Origin: Powellomyces hirtus
Taxonomy: Eukaryota; Chytridiomycota; Chytridiomycetes; Spizellomycetales; Powellomycetaceae
Assembly (NCBI GenBank): GCA_025526995.1
Contig: JAHLKG010000013.1
Span: 434,001-498,000, forward strand
DNA: 64,000 nucleotides
Direction: 5' to 3'
Part shown: positions 1 through 64,000 of the stretch, one piece after another
How positions within the stretch are numbered: the stretch's first letter is position 1
Layout of the letters: each line of letters begins with the position of its first letter
Position numbers and translations under genes: made by a program
Notes under the pieces: model-generated
Told to the model about the DNA's origin: nothing
Database searches by the model: none
The model's input: the letters and a program-made list of their open reading frames with translations, nothing else

Positions 1-447
1 TTGATGTAGAAAAGGGTACTCAAGGCCCGCTTTTGGGCTTCTCATCGGTGAAACGGCCATAGGATGACCACCGATATGAGGCTTTTCGTACTTCTCGGGT
101 TGTTGATGGGAAGTTGATGTAGCGAGAGGGTTTGAACTAGTCAATAAAGTCCTCTCCAACCTCTCCATCCGATGGTCGAGCTTTTCGTCGATTTCCATCT
201 TGAACCTCTGCAGAATTTCCATGACAATGTCAGTCGGTACTTCGGACGGTACTATCGCCGAGTCTGCATGAATTTTCCCATGATTCATCTCATCCACATC
301 GGCATCTGCGTCGTGGGAATCATGGTAGATCGAGGCATCTATATTAACGTCTTCTTCAGCATCAGGACCCCGTTGGGCTTCTTGTGTGGCTTGACGGGCT
401 TGTTGGCGGGTCTGCACTCCTTGAATGGGAGATCTTGCAGTAGGCAT
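1..447 (-). CDS. Ty1/copia-type Gag N-terminus, cut by left window edge
   Basis: The minus strand is open for 149 codons from an ATG at 445-447 to base 1 with no stop, so the gene continues outside the window. The product starts MPTARSPIQGVQTRQQARQ, followed by an acidic stretch (DADADVDEM) and a Glu/Arg-rich helix (MERLERTLL). It lies downstream, in element orientation, of an LTR-like repeat at about 632-920, which is where a copia gag would sit. A degenerate copy of the same segment lies at about 2170-2720. The copia assignment rests on copia RT and RNase H relics linked to the same LTR family at 3.4-5.1 kb. The protein has no recognisable domain within the visible part. Confidence 0.5.
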   Translation of the reverse strand, partial: MPTARSPIQGVQTRQQARQATQEAQRGPDAEEDVNIDASIYHDSHDADADVDEMNHGKIHADSAIVPSEVPTDIVMEILQRFKMEIDEKLDHRMERLERTLLTSSNPLATSTSHQQPEKYEKPHIGGHPMAVSPMRSPKAGLEYPFLHQ

Positions 448-631
448 CTTGACGGTGTGCTCGGTACTTTCTTGGCACTTGAATTTCGACGGAAGACTTG
501 TAGTTTACAGGTTTTACGAAGGGAGAATGATTCGAATTCGACCGGTCTCAGGGCTCATAACCTATTGGAGATATCGTCGTTTCCAGTACTTTATCGGAAA
601 TGCAGAGGATTGGCCAAATTCGATGTGGCCT

Positions 632-920
632 CCAGTATACTTTGTAAAGGGGGTTTACAGAGCTCTTCTGTGATGCAGATGACGATGTAGCGTTGTCAGA
701 TGCACGGAGATGTAATGTATGTGAATGTATTTTATGTTTTAAAGTCTTATCGGTAATGTCTCGCTTCGAGCATTCTAATCTACTTTTTCTCTAATCACGT
801 GATCACACGTGATCCAATTCAGCTCTTAGCGTTACCGGTATGATGGTCACGCGTTCTAGTCGGAGAATCCAAGTAAGGATCTAATGTAAGGACCAAACGT
901 TGAGTACGCAAGTCTCAACA
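632..920 (-). repeat. LTR-like repeat, copy A (copia family)
   Basis: About 289 bp shared with copies at 2857-3147 (same strand) and 4280-4565 (opposite strand). On the minus strand it begins TGTTGAGACTTGCG and is followed by a leader shared among copies (a TTTGGCCAATCCTCTGCAT-like sequence). It precedes the partial Gag reading frame, so it is probably a 5' LTR. Outer ends are approximate because the shared block TTGGAATG just outside could also belong to the LTR. Confidence 0.55.
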
Positions 921-1040
921 TTCCAATAATGGAATGAGGTTAAGATTGTTGAAATCGTCCGTGAGGTTGTCAGTGTCGTCTATTCCAGTTAGTCGAGGAT
1001 TGGAATAAGGACTATATTGTGATTGTCTGCCTTGACCGCC

Positions 1041-1886
1041 TCAGCCACGACCACCTCCACGACCGTGACCGGATCCGCCGTGCCCACGAGAGGATGTATT
1101 GAGAGGATTATTATCTGAAAATCCATGAACAACGACAGCTTGTCGAGCAGCTTCTATGGCTTGCTGAATGGTAATGGGTGCAGCAGCTGCAGCGGCAAGG
1201 TTTTGGTTGATTTTGAAAGTATTGATCGCATTGTATAAATAGTGACCGATGATAGGGTTCTTAAGGAGATCTGCTTTAAAAATACGAATAATATCAGCAG
1301 CAGGAATAGTAGCTTGTGTAGGATCGAGACGCAAAGCGGCATCAAGTTCATGACATTCATCTTGGAACTTTGTAACAAATTCCTCAAGTGAGTTCCTGAG
1401 AGCAAGATTGGTCAATCTAAGTTTGATCGCGTTGCAAAGATTGCGAGGGAAGAATTCGGTAATAAGGGCTGCTTGGAAAGCTGCCCAACTGGCAGGTGCT
1501 CCTGCGGCAGAAGTAGTGTTGTACCATTCAAGAGCAGTACCCTTGAGGTAAGATTGGAGAGTGCCAACGTAGTCGGCCATGGGCAATGGTACGGCAGGAA
1601 CTGCGGGAACAGGAGGAGGACCGACAGCTGCAGGAACGGCGGGAGTAGCGAGAGCCCAATAAAAGTTACTGTGAGAAGTCAAAAACTCCTCTATCTTCTT
1701 GGCGGACTTGGTGCCATTGTATTCAGAGAGCTTAGCCTTTTGTGCGTCGAGGAGGGTTTTAGCTCGGTTAGGACGAGCGGGAACTGCGGCAGCAACAACA
1801 GGAGCAGCGGCGATAACACCGGCAGTAACGGCGGTAACGATAGCAGCTTGTACAGCGGGAGTAAGTGCAGGAGGCATGTTGTTCAA
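1041..1886 (-). CDS. Ty3-type Gag (capsid) protein, probably truncated by a stop
   Basis: 281 codons. An Ala/Pro-rich N-terminus is followed by a region with retrotransposon-gag (Ty3 capsid) features: MADYVGTLQSYLKGTALEWY, then FFPRNLCNAIKLRL and FVTKFQDECHELDA. The C-terminus is Gly/Arg-rich (GHGGSGHGRGGGRG), as in nucleic-acid-binding gag tails; no CCHC knuckle is present. The frame continues after the TGA at 1041 with Gly/Gln/Arg-rich then acidic coding-like sequence until the copia LTR at about 921, so the stop may be a CGA-to-TGA mutation. Gag forms the particle that packages element RNA. No pol follows, so this copy cannot be autonomous. Confidence 0.6.
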   Translation of the reverse strand: MNNMPPALTPAVQAAIVTAVTAGVIAAAPVVAAAVPARPNRAKTLLDAQKAKLSEYNGTKSAKKIEEFLTSHSNFYWALATPAVPAAVGPPPVPAVPAVPLPMADYVGTLQSYLKGTALEWYNTTSAAGAPASWAAFQAALITEFFPRNLCNAIKLRLTNLALRNSLEEFVTKFQDECHELDAALRLDPTQATIPAADIIRIFKADLLKNPIIGHYLYNAINTFKINQNLAAAAAAPITIQQAIEAARQAVVVHGFSDNNPLNTSSRGHGGSGHGRGGGRG

Positions 1887-1922
1887 TTGGAGTGATCGTG
1901 ATTGATGGTGCTAGTGTGGAGT

Positions 1923-1932
1923 GGTGCTACCA
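1923..1932 (-). other. Primer-binding site (initiator-Met tRNA type)
   Basis: The minus strand reads TGGTAGCACC directly after the LTR end (...TTACA). This matches the complement of a tRNA 3' end ...GGTGCTACCA, as expected for an initiator methionine tRNA. The same motif adjoins the 5' LTR of the gypsy element at 28321. Confidence 0.6.
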
Positions 1933-2167
1933 TGTAACGTCAAAGGAAGCTTTGATAGTTGGTAGTAATAAATAGTGTGTATTATCGTGTGTTGTAAGGT
2001 AACGAGCGGAGAAGGGCGACCAGCGGCTGACAGCTTTATATAATGCGTGTCAGGGTGGGGCAAAGTAATTTATCCACGAGGCGCTTTATTGCCTATGAGT
2101 CAGGAGTCATGTGTATCACCAATGAACGGGTGGCCAGCCCAAACAAAGGATCGCGTATAACGTAATC
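1933..2167 (-). repeat. Probable LTR of the truncated Ty3-type element
   Basis: The inner boundary is well placed: it ends ACA immediately before the primer site at 1932. The outer boundary (about 2167) is inferred from where similarity to the neighbouring copia relic begins. A TATA-like stretch (tttatataa, about 2034-2042) could be the element promoter. No second copy of this LTR is in the window to confirm its length. Confidence 0.4.
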
Positions 2168-2169
2168 AG

Positions 2170-2720
2170 AAAATCACAAAAAAGTATAAGAATATGAGGT
2201 TTCCCCGACAACTGGGGCTTCAATTTTGCTGTGAGTAATGAGATTTTGTGCAAAAGGGTACTCAGGGCCTGCTTTTGGGCTTCTCATCAGTGAAATAGGT
2301 AGATTGTAACCACTGATGTGAGTATTTCCATTTTCAAACTTTTCATGTTGATCCGATGGTGATGTAGCAAAAGGATTTGACTTAGTCAAAAGAGTTTTTT
2401 CAAACTTCTCTCCATTTCCATTTTGAACCTCTGCAAAAGGTGCACGACTATGTCAGTCTGTGGTCTAGACAGTTCTCTCGCCCGTTCTGCATGAATTTCT
2501 CCAGGATTCATCTCATCCACATCGGCATCTGCGTCGTAGGAATCATGATAGATTGAGGCATCATTGTTAACGTCTCCTTTGGCATCAGGACCCTATCCGG
2601 CTTCTTGCATGGGTTGACTGGCTTGTTGGCAGATCTGCACTCCTTGAACAGGAGATCTTGCAGTAGGCATCTTGACGGTGTGCTCGGTACTTTCTTGGCA
2701 CTTGAATTCAACAGAAGACT
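2170..2720 (-). pseudogene. Decayed copia Gag N-terminus, second copy
   Basis: Direct repeat of 1-447 at lower identity. The minus strand keeps matching blocks such as SLMRSPKAGPEYPF (compare VSPMRSPKAGLEYPF in the left copy), but they are spread over different frames (2174-2389 and 2508-2711) by indels. It lies downstream of LTR copy B in the same orientation. It is a non-functional relic. Confidence 0.5.
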
Positions 2721-2856
2721 GGTAGTTTTCAGGTTTTACAAAGGGAGAATAATTTGAATTTGACCAATGTTCTCAGGGCTTATAACCTATTGGAGAGATC
2801 GGTGTTTCCAGTACTTTATCGGAATTGCAGAGGATTGGCCAAATTTGGAGACACTC

Positions 2857-3147
2857 TGTTTGTATTGCCTTTGTAGGAGGTTACAGAGATCTTCTGTGAT
2901 GCAGATGATGGTGTAGCGTTGTCAGATGCACGGAGATGTAATGTATATGAATGTATTTTAATGTCCCAAGTCTTATCGGTAATGTTTCGCTTGTCGAGTG
3001 TTCTAATCTACTTTTTCTTCAGTCACATGAGCACACGTGATCCACTTCAGCTCTTAGCGTTACCGGTATAATGTTTATGCATTCTAGTCAGAGATTCCAA
3101 GTTAGGATCTAATATAAGGACTAACGTTGAGTACGCAAGGCTCAACA
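2857..3147 (-). repeat. LTR-like repeat, copy B (copia family)
   Basis: About 291 bp; on the minus strand it runs from TGTTGAGCC to ATACAAACA. It is clearly homologous to copies A and D but diverged. It is followed in element orientation by the decayed gag at 2170-2720. Confidence 0.55.
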
Positions 3148-3159
3148 TTCCAATATGTT

Positions 3160-3312
3160 TGTCAAGTGAAACTATCTCCTTTTTTTGATCCAATTCAGCT
3201 CTTAGCATTATCAGTATGATGGTCATGTGTTCTGAGCGGGGATTCCAAGTTAGGATCTAATGTAAGGACTCACGTAGAGTACTCAATCCTTAACATTCCA
3301 ATACGGCAGTCA
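3160..3312 (-). repeat. Partial LTR-like repeat, copy C
   Basis: About 150 bp repeating the outer half of copies A and B: the shared core is a GATCCAATTCAGCTCTTAGC-like sequence, the tail a CTCAATCCTTAACATTCCAA-like one. It is a truncated fragment. Confidence 0.45.
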
Positions 3313-3369
3313 ATCGCTGACAAACTTTTCTACATTGGAAATGCAGGCCCTGTTACATGCGTTTTGAAG

Positions 3370-3790
3370 TGCCAACTCACCGTTGCTCTCTTATTCAGCG
3401 AAGCTGAATATATGGCCCTTTCAATTATTGTTCAAACAACCATCTGACTTTGCTCACTTCTGGAAAAACTTCAACTCCCGGAGTATTTCAATGAAAATGC
3501 CTGACCTACAACGATCTATGAAGACAACCAGCCATGCATCTTGCTGGCAATGAACTCCGTACATCACGTGCATACCAAGCACATTGATATTAGGCATCAC
3601 TTCATCTGTAACCATGTCAACAACGAGATGAATTTGAAGTAGTTACCCACCAGAGAAATAGTTGCCGGTTTACTTGTAAAGCACCTACTGGCCTCGGCAT
3701 TCAAATACCATTGCAAAAAGATGTGCATTAAGGACTATGACAAGATCGTCACATGTGAGGAGCCTATGTTTCAAGGCGGGAGGAGTTATA
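3370..3790 (+). pseudogene. Ty1/copia RNase H relic with in-frame stops
   Basis: One frame keeps diagnostic copia RNase H motifs: SEAEYMALS, then PTTIYEDNQPCILLAMN and HTKHIDIRHHFI, then LPTREIVAGLLVK. At least three stops interrupt it (TGA after VQTTI, TGA after NENA, TAG after NLK). The first lies where a Trp is usual, consistent with TGG-to-TGA change. It is in plus orientation and is followed by LTR copy D at 4280, so this is the 3' end of a plus-strand element. Confidence 0.75.
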
Positions 3791-4279
3791 GTTCGATAGT
3801 TCAAGTGTTGGAAGTTGAGCAAGAGGGTTTCTTTGGAAGAGGAAAAGAGATGGTATTTTGAAGGAAGGGATTTTTTGATGTGTTGATGAGGATCCCCCCT
3901 CTAACCGAGGGGTACTTTCCTTCCCTTTTTCTATAAGATTCTCTGGCCTAATGGCTCTAGCTAACTTGTAGAGAATGGGGAGATGATATAGGGATTCTAT
4001 GGCAGTGTAGCAATGGCAGTGCAGCTGTGCAATACTAAGACCGTGGGGTAAACTTGTGGGGAATTCTGCTTATGAGGGGTTTGATAATTGCTTATGAGGC
4101 GCGTCTGCCTTAACTGGAGATATGGCTTTTTACTAGCCGAAAAATAAGTAAGTATAAATATGCCGTCATGGCCATTTCACATCACATCACTGTCAAAAGT
4201 GTCTATGACAGTGCTCCTGAATGAGTAAAAACCCTTCACAGTAAATTGATTGCTCAAACAAGGGGTGTAGTTATTGGAA

Positions 4280-4565
4280 TGTTGAAGATTGTGTATTCAA
4301 CACTTGTCCTCACATTGGATCCTAATTTGGAATTTTGGCTCGGAACGCGTGACCACCATACCGCTAATGCTAAAAGCTTGAATCATGTGTGATCATGTGA
4401 TTGAAAAGAAAGTAGATAGTTTCACTTGACAAGCAAAACCTTCTTGATAAGACTTAAGACATAGAATATACATTCACACCTACATCTCTGTGCATCTGAC
4501 AATATCACATCATCATCTGCAACACAGAAGAGCTCTGTAAACCTCCTACAAAAGCAATACAAACA
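4280..4565 (+). repeat. LTR-like repeat, copy D (copia family, plus orientation)
   Basis: About 286 bp beginning TGTTGAAGATTG and ending ATACAAACA, inverted relative to copies A-C. A G-rich run (caaggggtg, about 4257-4266) just upstream may be the polypurine tract of the copia relic. The sequence after it (4566-4700) resembles the leader following copies A and B. Confidence 0.5.
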
Positions 4566-5018
4566 GAATATTCAAATCTTGGCCAATTTTCTGCATTTTT
4601 GATACAGTACTGGAAATGCCAATATCTCCAATAATTCTCTCCTCATGACCTCAAAATTATTGAATATCTCAACTCAAGGACTTACGCCTTGGCTTTGAAG
4701 CAAAAGCACCTCACACAAGTTCTCTCACCAAACTTAGCTCTAGAATCTCATAGTTAATCATGATTTAAGATCACATATATTGTGTGGCATGCAGCTGTCC
4801 ATGTGAAAATTGGTAGACAAGACCATTTCACTCACTGAAACATGCTTCAAAACTAAAAAATTCAATACTTTCATATATACCTCACCTACGTGCATCTGTA
4901 CACCTCATTGGTGTTTTGCATCAATAGTAAACAAGCTGTCCCCAAAAGAGACTTTAGAGTCACTCTGACTGAGTTAAGGCCATTCCTCTGCAAGCACAAT
5001 CACATGTATTAGCTGATA

Positions 5019-5114
5019 TTTCCAGTAAAGGATCCTGGAGAGCTTGATAGGTACAAGGCAAAACTTGTTGCTCAGGGATTCTCTCAGAGAGAAGGATTGG
5101 ACTATCAGGAGACG
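5019..5114 (+). pseudogene. Ty1/copia reverse-transcriptase N-terminal fragment
   Basis: 32 open codons encode the conserved copia RT entry motif [20 protein letters not shown] followed by QET. The similarity stops abruptly at about 5114, where the unique flank of the F-box gene begins. The remainder of pol is absent. Confidence 0.75.
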
Positions 5115-5657
5115 TTAAGACTGTCCGCATCGTCCAAAGTAGCTTGCGCAGCTATAACATGAAGCCCCCGTGGGTCCACGTGCGGCAATGCGAATGCGAG
5201 GTGAACCGACAGCCTGGTCATAGTAGGTAGTGACAGACAGTCGCAGACTGTTTTCCCAGTTTTCCCTTTCTTTCCTTTTCCGCTCACATTTGCTTCATTT
5301 ATTGTGTTATTACTTGTATTATTTGTCGGACTTTTGCAAATCGGACTTTTGCAAAGCTCAAAGCTCTGTCATCTCCACTCGCTCGTCAATCAAGCTTCTT
5401 GCCCTGGTTTACATGCACAACCCCGCCAGTTTATGATAGCGACAAACCCGAGCAGAGAGATACAGGATGACTGGTCTGGCGCCAACAGGACTGTGCTTAG
5501 GTAGGGTTTGTCGTCGACCTACTGTCAACTCGTTCTTGATATATGCACAAACGAACGACGGTCTTCGTGTTCTCCTGGCGCATGCACTTTGCGACTGGGC
5601 AGTGGCATCATAGAAGTACTCACCCTGTTCCTCGCTTTCGAATCTTCACGTTTTCAG
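5115..5657. other. 5' flank of the F-box/LRR gene
   Basis: Unique sequence between the copia fragment and the F-box gene. It contains a pyrimidine-rich stretch (5255-5300) and a direct repeat of cggacttttgcaaa at about 5328-5356. A possible 3' splice site (cacgttttcag) ends at 5657. No convincing gene was seen. Confidence 0.4.
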
Positions 5658-8654
5658 TCCATCACCCGACCTTTCTGACTTCGATGATTTGGGGAACGAT
5701 GAAGATGACGACGAACTGGGATTTCTCACCGCATCGCCATTAGTGCTAACCATTGGACAAACGGAGCCTGAGCGATTTCACGGCGGTCGGCCGTCATCCC
5801 TGTCTTACTCTGGAAGCAACTTTGAAGCACCTGCTGACGTAGGATACCTACAAAACTCTGCCGAAGGGGAATTACGGTCGGTGCATCCGGATGAAAGTGG
5901 AATGTCTCCATTGTCTGAGCACGATAATGTCACTGTCGATGAACACGTTGGAAGCTGGCGTTTCAGCGGAAATGCGAGCGCTATGTCGCAACCACACTCA
6001 TCGGGTGGGGAAGAATGGGACTCGGCCGCGTCCCGCAGGGATCGTCCGCTGTCTTACTCGGACTGGGCACAACATGGAATGATGGACGTAGATGAGAAGG
6101 TTCATTCACAGGGCAAATCGAAGATCGAGGCGTTTCCCGCCGAACCTGTAAGCCACAATATAAAACCACCTCTGTTAAGGAGAATGCATTCGAGAGGTTT
6201 GTTGCTAGGTACGTTGGTGGCAACTCGTCTGCAACGAATGAAAATGCAGAGCTCGCTAAACCGCTGAACCATTTTTTAGCCAATCTCAACGGAATGGATT
6301 CTGGTGTCTCTTGTATACAATCCCCAATGTCACATCCTGCCGATTCCCCGTCCTTCAGCAGCGAGGCGAACGCACCTGCAGTAACTCCACTTCTGAACCT
6401 GACAGCTTTTCCCGCGTCAATACTTGAACGAATAGCTAGCTACCTTCAGGAAACTCGATCCCTGGCGTCCTTATTGACCCTGAACCAAACGTGGTTCAAA
6501 CATGCCGCAAAAGCTTTATATAACTCGCCACCGATATCTAGTGTTGAGCAGTTTCATCTGCTCATGCGGACCCTCGTGGGCGATGACGGTGCACGTCGAT
6601 ATGGAGTATACATGACCGCTTTGCATATTCCGCGTGCCGTATCGGACGAGGTCTTGATGGGGGACGTGGACGTTCTACTTCAGCTATGTCCGAATGTTAC
6701 CTCATTCACTTTGGAAAACGGCGTCTGTGTGTCAAATGTGTTGATTCAGTCATTGACCGACAACGCTTCATGTCTGGAAAAACTGAATCTGAGGGGCTGT
6801 TCATCAGTGACAGACGTGCTGATCCCAACGCTCGTGCGATCCTGTCGAGGCTTGAAGTTTATGGATTTAAGCTACACTCAGGCTTCCATTGCAACGTTGG
6901 GTGTCCTTATCGCAGGATGTCCGGATATAGAAGCTGTGGAAATGGAGGCTTGCGGACCGTGCTTCTTGCCCGTAACGGTCGACCCTATGGATGACTTCAT
7001 GCGCCCCAAGCTGCGGTACCTGAATATCCGGAACAGTGCTGCTACTGATCGTCATATTCGAAACGCCGTGAAACACACACCCAATCTCGCCACCTGCATC
7101 ATGGACGGTTGCTCTTCCATTTCAGATGAAGCGATTCTCGCTATCGCGGTCGCCTGCGGTACAAACCTTCATCACCTCGACATCTCGTTCAACCCGGCTT
7201 TAAGCGACCTAGCTTTGCATGCGATAGCTATCCATGCCACCAACATCAAAACTTTGACGCTGGCTGGCTGTGATCGCATTACTCCTGCCGGAGTGGTTGC
7301 AATTGCCAGCAATACACAGGCGGAAGCTGTGGTTTTGCACGGTTGCGCTGGTGTGCTTTCAAGCACTGCTATAACAGACGTGGCTGTCCACGGTGGTCCC
7401 CTCGAATGCATGTTGAGGAAGCATGGCTTGCAGGTTTTGGCTAATGGCCTGCTGACTCCGGCCCCCTCAACTTTACAGCCGGAGCAATCCCAGCAGCTAC
7501 TCCCACAACCGAATCCATTGCCTTCCGCGCCAGAACATGCCGAAACCTCATCAATGGCAGCCACAACTGACACCGCTCCCGGCGTGCACCAAACAACGCA
7601 AACAATCCATACTTGTGACCAGCAACGGCCTGCAGATCCTGGTCCGCGTATAGATCCGACAGAGATTCTTATGAAGTTTGCAGAAGCGATTGCATCTGGA
7701 CGATGGGCTCCGCCAGGCGCCCCACGGCCGCCTCCATACGACCCATATCACCCTTACAATCCCAATCTGCCGTGGCACCAGCACCAGCCCCACCCGTCCC
7801 AGCTACCTGAATGGGGTCGATCGGCTTCGTCACTAGGAGGATATCGCCCATTCATGACCCCGCCGGACTCCCCGCCGGTCGCGATGTCGGTGACATCACT
7901 ACCATTACCCAAGCGTCGGTCGACTGCATCAACCATGTCGACGTCGTCACTTTCTTCCGCTTCAAGCACCACCATGGCTCAAACCAGTCCCGCCACTTCC
8001 GCTCGCAAATCACGCATTCCGACACCCTCCAGGTCCAACACTTTCAGCGGCAGTGGGATCCCCACTCCCACGAGAAGGGCTACGTCGAGTCAACTTCCGC
8101 GGCCAATGTCCTCAGTTGGCCTGTCAGCCATTTCTCTTCCGGCCAGTGCTAACAGGTCACAGCCCCCAAGTGGCATGTCGACCATCCCTCTCCCCCGGAG
8201 TGCTCACAAGCGACAGTCCTCGTTGGGCATGTCGACCATTCCCCTTCCCTCAAGTGCTATTAAGCCACAGGCACCCAGGCGCGTGTCATCAACATCTTCC
8301 AACTCCTCAGCAACTACGACCGCATCAGCCTCGGCAACCTCACCCAGCGGATACAAGCCACGCAGTTTTCGCAAGTTTAATTCCGGGCCAGGCGACCCAC
8401 CCCCGCACCCACCACCTTCGCGAACGCCACCGCCACGGCCGACATCTCAAACAAAACCTCATTCACAACGAACTCCAGGCCCCAGAACACCGACGCCGGC
8501 GCCAAGACCACCAGCTCCACCGCCGCGAACGAGCACAGGTGGCAGCAGCATTACCTCCCGTTTGCGCTGGTCGCATCACCTCTCTAAGCCATCGGACATG
8601 GACGTGGGCTGGATACAGGGCGGTGGGGGCCATAATGACGATGACAGCGACTAA
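5658..8654 (+). CDS. F-box and cysteine-type leucine-rich-repeat protein
   Basis: Two exons are supported: up to 6208 and 6280-8654, joined across a 71-nt intron (GTACGT at 6209, ATTTTTTAG to 6279) that restores one frame. An acidic N-terminal region precedes an F-box (LNLTAFPASILERIASYLQE). Next come about seven AMN1-like LRRs, for example LEKLNLRGCSSVTDVLI and LHHLDISFNPALSDLAL. The tail is long and Pro/Ser-rich, with two SSLGMSTIPLP-like repeats. Such proteins are typically substrate receptors of SCF ubiquitin ligases, with Skp1 binding the F-box and the LRRs binding the target; the target here is unknown. The start is unresolved: the frame is open from 5658, just after a possible acceptor, the first in-frame ATG is at 5902, and an upstream first exon is likely. 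Confidence 0.8.
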
Positions 8655-9192
8655 ACCTCAGTGTGTCTCCACAGGTTCTGGCTGGCCAGGCCCTGATGCA
8701 TCTCATGGTCGCATGAAACGGTTCAACGTATCTGGCGTTCTGTGATGCAAACACTCTATTCCCTCAGTTGTTTTCTGTATTTTTGGACGGGGACGATACC
8801 TGGCACCTGTTTTGGCGGCATACTGCATAGATAGACACAGGCGTAAGCCAACGAGGCAAACACAATTGTGCACGGACAGTAGTAAAATAGTGTTTCCTCT
8901 TAAATACACCACCCAGACCTCATGGGCACTATTCCGCACAACAGGAAGGAAAGCACAGAGATTTTTACTATGTTCCAATTTGAATATACTAAGATGAAGA
9001 AAACGACCTTACACAAAGAAATTAGACAAAATTTCCCAAACCGAACGGATGGGGAGGGACGGGGGGATCACGGAGGCCGTGAAGCCCTCCATATGCATAT
9101 ATATCAGGGAGGCGGGTGCCCGCACCGAAGAGGGCAGGGAAGGAAGTAAAAGATAGCGAAACGAACCGGTGAGATTTGGATCGGGTATGACT
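8655..9192. other. Intergenic region between convergent genes
   Basis: Contains the 3' ends of the F-box gene (+) and the Sip5-like gene (-). No RNA gene, repeat or further coding signal was seen. Confidence 0.5.
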
Positions 9193-11235
9193 TCAAGACT
9201 GTGTTGGAAGCGATGATTGCTGTGATGCTTGCTGTGTAGCCGATGAGGAGGGATCTGGGTTCGGTTCAGACCTTGCTGCGGTCGACAAAGCGAGTGGTTC
9301 AGATATCGCGGGTACTGGTGGTGGTGGCGGCGGAGGCGGTGCTGATGATGGTGCAACGTCCGGCGAAGTGGCAGTGGCGCGTACGCTGGTCGTAACCGCG
9401 GTTTCGCCTTCTGCCTGCAGGGATCGGCGAATCGCTTCCATGAGCATCAGCTCCTCTAAATCTGCACCCATGTTCCTCATGGCTTTAAAAGTAAAACAAC
9501 ACGTCAATGTCTGAGATGTGGACGCATCTCCAACTGCTTGAGGGCAACCTTGCCGCCACTTTCTCTTACCTTCCAGGTAGTTGGATCCAACATCCCCCCC
9601 TTGCCCTCTGCCTGACCTAACAATCCGGCCACCGGAGCGCGGCATAGAACCTAGTCCATGTCGAGTGGAGCTGTGGCCTACACCGTGCTGTTGATGACTG
9701 TTGAGGCCCTCGACAAGTGCAGCGGCTGCAGAAGCTGCACCGGCAAGGTCGCGTGAATCAGATTCAAGATACATTTGTCGTGTACGCCGGATCGCTGCGG
9801 CGTGGCTGTTGATGGGAAGAGTGTTCCGTCGCTGGCTCGCCGCGCGCATCAGAGCAAGTTGCTGCTGTTTTCGGAGCCAGTCAGGACGGAGATCGTCTAC
9901 GATGCAACAAGTCATGAGCAATCATTGGCACACGATATATTCTCCAGCAATGTACCTGATGTCACAACCAGTGCACTCTGGTGAGAAACGCTCTGCCTCC
10001 TTTTGAATGGCGCTGGGGGTCGGGGAACAGCCAGAAGATCTGGCGTGGATGCCTGATCGGGGCTCGAGGTAGTCGATAATGATTCACGTTTGTCCAGAAT
10101 AGGAGTGGAAGCTGGCAGGGATGACGCAAGCTGTTGAGCAGATTGTGGCGGCATCAGGTCGTTTTCCGACAAAGATGTAAACGCGTCCGGATGCGCTTGG
10201 ATGAGTTTCATCTTGTGTTCTGGTGAGCCGGGGGCATGATATAGAATCCCGAAGTTGGTCTCTACGCAAAACGGGCATGCAGCAGGCTCCAATGTCGATT
10301 CCGGTCGCTTGATTTGGACAAAACATTCAGTGCAAATCGGCTGGTCGCAGCATCGGGAGTAGTTTATGTTTGCAGGGTAATACTGGAAACGTGGAGAAAG
10401 ATGAGCTGCAATGATATAGGACCATGTCCACACATTTGAGCAATGATGATGCAACGAGCAAACGAAGTGAACAGCAAAGAGGCACAGAGAGAACGAGCCA
10501 ACGCCAGCCTTTGAGGTGCTAGTGCAGAGTATAGCAAAACACCAAAATCGCGCCAGCGCAGCTTGCAATTGCTCAGGCACCAGACTGTAAAGACGAGCGA
10601 GCACGTACCAGGAAGCAAATCGGGCATTCGATAGCAAATTTGTACAGATCTTCCTGGCGTAAGGCGGAAGACGAATGTTGTTGCGTCAGCCGATTTGGCA
10701 TGGACTGCGAACGCTTCCCTTTCAACGCAGGTGGATGATGGGGATTACTACTGTTTGTGTTGCTGCTGCTATGACTGTGGTGTGGAATAAGATGTGCAGA
10801 GGGATGGTTTCGATCTGTGCTGACACGACGAGCGGATATCCAAGACGGGGGCGCGGGATTCACCGAGGAAGACGAGGAAGACGAGGAAGAGATTGCCGTG
10901 GTCGATCGGTTGCTTTGGGAAGCTGCAGCGTTTGTGACTCTGACCGACTCGTTTGTTTCCTCATAATCCGCAAGACCATTGTAGAATGGCGCCATTCGTT
11001 GCTGAGTGATAAGAGTGGCCACGACTTCTTTGTCCCAATCTTGCGGGGCATTCTTATACACGCCGTCTTCATAAGGTGCTACTTGCTGTTAACGCGCGGG
11101 CACTGGGTGAGAAGGGAGCTCAAGCACAGACGAATGTCGTGCACCTGTCGTACTTACGCCAAGATGGACTAGTGGAGGGGGAGGCGGTGCAGTGCTGTGA
11201 GAATCCTCCCTATGCCTCGTGGGAGTGTTTCCCAT
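9193..11235 (-). CDS. SIP5: Sip5-like RING-type zinc finger protein
   Basis: Five predicted exons on the minus strand: 11235-11158, 11085-10609, 10382-9956, 9896-9570 and 9482-9193, giving 532 residues. All junctions are GT-AG and in phase. It starts MGNTPTRH; family members also begin MGN. A conserved block [19 protein letters not shown] is followed by the zinc-binding region: ECPICFL, split by a 226-nt intron from [20 protein letters not shown], then CPFC (Cys180, 183, 196/197, 202, 205, 221, 224). The late helix [17 protein letters not shown] is also characteristic. Yeast Sip5 links the Snf1 kinase to the Reg1/Glc7 phosphatase; the same role here is inferred. Yeast Sip5 is of comparable length. 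Confidence 0.88.
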
Positions 11236-12369
11236 CGTACCAGCTTATCACAGGTATGAAGGTCGTAATGGCACGAGCTTGTAAAGGAGAAGCCAGGGAG
11301 ACGGGCAAAGTCCTAATCTGGAATGGAACGGCCGTAGTTCGCAAGCTGGCGGACCGGGTGTTTCTTTAGGTGACTGCTCGAATGGCTGTGACAGCGTCGG
11401 GAGGGCTTCTCGCTTCGGAGACGGACGACGGAGGGCTTTACGCTGGAAGACGAAGGTCCTACACGCGGCAAAAAGGTCAAGCAGCCCCAGCGAAACAGAA
11501 AAACAGGACTGCTCGAGAGGATAACGTGGGAGAGACGGCGGCCCGCCTTGCAGAGTTCAGCAAGTGGCAGTATACGCAGAGAAAGCAACGAGTCAGACAA
11601 CAACAGGGGGAGGCGAACAGAAAGGGTAGGCAGTGCAGACAAAACAAAGAAACAAACGGTCAAACAGACAGACGGAGGAAAAAAAGGTGGGTGAGAAATC
11701 AAATCGATGATGATGATGATGTTTGTGGGAAAGCGCGGCGAGGGACTCTTAACTGAGGCAACTAAACTATTGTAACTTTACGTGACACATCACCAAAGTC
11801 ACGTGTTCCTCGCCCGCCATTTCCAAGTTATCTTTGACTCTCCGTCTTGTTTTTTTTTTTGTACGAACTACTTGTTGAAAGAACAAGCCTCATATTCAAG
11901 AGCTAACGTGGACAACGCTTGTTCTCTATCTAAAAATTCTGGTTTTGACGCACGAATAATTGATTGCTCAATCATGGCATCCCTGCCAGCTCCTATTCGT
12001 ACCCTCCGCTTTCATCCATGAAGGCAAAGTTCAACGCATCATTGGTGCCTTTGATGGGATTGCAATCATCGTAATGCGGCATATCAAACATTCTCTTGTC
12101 GCCATTTCAGGGTCTCTTCAATGGAAACGCTCGCGTATTCCCTCATGCCCTCCTCATACCGCTCAACGTCTTACACCGGCCTTCAGTTCTTGACACGCCG
12201 CATCGTTGGAGGGCGGCATCAAGTGAATTAATTGCATCATCCAGGGCGGGGGGGCAACTTTTGTGGGCGATCAGGTTGGGATGATTGGTGAGACGAGGAT
12301 ATGCGAAGTGGGGCGATCTGATTGGCCGGCGTCATGTCAACCAACACTTTCAGAAAAGAATACCAGATC
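11236..12369. other. Intergenic region upstream of the Sip5-like gene
   Basis: Contains the promoter and 5' side of the minus-strand Sip5-like gene, a GA-rich stretch (about 11560-11750, ending in a gatgatgatgatgat run) and a T11 run at about 11850. Long frames here have no domain and biased composition. No gene is supported. Confidence 0.45.
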
Positions 12370-12895
12370 CTGAATCATTCAAGTCCTCGGCATTTTGTTT
12401 GCTAACTTTGTGAATCGCGCATCCACCTCGTCGTCCGCAAATCCAAAGGTTTCCGGGTGGCCGAACACAACCCAGTCAATGCGGTCTTTTGTTAAATCAA
12501 ATGATCCGCGACAGCTTGTGGATCGCGAAGGAACCGCATGGGCTCCAAGAAGATGCTGACACGCCGCCCGTGATGAGAGTGATGCACTGCAGGGCGGCCC
12601 TTGCTGCTTAGCTCTTCCAACTCTGGTGTCACAGGAGTCGTGCCCCACCTACTGGATCTGGCGCCGTATCGCTCAGGTAACACCATTTGACGCGGGAAAG
12701 CGTTCCTTCAGTAACCACAAGTACATCAAAAGAGACCGTTTGGTGTTAATGTGCCAACGGGCTGTATAGGATACATCGCGCCCACCGCGCCATGTTTCTG
12801 TAGACCTTGCGCGAGCACCAGTCCTCCCAGTCCACCCCCAACGATGAGCGCTTTCGGCTTGTTAGCCAATGGTACGACCAAAAAAGCGGACGATC
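12370..12895 (-). pseudogene. Decayed FAD-dependent monooxygenase fragment
   Basis: The minus strand carries KPKALIVGGGLGGLVLAQGL, a perfect dinucleotide-binding fingerprint (GxGxxG) typical of the N-terminus of group A FAD monooxygenases. It is preceded by TTG where a start Met would be expected. Sequence downstream jumps between frames (LPERYGARSSRWG; DWVVFGHPETFGFADDEVDA), and the catalytic middle and C-terminus are missing. It is a relic; no substrate can be proposed. Confidence 0.5.
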
Positions 12896-12994
12896 GAACG
12901 AGCGACAGGTTAGAGCATAGCACCTTGGCTGACGTCCCTTTGGGTCTGCGACATGATGCGCCGCGGGACGTGTGAGTTCTTGGCGTCGTGCAAC

Positions 12995-13058
12995 CACAAC
13001 CCCTGAAATAGAATACTCGGTTGTGTTTGTGTAGACGGGCACACGTTTTAATGTGCCG
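12995..13058 (+). repeat. Dispersed two-hairpin repeat, copy 1
   Basis: A 64-bp unit with two potential stem-loops: CACAACC pairs with GGTTGTG, and GGCACA pairs with TGTGCC across CGTTTTAA. Related copies lie at 16332-16398 and, inverted, at 38364-38420; all three are outside coding sequence. They share atactcggttgtgtttg-like and gtagacgg-like cores. Confidence 0.6.
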
Positions 13059-13337
13059 GCGGGGTTCCCCTGTCAGTCCACTGGCATGTAGTGTACAAGT
13101 AGTCCGTTTGAACTTTGCCAGCGTAGTCGTCGGCGCGTAGAACGAGTTCACGTGACATACGCGTTGCGTCAGCAATGGCGGGCGCCTTCCGTTAAAGTGC
13201 CGAAACAGCGCGCCTCACGATTGAACGGGGCGTCCGGGCTTGCATTCACACTTGGTACACATCCGATATTTCCCTGTAATCTTGATCCGTTCTACGCGAT
13301 ACAAAAAAAGCAAGCAACCACACCAGAGTAAAATAAA

Positions 13338-16188
13338 ATGTCATTAGAAGAGCGCAGCAAGCGCATCCGGGTTTTCCGCAATGGAGACATTCACGACAGA
13401 GGCCGCAGGCTCGTCGTAAACCCACGCGTATACCGAAATTTTGAACAGGTAAATCTGCACTCTACTATCTTCGCTGCTCCTCAACTTCTGACATCACTAC
13501 CTGGCAGTTCCTCTCCCGCCTTTCCAAAGACCTCAATCTTGTCAACGGCGCTGCACGTCGAGTGTATGCACTCGAAAACGGGCACCCGGTGACAACGCTG
13601 GAGGAACTCGCTGATGGGGCCATTTACATTGCGTCTGCTGGTGACCCGCTGAAAAAAATTCCGTATCAGGTGGATTCTACACATGCTGTGGGTCCGTTAC
13701 CTGAAGGCGCGACAATTGGGAATGGGCCGTGGAATCCGGCCACGATTGTGCCTAGACGCAGGTTCAAGGATCCCACGAGGCGGAGTGAGGATCAGAACTT
13801 GGGAAAGCAGGGAAATGAGCCAGAACGCGTGTTGTTCGGACCGACAGTAAGTGTAGAGCAGATGTTGCAATGCACAGCGCAACAGATTCCCATATTCTGA
13901 ATGAAACGACAGTTTCATTGTATTGGAGGAGTGATGCTTGTCAGTTCGCTTCGCGTTCTCAAATCTTCTCTTGCTCCCTGTAGTCCAAAGCATACAAAAT
14001 CACCGTATTCCAAAACGGTGAAACCACAACCCCTGGAACAAAAATGATCCTCAACTATCGTAACTGCCGATCCTACGAACAGCTTCTACGGCACATGACA
14101 GAGTTGCTGCGCATCAGCGTACGCAAACTTTATGACGCGGAAACGGGCGGACGGATTAGCAGCCTGCGCCAGATCCGCGACGGGCAAAACATGGCTGTGG
14201 CGACGAGTACGGCGGATGGCTTCAAAAGAGTGAATTATCAGTTTAGTGATGGACGTCGGGATGTAGGTGAAGATGAAGTAAGTGTTCCGTGTTGGTTTCC
14301 CGCTCATGCGTTCCGATTTTCGTTGCTCGGCGAGATAGCTGACTGGTGTGTTGTTTGACAGAGTCCCCGGATTTGCACTTTCTTCCCGAATGGTGACATC
14401 CTGCACATTGGACAGACAGTCCCCGTTACCAAAAAAATGTTCCCTACCATGCAAAGGGTACGCACTGCCTTCAGCCATCCCACGCTGACCGAATTGTGAT
14501 ACGTGAAATGTCTCACGCAACCCGTCTTCTAGCTGCTGGACCATCTCAATGCCAAACTCCACATGCTAACCGGACAGATTCACAAAATCTATTCCCTGTC
14601 CGGCCAAAGACAGCAAACCGTTGAAGACCTCGTCCATGGCGGCGGGTACGTCGTGGTGCCCAACAATGATTCGTTCATTCATGCGCGGTACAACACCAAT
14701 GCGCTCAATACGCGCCACTCGTACCATCACGGCGCAGCAAAAGATGGAACCGGTACTGATGGCGGCAGTAGCGACGTCCCAACGCGACGGGTGCGGAAAT
14801 TGAGGAAGCGCAGGAAGCAGACTGCGTCGGCTTCTGAAGATGAAGCGGGTGAGAAAGTGCAGAGACGAATCATGCATCGTAGAGAGACAGGCGGGAGGCT
14901 GAAAGAGGAGGAAGAACATGAGGCGGATACCGGTTACCAGACTGACGTGACAACAATAGTCAAAAAGGGAGTTGTCAAGAAGAAGCCGGCAGTGACGGCC
15001 TTAACTGCACCTGACCCCACACCACCGCCTGCACCGGCTCCATCGACCGTAAAAGCAATAGCGCACGCTCAGATGTTGACTCCGGGGGCCGCTCCCCCGC
15101 CGCGGCCACAGCAGGTGCCGGTAAAGCGAGAGGTCGACGAACCCGTTTACGATGACTTACACCGCCGTATACAACCTACAACAACCACAACAACGATCGT
15201 TACGGCTTCTCAGCCTGTGTACGGTCCACAAACGCATGATGAGGCAGGATGGGTCCAGTCACAACCCCGCCTGGACGCGTCCAGCATTGTAAAACAGTAC
15301 ATTGAGCCACAGAGGGAAGTACAGCACCACGGCGAGCCCCCTGCGAAGAAGGAGCAGAAGGAAGAAGCGGAAAGTCGTGGGCTCAAAGGCAAAAAGCAGC
15401 CGCAGCAACAAACGCAACCGCTACCCATTCCACCGATCCCCGCAGAGCCGATGCCCACAGAACAACCTCAACATGAGATTGTCGATTCTTCAGGCGGCAG
15501 CTGGTACGTGAGCCCGACTGCACAGCGCAGCGACAACACGCAGCCGGCTGCCGACATTGGTACTGTGAGGATCACTGACAGCGAGGAGACTGGGGAGCCG
15601 GGGGAGCCGCAAGGCTACTTCACTAAAGGTGGAAAGTGGCTGCAAGGACAAGCTCCCCAGCAACAACAGCTGCAGCAAGAAGTGCAGTCCCCACAAACGG
15701 AAGAATCAGGCTTCACGTTCGTGAAGAAGAGTAACGCAGAGGGCTACTTCACCAAAGGCACCAAGAAGCCCGCACAGCAGCAGCCAAGCAGTGGAGGCGG
15801 CGGAGGAATCATTTCCAAAACCATCCGAAAAACCAAACAGGGCGATACGACCACCGAGATTGACGAAGAAGTGCTTGAGACTCCCGATGAGATGGTTGCG
15901 ACGCAAAGAATAGTCGTGCATGGCGACGCGAACGACATGTACGGGGAATCATCACAGATCCGGGTTTTGAAATCGACAGCTCAGCAGGAGCAGCAGCAAC
16001 AATCGTCGTATTCGTCTTCTCCGACTGCAACTCGTCATGGGAAGGGAGAGGAAGAGAAAGATGAGGAGGAAGAGAAAGAAACGGAAGAGAACGAATACGA
16101 GACCGTGGTTACGACTACCACTGCGCCCGCGAGAGGGAAGAGAAGGACTTTGCTTCCAGGATTGCCAAGGAAGAAGACAAATTCATGA
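13338..16188 (+). CDS. Triple doublecortin-domain protein
   Basis: Five exons: 13338-13448, 13508-13846, 13984-14277, 14362-14457 and 14533-16188; all introns are GT-AG in phase 0; 831 residues. Three doublecortin (DCX) folds are visible. DCX1 (about 8-92) starts RIRVFRNGDIHDRGRRLVV. DCX2 (about 152-237) starts YKITVFQNGETTTPGTKM. DCX3 (about 251-345) starts RICTFFPNGDILHIGQTVPV, and its last introns cut the domain. The rest is a low-complexity Gln/Pro/Glu/Lys-rich tail with two GYFTKG-type motifs and a basic C-terminus. DCX domains bind microtubules, and in several lineages such proteins associate with cilia or axonemes; a flagellar or cytoskeletal role is inferred. The nearest named family member cannot be decided from sequence alone. 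Confidence 0.88.
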
Positions 16189-16841
16189 GGGGAAAGCCAA
16201 CTGTGGACCAGTCCCTTTCCTTTTCCCAGCTCTATGTTCCTGTTATAGTAAGAATTCTCTGAACGATATTGATGTGATGCCATCCCCTCTCATCCATTGG
16301 GTCTCCATTACGAGTACTCAACTTCAGTAAGCACAACCCTGCAATAGAATACTCGGTTGTGTTTGCGTAGACGGATGCACACGCGTTAGTGTTGACAGCC
16401 CACGTAAGAGAGACAGGGACAGTTTAACGTCGTATCCGGATGGTCCCCCGCGAGTCCTCACTGCTGTGAGTTTCCATCCTGAGCAGGTGCCCCGAAAAAG
16501 GAAGTGATCGAAGGGTCTGAAATGTCTGCCTCATTTCCCACCTTCTGGCATCAGCGCGTTCTCTCACACCCTGCATATTATACTGTAGCTACTGTACCTC
16601 TTTGCAAGTACTGTACATTTCGCAAAGGCAAAAAAAAACTTCCTGTGAGTACTTTGCGTGGGCGCAGCAAGGCGATACCATAAAGTGTCACCGCGAAGCT
16701 CCTTTGCAGTTGGCATCGTTTAGACAGTTAAATCTCGAAAACGTCGGAGTTTATTTCAACCAAAAAGGTGATGCTTGGCTGTGTTGCTCGCAGCTAGTAC
16801 AGTACATCCACACTAACGATGTCTTAAAGCGGCAATAGGCC
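16189..16841. other. Intergenic region between doublecortin and F-box-like genes
   Basis: Holds two-hairpin repeat copy 2 (16332-16398). A duplicated ctgtagctactgtacctctttgcaagtactgtac-like stretch lies at about 16580-16615. No further coding signal was seen. Confidence 0.45.
16332..16398 (+). repeat. Dispersed two-hairpin repeat, copy 2
   Basis: Shares the CACAACCC, aatagaatactcggttgtg and gtagacgg blocks with copy 1. The first stem is intact; the second is degraded (gcacacgcgttagtgttgac). It sits about 140 bp past the stop of the doublecortin gene. Confidence 0.6.
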
Positions 16842-17621
16842 ATGGATCTACCTTTACTCATCATTGAAATCATCGTCGACTGGCTCTGGGATGATATCTT
16901 GCTCACAGTCAATACGTCGCTCTACTTTAGACTTGTCAGAGTTAATAGAGGATTCAAGACTGTGCTGTATGATGATCGAAAACGCAATGATCTCATGAGG
17001 ACGCAGGCCGCTCTCATCAATGAAGGTTTCAATCAACGAGTTCTACGTGTCAAGGATGTGCTCACGAACCCTTTCGTTGCCAAACTCCGACTTCGGATGA
17101 TGGGAATACTCCTTTCCGACTGGGATGGGCCGGGACAAAGAAAGGCAATGAAGCTGTTAAAAAAGCACCAGGACCTGTTCGAGTCGTCCATGGTCGAGCT
17201 CGAATCGCCAGCGATGCTGACTCGGAAGGTCTTTTCTGCCGCTTCCCGCTTGGTCAGGTCCTCCACAGCCTTTAGCTTTGCCGGCATCCTGCGATTGAGA
17301 CCCTTGGGAAAAGAAATGTGGTTGCTCAAGGATGTGGTCAAACAAGAGTGCAAGGTGTCAGTTCAAACTTTCGATTGGGCGGTCCTTTATTCGCTGAAAC
17401 ACAACCCGTTTCTGGTGGACTTGGAGACACGGAACTTGTATTGGATAGCGGCTGTTCCTCGAGCCCTGCTGAGAGACGTTGCTGATGACGAGGAAGAGTC
17501 CGTGCATGATTCTCTCGACGATATGACAGAGTCCGGGGATGATTCTGTCGACGATATGACAGAGTCCGGGGATGATTCTCTCGACGATATTACAGAGTCC
17601 GCGGCCGAGGATGAAAATTGA
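16842..17621 (+). CDS. F-box-like hypothetical protein with acidic tail repeats
   Basis: A single exon of 259 residues from ATG 16842. The N-terminus MDLPLLIIEIIVDWLWDD, then LYFRLVRVNRGFKTVLYD, resembles a degenerate F-box, in which a short helix bundle is followed by 'lv+vnr.f+' and a hydrophobic region. The middle (about 60-215) matches no family I recognise. The C-terminus has three 11-residue acidic repeats (DSLDDMTESGD type) encoded by 33-bp tandem repeats. A partial inverted paralogue lies at 17990-18436. A ubiquitin-adaptor role is possible but unproven, since no LRR or WD repeat follows. Confidence 0.6.
   Translation: MDLPLLIIEIIVDWLWDDILLTVNTSLYFRLVRVNRGFKTVLYDDRKRNDLMRTQAALINEGFNQRVLRVKDVLTNPFVAKLRLRMMGILLSDWDGPGQRKAMKLLKKHQDLFESSMVELESPAMLTRKVFSAASRLVRSSTAFSFAGILRLRPLGKEMWLLKDVVKQECKVSVQTFDWAVLYSLKHNPFLVDLETRNLYWIAAVPRALLRDVADDEEESVHDSLDDMTESGDDSVDDMTESGDDSLDDITESAAEDEN
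17508..17606 (+). repeat. 33-bp tandem repeat, 3 copies, coding
   Basis: Three near-identical 33-bp units (gattctctcgacgatatgac... type) encode DSLDDMTESGD repeats in the acidic tail of the F-box-like protein. Length is a multiple of three, so copy number can change without a frameshift. Confidence 0.8.
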
Positions 17622-17989
17622 ATTCTCAATATCACTCGCGCAGATAGCGCCGCGCAGCAGTTGCTACCCACCTGCATTCGAAAAACTGGTCATTTTCTGG
17701 TCGACCGAGAAAGTCTAAATAGGCACTGATAGTCTTGGAATCGCTTTTAAGAACATGTGAGAGTGCGGCTTAGCGTGGTGTAGAGACGCCATGGCATATA
17801 TCTGTATCAAAATGGGTATGTTTTATAATACGGATATTTTGATGCTCAAAAAGATGTGATGTTTCAACATGTTATCACCTCCTGAGAATCGAAATGCTTG
17901 AGACCTTCCAGATCTGCGTATTTGGCAAAGATGTGACAGCTTAGTTGATTCCCATCTCATCATCCAATATGAATATTGCGTACCCGACA

Positions 17990-18436
17990 TCAGTCCTCCA
18001 ATGCCGTTGTGCTCGAGCAATACACGCATCCCAAATCGATTTTGATGCCAAATGATCTCCAAATTCGTACCATTGCACGCTGGAGGCTCTTGCCGTATTT
18101 GGTCAACAAGTTCTCTGCGTACAGTGCACGTTTTGTGGTAAGGGGGTGGATGTCGCGAAGATGTTTCATAAACTGCCAGAAGTTCACGTGTAGATTCAAA
18201 AAGGGATTCGTCACCTGCGTTCCAGTGTCGCGGTCCACGGTCTTGCGCAGAACGGCAGCCTGAGTCAACATGACCCATTTGCGTTGTTGATAAAAGGCCG
18301 CTTTGAAGGTTTTGTTGATCAACGCGAGCTTGAGAAAGAGTGATGTGTATGATTTAAAGCTCATATCCGCCACTAAGTGATCGATAATGCTGTCGATAGG
18401 AGCGAGTGAAAGCTGCGATCCATTCGCTTGCAGCAC
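17990..18436 (-). pseudogene. Truncated inverted paralogue of the F-box-like gene
   Basis: 148 open codons without a good ATG (the frame opens after a TGA at 18449-18451; the first Met is internal, MSFKSYTSLFLKL). It aligns with the 16842-17621 product: SLFLKLALINKTFKAAFY versus SLYFRLVRVNRGFKTVLY, then TQAAVLRK versus TQAALINE, then TNPFLNLHV versus TNPFVAKLR. It ends at a stop about 110 residues before the end of the paralogue. It could instead be a short functional gene with an upstream exon not recognised here. Confidence 0.45.
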
Positions 18437-18440
18437 TTTG

Positions 18441-19435
18441 CGGGGAGATCACGAAGAGTACTCCGGAGATGGCCTGACTTCCCCGAAATGCAAGCTCAGC
18501 CACGACACCGAGAGGGCCGCAAACCATATGGTTTGCCATAAATTTACTCCTATCACCTGACGAGAGACATCTCGTTACAGCCGACTGCCAGACTGAGTCG
18601 CAACTATGATATTGTTGACCACGCAGAAGGAAGGGCATAAGCTCCTGGTTTTGGATTAAAGGTCCTGGTAGCGTTCCGGCGACCATCCTTTTCAACATGA
18701 CAAGGCAAAGTGGTTTCTGTCTCGGTTTGGTCCGATAATCAATTCAAAATCTGAAGATGTAATATCTGGAACCAACTGTGGCGCAGTTTGTGATACTCGT
18801 GCCCGCGTTTGGCTGAAGTAGGAGGAATATGTTGCGTCGCATATCTTAAACACATTCAGCAAGATGTGATCAGCACCTCCCTATTTCCTTACGAGCAAGG
18901 TTCAAACCGTCTGCGCTAGTCTAACTTTGGCTATGGCAGGCGAATGACCAACGTCTCCATCTTAGCATTTCAGCGTGAAATCGTCGGGGCCGAGTCTCTT
19001 GAGAAGTGGTTGCTTGAATGAGCCAAGCGTGGCGTGCACGCAGATGAGGGCACTTGAGGTTAAGGCCCGTCGTACTGTTTGCGGTAGACGCGTCTGCGCG
19101 TGGCGCATGCCTTGCCAAGCCACAGGTCATATCACCATTTTCGGACACGCGCCCGGAATGACGACATGACGAGAGAAAGAAATAATAAAAGACACAGCTC
19201 ATCAAAAATGTCTCCAATCAGATTTTCACTCCAAGTTGATGATTGTGGGTCCATGGATCCGGCAACTGGGACTTTCAACTTATCGATATGCAAACATCAG
19301 CCTGAACTGCAAGCTGCAAACGGGCCCCACCACGTTTTTTTACTTTGCAAGTTGGGGATGTTGTATAAAGATTGAAAAGAGTGTTACCATGCTGATCATG
19401 GATGTCATGATGACTCACGACGCTACAACGACACA
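18441..19435. other. Intergenic region left of the transposon island
   Basis: Contains only short frames without domains (for example 18354-18698 on the minus strand). No promoter, RNA gene or repeat stands out. It ends at the TA target site of the Tc1/mariner element. Confidence 0.4.
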
Positions 19436-19437
19436 TA

Positions 19438-19480
19438 CAAGTGCGTTTGCATTTGAGATGCACAGTGCGCAAAATTGCTT
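19438..19480 (+). repeat. Left terminal inverted repeat of Tc1/mariner element
   Basis: 43 bp starting CAAGTGCGTTTGC directly after TA. It differs from the right repeat at three positions; each is A/T here and G/C there, in CpG contexts. Confidence 0.85.
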
Positions 19481-20748
19481 CAGATAATATTCACTCATTT
19501 GTATGACACTACCAGTGTTCCGGGACATTTCCAAAGGACCCAACGGCGCTGCTTGCGGGCAGCTCTTGTCTTCCAGCATTTCAACCAGATGTCGTCAGAC
19601 GAGACCTCCATCAAGCGTGAGCCTCAGGGCCATTGTTTTGATGACTTCGACTTGGAGGGCCACGATGGTCTTCATTGTGGATTGCCACCCTCCTCCCCTT
19701 TGGCCCACAATGCTTCAAGTGACCTTGACGACGACCGCACTCCCACACTGCTCCCGCCATCTTCCTCTTCTCGCAACGCCAACCACCGTCCGCTGCTGTC
19801 TGATGCCTGCCGCAATCAGATTGTAGGCATGTCTGTTGCAGGGCTAACCAAAGGCCAGATCGCAGCTAGGCTGGGAGTATCACAATCAACAATCAGCCGC
19901 ATTCTTCAGCGCTACAACAAAACTGGAGATGCAACTTCTTTAAAGAGACGTGGACGGAAACCCATCCTTCCAGCACCAGAAACTTTGGAAGCTGTCTATG
20001 AGGTGATCAAAGCCAACAGCCGTGGCAGCTTGGTTGAGTTTCAAGCTGCTCTGAGCGAAAAAGGCTTGAATTTCAGCCGTAGCAAGGTCTACAAGATCAT
20101 CAAACAACTCAGGATGGGCAACTATGCTGCTGCTTGCAAACCACTTCTTGATGATCGCAAAATGAAGCTCCGATTTGAATGGACAGCCATGCGACGACAC
20201 TGGCTTGCAGAGGATTGGCAGAATGTTATACATTCTGATGAGTCATACTTTACAGTGTTTGGGACTCGGAAAGAACGAGTATGGTGTGAGCAAGGAGACC
20301 AAGAAAAATACTTGCTAGAGAATGTCAAGAAGCGGGTCCAAGCCAATGGAGGTGGTCAAATGGTTTGGGGCTGCATTAGCTACCATGGCGTGGGACCCAT
20401 CTTCTTTCCGGATGGACGTATCGATGGCGAAAAATACGCAAAGATGTTGACAGAAGTCTACATTTCCTGGCTACAAATATTGGAAGAAACACATCCTGCA
20501 GAGGGATGGTCAGCGGGGATCAACCACACAGGTGAGACAAACTGCAGAAGCATGGAAGCAGATACGGCTGCTGAATACTTACTTTTTTCCAGGTTACATT
20601 CTTCAGGAAGATGGCGCATCTCCTCATACATGCAAGCACACGACAAAGTGGAAGACTGAAAACAATATTGCAGTCCTTCCAAACTGGCCCCCCAGCTCTC
20701 CGGACCTCAACATTATCGAAAAAGCTTGGGATATTCTTGATGCGAAGA

Positions 20749-20753
20749 TCCGT
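20749..20753 (+). other. 5-bp target-site duplication, left (TCCGT)
   Basis: TCCGT immediately before the left LTR is repeated at 28596-28600 immediately after the right LTR. Five base pairs is the usual staggered cut of Ty3/gypsy integrases. Confidence 0.9.
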
Positions 20754-21028
20754 TGTAATAATACTAGGTCCGTTGCCAGAGTCTAGTCTTCTATTCGGGA
20801 ATTCCCTATCTCTAATTCTACTGTTAGATCACTAAGTCTTGAATGCGTCCTCGTTGGAGCATTCCTTCTTTTCTTCTAGGCCGCGGAGCGGCCCTGGTCA
20901 CGTGATGGCCATCCATGGCCATCCCTGAGGTCTAGTACCCTTTGGGATGCTGACGCTAGCATCCATCTCACGCGGGGCCCTTCCCGACGCGTGTCTAGGC
21001 TTAGGCTGGTGAGCCACGCCTCATTACA
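20754..21028 (-). repeat. 3' LTR of the gypsy element (275 bp)
   Basis: 275 bp, TG...CA ends, seven substitutions from the 5' LTR (28321-28595). All seven are transitions and in every case this LTR has A or T where the other has G or C. Confidence 0.95.
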
Positions 21029-21036
21029 CCCCCCTT
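21029..21036 (-). other. Polypurine tract
   Basis: AAGGGGGG on the minus strand abuts the 3' LTR; it is the expected plus-strand DNA primer position. Confidence 0.75.
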
Positions 21037-21474
21037 AGATTCGCGACTATCTGTTAGGCTGGAATCTCTTCACGAGGCAAAGCTTGCCTAAGCCGGGCGG
21101 CGGTGGGTTAATGGATGCTGACGTGGTTGTGGGAAGATGAGGCTGGGGAGGCGACCCTAGCGCGGGTCGCGTCGCGGTAGTCTCCGACGGGTAGTCTCCG
21201 CCTTTCGTGGTGCGCGAAGTCGTCGGAAAGTCTATTTCTCTCTTCGTAGGGGCCCTAGATGAATCATGAGTAGCTTCCTCCATACGGATTTTGATAAGTA
21301 ACATCTGCTGCGCTCCGTAGGGGATGAAACACTAACACCTGAATTTCCGAGCGTTCCCAAGCAGGTCGAGCCTTTAAAAGGTACTGCCCGTTGGATCTCC
21401 CCCTCTCGCTCTTCTTTTCTTTGTAGCTTGACGAACTCACACCACACACACACACATACGCACACACACACACC

Positions 21475-22222
21475 ATGGCTGACACCCCCAACAACTCTCC
21501 ACCCCCCCCCGACACCACCACCACCACCATGGGCAAGCGCCGGCCCGCCCAACAACTCGCGAAAGGCGCAACCAAGCGGGCCCAGCCCGCCCGGGTGAGT
21601 AGGGGTCGGTGCTCGTCCTCGGCTGTGGCAACTCGTCTCATGTTCCCCGTCTTCTCTTGTTGTCTACAGGACCCCTCGGTCCATGAAAAGTCCACCCCCG
21701 AGAGGTCGGCCGATTTGCCCTCTTGCTGGAAGTGCAACCAATTCCGCAAGAGCAAGATGTTCACATCGGAATGCCACCATTTGGTGTGCCGGCCCTGCAT
21801 GGTGGCGGCGGCCGATGACACGGTATGTCCCCCCCCTTCGCTGAGAGGCGGCCTGATGTCTTCCTAACGGTGTGGTTCCTTCGTTCCTTTGCTTTCCAGA
21901 ACGACGGCCCTCAGGGCCAGTTGACGTGCGGCGCCCCCCACTGTGGCCGGGTTCTCTTCTTTGCGGCCATCCCCGCTGGGTGCCAGTTCGCTGGCTGCAA
22001 CCATGTCGGAGCGGACCTCCGCATGTTTCCATGCAACCATCTCCACTGCATGGGCCACGTCCGTGCGTAAGTAGTACTCTTCGACCTGCTGCTGTCTTAC
22101 CTGACTAACTCAGCTCTCTCCGCAGCGAGATGAACGTGGCAAATTACACCCCCCTCCGGTGCGGGTTGGGCGACCGGTGCCACGGCAACCAGTGCCAATT
22201 CTCCTTCACCAAGATTGGTTGA
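21475..22222 (+). CDS. Antisense four-exon gene for a double RING-like Cys/His protein inside the retrotransposon
   Basis: Exons 21475-21594, 21670-21822, 21900-22066 and 22126-22222 are joined by three canonical introns (75, 77 and 59 nt; donors GTGAGT, GTATGT, GTAAGT; acceptors CTACAG, TTCCAG, CCGCAG), giving an uninterrupted 178-residue protein. It runs opposite to gag-pol, between the chromodomain and the 3' LTR. Cluster 1: Cys59-x2-Cys62, Cys75-x-His77-x2-Cys80-x2-Cys83, Cys101-x4-Cys106, a RING-like C3HC4 spacing. Cluster 2 echoes it: Cys119-x4-Cys124, Cys136-x-His138-x2-Cys141-x2-His144, Cys159/165/170. The N-terminus is Thr/Pro-rich then basic. Zinc binding is inferred; E3 ligase activity would be speculation. 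It could be a captured host gene or an element accessory gene. Unlike gag-pol, it has no premature stop. Confidence 0.7.
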
Positions 22223-22489
22223 TTAGTTCTCCCCCCCCCTCCTTCTTGTACATACTTTCACTTGTTGCCTGTTGCTCCTTCAGGGCCTGGCCTTCGGCCC
22301 GTATAATCAAATTCAGTACCACAATCTTATCGCTGTACTTGCCTTCTCATCGCTGTGCTCCCTTGAGCCTTATAGCATTTCGTATGCGTCCGCCGTGTCC
22401 AATGTCACTCGGCTTCCTCCCGGCTATGGTGCTCATGGTAGATGCCCTGCATCACACTTCTCCGTTGGGAAGACCACCCAACGGTTCCC

Positions 22490-23235
22490 CGGCCATCGTC
22501 CAACAATGCCGGTATCTCACCTAGTGAGGTCTACTGCCTTGCAGTCTTCGGCCCATTGTCCAACGATTCCGGCATCTCACCCAGCGAGATATGCTGCCCA
22601 GCAGCCTTCGGCCATCGTCCAACAATGCCGGCATCTCACCTTGTGAGGTCTACTGCCTCGCAGTCTTCGGCTCATCGCCCAGCGATCCCGGCATCTTGCC
22701 CAGCGAGGTATGTCGCCCAGCGACCTTCGGCCCATCGTCAAACGATGCCGGTATCCTGGCCGAAGCCCTTCTCTTCTCTTTCGCGTGGGTATGTACTACG
22801 GACATGGTCCCCGCGGGTCTCGAGGTACGCTGCCATGCAAATCTGGTGCCGGTCACCTTGCATCGGCAGCCGGTTGATGCCCAGCATCACCCTTCTCACC
22901 CAGTGAGGTATGCCGCCCAGCGGCCTTCGGCCCATCGTCAAACAATGCCGGTATCTTGGCCGAAGCCCTTCTCTTCCCCTTCGCGTAGGTATGTACCACG
23001 GCCATGGTCACCGCGGGTCTCGAGGTACGCTGCCATGCAAATCTGGTGCCGGTCACCTTGCATCGGCAAGCCGTCGGCTCATCGCCCAGCGATCCCGGCA
23101 TCTCACCCAGTGAGGTATGCTGCCCAGCAGCCTTTGGCCATCGTCCAACAATGCCGGCATCTCGCCCAGCGAGGTATGCTGCCCAGCAGCCTTCGGCCAT
23201 CGTCCAACGATGCCGAGATCTCGCGCTATAATGTC
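22490..23235. repeat. About 60-bp minisatellite plus duplicated 130-bp block
   Basis: About nine units of roughly 60 bp (catcgtccaacaatgccgg..., cacccagtgaggtatgctgc...) lie downstream of the antisense gene and beyond the chromodomain end. They are interrupted twice by a near-identical block of about 130 bp (about 22740-22870 and 22940-23070) containing gaagcccttctcttc and tcgaggtacgctgccatgc. No coding function is apparent on either strand. Confidence 0.8.
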
Positions 23236-23285
23236 CTCTACCTCAAGTAGCATATCTCTTGTTAATTTACGGTACAGCTCGCTAT

Positions 23286-26200
23286 CTAGGTTCTCTTACG
23301 TCGCCTGGCTGCTAGCCTTTGGCCGCGGTCCTCTCCGGGGTGCTCCCGAAGCCATTCTTCCAGTGCGGTCGTCCCCTTCACGTGTGCATACAGCTCCCAC
23401 GTGTTCTGGGTGCTGTTGTAACCTGTCCACTTGACTAAGAACTGCTCGGTGTTCCTGTGCCATCTGGCGTTTAGGATCTTGTCCACTTGGTAGGTCTCCT
23501 AACCGTCTTCGTCCTTCTCGGGCTCAGGCGGAGCGGTGACCTGTCTGTACGGGGTACCGCCCGGGTCATGGTAACGTCTCAGAATGCTGACATGAAAGAC
23601 TGGGTGCAACCCGGTGAACTCCTTGGGTAGTTCGAGCTTGTAGGTGTCAGGATGCGGGCCCTTGCCGCGTACTGTGAATGGCCCAATCCATTGTTCAGCC
23701 AGCTTTTTGTTCCTTGTGGTGACGCTGGTAATCGCGATACCCTCACGGTGAAGTCAGACCTTGTCACCTTCTCGGTATGCTTCTGTGTGCTTCTTGCGGT
23801 CGTAGTACTTTGCCTGCTGGTCCTGTGCGTCTCGGAGCCATTGCTGCACGATGCAACTCACGTTGGCGAATTCCTTAATCCATCTCTCCACGGCGGTTTG
23901 TGCCGATTGCCTTATCATCTCCCCGGGGTTAGGTGCTACGCATTGGTTCGGTACCCGGGGAACGCGGCCTAGGTCAATCTCGAAAGGGGATAGTCCCGTC
24001 GACGTCTGCGGCGTTCGGTTGTAGTTGTACTCGAGGGTGGGGAGTAAGCTCTTCCAGTTGGAGCCGGCATAGTCAAGATAGGAGCCCATGATTCCCTTGA
24101 TTGTCTTGATGGCGTTCTCCGCCTTGCCATCGGTCTGTTGGTGTCGTGCCGACGAGAGTTCCTGTTTGACGTCGAGTGCCCGCATAAAGTACCGCCAGAA
24201 TTCTGATAGCCACTTGGGGTCCCGGTCGCTCACGATGGTGTGGGGCAACCCCGTGTGGCGAAATGCCTGTTCCAGAAAGAGTTGAGCCGTCTCCTGAGCT
24301 GTAGCGCGTGTGTTAGTAGGTAGAAGTATCACGCGGCATGAAAGGTAGTCAACAATGAGTAGTACGGCGTCCGTCGTCTTGGTCAGTCTCTTGCCGGTGT
24401 TGTGCGAAGGGTTCTTCGTCGCGTCGGGCTCTACCCGAGGTTCCCCCCCCTTAGAGCCTGACGTGGGGAAGAATATATCCATGCCGATTTGTTGCCAACG
24501 AGCGTCGGGGATCGGTAAGCTGCGGAGGAAACCGATTGGTGCGGCGCGCTTGTGACGTTGGCATGTAGGGCAAGTGCGGACATATTGGTACACATCACGT
24601 TCCATGTGAGGCCAATAGTACGACTCCAGAAGTTTGGCGAGCGTCCGTTGTACACCGGAGTGGCCGCCGTTCGTGAGGGAGTCATGATGGGTCTGAAGAA
24701 GTGGCCCCCGTAGACTGTCGGGGACGTACCGACGGTCGTGGTACATCAAGAATCGGTGCGGAGGGGAGTCCACTGTCCGGAATCGGCGCGCATGGCCGGA
24801 CAGGTTCTCCTGTGGACCGTCAAGGGTTAGGAGGATGTTTTGGCCAAAATCATCGGATGCGAGCGCTCAGGTCCAGTCCGCATCGGTCGGCATGTGCGTT
24901 GTTGCGGTTATTTCCGGTTGCACAATGGCGGTGACCACGTCAATCTTGGCCTGGCAGGTCGCACACTTGGGGGCGTAAGTCGGGTCGCAACTTAGGAAGT
25001 CGGCGATCGAGTTCCATGTGCCGGGGAGGTATTCCACTGAGAAATCGAACTGTTGGAGGAACTCGACCCAGCCCGCTTGGCAACGTGACAGGTGGGGTTG
25101 TTCCTGAAGGTAGATCAGGGATTTGTGGTCGACAAAAGCACGGAAGGGGCGGCCAATGAGGTAATGGCGGTTGGCGCGTATGGATTTGACCAGCCCCAGC
25201 AGTTCTTGTTCATGTACTGGGTATCGGGTTTCGGCTGGTTGCATCTTGCGGGAGTAGTATGTCACCGGGCGAAGTTGCGGAAGGTTAGCTTAGCCTGATT
25301 TGGTGGTAGGTAGTGGATGAGGGTATGGGAAATCCCCTGCGGCCGGCTGTGCCAGCCATCCACCGTAGGTGTAGCCCGATGCGTCGGTAAACAAGTAGGT
25401 GTCGAGCGCCGGGTCGAAATACGCTAGGGTAGGTGCCGAAGAGCATAATTCCTTTAAGTGGTTGAACGCCTGGTCCTCCTCGTCGCCCCATTGCCATGGG
25501 CGATTGCCGGATTGTAGGTTCGTTAACGGTAGGGTGATCTGTGCATACTCGGGGATGTATTCTTTGACGTAGTTGACGAGGCCCATAAAACTAAGGAGTT
25601 CCAGGGAGTTGGTCGGGCGAGGTTGTTCCCGGACCGCAGTCACCTTGGAGGGGGCGATACTCAGGCCATCCTTGCCAACTCGGTGGCCGCAGAACTCGAC
25701 TTCGTCAACCGCCCATTGACATTTGCTGGGTTTGACGTGGAGGCGATGTTCCGCCAAGGTCTTGAGGACCTTGTCGACGTGCTGAATGTGCGAACTCATG
25801 TCCGTGCTGAATATGAGGATATCGTCGAGGTATGAGATCACGTAGGCGTCGTACTTGTTGCCCAAGAGCTTGTTGGTTAGTTGCTGGAATGTAGCAGGTG
25901 CATTAGTTAAGCCGAAAGGTAGAACATTGTATTTGAAATGTCCAAAACGTGTTCGGAACGCTGTTTTCTCCCTATCTTCCGGTCGGATCATGATGCAGTG
26001 GTATGCGTCGCGGATGTCGATCGCGGTGAATACCCGCATGTTGACAAGCCTGTCGCGCAGCTCCAAGAGGTTCGGAAGTGGCGTGGCATCCTTGTGAGTC
26101 ATCTTGTTCAGTGCCCGGTAGTCAATGCAGCAGCGTAGGCCACCATCCTTCTTTGGGGCAAATAGGATGGGCGTGCCCCACGGACTGCGAGAGTGTGAGC

Positions 26201-28292
26201 TCCAACCCTTGTCCATTAAACGCTGCATCTGCTGGCCAAGCTCGTCCAGTTCGTCAGGGCTCAAATGCCGGAGTGGCTGCATCACGGGCTTTGAGCCGGG
26301 TTTGAGCCAAATGGTGAAATTGTCCTTGCCTCGGTCCGGAGGCATGCCTGACTGCTCGGTGAATAGCGTCGTGACGTATTTCTCTAGGGTCAGTCGGAGC
26401 GGATGGTCGGCTGCCAGCGCCTCTAGCGGGTCCTCTTGATCTGCCGCCTCGAATACTCCAGTGATCTTGCCCTTCTTCATCAAGCGTTTCCATTGCTTGG
26501 CCGTGTAGATTCCTTCTGCATTGAGTGCTGGCTTTGCCGGCTGGAATCTGCGGGGCCATACTTCTCGTGGGGAGAGTAGGCGGGCGGCGCACGCGGACGG
26601 TGCTTCCCAATGGCGGTTGGTCGATTTGGCTCGAAGGCTGAGGGTCTGGCCGTTGTGGTAGAACGTCATTGTTGGAAAGCCCTCTTGGTCAAAGAGCCCT
26701 CGGACGTCCAGCCCCAATATGAATGGCAAGCCCAGTTTGGCATCGACCCTGATCGGCGCGACCATGAATGGTACGGTATCCTCCCGGTAGGTGATCTTCT
26801 CCTCGGTGAACACCGAGAGGTCCCCGCAGGTCATCTTTGTTGCCCCGTAGTTTTCCACTCTGTCGCCCCACCGGACCTCCAGCGGAGTTGGAGAGGTGTA
26901 GGTCCGGAGGCCGTGTTTGGCGGCCCAAGTGTCGCTGATGATCAGGGTATTACATCCAGTATCGATTAGGATGCACAAATGTCTTCCTGTGAATGCGGGG
27001 TCCCGGTCTGTCCGTGGGGATCTTGTCTTGCATCCGGGGTTGGGGTACTGAGACGGTGCAAGCGTTCAGCACCCGGGGCGAAAATCCGAGCTGTTGACTG
27101 AGCCCCCGTCGCTGGCCGTCTCGTCTCCGGACCCTTCGGTGATCTCTACAGGGGCGGCGAACGTCCTATGCTCACCGGTTTTGCCTTTACTTGCTGGGCA
27201 CCCACGGGCGTAATGCCCTTTGCTCCCGCAATTGAAACATTTGTTGCGCTCACGGCGTTCGTTGTAGATGGTGTGCTCACGGCGTGAAATCCCTTGGTAG
27301 TTGTCCATACCGTGTGTGGGACGACCTGAGCCATAGGGGGTGTGGCGTCCCCTTTCTTGTGCTTGATAGTTCCCTCGATGTACCTGAGCCGGCTGGACTG
27401 CAGCGTACTGACGTCTCCTTCCGTCGGGGGTTACCCGCGCGACATCGTCCGCATAGCCTCGAATCCTGTAGCATAGTAGAGCTTCGTTCTGTAGCTCGGT
27501 GATCGGGATCTCGGCGCCATTATTCCTCATGATTGCGGCATAGCAGTGGTCCCGAATGCGCTGGCTGACATGGTTGGTCGAGAATCCGGTCAAGAAGTAG
27601 TCACGTTCTTGCCTTGGGGTAAGCCGCTCCTTGTCATTGAGCGTTGCGATCTGGGCCCAAAGGGTATTGAACTTGGCGATATACTCCGATATGCTATTAG
27701 TGAAAACCAGCCGCTTCATCTTTGCTTCTGCGGTGTTTTGTAAGTTGGCGGGGTAAAAGCGGATGCGGAGGATCCTCGTGAATTCCTCCAATGTCGAGGG
27801 CTGGTCGTCGGCATCCCTGAGCATCTGCCACCACTCATCGGCGGTCTCCTTGAGGTAGCCTGAGATGTGATCGACGTCCCGGTGGTCCGTCCTGAATGTG
27901 GTTGTCTCAAGGTAGCTTGTATGGACCTTCAAGAACTCATCGACCTTAGACACCATTTCCTCGCTGTTTCCTTTGCCGTCGAAGTGTGTCAGCTGCTTGC
28001 GAAGGTTCTTGCGGCGTTCCTTTTCGGCTTGCATTCGTGCTCGGTTTTCTTCCGCCAGGATGATGTCGACGTGCGGTGCTGCAGCTGCCGGTTGGACTGG
28101 AGTCGAAATCCTTGAAAGGAGAGTGGCGAAGCGTGCCTCTCCCATTGCGATCTGTTCCTGCAGTAGGCGTTGGGTCTCCGCCAGTTGTGCGGTCAACATT
28201 ATGACGGGGTTGTCGGTCGGTGTGTCGACTTCGGGTTCTCCTACTGCCGGGCTTTCTCCTGCCATTGGGCTGTTCCTGGTGCTACGTGCCAT
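23286..28292 (-). pseudogene. Chromovirus Gag-Pol polyprotein with five in-frame stops
   Basis: One frame runs 1,669 codons from ATG 28292 to TAG 23286, broken by TGA 27066, TAA 25290, TGA 24867, TGA 23754 and TAG 23499, with no frameshift. Gag has a capsid-like region (ETADEWWQML) and a CCHC knuckle CFNCGSKGHYARGC. Protease: LIDTGCNTL. RT: FTAIDIRDAYH and YLDDILIF. RNase H: TYYSRKMQPAETRYPVHEQE. Integrase: zinc site HHDSLTNGGHSG...CPTCQ, catalytic GMDIFF, VSDRDPKW and DGKAENAIK. The C-terminal chromodomain YQVDKILNARWHRNTEQFLV/KWTGY usually targets integration to modified chromatin. The stop after gag might be a natural readthrough site; the others interrupt conserved domains, so the copy is inactive. 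Confidence 0.93.
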
Positions 28293-28310
28293 TGTTGTCG
28301 TCTACGGGGT

Positions 28311-28320
28311 GGTGCTACCA
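28311..28320 (-). other. Primer-binding site of the gypsy element
   Basis: TGGTAGCACC on the minus strand directly follows the 5' LTR end (ATTATTACA). It is identical to the site at 1923-1932 and matches an initiator-Met tRNA 3' end. Confidence 0.8.
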
Positions 28321-28595
28321 TGTAATAATACTAGGTCCGTTGCCAGAGTCTAGTCTTCTATTCGGGAATTCCCTACCTCTAATTCTACTGTTAGATCACT
28401 AAGTCTTGAATGCGCCCTCGTCGGAGCATTCCTTCTTTTCTTCTGGGCCGCGGAGCGGCCCTGGTCACGTGATGGCCATCCGTGGCCATCCCTGAGGTCT
28501 AGTACCCTTCGGGATGCTGACGCTAGCATCCATCTCGCGCGGGGCCCTTCCCGACGCGTGTCTAGGCTTAGGCTGGTGAGCCACGCCTCATTACA
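28321..28595 (-). repeat. 5' LTR of the gypsy element (275 bp)
   Basis: Same length as the 3' LTR and 268/275 identical. It is followed by the TCCGT duplication at 28596-28600 and then by the transposase C-terminus. Confidence 0.95.
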
Positions 28596-28774
28596 TCCGT
28601 GCACGACGTCCGCTACCAACAGGGATTCCAGCATTGAGGACAGCGCTTGAAGAGGAATGGTACAAAATACCAGTTTCTGTCATCAGAGACCTCTACAGCC
28701 AGTGCGAGCATCGATGTGGAGTGATCTGGCAGGCTGGCGGAGGTCCTTCAAGGTTTTAGATGTTGGGTCTGGGA

Positions 28775-30640
28775 AGCGGTCCATAGTCAAAAAACCATCG
28801 AAAAAACGCGAAATGGAATAACTCTGTCAATACCCGTCCAATTGACGAAAGGAAGACAGTTCTGAACTCGCCAGGGCCTGTTCTACGATGTGGGAGCGGC
28901 GGAGGGGGATCTGGTGTGTTTGGGAAGCGAAATGCCTGCAGAGATGTCGTCCATAAGTCAAAAAACCGTCGAAAAAACGCGAAATGGAATAACTCTGTCA
29001 ATACCCGTCCAATTGACGAAAGGAAGACAGTTCTGAACTCGCCAGGGTCCGCTCTACGTTGGGGTAATGCGGCGCTGGTTCTGTGTCGGGTCTGGGAAGC
29101 GAAATGCGCACAGAGATGTTGTCCATAAGTCAAAAAACCGTCAAAAAAACGCGAAATGCAATAACTCTGTCAATACCCGTCCAATTGATGAAAGGAAGAC
29201 AGTTCTGAACTCGCCAGGGCCTGTTCTACGATGTGGGAGCGGCGGAGGGGGATCTGGTGTGTTTGGGAAGCGAAATGCCTGCAGAGATGTCGTCCATAAG
29301 TCAAAAAACCGTCGAAAAAACGCGAAATGGAATAACTCTGTCAATACCCGTCCAATTGACGAAAGGAAGACAGTTCTGAACTCGCCAGGGCCTGTTCTAC
29401 GATGTGGGAGCGGCGGAGGGGGATCTGGTGTGTTTGGGAAGCGAAATGCCTGCAGAGATGTCGTCCATAAGTCAAAAAACCGTCGAAAAAACGCGAAATG
29501 GAATAACTCTGTCAATACCCGTCCAATTGACGAAAGGAAAACAGTTATGAACTCGCCAGGGCCTGTTCTACGATGTGGGAACGGCGGAGGGGGATCTGGT
29601 GTGTTTGGGAAGCGAAATGCCTGCAGAGATGTCGTCCATAAGTCAAAAAACCGTCGAAAAAACGCGAAATGGAATAACTCTGTCAATACCCGTCCAATTG
29701 ACGAAAGGAAGACAGTTCTGAACTCGCCAGGGCCTGTTCTACGATGTGGGAGCGGCGGAGGGGGATCTGGTGTGTTTGGGAAGCGAAATGCCTGCAGAGA
29801 TGTCGTCCATAAGTCAAAAAACCGTCGAAAAAACGCGAAATGGAATAACTCTGTCAATACCCGTCCAATTGACGAAAGGAAAACAGTTATGAACTCGCCA
29901 GGGCCTGTTCTACGATGTGGGAACGGCGGAGGGGGATCTGGTGTGTTTGGGAAGCGAAATGCCTGCAGAGATGTCGTCCATAAGTCAAAAAACCGTCGAA
30001 AAAACGCGAAATGGAATAACTCTGTCAATACCCGTCCAATTGACGAAAGGAAGACAGTTCTGAACTCGCCAGGGCCTGTTCTACGATGTGGGAGCGGCGG
30101 AGGGGGATCTGGTGTGTTTGGGAAGCGAAATGCCTGCAGAGATGTCGTCCATAAGTCAAAAAACCGTCGAAAAAACGCGAAATGGAATAACTCTGTCAAT
30201 ACCCGTCCAATTGACGAAAGGAAAACAGTTATGAACTCGCCAGGGCCTGTTCTACGATGTGGGAACGGCGGAGGGGGATCTGGTGTGTTTGGGAAGCGAA
30301 ATGCCTCCAGAGATGTCGTCCATAAGTCAAAAAACCGTCGAAAAAACGCGAAATGGAATAACTCTGTCAATACCCGTCCAATTGACGAAAGGAAAACAGT
30401 TATGAACTCGCCAGGGCCTGTTCTACGATGTGGGAACGGCGGAGGGGGATCTGGTGTGTTTGGGAAGCGAAATGCCTGCAGAGATGTCGTCCATAAGTCA
30501 AAAAACCGTCGAAAAAACGCGAAATGGAATAAATCTGTCAATACCCGTTCAATTGACGAAAGGAAGACAGTTCTGAACTCGCCAGGGTCCGCTCTACATT
30601 GGGGTAATGCGGCGCTGGGTCTGTGTTGGGTCTGAGATGC
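28775..30640. repeat. 171-bp satellite array, 11 units
   Basis: Tandem 171-bp units (57 codons), aligned on ccata-agtcaaaaaaccgtc at 28781, 28951, 29123, 29294, 29465 and so on to about 30486. Two sequence classes occur, AGTTCTGAACTC with GGGAGCGG and AGTTATGAACTC with GGGAACGG, in the order A, A', A, A, B, A, B, A, B, B, A'', so part of the array has an AB higher-order unit. A' and A'' near the two ends share a diverged ggtccgctctac segment. It lies between the transposase stop and the right inverted repeat. Both strands are open for over 500 codons only because the unit is a multiple of three without stops. Confidence 0.95.
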
Positions 30641-30949
30641 GAAATGCACACAGAGACGTCACATAATTTGGGCATAGCTTCCGCCTGCTGGTTTGTGAGA
30701 CCGGTAGCAGACTGGTGACGGATACGCTGCTGCCCTGCGAAAGCACAATGACAGCAGTAACCGACAGGCCTTAACTGCACGACGAAAAGCGTCCATGCAG
30801 AAAGTCTACTGGCAGGGGTTGCGGAATGGCAATGCCGAGGGAGTCCATGGGAGAAGGGGAGCTTAAGTCTGCTCGACGGTTGGCGCCTGGCAGTGCGTGA
30901 CGCAGACCGGTACAGTGGTATTCAAGCCCCAAAGAATGGTAATGGACAA

Positions 30950-30992
30950 AAGCGATTTTGCGCGCTGTGCATCTCAAACGCAAACGCACTTG
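30950..30992 (-). repeat. Right terminal inverted repeat of Tc1/mariner element
   Basis: Reverse complement of the left repeat (40/43), ending ...GCAAACGCACTTG before TA at 30993-30994. Confidence 0.85.
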
Positions 30993-30994
30993 TA

Positions 30995-31691
30995 CCGAAG
31001 GCAACGTGTTGAGACTGGCGCCTGGGAAGAGGGCAGCAGAGGTCATCACGCTTGTGGTCAACGACAGTGTGACACGCTCGTAGTAGCCCTCGTCCTTTCA
31101 GGGTCCCCAGACAAAAAGATGGCGTGCCTGCAGTACTGTAGGTACGGTAGGTAGCATCAGCGCGGTCGGCGGTGTAGCGTTCTTCCTTCCATGCGTTTCT
31201 CTGCGCCCGGAACATTTGTATTTTTGTCTTCTTTTTCTGTTGGCTTCCTTTCTGTCGTCATTTTCGACCATCTAAACCCTCCCGCCTTTTTTATACTTTT
31301 CTGTTGTATGGTATTTGGCCATCCCTCCTTGCGCCCTCCCGCTTCCGTGTGCGCGCGCTTCAAGTGCATACCTCGTGTGTTTTCACGCTTTCGCCATTCT
31401 CCACCGATATTTTGACGCACAGTTTATCTTTTACAAAGGTATGTATGACCTGTGCCTGTCGTCCCCATGCAGTGCCTTGGGTCCGGAGGGATGGCGTGAA
31501 TGGTAGTGTGGAGGTTTCTGGCCTTCACGTCTGCGCAGAGTTCCAAAATTGCTCAGGTTCGACATTGTTTACCAACACGAGTCAGACAACTGATACAGTT
31601 CAGCTTTCTTTTTTGGCCATCAGAAGACCTTATTTTTTGAAACTCTCGTTGGGTGCGCGGCACTTTCTGACATTTACCTGGGCGGTCGTTC
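30995..31691. other. 5' flank of the 2,101-residue protein gene
   Basis: Pyrimidine-rich sequence (31220-31300). A possible 5'-UTR intron donor (aaaggtatgtatgac) lies at about 31438. No supported gene was found. Confidence 0.4.
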
Positions 31692-34600
31692 ATGTCCACT
31701 CGAAGTCTGGGAGCGCGGTTGACGGACCTAATTACCAAACACGACCAACAGCAAGACCGGCGTCGGAGCGCTATCACTGATCCAGCAGATATGAGTGCGC
31801 AGAGTACTACGACCGGTGAGAAGAATCGCGATACATTACATGTCTCCACATTCAAAGAGCGCCCAGATGCCCCGGTTCGCAACGATTCCCTATGGACCCT
31901 CGCCCAAATGCCAGGAGCGTTTCCAAAAAGCCCCCCGACGAACATGCCAAAGCATCACGTCCCTTCTGTGGCAGAACCGGCCGAGTGTCGAAGATCGGAA
32001 GTTCCGGACCAGCACCGCGGCAATCATTTGTCTGCCTTGCACCGTCAGGAGCTGCACTTGAATGACCCTCAGAAGGTCAGCGATTCTCGTTTATCACCCT
32101 TACACCGCCAGGAGTTGCATCTTCAAGAATCCCAGAAAGTCGATAATTTTGGAGCGCCACATAGCCAGGAGTTCAAGCCTTTGGAACTTGAAACTGGCGG
32201 ATTTGGGCTTGACGGCGAAAACTGGCTAGCGGGCTCGCGTGCATCAGAAAGTGTCTTCCAAAACAGTAAAAAGGACGGCGCGTTCGTCGTACCTGCGAGC
32301 GCCGCTCCTCATGGTTCCGCGCCCGTAATGAAATCCAAGATACCACTTCCAACCGACACGCGGTCGAACGTCCCAGCGTCCGTCCCTGCTTACTCCACGG
32401 GAGTGCCCGCTCCTGTACGCGTCGAGTCACACTGGGGACCAAGTGCGTCGTTACAAACGCAGGCACCTCCCGCCATCATAAGTGCTCTGCACTCTACTCC
32501 GCACCGAGAACCCGGGTCTTCATCACACAGAAACAGCAACCCATCTTCAAATGACACTTTGAAAAAGAACTCCTCTGGGAAGTTGGCCGCCAAATTTGAT
32601 GCACTTCTACAAGGTTTTAGGCGTCCATCTCAGCCGGAGGAGGGTCATGCGTTAAGTGCACAGAACACTCAGTTCACTCGTGGCGAAAATGCTTCTGACC
32701 GCTCCACCCGTGAGGTCGCAAACGGGCCGAGAGGTAACCCAGATTTTGTGCTGGTGTCAGAAGAGCTGGAAGCCAAAATGAACGCCTACCTCCAAGATGC
32801 ACGTGCCCATGGCGGTGACTCCGATACCTCGATTGCGCCCGATGACGCTGCGGATTGTCGGACCGGTGATGCTGAGCCTCGTTCTTTTGGGAAGCTGGAA
32901 AAGCGATTGGAAGCTTTGATGCAAGGGAAGCGTGCTCAACATGTGGCCCATGATCCTTCTCGCACACCGGTTCCATCCACTGTGAATGAGCAAGATGTCA
33001 TTGTGACAAAGCCTCCCAGGGTAGCACTTGAAGACCACAAACCACAAGGTGATTTTGTACCTCTGCCCGGAACCCTTAAAAGCGAGTTTAACGCGCTCGC
33101 AGCACCCCGTGAGCATCCGACTCTTCGAGCTGATGATCGTGCGCCCGCTACGGCTTCTTATGACAGTAAGAAGGTTCCGCAAGCCACTTCTCAGGAGTTT
33201 GCCCCACTGCCAGCGAAACTCAAGGAGGACTTCAGCAGTATCCTGCACAAGACTGGCCCTTCGCACAGGGTCTTGACAGCATCCGAACACGAGGGAACGA
33301 CCATCACCGAGAAAAAACCAGCACCAGCGGTTGCGATTGGTCAGCGGCACGAGGAACATAACTTTGCGCCTTTGCCACAGAAACTCGAAAAGGACTTCGA
33401 CACTGCCTTGAACGCGAAAGTTACAACCCACTCCGATGCTTTCAACGACCGCACGCCTACTGTTGCTGCCAGGCAACGTCAGGATGAACAGGTGTTCACC
33501 TCCTTGCCGGTCCAACTGGAGAAAGACTTCGACTTGCTTGTGCACACAAAGGCTCCTCCATCTCAAGAGGTGTCTTCAACGCAGGTTGGAAGCGAGCACA
33601 AAGAACACCATACTGACACCAAACCAGTGGCTACACCCGCTGTTGCAATTGGTGAACGTCTGGAAGGCCAGCATTTTACGCCGTTGCCACCGAAGCTGGT
33701 ACAGCTGTTTGACACTCTGTTGCATTCCAAAACAGAGTCTCATGGAGTGAAGACTGAGAATGACATTCGAGCAGCTAGACCGGATCACCAGAGCGCTGGA
33801 AAGATGAAGTCGGAGCCTACCGTTGCCATCGGTTACCGTCAGGAAGGGCAACACTTCGCGCCTTTGCCGCCCAAACTCGAGAAGGACTTTGATGCTCTTT
33901 TGCACCCAAAAGCAGAGTCGCATAGAGTCACAGTCGACAACGAGAAGTCAGGCAAATTCGACCACGAGAGCTCTGGAAAGACGAAGAAGGAGCCTGTTGT
34001 CGCCATCGGCCACCGTCGGGAAGAACAACATTTCACGCCTTTGCCCGCAAAGCTCGAGAAGGAGTTCAACACTCTTCTGCATCCACAAGCAGAGTCGCAT
34101 GGAGTCACGGTCGACAAGGAGAAGTCAGGCAAATTCGACCACGAGAGCTCTGGAAACACGAAGCAGGAGCCTGTTGTCGCCATCGGCCACCGTCGGGAAG
34201 AACAACATTTCACGCCTTTGCCCGCGAAGCTCGAGAAGGAGTTCAACACTCTTCTGCATCCAAAGACTGAGTCTCATGGAGTTGCGTTTGGAAATGAGAA
34301 AGCATCAGGCGAATCAGATTACCATACAACCATCAAAGCGAAGTCGGAACCTGTTGTTGCAGTCGGACAGCATCAAGAAGGCCAGCAGTTTGCACCACTA
34401 CCGTCCAAGCTCGAAGAGAAATTTGATGCTCTGTTGCGCTCGAGAACTCCCTCGCCTCGAGCCTCTTCCGAAACTGAGCCCCCTTCCTCTTCCACCAAGA
34501 ATGAGAAAGCCGCGCCTATTGTTGCTATTGGGGATCAGGACGGCCAACAAGGATTTGCGCCGGTGCCTTCTAAACTCAAAAAGAGATTCGAGTCTGTTCT

Positions 34601-37600
34601 GCACGAAAGGACGCCGATTCGAGGAGCTTCTAGCGGAGCCACCACCGCAACACTTGTCAAAGAGCCACAGGCGTCTCCAGCGGCTGCCATAGGGGAATCC
34701 GCGCGCAGCCAGAAGTTTGCGCCTCTGCCTCCCCAGCTCGAAAGCAATTTCGATGTCCTGTTGCACGCTAAAACTCCAGCGCACGGCATTGCTCCAGCAG
34801 AATCAGGAACTCAGGGAGACCTTTCGTCGATCGGAACACATCAGAACCCAAGAAGTGGGCCTGCTGTGGCGATTGGGGATCTTCAGGAACGACAGATGTT
34901 TGTTTCAGTGCCGTCGCATCTCGAAAACAAATTCGACTCTTTGATCAACGCAGAAAAGCTTTCCAGCAACGTTTCACCCGAACTCGCCAAACCTTCCAAC
35001 AATACAACAGTAGCCATCAGTGACCGTAGAGAAGATCAGAGTTTCGCCGCCCTCCCGAGCAGCCTTGAGAACAGATTCAATGATCTCATGAAAAGCACGC
35101 CAGTGGCATGTGAAACTACGCGTCCTCAAGCAGGGAAGAGGGCATCCGAACCCACATCAGCTCCTGCAGACGAGGCCCGGAAGTTTGCTCCGCTTCCAGC
35201 AGTCTTAGAAAATGAATTCAAATCCCTTTCGGAGACCTCTTCGCGTTTTCCAGAAATGGAAATACCTGTCCCTCGTGAAAAGACGCCCATTCAGGAGCAT
35301 GATATCTACTCTTACTACGCTGATGCATCCCCCGATCGCAGCGAGGTTGTTCGCCCCTCAGCCAGTCCGGCGCGGCCCACAGCGAATGTGGACGTTGAAA
35401 AGTGGCGGCGCACCGACGTTCCTGCTGCAACACCCCTCCCTGAACACATTGCTGCAATTAGTCGCTCAACTGATACGTCTCCGCCTAATCGCGGTCACCA
35501 TGCTGGCGTGCTTCGGGACAGGAGTGAAGAGCATTCTTACACGAGATCCGATGGCAAGGTGCAGCCCACAGAAGCTGTGCCAATGGGCTCAAACCGGTCA
35601 TCTGTCCGCAGCGATGCCTTTCCGCCTGTCAAGAACACTCCGCCGCGTAGGAAATCGCCGCCTCTTGAATCTGACGCCGCTCGCGAAGCCAATCGCAAAT
35701 CCCTGGAGAGCAAGTTTGAAGACATGCTTGCTCGCGTTTCTCAATCGACTCAGCACATTAGTCCTTATCCAGCTGGCTCTAGCGGACGCCGTTCCTTGGA
35801 TGCTACTCCGACTCGCGTAGATGATGCATACGTCTTCACAGAGAGCGATGCCACATTAGAAGCAGAGTATAGGAAACTTATGCAGGCATCCTCATCTCCT
35901 CTCCGTGGACCCGCCAAGGCAGATCATGTATCCACAGAAGAAGAGAAGGAAGCCTCATCACCACCGGCACTCAAAACCCGCAAGTCGTTCACCTTTGGCT
36001 TGCTTTCTCACAAGCGGAGATCTCAAGACTCCAGCCGCAGTGGCAATTCAGCAGGTAGCCCAGGACGTGGTTCTAGCCAACGAGCATCGCTTGTTTCGGG
36101 AAGCGAATCGCTGGCGCATGGAAAGGGTCATCGTGATGGGTCCGGCTCCGTAACAAGTGTCCCCTCGAGTCATCGGTCATCGAAATTGTCAGGAGCTGAG
36201 GAAGCTCACGATGGAACACTGGGAGCCAAGTTTGACACTTTAATGAAAAGACTCCGTCACGGTTCAGGCGAGAAAAATACTTTGTCTGAAGATCAAAGTG
36301 GCTCGCGCAGATCCGGCGAGGTGAAGGAGCTTGCTCAATTTTGGCCAACTTCTGCGCCTGTCAAGCCAGCAGATGAACACGAGGGAAACGCAAGTGGAAA
36401 TGGAGCGCAGCCCAAGCACAAAGGGTCTGCCGCTATGGAAGCAAAGTTCACCAATCTGCTCAACATGGGCAAGCCTACTGTTCCACATCCAGCATCTGAG
36501 GCCAAACCACTGGCTCAGGATACACACAAAGCCGTACACCGAGCATCTATGGGTGAAGACGTCGGTAGAATGAGCGCAGCGCTTGGAGGTCAATTCGACG
36601 AACACGTCGCCAGCAGTAAGCGCGATGCGTTGTCGGCTCATGATGTGCCCATGATCCCACCGCCTACCGGAAGTGTCATGGAACCCGAAATGCACATCTT
36701 ACCTGTGAAATCGGAGCCTAAAATACGCATCATACCTGTGGATTCGAGCAAGGAAGAACCGGAGACGCACAACTTGCCTGTGCAGTTGACTAAGAAGGAG
36801 CCCGAGATGCACATCCTAACTTCGGTATCGAGAAAGAACGAACCAGAAATGCACATTTTGCCTGTGCAGTCGCCCAGCAACGAATCGGAAATACAGCTCT
36901 TGCCACCAAGGGATAACCACCTCGGTACGGCAATGAATGTCAATAAAGGCAGATCCCAAGGGAAGTCACGAACAGCAGATAATACCAGTAGTCGCAATGC
37001 AGACCTGCAGGAGAAGTTCGACAACCTTCTTAAGATAGGCCGGAAAAGCGCAGATCACCGCCGCAAGAGCGAAGATCGTGATCGGCCCTGGATGTCTCAA
37101 TCCTCAACATCCGTCGATGGAGATGAAGCTTCGGGTTATGTAGCACCTCCCCTTTCCAGCAAGAGCGCTGGTTGGTTGCGTAAGAGCTTTGACGGGTTTG
37201 CGCGCAACAAGAACAAGAACGTGGACCACGCTGACTTGAGTCCTTTTGCAAAAAAGAAGCCTCGCGGATCCATGTCCACTGATCGAGCGCCGACCCACAT
37301 CTCTTCTTCCGGGGCGGTCGTCTACGATGAGGAATATCGCGCACGAAAGTCTATGGAGCGTAGTCAAGCTGCTGAAGATGAATCAAATCTTGCATGGGCA
37401 CATGCATCTCCTCCTCCCCTGCCTGCCAATTCTGTGAAGCCGAAACTCAACCGGGTGATGCGTGCAAAAAAATCGCTCAGTGACCTCATGTCTATGTTCA
37501 AGTCGGGCAGTTCTCACTCAGGGGATGGAACCCGTGAGGGTCCTAGTGAATCATCCTCCTTGACCAGATCATCTCGCAAAATCAGGAAGGCAAAAAGTGT

Positions 37601-37997
37601 TGGCGCCGACCTTGGAACCTCAATCACTGCATCTGCTCCGTCGTCACCAGCTCGAAGCCCTCTCCCTCAAGCCAGTTGTGTGACTGACGACGACGACAGT
37701 GCCAACGATAACGAGAACGTGTACGTTCCGCACCCTAGCCCGCTCCCCTCTGCTTGGCCGCTGGCACTGAGTTCCGACGTGGATTACGATGAGAAAGACA
37801 CGTCCCGCAATCGCGATGTCATCTCTTCTCGCAACCCAGTTCCCTCAGCCGGACTCAAACCTGCCATTCTGTTTACGGCACTGAACGAGTACGGCATGCC
37901 TGAACATGCCCGCCAAAATGTGAGTCGCTCGCAATCACCGGATGGCGAGGAAGAAGTTCGTATTCAGGTGGAGGAAGACAAGCGAGCCATGCGCTGA
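31692..37997 (+). CDS. 2,101-residue disordered repeat protein, unknown family
   Basis: A single exon from ATG 31692 (MSTRSLGARLTDLI) to TGA 37997. About 20 copies of a short helix motif dominate: in the first half the long form, for example HFTPLPAKLEKEFNTLLHP, preceded by AVAIGxRxExQ, at intervals of roughly 50-60 residues; in the second half only the helix core remains (SLESKFEDML, LGAKFDTLMKRL, MEAKFTNLLNMG, LQEKFDNLLKIG). A second repeat type, (K)xEPEMHILPVxS, occurs five times (about residues 1663-1740). The C-terminal third is Ser/Arg/Lys-rich. No enzyme domain, signal peptide or membrane segment was seen. The regular amphipathic motif suggests many equal docking sites, perhaps a scaffold; this is inference. 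I do not recognise the family. Confidence 0.8.
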   Translation: MSTRSLGARLTDLITKHDQQQDRRRSAITDPADMSAQSTTTGEKNRDTLHVSTFKERPDAPVRNDSLWTLAQMPGAFPKSPPTNMPKHHVPSVAEPAECRRSEVPDQHRGNHLSALHRQELHLNDPQKVSDSRLSPLHRQELHLQESQKVDNFGAPHSQEFKPLELETGGFGLDGENWLAGSRASESVFQNSKKDGAFVVPASAAPHGSAPVMKSKIPLPTDTRSNVPASVPAYSTGVPAPVRVESHWGPSASLQTQAPPAIISALHSTPHREPGSSSHRNSNPSSNDTLKKNSSGKLAAKFDALLQGFRRPSQPEEGHALSAQNTQFTRGENASDRSTREVANGPRGNPDFVLVSEELEAKMNAYLQDARAHGGDSDTSIAPDDAADCRTGDAEPRSFGKLEKRLEALMQGKRAQHVAHDPSRTPVPSTVNEQDVIVTKPPRVALEDHKPQGDFVPLPGTLKSEFNALAAPREHPTLRADDRAPATASYDSKKVPQATSQEFAPLPAKLKEDFSSILHKTGPSHRVLTASEHEGTTITEKKPAPAVAIGQRHEEHNFAPLPQKLEKDFDTALNAKVTTHSDAFNDRTPTVAARQRQDEQVFTSLPVQLEKDFDLLVHTKAPPSQEVSSTQVGSEHKEHHTDTKPVATPAVAIGERLEGQHFTPLPPKLVQLFDTLLHSKTESHGVKTENDIRAARPDHQSAGKMKSEPTVAIGYRQEGQHFAPLPPKLEKDFDALLHPKAESHRVTVDNEKSGKFDHESSGKTKKEPVVAIGHRREEQHFTPLPAKLEKEFNTLLHPQAESHGVTVDKEKSGKFDHESSGNTKQEPVVAIGHRREEQHFTPLPAKLEKEFNTLLHPKTESHGVAFGNEKASGESDYHTTIKAKSEPVVAVGQHQEGQQFAPLPSKLEEKFDALLRSRTPSPRASSETEPPSSSTKNEKAAPIVAIGDQDGQQGFAPVPSKLKKRFESVLHERTPIRGASSGATTATLVKEPQASPAAAIGESARSQKFAPLPPQLESNFDVLLHAKTPAHGIAPAESGTQGDLSSIGTHQNPRSGPAVAIGDLQERQMFVSVPSHLENKFDSLINAEKLSSNVSPELAKPSNNTTVAISDRREDQSFAALPSSLENRFNDLMKSTPVACETTRPQAGKRASEPTSAPADEARKFAPLPAVLENEFKSLSETSSRFPEMEIPVPREKTPIQEHDIYSYYADASPDRSEVVRPSASPARPTANVDVEKWRRTDVPAATPLPEHIAAISRSTDTSPPNRGHHAGVLRDRSEEHSYTRSDGKVQPTEAVPMGSNRSSVRSDAFPPVKNTPPRRKSPPLESDAAREANRKSLESKFEDMLARVSQSTQHISPYPAGSSGRRSLDATPTRVDDAYVFTESDATLEAEYRKLMQASSSPLRGPAKADHVSTEEEKEASSPPALKTRKSFTFGLLSHKRRSQDSSRSGNSAGSPGRGSSQRASLVSGSESLAHGKGHRDGSGSVTSVPSSHRSSKLSGAEEAHDGTLGAKFDTLMKRLRHGSGEKNTLSEDQSGSRRSGEVKELAQFWPTSAPVKPADEHEGNASGNGAQPKHKGSAAMEAKFTNLLNMGKPTVPHPASEAKPLAQDTHKAVHRASMGEDVGRMSAALGGQFDEHVASSKRDALSAHDVPMIPPPTGSVMEPEMHILPVKSEPKIRIIPVDSSKEEPETHNLPVQLTKKEPEMHILTSVSRKNEPEMHILPVQSPSNESEIQLLPPRDNHLGTAMNVNKGRSQGKSRTADNTSSRNADLQEKFDNLLKIGRKSADHRRKSEDRDRPWMSQSSTSVDGDEASGYVAPPLSSKSAGWLRKSFDGFARNKNKNVDHADLSPFAKKKPRGSMSTDRAPTHISSSGAVVYDEEYRARKSMERSQAAEDESNLAWAHASPPPLPANSVKPKLNRVMRAKKSLSDLMSMFKSGSSHSGDGTREGPSESSSLTRSSRKIRKAKSVGADLGTSITASAPSSPARSPLPQASCVTDDDDSANDNENVYVPHPSPLPSAWPLALSSDVDYDEKDTSRNRDVISSRNPVPSAGLKPAILFTALNEYGMPEHARQNVSRSQSPDGEEEVRIQVEEDKRAMR
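36679..36905 (+). repeat. Short coding repeats (EPEMHILPV type)
   Basis: Five diverged units of about 15-17 codons encode EPEMHILPVKS, EPKIRIIPVDS, EPETHNLPVQL, EPEMHILTSVS and EPEMHILPVQS, within the 2,101-residue protein. They are separate from its PLPxKLE repeat family. Confidence 0.75.
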
Positions 37998-38663
37998 ACA
38001 TCTTCATCCCCCTATCATCGTCGAGCCGCAAATGTACGCACGGTTGTTAGCCTAAACCCAATATTTTGAGCCTTTTCGTTGCACTGTTAAAGTGTCCCCT
38101 TTCTTTTGTGTATGTTTGTGTGTCCTTTTTTTTGCGGTAGCAGCTTTTTTTTTTTGTTTACTATCATTTGCTATCGCTTCTCTATCCTTTTTGGCAATGG
38201 CCCTTTCTATGTAAAACCCAATTTGTCCTTAATACTATCCAAGCATTAGTTAGTTTCTGTCACTTCAATGGACGTGTTCAGGCGTCAACTTCAGTCCTCT
38301 CGGTCTGACTGGGTGGGACCGTCCGGACATCTCGTTAATGTGACAAAAAACGATCATGGCAGTCGGCACACTAAAGTGTGTGCATCCGTCTACACAAAAA
38401 CAACCGAGTATGGGGTTGTGAACAAACCTAAACCACAGTGCTAAGAAGAGCGACATACGAAAAAGATGCATATGTTTATTTGCTTGTTCCCAGTCATCCC
38501 CCGCATGAATTGTACATGCCAAAAAAATGCTACTCCCTTTCCAACAATCATCAAAATGATTCGCCAACTATCACCTTCATACATACAGAAAAATAGAACC
38601 CTTCCATCCCTTTGCAAAAGACAAACGGACGACGAGCACATCATTACTACTAAGGTAAACCGA
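37998..38663. other. Intergenic region between convergent genes
   Basis: T-rich 3' flank of the repeat-protein gene (ttttttttttgttta near 38145) and two-hairpin repeat copy 3. No further gene was seen. Confidence 0.5.
38364..38420 (-). repeat. Dispersed two-hairpin repeat, copy 3 (inverted)
   Basis: On the minus strand it reads CACAACCCCATACTCGGTTGT, then GTGTAGACGGATG, then GCACAC-ACTTTA-GTGTGC. The first loop is shorter than in copy 1. The second stem has different bases from copy 1 but still pairs, which suggests conserved secondary structure. Confidence 0.6.
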
Positions 38664-41600
38664 CTACTGAACAGGAAGCATTGAGAAGCCAGTGCCGCCG
38701 TCAACAAGACGGTGGAGGACGGCGCTACGGCGGGTGGGCACAAGGGGCAACTCCGCGAGCAGGACCGGGTCGATAAACGTGCTATTGTCAGTCTTCGCAC
38801 AGGGGCTCTCGCTGGTGGTGGCAAAACTGGTGACGCCTTTGATTGGTTGTCGACCAGGTTCTACAGTCGTGGCCAGCACTTTCTTGCAGTCGAGCAGGAG
38901 GACGACCAAGCGGCCAGCCATTTCCGTGCGGCAGACAAATGTCATCGACTTGGACGGCCAAGACGGCGTTGCTGTCTTGGAGCTGCTGGCGTTCTCCTTT
39001 GATTTGGCGTGCTGCGCGGTTGCGTTGTTGATTTCATCATTCGCAAGGTCACCCAGGATGCTCTTCACTTTCTCAATCCAGATGTTGCGCAGCTGCTCGC
39101 TGGCATGGATACGAGCAGCCTCGGCCGCGTCGCCATCTCCCAGCGACACTGACGACTGATCCGGACCACCGTCTTTGTCGTCGAAAAGATGGTGGGTGCC
39201 ATTGTGGCTTTTGCCAATGACAGATCGGCCAAACATGGTATTGCAGTTCAGCGAATATCCCGCAGCATAGTCGCGAGCCTGACGAATGACAAATGGGACA
39301 CGTTCCACAACTTCAATGTACTTGAGCAAAAGTTTGCCTCCATTCACCCACGTTTTCGCATCAATCGCGGACGACGGGATCTGTTTGAGAAGGAGCTTCA
39401 ACTCAGTGTAGCGTTCTGAGAAAGTCAAGTGGGTTTGGTCAGAAGAGAGATGGTCAGATACGTTGATACTAGATAACGACAAACTCACCGTTGATGATGT
39501 CCTCCGGTGCAATCTCCATTAAAATAACGCGATGGGCGGCCGCATACTGCTTGGCATCGATAAGACTGATGGCTTCCTGCACCACGTCGCCTTGGTATTT
39601 AGCAGTGAGCGCTCTCGCTTCATGTATCCAGATCGCAGGAACCTTGAGATGGTCCACTAGGAAGGTCCAGAGATCGCTGACTTTGGCGGCGGGAGTGGTG
39701 ACCGAGGGGTAGCTGACGCGCCCATCCGTGTCCATAGCGTTGCTGTCATCATCCGAGTCCTGATCGTCAATGGCCATGATCCAGCTGTCACTGTCGTCGT
39801 CGATGGGGTAGTACTTGGCCAAGATATCTCGTACGGCGCGTTCACGTCCTTCTTTGCGCCCAAGAAAGAGGGCGACAAAGATGCTCCATTTCCACAGTCC
39901 AAGTGTTTCGAGCTGCCACATTAGATCGCGCGCAAGGCGATCAGCAGTGCCCACGGACCGGGCGCTGCCAGCTACGCCTTCGTCTGACTCCATGTCCATG
40001 TCGGTATGTCCATGGCGGGCTTGACGGATTCTGATGTGTTCCAATCGTGAATCAGCTGCGGATCGCACATTTTTCACGGTAGAAAGAACCATCCAAAGGA
40101 GCCACGATACTCTGTGGTCAAGCTCGTTTGGAGATACGTTGAGAGGATGTAATGCGGTTTCGAGGAGATGTTCATTCTCCGCGAAAAGCTTGAGGAGGTG
40201 GAAACAGACATCTTCGGGTACATTCCTGCCATCTTGCTGCTCCTCGAGCATCGTCGCGGCATTCGCAGCCAAATAAGCTGGTTTGGGAGGTGCAATCACC
40301 GGCACCATCGTGAAACCCTGCTGATACGCTGCCAGACTTTGACGCACGGTACCAGCTCCTGCTGAGCCATACCATAAGAAGAGGCCAAACGTTCGTTTCC
40401 AGTCGGAAACGCCTTGGAATGTCTCCGATCCCCATGCCTGGACGTTTCCGGCCGCTAGCTTCCATAACATCAAATAATCTTCCTTGAGACCACCGCCACT
40501 GCGAGCCTCCTCGCGGGCCCAAACATCGATCTGACTTTTAAGTGCGCCAACCACGCGCGCGTCAGCACCGTAGCGTGTCGTTATACCGTGGCCACCGGTG
40601 CTCTTCGCCAAGCCGGTGTTCAAAAGACCTTTACGCGAGGTCGCTACGACCCGACACCCGGCACCACCTAGTTGTGCCAGAATACTAGCAAGTCGAAGAT
40701 CTTTATCCTGCATGGCAGACAGGACGGCTTTGCTGATCTGCCGCCCCGATAGGAGCGTAAAAATCTTCTTGGCTCCCTGTTTCGTCTTGGCCTCGTCGAC
40801 TACTTGCTGTTTGACGGCCTCTTTCAACCAAGCGCTAATTCTTTCCCGGCGCAATCCCTGTTCCAAGCTCCCGTCGAGATAGTCATGGCCATCCGATGAG
40901 GTAATATCCAGAGGATCCCACAATGCACTGGCAAGCTTCCAAGTGAGGGTTTCTACATTGCTGAAGACGTTTGCATGCGCATCCCCTGCCCGCGCTCGAC
41001 CGAGTTCATCTGTGCGGATTATTACGTCGACAAAGGCCTCGAAGTTGAGTTGTGAGATGAGAGTCGCTACTGGCACGTTCGTCACTTTGGGTGTGCCCTC
41101 GCTGCTCTCGCCATCCAAGTCGCATTCCCACCCTGTCAACTCGGTGCCTGAGACGGTCTTGACAATCGCGGAATGATCAAGAGCCGCCCTGAGCATCTTT
41201 TCGTGCCGTAACCGCTCAATCTCCACGCCGTCCTCATCGACGGTTCCAAATACGTTGACTTTTTTGATAGACACGTTCGAGAATGATCGCACGCCAGCAA
41301 ACGAGCTGCCCGCAACAACGAGCATCCCTCCCGGGCCCCAGCCTACTCGACAGCTTCTTCCCATCATGAGACCAGGATCCAGAAACGCCTTGTCATGTCC
41401 GTAAGCCACACTATGTTCGAAAGGTTCCAGTGTCTTGGCAACTGTTTTGAGATACTTTTTTGGTGATCTGGGCGCACCGCAGCTGGTAATGGTGACTGGA
41501 GCGTCGGCCTCATGTACATTGTCCTCAATCGTGTACTCTGGATCACGAGCTAGGCCAAATCCGCTCCTGCGCCATGTGGATGTTGTGAGGTCATCCTCAT

Positions 41601-44600
41601 AGTCACCCGCAAAGGTACTGTCTTTCTGAGTTCGCTTGGTGCAGGGTGCAAGATCTTGCAATACCGAGCGAGCGTCCGGACCCGATGCAGGAGAAGATGA
41701 AGCGGACGACGGAAGGTTGAAATGGACAAGTTTCTGCAAGCGGGGACCTTTCGAAGCTTGCTGATGTTGCTGACCGGAGGCGGGTGATGCAAACAGGGAA
41801 GATTTCATTCTTTGCACATCATGGGCAACCTCCAGTTGCTGTGGATTCCACTGCTTCCGAGTGGGAATTGGTGCGCTAAGGCCAGGATCGTGGCGTGGCG
41901 AGCCGCTTCGTTGAAAATCAGAATCAGTCAAGAACGAGTCTTGATTGTCTGATCTGGTGTCAGACACCATGTCTTCCTCATCCGAGCCCTCCTCTTCACG
42001 TTCTGCCGTTTCCAAACGTGTTGCGTCATCCTCTTGGCCTTCTTCATCCTCCATCGCCTCCTCCTCTGTGGATTCGTTATTCCAGTCTTGTGCCAGATCC
42101 ACCCAGCGACGTCTGGACACTGATCCTCGCCTCACACCGCTAGGACTGATCCGAATAATATTCAGGTGGTCGGCCATTGAATCATTTAGCTCCGATCCTG
42201 TGTCATCCTCCTCCTGCTCCTCATCATCATCAATGCCACTCAATCCGTATCCCCTTCGTCGCAGTGGCGAGTCATCATTCACTTCAGGAGTGCTGAAGCT
42301 ACGGTAGCCCAGGCCGGTTTGACCCCGTTCCGATCCAACCTGGGCAGCGTCAAAAAAAGGATTGTCATCCTGATTCTTTTCCATGGTGACTGCCTTCCGA
42401 GAATGGGCAGCATTTTGGGACGGTGAAATTCTTGACGCCGAGCTTCCATGTTGTGGTAATGCTTCCGCCTCATCATCGTCATCATCCAGGCCGTACCTAC
42501 TGAAATGCTGGACGATGAACTTCCAAGTTCCTGATTCGTTGTGATAACCCTGAAATTCAGTATCAGGCATGGCTTCCAGCTTTTTCATGTGTCTGTCGTG
42601 ACGAGGATCCGTTGTGTCAAGAATAAACTCGCGAGTGCTCTTGTCAACCGGCCAGCATTTCTCCAAAGCAACTTCGGCCCGGACATTCAGACCCATGCCC
42701 ATAGGAGGCTTGTTCGTATCGTCAGGGTAAACGGTGGCAAGTTTCGGGGCAAGAATGACAATGTTGCCAGCAATTTGATCCAAGCCGCTGCGGTTTTTGG
42801 TAGGACTTGCTTCGATAAGATCGACAGGTTCAAGCCAGTGAATGGACCCTATGCCCGGAACTGAAATCTTGAAGTTTTTGACGGCACGTAGATCATCCGT
42901 TTCCATTCGCAGAAGATGCTCAAGTGTTGGACTGAGGATGTAATCGTCCAGATGAGCTGCTGCTGCTGCTGCTGCCGGAGACCGTGGTGCCGGAGAAGGT
43001 GATGCACTCTTGGAGACATTTCGGTTTTGCGGAGTGGGGGTACCAGGCCCCGAGCTCATGGATGGGCTCACACTTCGTCTGCCGATTGAAGAGCCTAGGA
43101 AGGAGTTGCCACCAGGAGACGGGCTTCCTCGGAAACTCGCTGGATCGTCATATTCTTCGTCATACACGTCAACAGGAGTGTCGTCGATGGCCCTCGAGGC
43201 TTCCCTTTCTAACTCTGGATCAAAGGTCACCCCCTTTTTGGCGGGTGTTCTGCCTTTGGTATGCGGTGAAGCCGGCACCTCGCCATCGGTCGGTTCTTCA
43301 ATGATAAGTCGGCGGATGTTCTTGCGGGGCGTGAAGCGGGGGTCCAAGCCAATAGTCCCATCGTCTTTCGACTTTCCAATTGCGGACTCATATCTTGCGG
43401 CTCCGTTGATGTGCGGGGATCGAGCGAGCCGCGGCGGACTGAAGCCACGGAGTTTGATTTTAGAAGCCTCACGGGCTGTCACCTTGGTGTAAGGCGACAT
43501 TGGAAGCTTTCTTTTCTCTTCGGGGGCGGGGTAAAGAGCTGGTTCCTGCTTCTTTGCTGGTGATCCGAATATCGGATTAATGCCGTAGGGATTTCTATCT
43601 ATGCTGGCACGGAGACTTGCAGCGGGCTGTCCAGCGTTTAGACTGCTGTTGAACCCAAGGGGAGCGGTTGTCACCCCTCCTCCGGGGTTGAATAGACCTC
43701 CGGTGAAAGCGTTGCTGGTTCCCCCGAAACCCCCGGCAGCCGGCTGTTGGGCGCCGAAGAACGAAGGGGCGGGCGCTTGCCCAAATGACCCGAATGATGA
43801 TGCTGGAGCGGCCATTGATTGGGCGCCAAACGAAAAGGCTGCCATATCATTTTAGTTAGGGAGAACGAAGTTATTTGAAAGAAGTAAGCTGAATCACTTA
43901 CCAGGCTTGGGTTGCTGCGCAGCTCCAAAACCCCCGCTCGCTGGTGTGGCCCCGAAACCAGTGAAGCTGGGAGCAGAGCCAAACAATGACGGCGCGGGTT
44001 GAGCCTGAGATTGTACTCCAAACAGGCTTTGGGTTGGCGCGGTAGACGCAGCAGCACCACCAAAACCTCCAAAACCACCAGCTGCGGTGGCTCCAAATGG
44101 TTGTGCAGGAGCAGTCGTAGCGGCTCCAAAGCCAAATGCTATCAAAAGCAAATATAAATGACAAGACCAAGCCAACCGCGAAACAATGGCAACTTACCTG
44201 GCTTGGCACCAAAAGCGCCCCCAGCTGTAGAAGAGGCCGGAAAGCTTCCAAATCCAGTTGGTGCAGATTGACCCAACGCGGGAGTGGCACCAAATCCTAG
44301 ACCAGTGCTCGCAGGAGTGCTTCCAAACAAGGAAGTGGTGGCGGCGGTTTGGCCGAATCCCGCCGACGGCATGCCGAAAGCCGACTGGGTAGTGGCCGGC
44401 GTTGCACCAAACCCAAAAGCGGGTTTTGGTTGGCCAAATGCACTGGGTGCTGACGATTGTTGGCCAAAAGCAGGAGCTGTGGCTTGGCCGAATGCGGACT
44501 GGCCAAACAACGAAGAGCCCGCGGCTTGTGTGCTCGGCGTCTGTCCGAATCCGAACGCGCTCTGCTGTGGTTGCTGTTGGGCACCAAAGGTGCTTCCACC

Positions 44601-45957
44601 CCCAAACAGGCCCAACGCGGGAGCAGTAGTTGCAGGAGTAGCGCCAAAGCCAGTGCTCGCAGGCGCGCCAAATCCTCCTGCACCGGCGCCAAATCCAGTG
44701 TTGGTTGCACCGAAGCCTGTGGAGCCGAAACCAGCGGTCGCTGTACTACCAGCGCCTGCAAACTTCTTGTTCATTTGATAGTCTTGCCACCGTAGTTCCT
44801 ATTCAGGCTAGATGTTAGATACTCGCTTATTGACGATAAAACCCTTTCAACGAGCAGAATTTCTCACCTCCGGTGACCAGTTTCGATACGCAATCATGGC
44901 AGAGCAGTGTTGTAGATAATTCTTGCTCCGAACTCCGTTGTTAGCTTGATCTTCCTCGACCGCAGCTTGGAATGGCGGGGCGCCGGTACCGTTGTTGATG
45001 GTATCATTTGTTTGCGCGCCGGCACCAGCAGCGCCAAAGCCACCCCCTCCAAACATTCCGCTGGAGGAAGCGCCAGCGCCGCCAAAGGCGGATTGCGTAG
45101 GCGCGGCTCCGAAGGTACTGGGTGCTCCGAATCCGGTTGCTGGAGCGGCTGCGGCGCCAAAGCCAGTCGTAGGTGCCGCCGAGGCACCAAAGCCGCCGAA
45201 TCCCGATGCTGCCGGTTTCGCTCCGAACCCGCCACTCAAGGCAGATCCAAAGCCGGAGGCGGCTGGTGCTGCGCTTGCGGCTGTCTTTATGCGTGAGTGA
45301 TTTGTCCTGATGCAGCTTGAAACGAAGAAGTAAAGGCGTACATACCTGCTCCAAAACCTCCAAATCCTGTTGTTGCAGCAGGCGCGGCCCCAAACATGGT
45401 TCCGGTTTGAGGTGCTGCCCCAAACGCAGAAGGAGCGGCTCCGAAACCGGCTGTTGGCTGAGCACCAAATCCACCTATTGACAACTCTGTTACCATCTCA
45501 ACTGAAAGCGGGTGGAAGTCGACAAGGTTCACATACTTGTGTTGGTCGCTCCACCACCAAAAGCACTCGGTTGTCCAAAGGTAGATGCAGGTGCGCCGAA
45601 TGCCCCTGGTTGTGGCTGTTGAGTTTGGCCAAATGCTGTTAATTTGGAGACAATCAAGATATTAGCGACCAAAGTACTTTGGCAAACTCTCCCACACGCC
45701 ACTCAATGAATTTAACGGTGCCCAACGAGAAGCAGAGATAGAACGTAAGTGTGTCACACTTGATTCGGAACGAAATCTGTATGCTCCTTGTGGTTGGGAT
45801 TCAGTTTCCCTCCTTGCCGTCGCTACTCACCACCAAAGGCTGGTTGTTGAGGCTGCTGCTGTTGTTGGCCAAACGCCGGCGCTGCTGCTCCAAACCCAGT
45901 CTGGGGAGGCCGCTGCTGTTGCTGGCCAAAGCCGGTCCCGCCAAACCCAGAGAACAT
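38664..45957 (-). CDS. NUP145: Nup98-Nup96 nucleoporin precursor
   Basis: Eight predicted exons: 45957-45831, 45635-45537, 45474-45346, 45280-44868, 44798-44198, 44138-43902, 43838-39489 and 39415-38664; all in phase; 2,235 residues. The N-terminal part (MFSGFGGTGFG...) is FG/GLFG-rich, the permeability barrier of the nuclear pore. A GLEBS-like Gle2/Rae1-binding segment (SAMIAYRNWSPE joined to ELRWQDYQ) is split by the fourth intron. The autoproteolytic domain ends WKFIVQHFSRYG, with cleavage expected after Phe981, before Ser982, releasing Nup98 (about 981 residues) and Nup96/Nup145C (about 1,254). The Nup96 part carries the helical scaffold domain (GRSCRVGWGPGGMLVVAG) of the Y-complex. Six of the seven introns fall in the FG half. 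The symbol follows yeast NUP145. Confidence 0.93.
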
Positions 45958-47108
45958 TGTTCGTAAAAAGGCGGGGTCTCTAGATCTGAAGACGGAGAAT
46001 GCAGAAAGAAGAAATACTGCTGATGAGAACAAGGCACCAAGTTCAACGACCAAGTTTGCTGTGACCAGAGAAGGCTAGCTGGTACAGTGTGGGAATGCGC
46101 GATCGGAGATGCCCAACCAGGTGATCCAACCGAGGCTATTCGCGAAGAGAGTCCTCAAATCAACCCCATGCTGCGGCTCAGACATGGCACATACTGCAGA
46201 GCTTGCACGAAAGAGGGGAGGGCTTGCTTGTGGGGAATTCTCGCTCTTCACGGATGACTTACCACTGTGGGAATGCAGGCCTGGTCACGCAACTGGGAAC
46301 GCGAGGCACACCAGTCGGTCGCAATACCACCAACTCGGATGCAGGCAAAGTCGGTGGGAAAACGAATCAAACAGATGAGAACGAGAGAGAGAGAGATATG
46401 TAGGTCCTTTGTTATGTTAGACGGATGCTGGCCCTCCTTGTGCCGTGTGCCGTGTGTGGAAGCAAGATTTCGCCCGAGGGACAAGATGGCAGGACAGGGC
46501 AACTGCGGAGAGAGAGAGACTCAACTGGGAATGTCCTGTACTAAGCAACCTCAGAAGGGTGATATGGCAAGACTGCATATAGTCTCACGTGCCCGTTACA
46601 GCCGCATGGGCCAACGTGACCTCGATGTGCTGCGGTTTGGCTGCCCAGAGCGACGACGTGCAAAAGGGACAGTGAAGAAGGGACTCACATGCTCGACCTC
46701 CGTTTCCTACTTTTGCTACAGCGACTTCCGTTTGATTAAATATGACTGGACATGTGACTGCGGCATGGCTTGGCTGATGCAATGCATTGGTAAGCAGTGT
46801 GTTACATATAGGCAATGCTAAGCAGTTGATATGTTAATGAAAAGTTGCTCTAACAGATACTAAGCACTTAATATCTAAATTAAGTTGCAGCTCTACTCTC
46901 TTTCGCCCTTTTCCCCGCGTATTTCCGCTATCTCTCTGTCACTCTCTCTCCCCCCCATTATCACCTTTGTTCCCCGCGGACTCCTCACATCAGAACATTC
47001 ACTAGACGAGAGAGACATCAACACCAGCAACCTCGCAACTCGCCAGTCTCTCCTTTCGCCCCTCCCTTCATTCTCCGTCCTCTTGGGTTGCGCGGCGGGG
47101 ACGAACTA
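45958..47108. other. Divergent promoter region between Nup98-96 and the coiled-coil/BRCT gene
   Basis: About 1.15 kb between two outward-facing starts. It contains GA-rich microsatellites (agagagagagaga at about 46382 and 46512), a duplicated ctaagcag/taagcac-like stretch near 46795-46870 and a pyrimidine-rich leader (46885-47080) before the + gene. No supported coding sequence was found. Confidence 0.5.
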
Positions 47109-50100
47109 ATGGTCGACGTCACAGTACAGGCCACGGACGGCCCCACAGCAGAAGCAGCAGCAGTCGATACAGACAACGATAGTCAAAATCAGAACCATGG
47201 CGGCTCGACAGAAGAATACCAACTCCCAGCGGCGTGGATGGTCAATCCCTGTGGATTCGCGTTCGGAATGGCGAACGCCCAGTCTCCGCCGAGCTTGCTG
47301 TCCCAAGAGCATATCACTGACAGCAAAAGCCCACTGCTGCTGCAAGGCTCGCAAGGAAACGATAAACCGATGACTCTTTGCAACAATGCTGAGTCAAGAG
47401 ACGAGAACGTAGACAGGATGAAACACGAAGAGTTGGATAGCGGCAGCCCTGCCCTTGCCATTGCGGACACACAGCCCGCCGACCACAGAACGATGGAAGC
47501 GCTTTTGAAGGAGCGCGAGGAAATGCAGCTCTCCGCCGCCCGCAAGGACGAGGAACTCACGAGGCTTCAGGAAAGGCTAGGCCAAATGGAAGAACATGCC
47601 AAAACGGCAAAGCAAGAGCTTGCCGAGCGGATGAATGAAATACTCTGCGGAAGAACAAAGGACGCAGAGTTCACAGACCAGGCAATGAAGGCTCTTGATG
47701 TGGAACGCCGAAAGCGGCTACAAATGGAAGAGCAGATGAACAAGGATGCTGAATCTAACCAAGCCGTGATCGCTGCTTTGAGATCTGAACATGAGAACCT
47801 TGGCGCCGCTCAAGAAAAGGAAACTGAATCCAATAGAGCATTGATTGCAGCTCTTCGCTCGGAGATTGCGCAGCTGGCCGAAAGCCGCGAGACTAAGTAC
47901 CATGAACAATCCAACGACGATGAACAATCCACCCAAGACGTGATTGACGCTCTTCGCTTCGAGAACGAGCAACTTGTTGAAAGCCGAGAAACTCACGCAG
48001 AGGCTAGCAAGTCTCGCGAAGCCGTAATAGAGGCGCTCCGCTTGGACAACGAGCGATTCCTCCAGAATCAGGCAAAGATTGAAAAGGATCTTGAAACCCA
48101 CGAAGCCGTGATCGCAGCTCTTCGTCTTGACAACGATCAGCTTACCGAGAGGGTACGATACCTGGTATTGCAGAACCAAGGTACGTCGCAGCAGGACTCT
48201 CAAGAGACGCAGATAGTAGATTCAATGGACATGGATGCACCGCTGGAGGATTCTGAGTGGCGTGACCAACTGAATGCTGCAGAAGACGCGCTCAACGCTG
48301 CTCGCATGGAAAAGGAGTTTGCGGTTCAGGAGGTGGCATCACTGAAAGAGGTCATCAGTCGTTACAAGACGCGCTACGATGACCTCCAACGAGAATCCGC
48401 CGCCCAGCATGCTGCAAAGGACCAACGTCTCAGTCAGCTTGTGCATGAGGAAGTCGAGATTATTGAAGAAAGAGACCGGCTACGAATCTCGGAAAACATC
48501 AAAACCACACAGTTGGCATCTCTCGAAGCTTCGCACAAAAACAACATTGCGGTGCACAGGGTTGAAATACGGTCCCTGAAGGAGGCCTTGGACGCTGCAG
48601 AGAAGAAGTGGCATCGCCTGAGCGCCGAGAGCCAGGACACTGAAGCTTTGACACAAAAGCTCAAGGTCCAGCAATCAGAGCTGGACAGCGTAACGCAAGA
48701 GAGCATCAAGGCCGTAGAAGAGCGAGACCGGCTGCGAAAGTCCTTGAAATTGAAAAGCGCGCAGATATCTGCTGTGGAGTTGGCACATCAGAAGTTGAAG
48801 GTCGAGTATCTCGCACAGAAGGATAGTCTGGAAGAGGTGGAGCGCCAGAACGCTGCTTGGGAAGAGGATGCGGCTGTGCGCAAAACTGAACTAGAGACCA
48901 ATCGCGCAGCAGTACAGGACGGCAAACGCAAGGTTGCGCAGTTGACAGCCGACATTGCTCGTCGCGATGCTCGGGCCCAGGAGCAAGAGGAGATCAATGG
49001 TAATTTGCAGAGAGAGCTCGTCTCTGCACGCAACGATCAGCAGGCATCCATCCGAAGAATTGACACTATGGAGAAAGAAATAGCAACATACAAAGCCGAA
49101 CTCGAAACCAGCCAGAATACTCTCGAAGAAAGTAAACGCATGTACGCTGAATCGATGGGTAACGTAGCTCGCCGCGATGCCCAGCTCGCAGAGGAACGAA
49201 ACGCGGTTGCTGAATTACAGCGGGAACTCGGCGCAGCGCGCGACGAGAAGGACGTGTATGATCGCAAGTATAAAGACCTGGAAACAGCGATGGTGAACCT
49301 CAACGCTGAGCTTGCGGCGAGTTTGGAGGAGGTGAATCACAGCAAAGTCTCCATCGCCGATCTGATGGGCGACGTTACTCTCCGCGAGGCTCGCATCCAG
49401 GAGCAAGAAGTCATTGCTCTCAATCTGGAAAAGGAGCTTGCCGTTCTAGGCGACGAGAAGGAGGCTGCAGAACAAAGATGCGAAACTTTGGAGACTGTGG
49501 CGGCCGACCATGAGACGCAACTCGAGGCTATTCTGGCGATAGCCAAAGAAAACGAGCGCAGTCTCGCCGATCTGAGAGCAGACATTGCGCAGCGCGATAC
49601 TCGCATTCAAGAGCAGGAAAGGTTGCACGCCGAACTGCAAGTACAGCTTGCCTCCGTACGCAACGATAACGACAATGCCGAACGCAGAATTGAAGCTTTA
49701 CAATCAGCAGCATCCACCACAGAAAGCGAACTTGAAGCCACCCGGGCAGCCATTGAAGCGAGGAAAGTCGAGTTGGCTGAGTTGGCGGCTGACGTCGCTA
49801 GTCGCAACACTCGCATCGAACACCAAGAATCCGCAATTGCCCAGTTGGAATGCGAACTTGCTACCGCAAACGACGCCACAGAGCTCTACAAACGGAACAA
49901 CGCAGCGTTGGAAAAAGAGATGGAAGCCCTTCAATCTGATCTGAAGGAGAAGACTGCAGAGGAGACACGGCTCCACGAAGAAATCACTGGCCTGACGAAT
50001 ATCACCAACGACATCAAAGCCGAACGCGATGTGGCCCGAGGAAAGATTGACCAAATGTCGGAAACGCTTACTCAAACAGCCACCGAGCGCGATGTGGCGC

Positions 50101-52613
50101 TCAAAAACTACGACCTCGCGCGACAGCAAGTTGCCATACTGGAACCACTTGTGGTCGAGCTGAAGGAATATCTCGACACCAGCAAGCAGAAATTGGCAGA
50201 ATCTGAAGCCACGTTTGCGCAGGAACGTGAACAGTGGCTCGCCGAAAGCAACAAGCAGATCCTCGACATTCAATCAGAAGTCATAGAGATCGAAACTGAG
50301 CGTGATTCCGCCCGGGAGCGAGTGCGCGCTCTTGGCACGGAACTAGACGATGCACGTCAGAGTGTCGAGAAGGCCCAATCGGAGGCTATGACATTGGAAG
50401 CCAGGATTGCTGAACTTACAATGAACTTGGACGACGAACGCCGCCTCGCTGACGGGGCCCGACAGAAGATCTCTGGACTGGAGACCAACATCACGGACTT
50501 GACTGCAGAGCGAGAACTAGCGCTCAAATCACTCGCAGAAGTCCGTGTGGACTTTTCACACGCTCAAGAAACACTGAACGACTCTCTGCAGAAGATGAAT
50601 ACCCAGGAAACTACCATCACCGACCTCACGGCGGAACGGGACTCGGTCCTTGCCGCACTCGACAAGGCGCACACGGAATCCAGCTTGCAGGACGAAGCGC
50701 TCAAAACCGCCGAGGAGCAAGTCAGTGTTTTAGAGGCACAGATTGCCGAGATGATCGCGGCACGCGACTCGGCGCAACGAAGTGCTTATGATGAGCGCGA
50801 AAAGAGCGTTCTGCTGGCATCTGAATTGGACCGCGCGACGCATGAGCTCGCAGAAATCAAGGTGACATTGGAGAAGCTGCAGAGCGAACTTGAAGAGGAC
50901 CACGTGCAACGGGACGCTTCCTTGGACGATTTGAAAAAACAGCTCGCAGCGTTGGACACAATACTTGCGGACGCGATTGCCACGCGGGAGTCAGCTCAAA
51001 AACGTGCGGCGGAAGAGCAGGAAAAGAACATTACGTTGACAAACAATATCGCCCAAACCACGCTCGATCTCGAAGCTGCCGAAACCAAACTTGCCGCTTT
51101 GCAACGAGAGAAGGAGCAGCAGCGCACAAATTGGATCACATCGTCCGATATGCTGAAAGAACAAATCCGCACCTTGGAAACGACCGTTGCCGATCTAACG
51201 ACAGCGCGCGCCAATGCTCAGGAGTCTTTTGAAACCGAGCAGGCTACAACTGCTGCTGAATTAGAAGAAGCTCGCAAAACAATTGACGAGACCCGCGCGA
51301 CCATCGCAATGCTCGAATCTGCAGTTGAAAAGGCATTGCATGATCTGGATGCCCAGAAAACAAAGGAGGCCAACATGGAACGCCAGGTCGCCGAAGAACG
51401 TCAGAAATGGGAGACCCTACAGATCCAACTCACTGAATCGCAGTCTCGACTCTCAGACGTGGTCACATTCCGCGACGAAGCTCTTAGGGCGTTGGACGCG
51501 TCCCGCACGGCCGAAATGAAACTCTCCTCTGACCTGGCCAGCCTTCAATCCGCCCACATAAAACACGAAAGCGACAAAGCCACTCTGCAAGTATCCGTCG
51601 ATGACCAGCGAGCCGACCCGCCTGTCAAACGAGAGCGTCAGCAACAACGACAAGGCGGTGAAAGCAGGAGCAAAACCCCGCCCTTGGAGTCGCCGGTTAC
51701 GCCACCCACCGTCTCCGCCGTCAAGCGAACGAGAAACGCCGGTGGCAGCAGGACCCCGATCCGCGAAGGCGGGATGTCCCCGGCATTGTCCACGCCGGTG
51801 ATCAAGCGAACAAGACTGTTTGACGGCAGTGCGATGACTCCCATGTATTCCTCCATGGCATCCTCAAAGCAGGTAAAACAAATGAAAAAGACCCGACTTA
51901 CACGGACACTTCCATCTTCAGAAACTAAACAATTTTCTCAAACGCAACAAGGTCAGTACATCCCCAACACCTTCCCGGCTCTCCAATGGATCCCCTCGCT
52001 TTGTAATCTGTTACTCGGGGTTCAAAGACAACACTCCCTTCGACACCACCCTCAAGAACGCTCTCACCTCCACCGCCTCCCGACTCGGCTCGACCAAGGT
52101 TCTCGCGTCGGTCAAAGACTGGGATGGTCGCATCACCCACCTTGTCTCCCCAGCACCCTCTCGCACCCTTAAAACTTTTGCTGCCGCTCTGACCGGCACA
52201 TGGATCATTACCGATCCAAGCTGGGTCCACGACAGCGCTCGGTTGGGCACTTGGCAAGATGAAGCAAAATACGGGTTCAAAAACGAAGTGAACCCGTTTC
52301 AGGGTAAAACTTTCTGGATGGCGCCGAGTTTCAAAGAGGGCGTCGATTATCATGTCAAGTATGCGGCTTGCTTGTTGAATATCTCGAGCGCAAAAGTCGT
52401 AGAGACTGTCGACGAGGCCGACGTCGTCCTGAAGGGGCCGAAAGACACAAGGTAAATCCTCACATCGCCCACTCTGAAACACCTGTGACTACCTTCATGC
52501 TAAATCTTCTCTTTTGTTGCTTTAGTACGTATGGCAAGAAACTCGTCATGGACTGGAACGGGTTCGCGCTCCAGATACCTCAACCCAGACCCGGTGCAAG
52601 GCCTCAATCCTAA
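47109..52613 (+). CDS. Giant coiled-coil protein with C-terminal BRCT domains
   Basis: Three exons: 47109-51872, 51922-52451 and 52526-52613 (introns of 49 and 74 nt); 1,793 residues. The start is ATG 47109 (MVDVTVQATDG). Residues about 120-1,500 are an almost unbroken heptad coiled coil, including five exact 70-residue repeats (about 617-920). A basic Pro/Ser/Thr linker with VIKRTRLFDGSAMTPM follows. The C-terminus resembles a BRCT pair: RFVICYSGFKDN...LGSTKV...DGRITHLVSP...GTWIITDPSWVHDS, then FQGKTFWMAP...ADVVLKG. BRCT pairs often bind phosphoproteins at DNA damage or on chromosomes. A chromosome or spindle scaffold is possible; the orthologue is not recognised. Confidence 0.8.
48930..49860 (+). 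repeat. 210-bp coding repeats in the coiled coil (5 landmarks at exact 210-bp spacing)
   Basis: The motif RRDAR-x-QEQE and its variants (RRDAQLAEE, LREARIQEQE, QRDTRIQEQE, SRNTRIEHQE) recurs with its CGCGAT-like codons at 48963, 49173, 49383, 49593 and 49803, exactly 210 bp apart. 70 residues equals ten heptads, so duplication preserves the coiled-coil register. Confidence 0.85.
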
Positions 52614-53309
52614 CCGCAGAATATGGCAGGGCGTGTCAAAGGACACGAGTTTTCCCTTCACCTCGTTCACCATCGCATTCCCTACTACCCCTCCCACGCA
52701 TGCACTCCTATGAATGATCAGCCAAGAGAGTAGAGCAGTGATGGTTTTATTTGTGTACGATATTTTATGCAATGCATCGATAGTCTTAAGCTTGTAACGC
52801 GTTCTCTACGTGTGCAGACGAAATTCGCTTTTGTGGGGTTGCATTTGCTGTGTTTGGGTCCCGAACTCTGGGCAAGGGACGTCCCCAATCCACTTCCGCG
52901 TCTAGTCTCTAGTCTTTCGTCATACCCCTATCCTGGTGACGTCCTGACTCGCTAGTTAGCCATGGGTGTTGTACCAAAGTTGGTACATATGGCCCGCCAT
53001 CCTTGCCGCAGTGCAACCGACCGTAATTGAAAGAACCGATTCAGATGTTTGCTTGCAGAGGCGGCAGCGGCTTCGGGTTCCCGCCTTTGAGAGCATTCAG
53101 CTAAAGGCAGCAGTTGGCGGTTTATTCACTTCTAGCTCATGTGAGACATACTTCCCGCGGCGGGTAGACTTACAGGAGTTGCTTTTGAGGGTCCCACATG
53201 CGTCTCATGCGAGTTACACTTGAGCTTATGCAATTGGAACCGGCAAGAGTTTCTGATGGACATAAGCAAGGAGGAATGAGAGAAAAAGCACTCTGTATTT
53301 GTTGATTCC
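52614..53309. other. Intergenic region between convergent genes
   Basis: Downstream sequence of the coiled-coil/BRCT gene (+) and of DPH6 (-). It contains an AT-rich stretch near 52740-52770 and a direct duplication accaaagttggtaca-type near 52974. No gene was seen. Confidence 0.5.
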
Positions 53310-54074
53310 TCATTTCGTTTCTATCACTTTGCTTTCCGCGTGAAACGCATCCACGGCCCAAAACATATAGTCCCCCGATTCATCAGCTTTGCCCTGCCCC
53401 GCGTCAATCACCACCCGTTTCTTGAACAGTGGCGCATCAAGAACCATGGTATGAAACTCTCCATTTTCGCCACAGGCGTCTATTTCGGGTAGCGCGGCCG
53501 GCAGAGTTTTTAAAAGGAACTCGTGCGTCATTGTGCGTCCGATCATATGGGATCCGGCAAACTCGGATGGAATTTTGGAGGTGTTGACGCAGGTGGTAAT
53601 GAATGTTAAACGATGGGTCGTGAAGAGATGGTTGAGGAGTGTGGGCCGGGGAATTTGCCAAAGAGGACGAAGAAGGGGAAAGTTGGCCGCCTTTGCTGCG
53701 CGCCCCTACGATGAAACGTAAGGAAAACAAAATGGATCTCGCTACAGCAGACAACACCTTACCACAAAATCATTACACACATCCTCAATATCACCAGTGG
53801 CCACCGCATCAAAACCCTCGTTCTTCAAAGTTTCGAACTCCTTCACATACGCGCCCAGGTAGTCGGGACCATGGATCGTTATGATTCGATGTGGGATGTC
53901 GAGCGCGTCGGCAATTGTTTGAATGAGTGGAATCGGATGGGAGAGGAACGGTTTGGCGTTCGCGGGGGCGAAGGTGATGAGGAGAGAAATGTGATGCGCG
54001 GGGAGTGCGGAGAGCATGTGGAGCGCAAGAACGCTGTCTTTTCCCCCCGTGAAGGAGAGCGTAATGTTGGGCAT
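53310..54074 (-). CDS. DPH6: Diphthine-ammonia ligase
   Basis: Two exons (54074-53763 and 53705-53310; 57-nt intron, phase 0) encode 235 residues. The N-terminus MPNITLSFTGGKDSVLALHM is the PP-loop ATP-pyrophosphatase site of the diphthamide-synthase family (Thr replaces the usual first Ser). Further family signatures are FDAVATGDIEDV, LLRPLWQIP, FAGSHMIGRTM and ACGENGEFHTMVLDAPLF. The enzyme amidates diphthine on elongation factor 2 with ATP and ammonium, the last step of diphthamide synthesis in the cytosol. Length fits the catalytic domain alone, without the C-terminal YjgF-like domains of the yeast enzyme. It is divergent with TBCE. Confidence 0.9.
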
Positions 54075-54714
54075 GGTTGGAACGGCGAATGCACTTGCGG
54101 ATTGTCTTGAGTTCTTATGAAGCCCTATGTGGTCGGTTCATCTGTCAATTCTTTCGAGCTACCCCAAGTTTCTCAAGTTCTTCCTCTCGTCCTCCCGTAG
54201 GTCTAGTTTGGTCTCCCACACTCACACCCGTGTACAGTCTACTTCCAACACCTCCATAACTCAACCCTGCGATGCCAGCTATACTACCGCCTTCCATCCG
54301 CCAGTGACCCCCAGTGCACATGTCCTCATCAAACGTCCAAAAAAGACAACCCCCCAGACGCAAGCATGCAGTGGGATGGCACATGGCACACATTTCAGGC
54401 TTGATGGTGTATCCAACAAGGTCACGCACCTTTCGTAGCCATGCAAATCGCTACTTCTCTCTGCACTGCTTTCGTCTATGCTACTCCTCCTATTACAAAT
54501 CTATGTGTATATCTATGTATATGTAGTGGATATGGAGTCGGCACTTTGCAAAGACTTTGAACCCACAAAAAGTGCCGCGTCCCGACGCGTCCGTCCCACA
54601 AATACTGTGAAGCATTATCGCAAATCGCACGGTTGTGACAATTGCCAACAGCAATAGCGAGATCAGTGATCCCACAACTCACTGTTTTGCAAGAGGAGAA
54701 CCTAATATGATCTG
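54075..54714. other. Divergent promoter region between DPH6 and TBCE
   Basis: 640 bp between outward-facing starts. A TA-rich stretch (tctatgtgtatatctatgtatatg, about 54498-54522) is the only feature that stands out. No gene was seen. Confidence 0.45.
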
Positions 54715-56376
54715 ATGAGGGGTCTTGACACTTTAGCCGAGCCGATGTTGAAGTCCACGCCGTCAATTCACCAGCAAAGTCTCGTCGTCGGTTCCCGTAT
54801 CTGTGTGGGCTCGCACTTTGGCACGATACGGTTTCATGGTGCTGTTCCTGCTGGATCTGGCAATCTTTGGTACGGTGTCGAATGGGATGACGCGACACGA
54901 GGGAAGCACTCCGGGACGCACGGCGGGGTGGAGTACTTCAAGACCAGCGTTCCCAACAGTGGGACGTTCATACGGGAAGCAAAAGTGACTGACGAGTGCC
55001 TACCCCGCTCGTTCATCGATGCGATGAGTGAGAAATATCTAGCAGCGCAACCGAAAGACACTGTGACTCGGGTCGGATGGTCTGCGGGCGGGGTGGAAGT
55101 CGAGACCGTTGGGTGGGACAAGATCGCGCGAAAAGTCAAGCAAGGGGATCGGTTGCGAGAAGTGGGTGTTGCAGACATGCGGGTTGGGTACCGGGGTGGA
55201 TTGCCGGGTGAGGTGCGACAAATGTTTCCTGCGATTGTAGATTTGGACATGTCCCGTGCATTGTTTCGGCGGTGGAGGGATGTCGCGGAGATTTGCCGTG
55301 AGTTGCCGGAGTTGGAATCGCTGCGGTTAGCGTACAACCGATTTGCACCTTTTCGGGAAGAAGAAAAGGAAGATGGGGAAGCTGAACCAGCTGGGGATGT
55401 GATCCGGGGCGCGTTTGCTAATGTCAAGGCGCTAACGCTGCTGGGAACGACCATGGCCTGGACCGAGGTGCAAGTGGTTGCGAAATGGTTCCCTGCCCTC
55501 CAGGAGCTTCATTTTGGATTCAATCAGCTGTCAGTGTTTGGTGCTGCGGTCAAATCGACAGGCCTGGAAAACATCAGAGTCTTGGTTCTCGAACACAACG
55601 GGCTATCGTCATGGGATGAGATCCGGAGACTCGCAAAGCTACCCGCCCTCACCGCTTTGATGCTGAATGGCAATGCGATTCGCAGCATAGAGCCGTTGTC
55701 TTCAGATGGGTCAGAATTCACCTCACTCAAATCGCTCAACATCAGCGACAATCTTCTGGACTCATGGACCTGCATTCACTCGTTAAACACATTTCCCGCT
55801 CTGACCGAAGTACGCGTGCGTCGCAACCCGGTGCTGGCCCAACTCCGCTCCGAGGATGTGCATTCGATCCTCGTCGCGCGACTGAGCAAAGTGGATATGC
55901 TCAATGGGAATGAAGTCACTCCGCGCTTCAGAAGAGACGCTGAACTGTTCTATCTCACTCGTTGTGCAACGGAACTGGCCGCTGCAGTTTCAGCATCAAC
56001 CTCATCAACATCATCAACCGCTTTACCGCTATCATTTGCTCTTACCCACCCTCGCTACCAAGACCTGGTCGCGATCCACGGCGCACCGGCAGTCGCACCC
56101 AAGTCCGCTACATCCAACATCCTCAAAGACCGCATCCTCCTTATCACATTTTCTTACGACGGTAAAGTCTCCCGCAAGAAAATTCCGGCAAACATGAACG
56201 TCCGCCCTCTTCGCGTGCTCGTCTCCCGCGTTTTCAAGATAGCACCCGCTGCAACCGTCACACTCACCAAGGTCGACAAAGATGGAGGCGGTGAGGTGAC
56301 GCTGGGCGATGATCTGAGAGACGTGGGCTTCTATGGACTGGAAGGCGGAGATACGATCAGACTAGATGTCAAATGA
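54715..56376 (+). CDS. TBCE: Tubulin-folding cofactor E
   Basis: A single exon, 553 residues (animal TBCE is about 527). The N-terminal CAP-Gly domain (about 25-95) has GTIRFHGAVPAGSGNLWYGV and GKHSGTHGGVEYF. Leucine-rich repeats follow (about 180-370: LESLRLAYNRF, LQELHFGFNQL, LTALMLNGNAI, LKSLNISDNLL). The C-terminus is a ubiquitin-like fold (LLITFSYDGKVSRKKIP...LEGGDTIRLDVK). TBCE binds alpha-tubulin and joins the cofactor C/D supercomplex that assembles alpha/beta-tubulin dimers in the cytosol. ATG 54715 was used; ATG 54745 (MLKSTPSIHQ) is an alternative start. Confidence 0.93.
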   Translation: MRGLDTLAEPMLKSTPSIHQQSLVVGSRICVGSHFGTIRFHGAVPAGSGNLWYGVEWDDATRGKHSGTHGGVEYFKTSVPNSGTFIREAKVTDECLPRSFIDAMSEKYLAAQPKDTVTRVGWSAGGVEVETVGWDKIARKVKQGDRLREVGVADMRVGYRGGLPGEVRQMFPAIVDLDMSRALFRRWRDVAEICRELPELESLRLAYNRFAPFREEEKEDGEAEPAGDVIRGAFANVKALTLLGTTMAWTEVQVVAKWFPALQELHFGFNQLSVFGAAVKSTGLENIRVLVLEHNGLSSWDEIRRLAKLPALTALMLNGNAIRSIEPLSSDGSEFTSLKSLNISDNLLDSWTCIHSLNTFPALTEVRVRRNPVLAQLRSEDVHSILVARLSKVDMLNGNEVTPRFRRDAELFYLTRCATELAAAVSASTSSTSSTALPLSFALTHPRYQDLVAIHGAPAVAPKSATSNILKDRILLITFSYDGKVSRKKIPANMNVRPLRVLVSRVFKIAPAATVTLTKVDKDGGGEVTLGDDLRDVGFYGLEGGDTIRLDVK

Positions 56377-57117
56377 TTTGAAACAAAGCTTCTGGCTGGG
56401 AACACAACATTCCGCACACATCAGATATGTGCTCGGCGTCCGTCAACCAAAAAATTTGATAATATCCGGATGTAGAAATGAAGGTCCTCGGGATAAGGTT
56501 TCCCGAAAGATCATTGCAACGATTTGACCGTTAGAAGATACATCTCGCCGCCTTCCGTCTTCATATGACCTCGATGAAAAGCACAAAACATTCTCGGAAA
56601 TCATCACTCTTTACCAGGCATGGGAAGATGTGATCACATTGGGTCGGCCGTAACCAAGAGGTTGGAACTGATACTGACACGAATTACGCCGGTCAGAGGG
56701 CCTGCGGGGACAGCGTAACGAGCTCGAATATAGGGAGAAGAGATAAATCGCTAATCCTTTACTAGAGGTGGTGATCACGCTAAAATAGTCGCCAACAACA
56801 TGTCGACAACGGAAACTGTGACATTTTTGCATATAAAAGCACTGTAAATATACCTCTCGTTGACGATATGTTCAGAATTCCTCAGTTTGGATGGGCCGGA
56901 ACTGCAGTGAGGTCTCAAAATCGTCACGAGTAGATCGATTTATCATTACACAAACACCATTCTTACAAGAAATCTCCTAACGCTTCCTATATCCCCACCC
57001 CACAAAACCTCCGTACTTTTGACGCGGGGGGTATAATCACCGTCCCAAAAAACAGCTCACATCGCATCGCTTTCCGGCTTCCCTCCCACATCATGTGACG
57101 CGGCAAACGCAATTTTT
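56377..57117. other. Intergenic region between convergent genes
   Basis: 3' flanks of TBCE (+) and G-alpha (-). AT-rich around 56810-56990. No gene or repeat was recognised. Confidence 0.5.
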
Positions 57118-58301
57118 CTACATCAGCCCACAGTCCCTGAGGTTAGTCTGGATGATGATGTCGTTGACGGCCGCCATGACGAACTTGATTTGAGTAGTGT
57201 CAGTGGCGCAGGTGAAGTGAGTGTAGATCTGCTTCTGGTCGCTCTGGTTGAGGGAGACGAATCTGTTGAGAATGTACTCGCAGGCAGCGTCGTAATCCTC
57301 GTCGCCTTGGTAATCCGGGAAGTATTTGCCCATTGGGGATTTGGGCAGCTTGTCGCGGAACAGATCGATCTTGTTCAAGAAGAGAATGATAGAGGTTTTC
57401 ACGAACCAGCGGGAGTTGCAGATGGAGTCAAACAAGGTCAAGGCTTCCTGCATGCGGTTCACGGTCTCATCTTCCACAAGAACCTGGTCATATTCGGAGA
57501 TAGCGACCAGGAAAACGATCGCGGTGACTTCCTCGAAACAATGGATCCACTTTTTTCGCTCGGAACGTTGACCTCCGACGTCGAACATGCGGTAGGTGAG
57601 GTCACCAATGTGGAAGGTGTTTTCAGTGATACCCGTGGTCTTGACACGAGAGCGCAGCACGTCTTGGTCGGTGGGGACGTAATCCGGGGTCGCGATACGG
57701 TCGATCGAGTCAAAGTAGTATTTTGCGGAATCGTTGAGCTGGTACTCACGCGACCGAGCGAAACAGGCCTGGACACCGTCGTCGACCCACAGGGTTTTGA
57801 CTGCGGCGGCAACCTCGGCGGGGAACACTTCGGCTTCAATCTGGTGGGGCAGCTCCATGATGACGGCTCGGTGAGCGTCGTTGCTTGGGTTTGCCAGCGG
57901 TATGCCCATGAACTGCATCGCCTCAAGAATCACGCGCATGGATTGGACCGTGTTGCTAAACACAATCTCACGGAATGTCTCACGCTCTTCGCTGCTGTAT
58001 CCATTGTCGTGAATCAACTTCATTTGCTTGAGAATTGTACTCTTGCCAGATTCACCAGCACCTGCGACAAGAGGAAAAACAAAGCGCAATGATCAGATAA
58101 ACGACTGCAGATTCCAATCCACCAAATATTTGCTTTTGCGTGGATAATCTCAATTGAACGGAAATGTGATTGCATATACATACCAAGCAACAACATCTTG
58201 ACTTCGTTTCGCGAATTCGCCTTCTCCCGCTTCAGCGCATTGTCAATCTCGTCATTCTTGCGCTTGTTTTCCTGCTCCTCGGCAGACATCATACAACCCA
58301 T
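57118..58301 (-). CDS. Heterotrimeric G protein alpha subunit
   Basis: Two exons (58301-58184 and 58061-57118; 122-nt intron inside the P-loop, phase 1) encode 353 residues, the canonical fungal G-alpha length. MGCMMSAEEQ carries the N-myristoylation Gly2 and palmitoylation Cys3. Guanine-nucleotide motifs: G1 GAGESGKST, switch I RVKTTGI, G3 DVGGQRSERKKW, G4 LNKIDLF, G5 TCATDT. The C-terminus DCGLM keeps the Cys at -4. Acting at the plasma membrane, it couples receptors to effectors such as adenylyl cyclase or a MAP-kinase pathway. Which fungal G-alpha subgroup it belongs to cannot be set without a tree. Confidence 0.96.
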
Positions 58302-59510
58302 TTTGGCGGTTTATTAGCAGGGTGAAAACGGGGAAAAGTTTGGAGTGCAAGGGCAGGCACTGTCGGAAAAGATGTGAGAACGTATGAAAAGCGGAAAGTA
58401 GAGTGCCAGAACTGCATGTCCACTCACAATTAAATGATCGATCACAAATGAGGCACAGCCGTATCTATCTGCAATGAAAGGTGGGGCGGAAGATGGGATG
58501 CCCGTGGAGACCACAATTAAAAACTGTGCGAGACACAAAAAACGACTGATATGAAATAGTTAAGGGAGGAAGCAGCTGATAGCTAGTTGCGCCGAGACGA
58601 AAGATTTGTCATACGTGTAAGCTTCCATACAACTCAACTGTGCAGAGCGGGCCTGGCCCAAATATTACTGTATTAGCAAAACACCTCATACTCTCAGGAT
58701 AAAAATAGTTGGGGAGCGGAGTCTGAAGCAGGCTGCTGACTAATCACTGTTTACGCGGTCTAAATCGTAATCTTGGCTGAGCTGATGTGTCAGCATTGGC
58801 AACCAGCGGAAATGGAAAGACAGACGGTCAAAATTTTCATAGGCTACCTTATCGTCGGAATGGCAACTCTACAAGTGAACGAATGAACTGAAGCTGGCGA
58901 AACTAATAGGACTGAGGAGCGCGGTTGATCGGCGATGGGGTGAGCCTCACATACTATCCTACGGACAGGGTCGACATCGAGAGGGAAGCACACCTATGTA
59001 CGATAAACCTCTATTTCAAAAAAAAACGTAGCGTAGTCTCCAGCGCCGTGCTTAGACCGCTCGGAGCCGGAAAGCAGCAGAGTCTTGAGCAGATTCTCCG
59101 GACATTGCCCACTTGGGCAACATTGCCCACTTGGGCAAGCGTAACATTAATCATAATCAGACGACTCACGGGCCGCTCAAAATGCAATTGGCATTTTGCG
59201 CTTCAAGGTTCCGGCTTTGATTGCTGTGTCAACTCTGCGCCGTTTTTGGCTTTTCCGTTTCCGCAATGATTTATGAGTGGGTGGTGACGCCAGTGTTGTT
59301 AAATCGATGACTCGCTCCTGCCAGGCATCCTGCACAGCAACCGTTAACATGGATCCAAAGTGAGTACGGTGGAAACCTCTTTCATTTTCTTTACCAAACG
59401 TATCGCGCTCCCTTGCCGAACCTGATCCGCATTGACCACAATTGATTTGAACTGGCTAGATCGCTCCTCCTCGATGTCACTTAAAGCAATTCATGTAAGT
59501 CTTCCCTTAC
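58302..59510. other. Upstream region of the G-alpha gene
   Basis: Promoter side of the minus-strand G-alpha gene. It includes the tandem palindrome at 59105-59138 and an ATG followed by a splice-donor-like GTGAGT (59349) that I could not extend into a gene. Nothing else is supported. Confidence 0.45.
59105..59138. promoter_or_regulatory. Two tandem copies of a 16-bp near-palindrome
   Basis: TTGCCCACTTGGGCAA occurs twice, start to start 18 bp (59105-59120 and 59123-59138). Each half (TTGCCC/GGGCAA) is a perfect inverted repeat around 4 bp. This looks like a double binding site for a dimeric regulator; function is inferred only. Confidence 0.35.
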
Positions 59511-60034
59511 TTATTTCCATGATGCGAGGAAATTGTAATACCTCTCGACTTCACATTCGCGACGGCGTATCATCTCCTCCCGTGCATCATTATAATCCTT
59601 CAGTGGATCCATCGACACATGCTGTGGAGCAGTGGAGGCGAACAGGCAGAAAACTGAGAGGAGCATATATAAGCGTTGGAAGATTCTGATCACACAACTT
59701 AGGCGTACTAACCAGAGCAATCGTCATCAGCGTTTGTGTGAGATCCTGTAACGTCCTCCACGACCAGCAATTCGTCTAGCTTGTTTGATAACAGCTGCGC
59801 TGCAGCCAGTACTTCTTCCGAATCTGATATGATTGACGTCTCAACCAGAGAAGCTCGCACGGACGGCTTTGTGAAGAGCCCGTGTAAGGTTTTTGTATCT
59901 TTGGGCTTTTTCGCGAACCGAGCTTTCCAGTCTTGAACATTTTCAGCTATAGCCTTGGAAGCGTCTGCTTCGGCTTTGGCAGCGTTTTCCTTTTCCAGTG
60001 CCCTCTGTTTCTTATTGATCTTCTTAGGCGGCAT
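59511..60034 (-). CDS. Small lysine-rich protein, unknown
   Basis: Two predicted exons (60034-59713 and 59653-59511; 59-nt intron, donor GTTAGT, acceptor CTCTCAG) encode 154 residues. The N-terminus MPPKKINKKQRALEKENAAK is highly basic and helical. A central WKARFAKKPKDTKTLHGLF and a C-terminal helix DYNDAREEMIRRRECEVERY are the most protein-like parts. The donor is GTTAGT rather than GTAAGT/GTGAGT, so the junction is less certain; an alternative acceptor (CCACAG at 59620) is out of phase with this donor. No family is recognised. It is divergent with the BET gene. Confidence 0.5.
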
Positions 60035-60772
60035 TTTGCTCAAACCTGAAGAAGGTGACGGTGAGAAAGGTGCATATCTCACGACAAATGTGGTCAAGCT
60101 TCCTCACCGTAGCCTAGCAGCTGATTTTGAATTATTAAAGTGTTACCAAGTCTTCTCCGCCCAAGTTCGATTCCTTTGGACTTGTATGAGAGCTTTCGTT
60201 TATGCAAACGAGTGTCGTTTTCAGAGTACAGGGTGTTTGGCGAGTTATTTGACAACGACCCCGTTCACGAAAGCTTTTCATGAAGATCAATGCTCTTCCT
60301 TCCATGAAAAGCGCCTCTGTTTACGGTCTCGAAGGGTGAATCTCTACGTCGAGTCTTGCACGCACGACCACCGTCCAGAATTTGGTGAAATTGTTGAGAG
60401 AAATGTGCAAAGTCCTGTTTGACCTGAATCTGGGCAAGCTGAGAGTCCGTGAGTTGGTCAGTCAGCCAGTCGCGCGCAGCGAAATCGGACAGACGGCACA
60501 ACCCGTCACGACTCAAACCCCTTCATCCCGTCACTATATTTACTAAACGAACGATCGCTCAGCAAGCTAATATACACTACCTCGGCCGTTTCCCAGGCTC
60601 TCGAAGCACGTCAGGACTTTCTTTCTATCTTTGGTAGTTTCCGTGCGTCAACCCGACATCCGCACCCAATCCCGTGGAATCAACGCTTCCAGGGGAAGCA
60701 ACCCTAGCATTTCGAGTGCAGCCGCAACATACCGGCCGCGAAACTATCCTTGTAGCGCCGGTCGTTGCAGTG
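60035..60772. other. Divergent promoter region between the small gene and BET
   Basis: Frames here (for example 59955-60422 on the plus strand) overlap the small gene antisense and lack domains. No repeat or RNA gene was seen. Confidence 0.4.
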
Positions 60773-63238
60773 ATGGAACTGGATTCCCCTAACGATAGCA
60801 GAAAGCGCTCTGCAGACAATGTCTTCGACGAGCATGATGGGTATGCAAGATTCAAGTCAACATTGGGGTTTTGTCTTTTCTGGCCAACAGTCATTAACAG
60901 ACAGCGCTATAGCATTGCAAATTCTGTACATCATGAAGATGTGAAATTGAAAAGGCAACGATCGGAAACGGACGACGAGGATCGGGACCCGGTTGCGCCT
61001 CCAGTACCAGTGGATCTCCCGGATCGCGACCAGATTCCTGACGATCGCGTCTCCGGCAACAACTTGTCTTTATTCAATTTGAAGGATGAGCAGCCAAAGT
61101 CTGAGAATGGAGATCAAATGGGCATTGGGACAGAACAAAATCATGCCTACCCCCCGTCATATCCTGGCACGCGGGAAGGCACACCGTCGGAAGCACCCGA
61201 GTCCATAACAGCGGATGGCATGTTGCGAGAACAGCAAGTGAGTTGTCCAAATGATACCATGTAAATAATAGTTCCCGTATTCATCTCCCCTGCTGCACAA
61301 GAAGGCGACTGGCGAAGGTATTTCGCAGGAGCAGCATACTTTAATGCAAGAACAGCTGAAGTTCTGCGCGAATGTTCTACGGAGCATCAAGCGCTTGAAG
61401 GACGCCCGCCCGTTTCAGGAGCCCGTGGATCCGGTGAAACTTGGAATACCAACGTATTTTGATTTGATCAAGCAGCCAATGGATCTAGCCACCATCGAGG
61501 GAAAGTTGCGCGATGGACGATATTCCAACGCGCAGCAGTTCGTGGAGGACATGGGATTGATGTTTCAGAATTGTTATACTTTTAATGGAAGAGAATCGCC
61601 TGTGGGACAGAATGGAGTAAATCTGGAACGTTCATTTGCCAAGCAAATGGAGCGGTTACCCCTCGAGGTAAATACGTCTTTTGACGCCAACTGGCCGAAC
61701 GTAAAAAAGTGGTCGTCTCTAAATTTTCCCTACCCAAATTCCTGAACAGCTCAAATCTGACAAGAGTAAGAAGAGAGCTTCAATGATAGATCCTTTAAGC
61801 ACACCATTGATGAAGCGAGACTCTCTGTCGGAGGCTCGGCCTAAACGGGAAATACATGCGCCATTGCGAGACATACCGACGGCCCCCGGCAGTGTATTTC
61901 ACAAGGGCGCAAATGGCAAAGGAAAGCTTAGCGATCCTGAGCTACGATTCTGCGCGGATGTCCTCCGTGAACTTACGAAGAAACAGCATTCGCTCTACAA
62001 TTTTCCCTTCCTGTTGCCAGTGGATCCTATTGCCCTGGGCATTCCCCACTATTCCCAGGTCATCAAAAATCCCATGGACCTTTCAACGATGCGTCATAAG
62101 CTCGATGCCGGAGAATATGAGAACGCGGACGAGTTCGCGTCTGACGCAAAACTGATGTTCGAGAACTGCTATATTTTCAACCCCGCGGGCACGGATGTGC
62201 ACAACTTTGGCAGAAAATTGGAGGAGGTGTTTGATCGGAAATGGAAAGAGAAGGCTGTCGCTACCTCGCCAGCACCAAGCCGCTCACAGCGCGCTTCAAA
62301 AGCAAAGGTCAAGACGACCACCCATATGCACGATTACACGTCCTCAGAAGACGACGAGGAAGGTCAGTGAATTTGTGAATTGCTAATAGTACAATCTAAT
62401 CACAGTTTTTATTGTCTGACGCTGTTCCGCGTGATTAATCTAACAGATTCCGATACGAAGCAGCTTCAGCTACTACAACAGCAATTGCAGGCAATCACCT
62501 CTCAAATGGACATGCTGCAAGAGAAGCGCGAGCGCAAACGGAAGAAGCGGAAGAGCATGGCCAGCATTGGACATGCGCCACCTGTACAGAAAACTCCAAA
62601 GATACCCAAAACCAAAGCGAAAACATCATCATCAGCACATCCGTCAACAACGAAGAAGCCTCGAAAGCAACAAAAGCCTCGGAAGGGCAAACACGACAGC
62701 GAAGATGAGGACCAATTGCCGCCCTTAAATCAGCATCAGAAAGAGGAACTTAGCGAGCTTGTGAGCGAGCTTTCGCCAGAGAAGATCGACAAGGTCTTAG
62801 AGATTATCCGACTGGGGTCAGATTTTCCGGATGTGAGTCTCACAGTGATTGGTTATCGGTAAACGCACTTGACGTGTCTTCTGACTTTTTCGGAATCAGA
62901 CAACGGACGAAGGCGAAATAGAGCTCGACATTGAGAGCCTGAGCAAATCGACCTTATGGAAACTGTACAACTTCGTCAAAGGCGGTGGTTCTGGAAGATC
63001 TCCGTATACTAAAGGTCGTCCGGGACCTAAAGGACCGCGGAGCAACAAACCCAAGCCAAAGCCAAAAGGGGGCCCCGGTGAGCAACGTCGTTGTTTCTAT
63101 GTGTCACATGGTTCTGCGCCGACCCTTGGAAATCTCCTTGCTAATCGGTCCTCCACTTCAGTAGGATTGAGCCGTAACACGGACACGTCTGAGAATAGTG
63201 AATCAGGTTCGGATTCGGGGGAATCTGACAGCAATTAG
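60773..63238 (+). CDS. BDF1: BET protein: two bromodomains and an NET domain
   Basis: Predicted exons: 60773-60840, 60901-61237, about 61302-61667, 61750-62362, 62447-62832, 62900-63077 and 63162-63238; about 674 residues. Bromodomain 1 (PVDPVKLGIPTYFDLIKQPM...NCYTFNG) and bromodomain 2 (PVDPIALGIPHYSQVIKNPM...NCYIFNP) both keep the acetyl-lysine-binding Asn. The NET domain follows (LSELVSELSPEKIDKVLEII, then GEIELDIESLSKSTLWKLY), then a basic stretch and an acidic Ser tail. BET proteins read acetylated histones and recruit transcription machinery in the nucleus. The first intron (60 nt) is in frame and stop-free, so it may be retained; the third-exon acceptor could be 61301, 61304 or 61328, all in phase. 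The symbol follows yeast BDF1. Confidence 0.92.
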
Positions 63239-63789
63239 GAAACAATCATAGCGGCTTCCACTCACACACCCTCGCTCGGCCATCCCTCCCGAAATTTGAT
63301 TTTCATCGTCTCTTTTTCAATGTGAATTTGCCTGAAAAGATGTGAATTGCTGTGATAAGACTTTTCAGGTCGCGTGTAGTCTTTGATGAGAAAGGCTGAC
63401 ATTCGGCAATACTGTTACCGGTGATTGTATTTCATCATCACGGGTTCGTTGCACGAAGCGTAGGTTCCTCGATGTGTGCACTTCAAACGGTTCTACAACC
63501 AAGTTTGGGCTCTTTGGTCTATCGATACCACTTTGTCACTTTGGTTGGAACACAAAGTGCGCTTGCCATTTCCACAGCCCCACAACGCGCTCCTTCGAAA
63601 AGTAGGGCAAAAAAACGCGCAGGTTTCCCATGCAACATGAACAACAACGTCAACGGCAGAGTCCGGAGGAACGGAAGTCCAGGTATCTTGAAGATGGTGT
63701 GAGAGCCAGTGGGAGGATGATCAGTGCATGGCTGTATCCTTCCGGGTTTATATATAAACCTTGACAAGGGACCGGACAACCTCACCAAG
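63239..63789. other. Intergenic region upstream of the secreted protein
   Basis: 3' flank of BET and promoter of the gene at 63790. The 63519-63977 minus-strand frame overlaps the secreted protein antisense and has no domain. Confidence 0.45.
63749..63757 (+). promoter_or_regulatory. TATA box of the secreted-protein gene
   Basis: TATATATAA lies 33-41 bp before the ATG at 63790. If used, the 5' leader would be only a few nucleotides, so the real ATG or TATA use may differ. Confidence 0.45.
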
Positions 63790-64000
63790 ATGCTCATCCA
63801 AACCTTCCTCCTCGCCGCTGCGTGCACTCTGGCTGTCGCCTCCCCCCTGTCCGCTCGGGCACCAACAGACATTTCTGGATGTAAGCCATCGGTAGAGTGG
63901 GAATTCAAACTCAATGGTGACGCCAAGGACAGCGGCGATCTCAAGCAACATCCAGCCTGGAACAAAAAGTTCGACACTGCATGCGGATGTGCGGACGCTG
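63790..64000 (+). CDS. Secreted protein, N-terminus only (right window edge)
   Basis: 70 open codons to the end of the window. MLIQTFLLAAACTLAVASPL is a classic signal peptide, with cleavage likely near Ala-Ser or Ser-Ala (residues 17-22). The mature start is hydrophilic with several Cys (ISGCKPSVEWEF, then DTACGCADA), suggesting an extracellular disulfide protein. The gene continues outside the window, so the family cannot be named. Confidence 0.6.
   Translation, partial: MLIQTFLLAAACTLAVASPLSARAPTDISGCKPSVEWEFKLNGDAKDSGDLKQHPAWNKKFDTACGCADA

Follow-up and report, generated by a model that had tools for sequence, protein, structure and literature searches.

The closest described counterparts of the gene reported here are the aORF-3R genes of plant Ty3 elements (Grande gene23, RIRE2, Retand and PvRetro13), which lie antisense in the interval between pol and the 3' LTR, occur in most copies and are conserved (sections 5-8 of PMC7264820; PMC11963269). 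For Grande gene23, a promoter lying upstream drives transcription and the protein is nuclear (sections 5-8 of PMC7264820; PMC11963269), and tandem repeats occupy this region in about half of the recently active Retand elements (PMC11963269). Sections 5-8 of PMC7264820 present the role of such accessory genes in LTR retrotransposons as still open. Among fungi, Boty is a Ty3 element with an additional antisense gene (section 5 of PMC7264820), and Zhao et al. (2011), a paper cited in PMC8365987, deals by its title with brtn of Boty-like elements in Botrytis cinerea. An antisense protein is also encoded by the retrovirus HTLV-1: HBZ represses sense transcription (PMC5237517), and reference titles in the same paper name spliced forms of it.

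Here, a window of 64,000 nucleotides from the chytrid Powellomyces hirtus was analyzed, in which a chromodomain LTR retrotransposon carries an antisense gene that is an aORF-3R by position and orientation and is found in most copies. Position, antisense orientation, conservation and presence in most copies are as in the plant genes, and the tandem repeats of the window element lie at the same place as in Retand. Compared by description, the plant genes differ in their domains: TRP28 (Retand) and SMC (PvRetro13) are reported in PMC7264820 and PMC11963269, and no RING-type domain, whereas the window gene is predicted to be of RING type; the words 'intron' and 'RING' are absent from the main text of PMC11963269. 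The brtn gene is likened to the window gene, again by description, as an additional antisense gene of a fungal element. HBZ resembles it as an antisense protein gene of a retroelement that has spliced forms and acts on transcription, but HBZ is a bZIP protein with a TATA-less promoter in the 3' LTR, whereas the window gene has zinc-type clusters and a TATA-like spacer. The preliminary description knew of no fungal chromovirus with a RING-like gene of this kind. Plants and the fungal Boty provide known cases of antisense genes in this position, so such a gene in a fungal Ty3 element is not in itself new; a spliced antisense RING-type gene in an LTR retrotransposon was not found in a literature search of titles and abstract openings with thin coverage of subscription papers, which is weak evidence that none has been described.

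Architecture of the element and its antisense gene

The window element is a chromovirus (Ty3/gypsy with chromodomain) with gag, RT/RNaseH, integrase and a C-terminal chromodomain between its LTRs, in this order by coordinates (Table 1). The LTR pair differs at seven positions over 275 nt; all seven are transitions, and in each the 3' LTR has the T or A. A pattern for the LTR-PPT junction has 101 occurrences in the genome at up to three mismatches, and the reversed-pattern control has none. The gag-pol of this copy contains five internal in-frame stops, the same number as first reported. Half of the ten listed relatives of the integrase come from Powellomyces hirtus, with 72-95% identity across 31-56% of the query, and no Rfam family reaches the gathering score between 20700 and 28700. 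The insertion interrupts a reading frame (19457-20753 and 28601 on) that is restored when the flanks are joined and that we take, from its sequence, to be a Tc1/mariner-like transposase gene. A 171-nt tandem array (28779-30587; 10.6 copies, 95% matches) lies just outside the element.

On the strand opposite to gag-pol, in the interval between chromodomain and 3' LTR, four exons joined by three GT-AG introns (75, 77 and 59 nt) form a plus-strand gene at 21475-22222 of 178 codons followed by TGA, which agrees with the gene model of the preliminary description. The block of highest conservation in the spacer is located at 21311-21350 (diversity profile over 44 copies) and a TATA-like TTTAAAAG at 21373-21380, upstream of exon 1; together they suggest a candidate promoter of the antisense gene. 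Transcription antisense to gag-pol would thus probably start from a promoter of its own in the spacer adjoining the 3' LTR, and the transcript would be spliced three times. Antisense orientation shields introns from removal in retrotransposition: the sense genomic RNA would bear them as reverse complements, which the spliceosome would not recognize, so that retrotransposition would keep them.

Table 1. Features of the window element and of its antisense gene, in window positions
Feature	Position	Strand	Basis
Ty3-type chromodomain LTR retrotransposon, 7842 bp	20754-28595	-	LTR pair, flanking TCCGT, Pfam gag/RT/RNaseH/integrase/chromo
Target site duplication TCCGT	20749-20753; second copy 28596-28600	.	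Joined flanks give a single continuous frame
3' LTR, 275 nt	20754-21028	-	LTR pair alignment
Polypurine tract (PPT) adjoining 3' LTR	21029-21034	-	Sequence; LTR-PPT junction pattern
Spacer, probable antisense promoter	21035-21474	+	Sequence; diversity profile over 44 copies; promoter role inferred
Exon 1, codons 1-40: basic KRRPAQQLAKGATKR preceded by a Pro/Thr tract	21475-21594	+	Exon model, copy alignment
Intron 1, 75 nt, GT-AG	21595-21669	+	Exon model, copy alignment
Exon 2, codons 41-91: ligands 1-6 of the RING-type cluster (C59 to C83)	21670-21822	+	Exon model, conservation, profiles
Intron 2, 77 nt in the window, 73-81 nt across 69 copies	21823-21899	+	Copy alignment
Exon 3: C101/C106, the closing RING pair, with the larger part of the second Cys/His cluster	21900-22066	+	Exon model, conservation
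Intron 3, 59 nt; TAA ends unspliced reading	22067-22125	+	Exon model, copy alignment
Exon 4: C159, C165, C170, TGA end	22126-22222	+	Exon model, copy alignment
Tandem repeats, units of about 60 and 200 nt, between antisense gene and chromodomain	22490-23224	.	Repeat analysis
Chromodomain; in this copy, in-frame stops lie between it and the integrase	23289-23498	-	Pfam Chromo E=1.3e-12
Integrase piece	23757-24866	-	Pfam Integrase_H2C2 E=4e-22; rve E=1.6e-6, below rve cut-off
Protease-like/RT/RNaseH piece	25293-27065	-	RVT_1 E=6e-35
Gag piece with zinc knuckle	27069-28289	-	Retrotrans_gag E=1e-9, zf-CCHC
5' LTR, 275 nt	28321-28595	-	LTR pair alignment

Predicted protein and proposed role

Both Cys/His clusters that had been pointed out in the 178-residue protein are present, the first as C59-x2-C62-x12-C75-x1-H77-x2-C80-x2-C83-x17-C101-x4-C106 and the second as C119-x4-C124-x11-C136-x1-H138-x2-C141-x2-H144-x14-C159-x5-C165. 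The eight ligands of the first cluster follow RING (C3HC4) spacing and each is kept in 60-63 of 63 copies; in a canonical RING the last pair is spaced x2, whereas it is x4 here. A Pfam scan of the window protein at E<=10 returned four RING families only, none of which reaches its curated cut-off (best PF00097, 15.4 against 21 bits), and the same RING family was matched by five of six copies at E<=1 (best E=0.0016). In a PDB profile search, whose best matches cover the first six ligands, all nine sequences obtained at E<=10 are Polycomb-type RINGs. PCGF5, the only one below 0.01 (E=0.0036), and RING2/RING1B provide the best matches; their likeness to the antisense protein is limited by low scores (20 bits at best), by its C-x4-C last pair and by its second cluster, which repeats the RING-like spacing but has no profile match. 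A RING-like first cluster is thus weakly supported, by profiles below the Pfam cut-off and by spacing, and the second may be RING-like by spacing alone.

The predicted product is small and probably nuclear; it has a basic stretch near its N-terminus, a RING-type domain that would bind zinc and a second RING-like Cys/His cluster. The basic KRRPAQQLAKGATKR in exon 1 resembles a bipartite nuclear signal and is presumably NLS-like. Taken together, the locus is probably an accessory gene of a chytrid chromovirus that is transcribed antisense, spliced three times and translated into a small, probably nuclear RING-type protein acting for the element. Such a protein could be an E2-recruiting ubiquitin ligase or a scaffold on host chromatin or silencing factors, or it could regulate expression of the element itself. 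Most likely it would be an accessory regulator that acts in the nucleus through a RING-type surface; ubiquitin-ligase activity as such is a tentative proposal, which we hold somewhat more doubtful than not.

Copies, reading frame and selection

The genome of the same fungus (29.3 Mb in 60 contigs) was searched for further copies, with 40 of 90 candidates scored in the DNA search, and the aligned set comprises 69 gene copies (L001-L030 and L061-L099). A 28-base exon 3 pattern allowing up to three mismatches hits 68 places in the genome, and its reversed control none. Among the 50 of 69 gene loci with long flanks, the LTR is found at 46, the spacer at 49 and the chromodomain region at 47, some of them partial, in the orientation seen in the window. 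Viewed from the integrase, at least 91 loci were used (111 of 482 candidates scored): the common version of the gene occupies the expected place at 61 of 91 and a diverged version at 11 more. No gene match was found at the other 19, which include one distant family, at least one locus near a contig end and several fragments, and eight of the 69 gene loci have no listed integrase in place. Two of the 19 loci, elements on one contig (C1:126044 and C1:133802, spanning C1:126044-136997), have 96% identical integrases in the same orientation, 7758 bp apart, with the LTR-PPT junction present. No gene match was found in either, and the distance from integrase to PPT is 2061 against about 2730 nt. Since these two elements have the junction and no detected gene, a copy can evidently exist without the gene, which is therefore not a strict requirement.

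The exon frame is intact in 45 of the 69 copies, so the gene is indeed present in other copies, as the preliminary description had proposed to check. All three GT-AG introns are kept in 35 of these and one splice site is changed in the remaining ten; over all copies, GT-AG borders are found in 190 of 207 introns. Intron lengths all fall between 57 and 81 nt; therefore no copy has lost an intron. Among the 35 fully GT-AG copies, intron 2 measures 74 (10 copies), 75 (14), 76 (3), 77 (6) or 81 nt (2) with the exons in frame, and thus an unspliced reading shifts frame while the exons do not. Reading through introns 1 and 2 is blocked in 28 of the 45 intact copies; a coding role of these introns was rejected, both being open in only 17 of 45 and the diversity of intron 1 being 0.094/0.135/0.094 by frame position. 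Decay of the gene in other copies, which had been named in advance as evidence against it, is seen in 24 of 69, of which 11 have only a length change in the first 19 codons and three only a lost stop, with ten otherwise damaged. A stop in exon 2 is common to L095 and L096, both among the oldest copies. A poly-C tract in exon 1 (21475-21531) differs in length from copy to copy and is by itself responsible for 11 of the 24 broken frames; this variation may be assembly error or slippage. Because other copies have open frames of up to 1340 aa around the integrase, the better condition of the antisense gene relative to gag-pol in the window copy reflects local decay.

Selection was estimated over 63 copies, leaving out the rearranged L074, L088 and L096-L099 as well as the first 19 codons. 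Purifying selection, expected if the gene is functional, is evident from a dN/dS of 0.29 over 1953 pairs, with 0.30 for the 990 intact pairs and 0.19 against L095 (62 pairs), the pairs in all three sets not being independent. Between L001 and L095, 42.5 of 108 synonymous and 34.5 of 363 nonsynonymous sites differ (Fisher p=1.3e-11), and the introns, with 37 differences in 170, are likewise separated from nonsynonymous sites (p=1.8e-4). For the closer pairs L001-L084 and L001-L030, synonymous and nonsynonymous sites differ (p=6e-4 and 5e-5) and introns are not separated from nonsynonymous sites (p=1). Diversity by codon position is 0.058/0.036/0.094 for the gene, and 0.032/0.020/0.072 in 36 copies at 23502-23728; by this measure the antisense gene is conserved like other proteins of the element. 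In all four exons variability is highest at third codon positions, though in exon 4 by a narrow margin. As for the Cys/His residues, 14 of 23 columns are identical in 63 of 63 copies and the others in 58-62, with no sign of the loss of conservation that had been considered. A chance open reading frame was rejected on codon constraint, dN/dS (0.29) and the real-frame pN/pS (0.24). Since selection keeps the antisense gene in many copies, it probably helps or regulates the element.

A second version, exchange and alternative explanations

Searches with the exon 3 peptides of the window gene and of L095, with 92 of 92 candidates scored for each, show two modes of identity to the window gene, with 69 loci at 78-100% (the common version, A) and 17 at 43-49% (version B). 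Besides the two modes, the C16 and C38 loci stand at 54%, and C22:420 and C12 are weaker; the matches to the window peptide contain no stops. At the 17 B loci, among them C29:118.5-119.4 kb and C10:566.7-567.7 kb, exon 2 lies upstream with 43-53% identity to L095 and no stops, intron 2 measures 74-76 nt judging from the match ends, and the LTR-PPT junction is present in all 17, 722-844 nt from exon 3. The preliminary description had considered recent capture of the gene. This was rejected, because the second version, so deeply diverged in exon 3, sits at the same place in 17 elements of the same family.

Five full-length integrases of B elements are 92, 91, 91, 91 and 84% identical to that of the window, and partial ones 81-90%. 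Among 34 A elements with a full-length integrase (35 rows, as one integrase is paired with both L061 and L096), the integrase ranges from 89 to 96% and gene exons 2-3 from 88.8 to 99.1%; exons 2-3 of the truncated A copy L074 stand at 82%, and two further A elements on C32 have partial integrase matches down to 79-83%. Because gene and backbone are not in step, exchange between elements explains these values better than steady change, and the antisense gene seems to have been exchanged. A Mantel test on 31 common copies agrees with this in part: LTR+spacer, gene and 3' flank are intercorrelated (r 0.26-0.57, p<=0.003), the two halves of the chromodomain region correlate with each other (0.40), and with these halves there is no correlation for LTR+spacer and 3' flank (r -0.18 to 0.10) and a weak one for the gene (0.17, p=0.044; 0.23, p=0.014).

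These data bear on the possibility that the protein restrains its own family, through copy-number control or superinfection exclusion, with the two versions as different specificities. Genes with only 43-49% identity in exon 3 accompany integrases of which four of the five full-length ones, at 91-92%, fall within the A range; statistical linkage to the chromodomain region is absent for LTR+spacer and 3' flank and only weak for the gene; and HBZ of HTLV-1 is described as suppressing sense transcription (PMC5237517). Template switching, however, yields exchange without self-recognition, and we regard self-limitation as unlikely. Marginally less likely is an interchangeable specificity cassette, in which recombination between otherwise similar retroelements exchanges diverged versions and the version carried determines the siblings or host silencing factors that are recognized; if this is true, the retrotransposon would contain an allelic locus of the self/non-self or arms-race kind. 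For the preferred reading, an accessory gene acting for the element, function is testable because there is a recognizable domain type, three introns, about 70 near copies and a second version on similar backbones; splicing, ubiquitin-ligase activity, partners and A/B specificity are all open to experiment.

Outside these loci, a search of 5.8 billion proteins, in which relatives must share short words with the query, returned a single homolog, P0002. It is named the 'oncoid' of 'Powellomyces chytrid fungus MELD virus 1' (TPA) and comes from a 21,205-bp contig, with 141 identities to the antisense protein in 197 aligned columns, 50 of them gaps. The reading as a gene of a midsize DNA virus, which either entered the retroelement or owes its annotation to it, draws on the name and contig of this sole relative. 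P0002 belongs to the same gene family as the antisense gene, but it is annotated unspliced and assigned to a DNA virus, and it equals the antisense gene read through introns 1 and 2 and ended at intron 3. LxCxE is one short motif expected of a MELD virus oncoid, and it is absent from both P0001 and P0002. Viral contigs contain no confirmed relative of the antisense gene, PHROGs gave no match, and a search with PF03175 (PolB) had zero matches, its control being equally silent. With the gene copies sitting in LTR elements, a viral origin is improbable, and at least one 'oncoid' of the reported fungal MELD virus may instead be a retroelement gene.

Gene-like matches to exons 2 and 3 occur at C16:602228-602615, C38:58966-59347, C12:329829-330219 and C22:419914-420231, and an exon 2 match containing a stop at C8:1066922-1067047. 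No RT or integrase lies near these five loci among the scored matches (150 of 192 and 150 of 219 candidates), and they are possible host relatives or old remnants. As host relatives they would fit a passenger gene captured by the element without function, an explanation that purifying selection and the existence of two old versions make slightly more improbable still than the viral one. Least probable of all is an antisense RNA as the selected product, acting as dsRNA or by promoter interference with an incidental reading frame: retroelement antisense transcripts can act as RNA (section 8 of PMC7264820), but constraint on this gene follows codons in all four exons, comparison with the diverged copy L095 across exons 2-3 gives a pN/pS of 0.24 for the real frame versus 1.08 and 1.64 for the shifted frames, and the Cys/His columns are nearly invariant.
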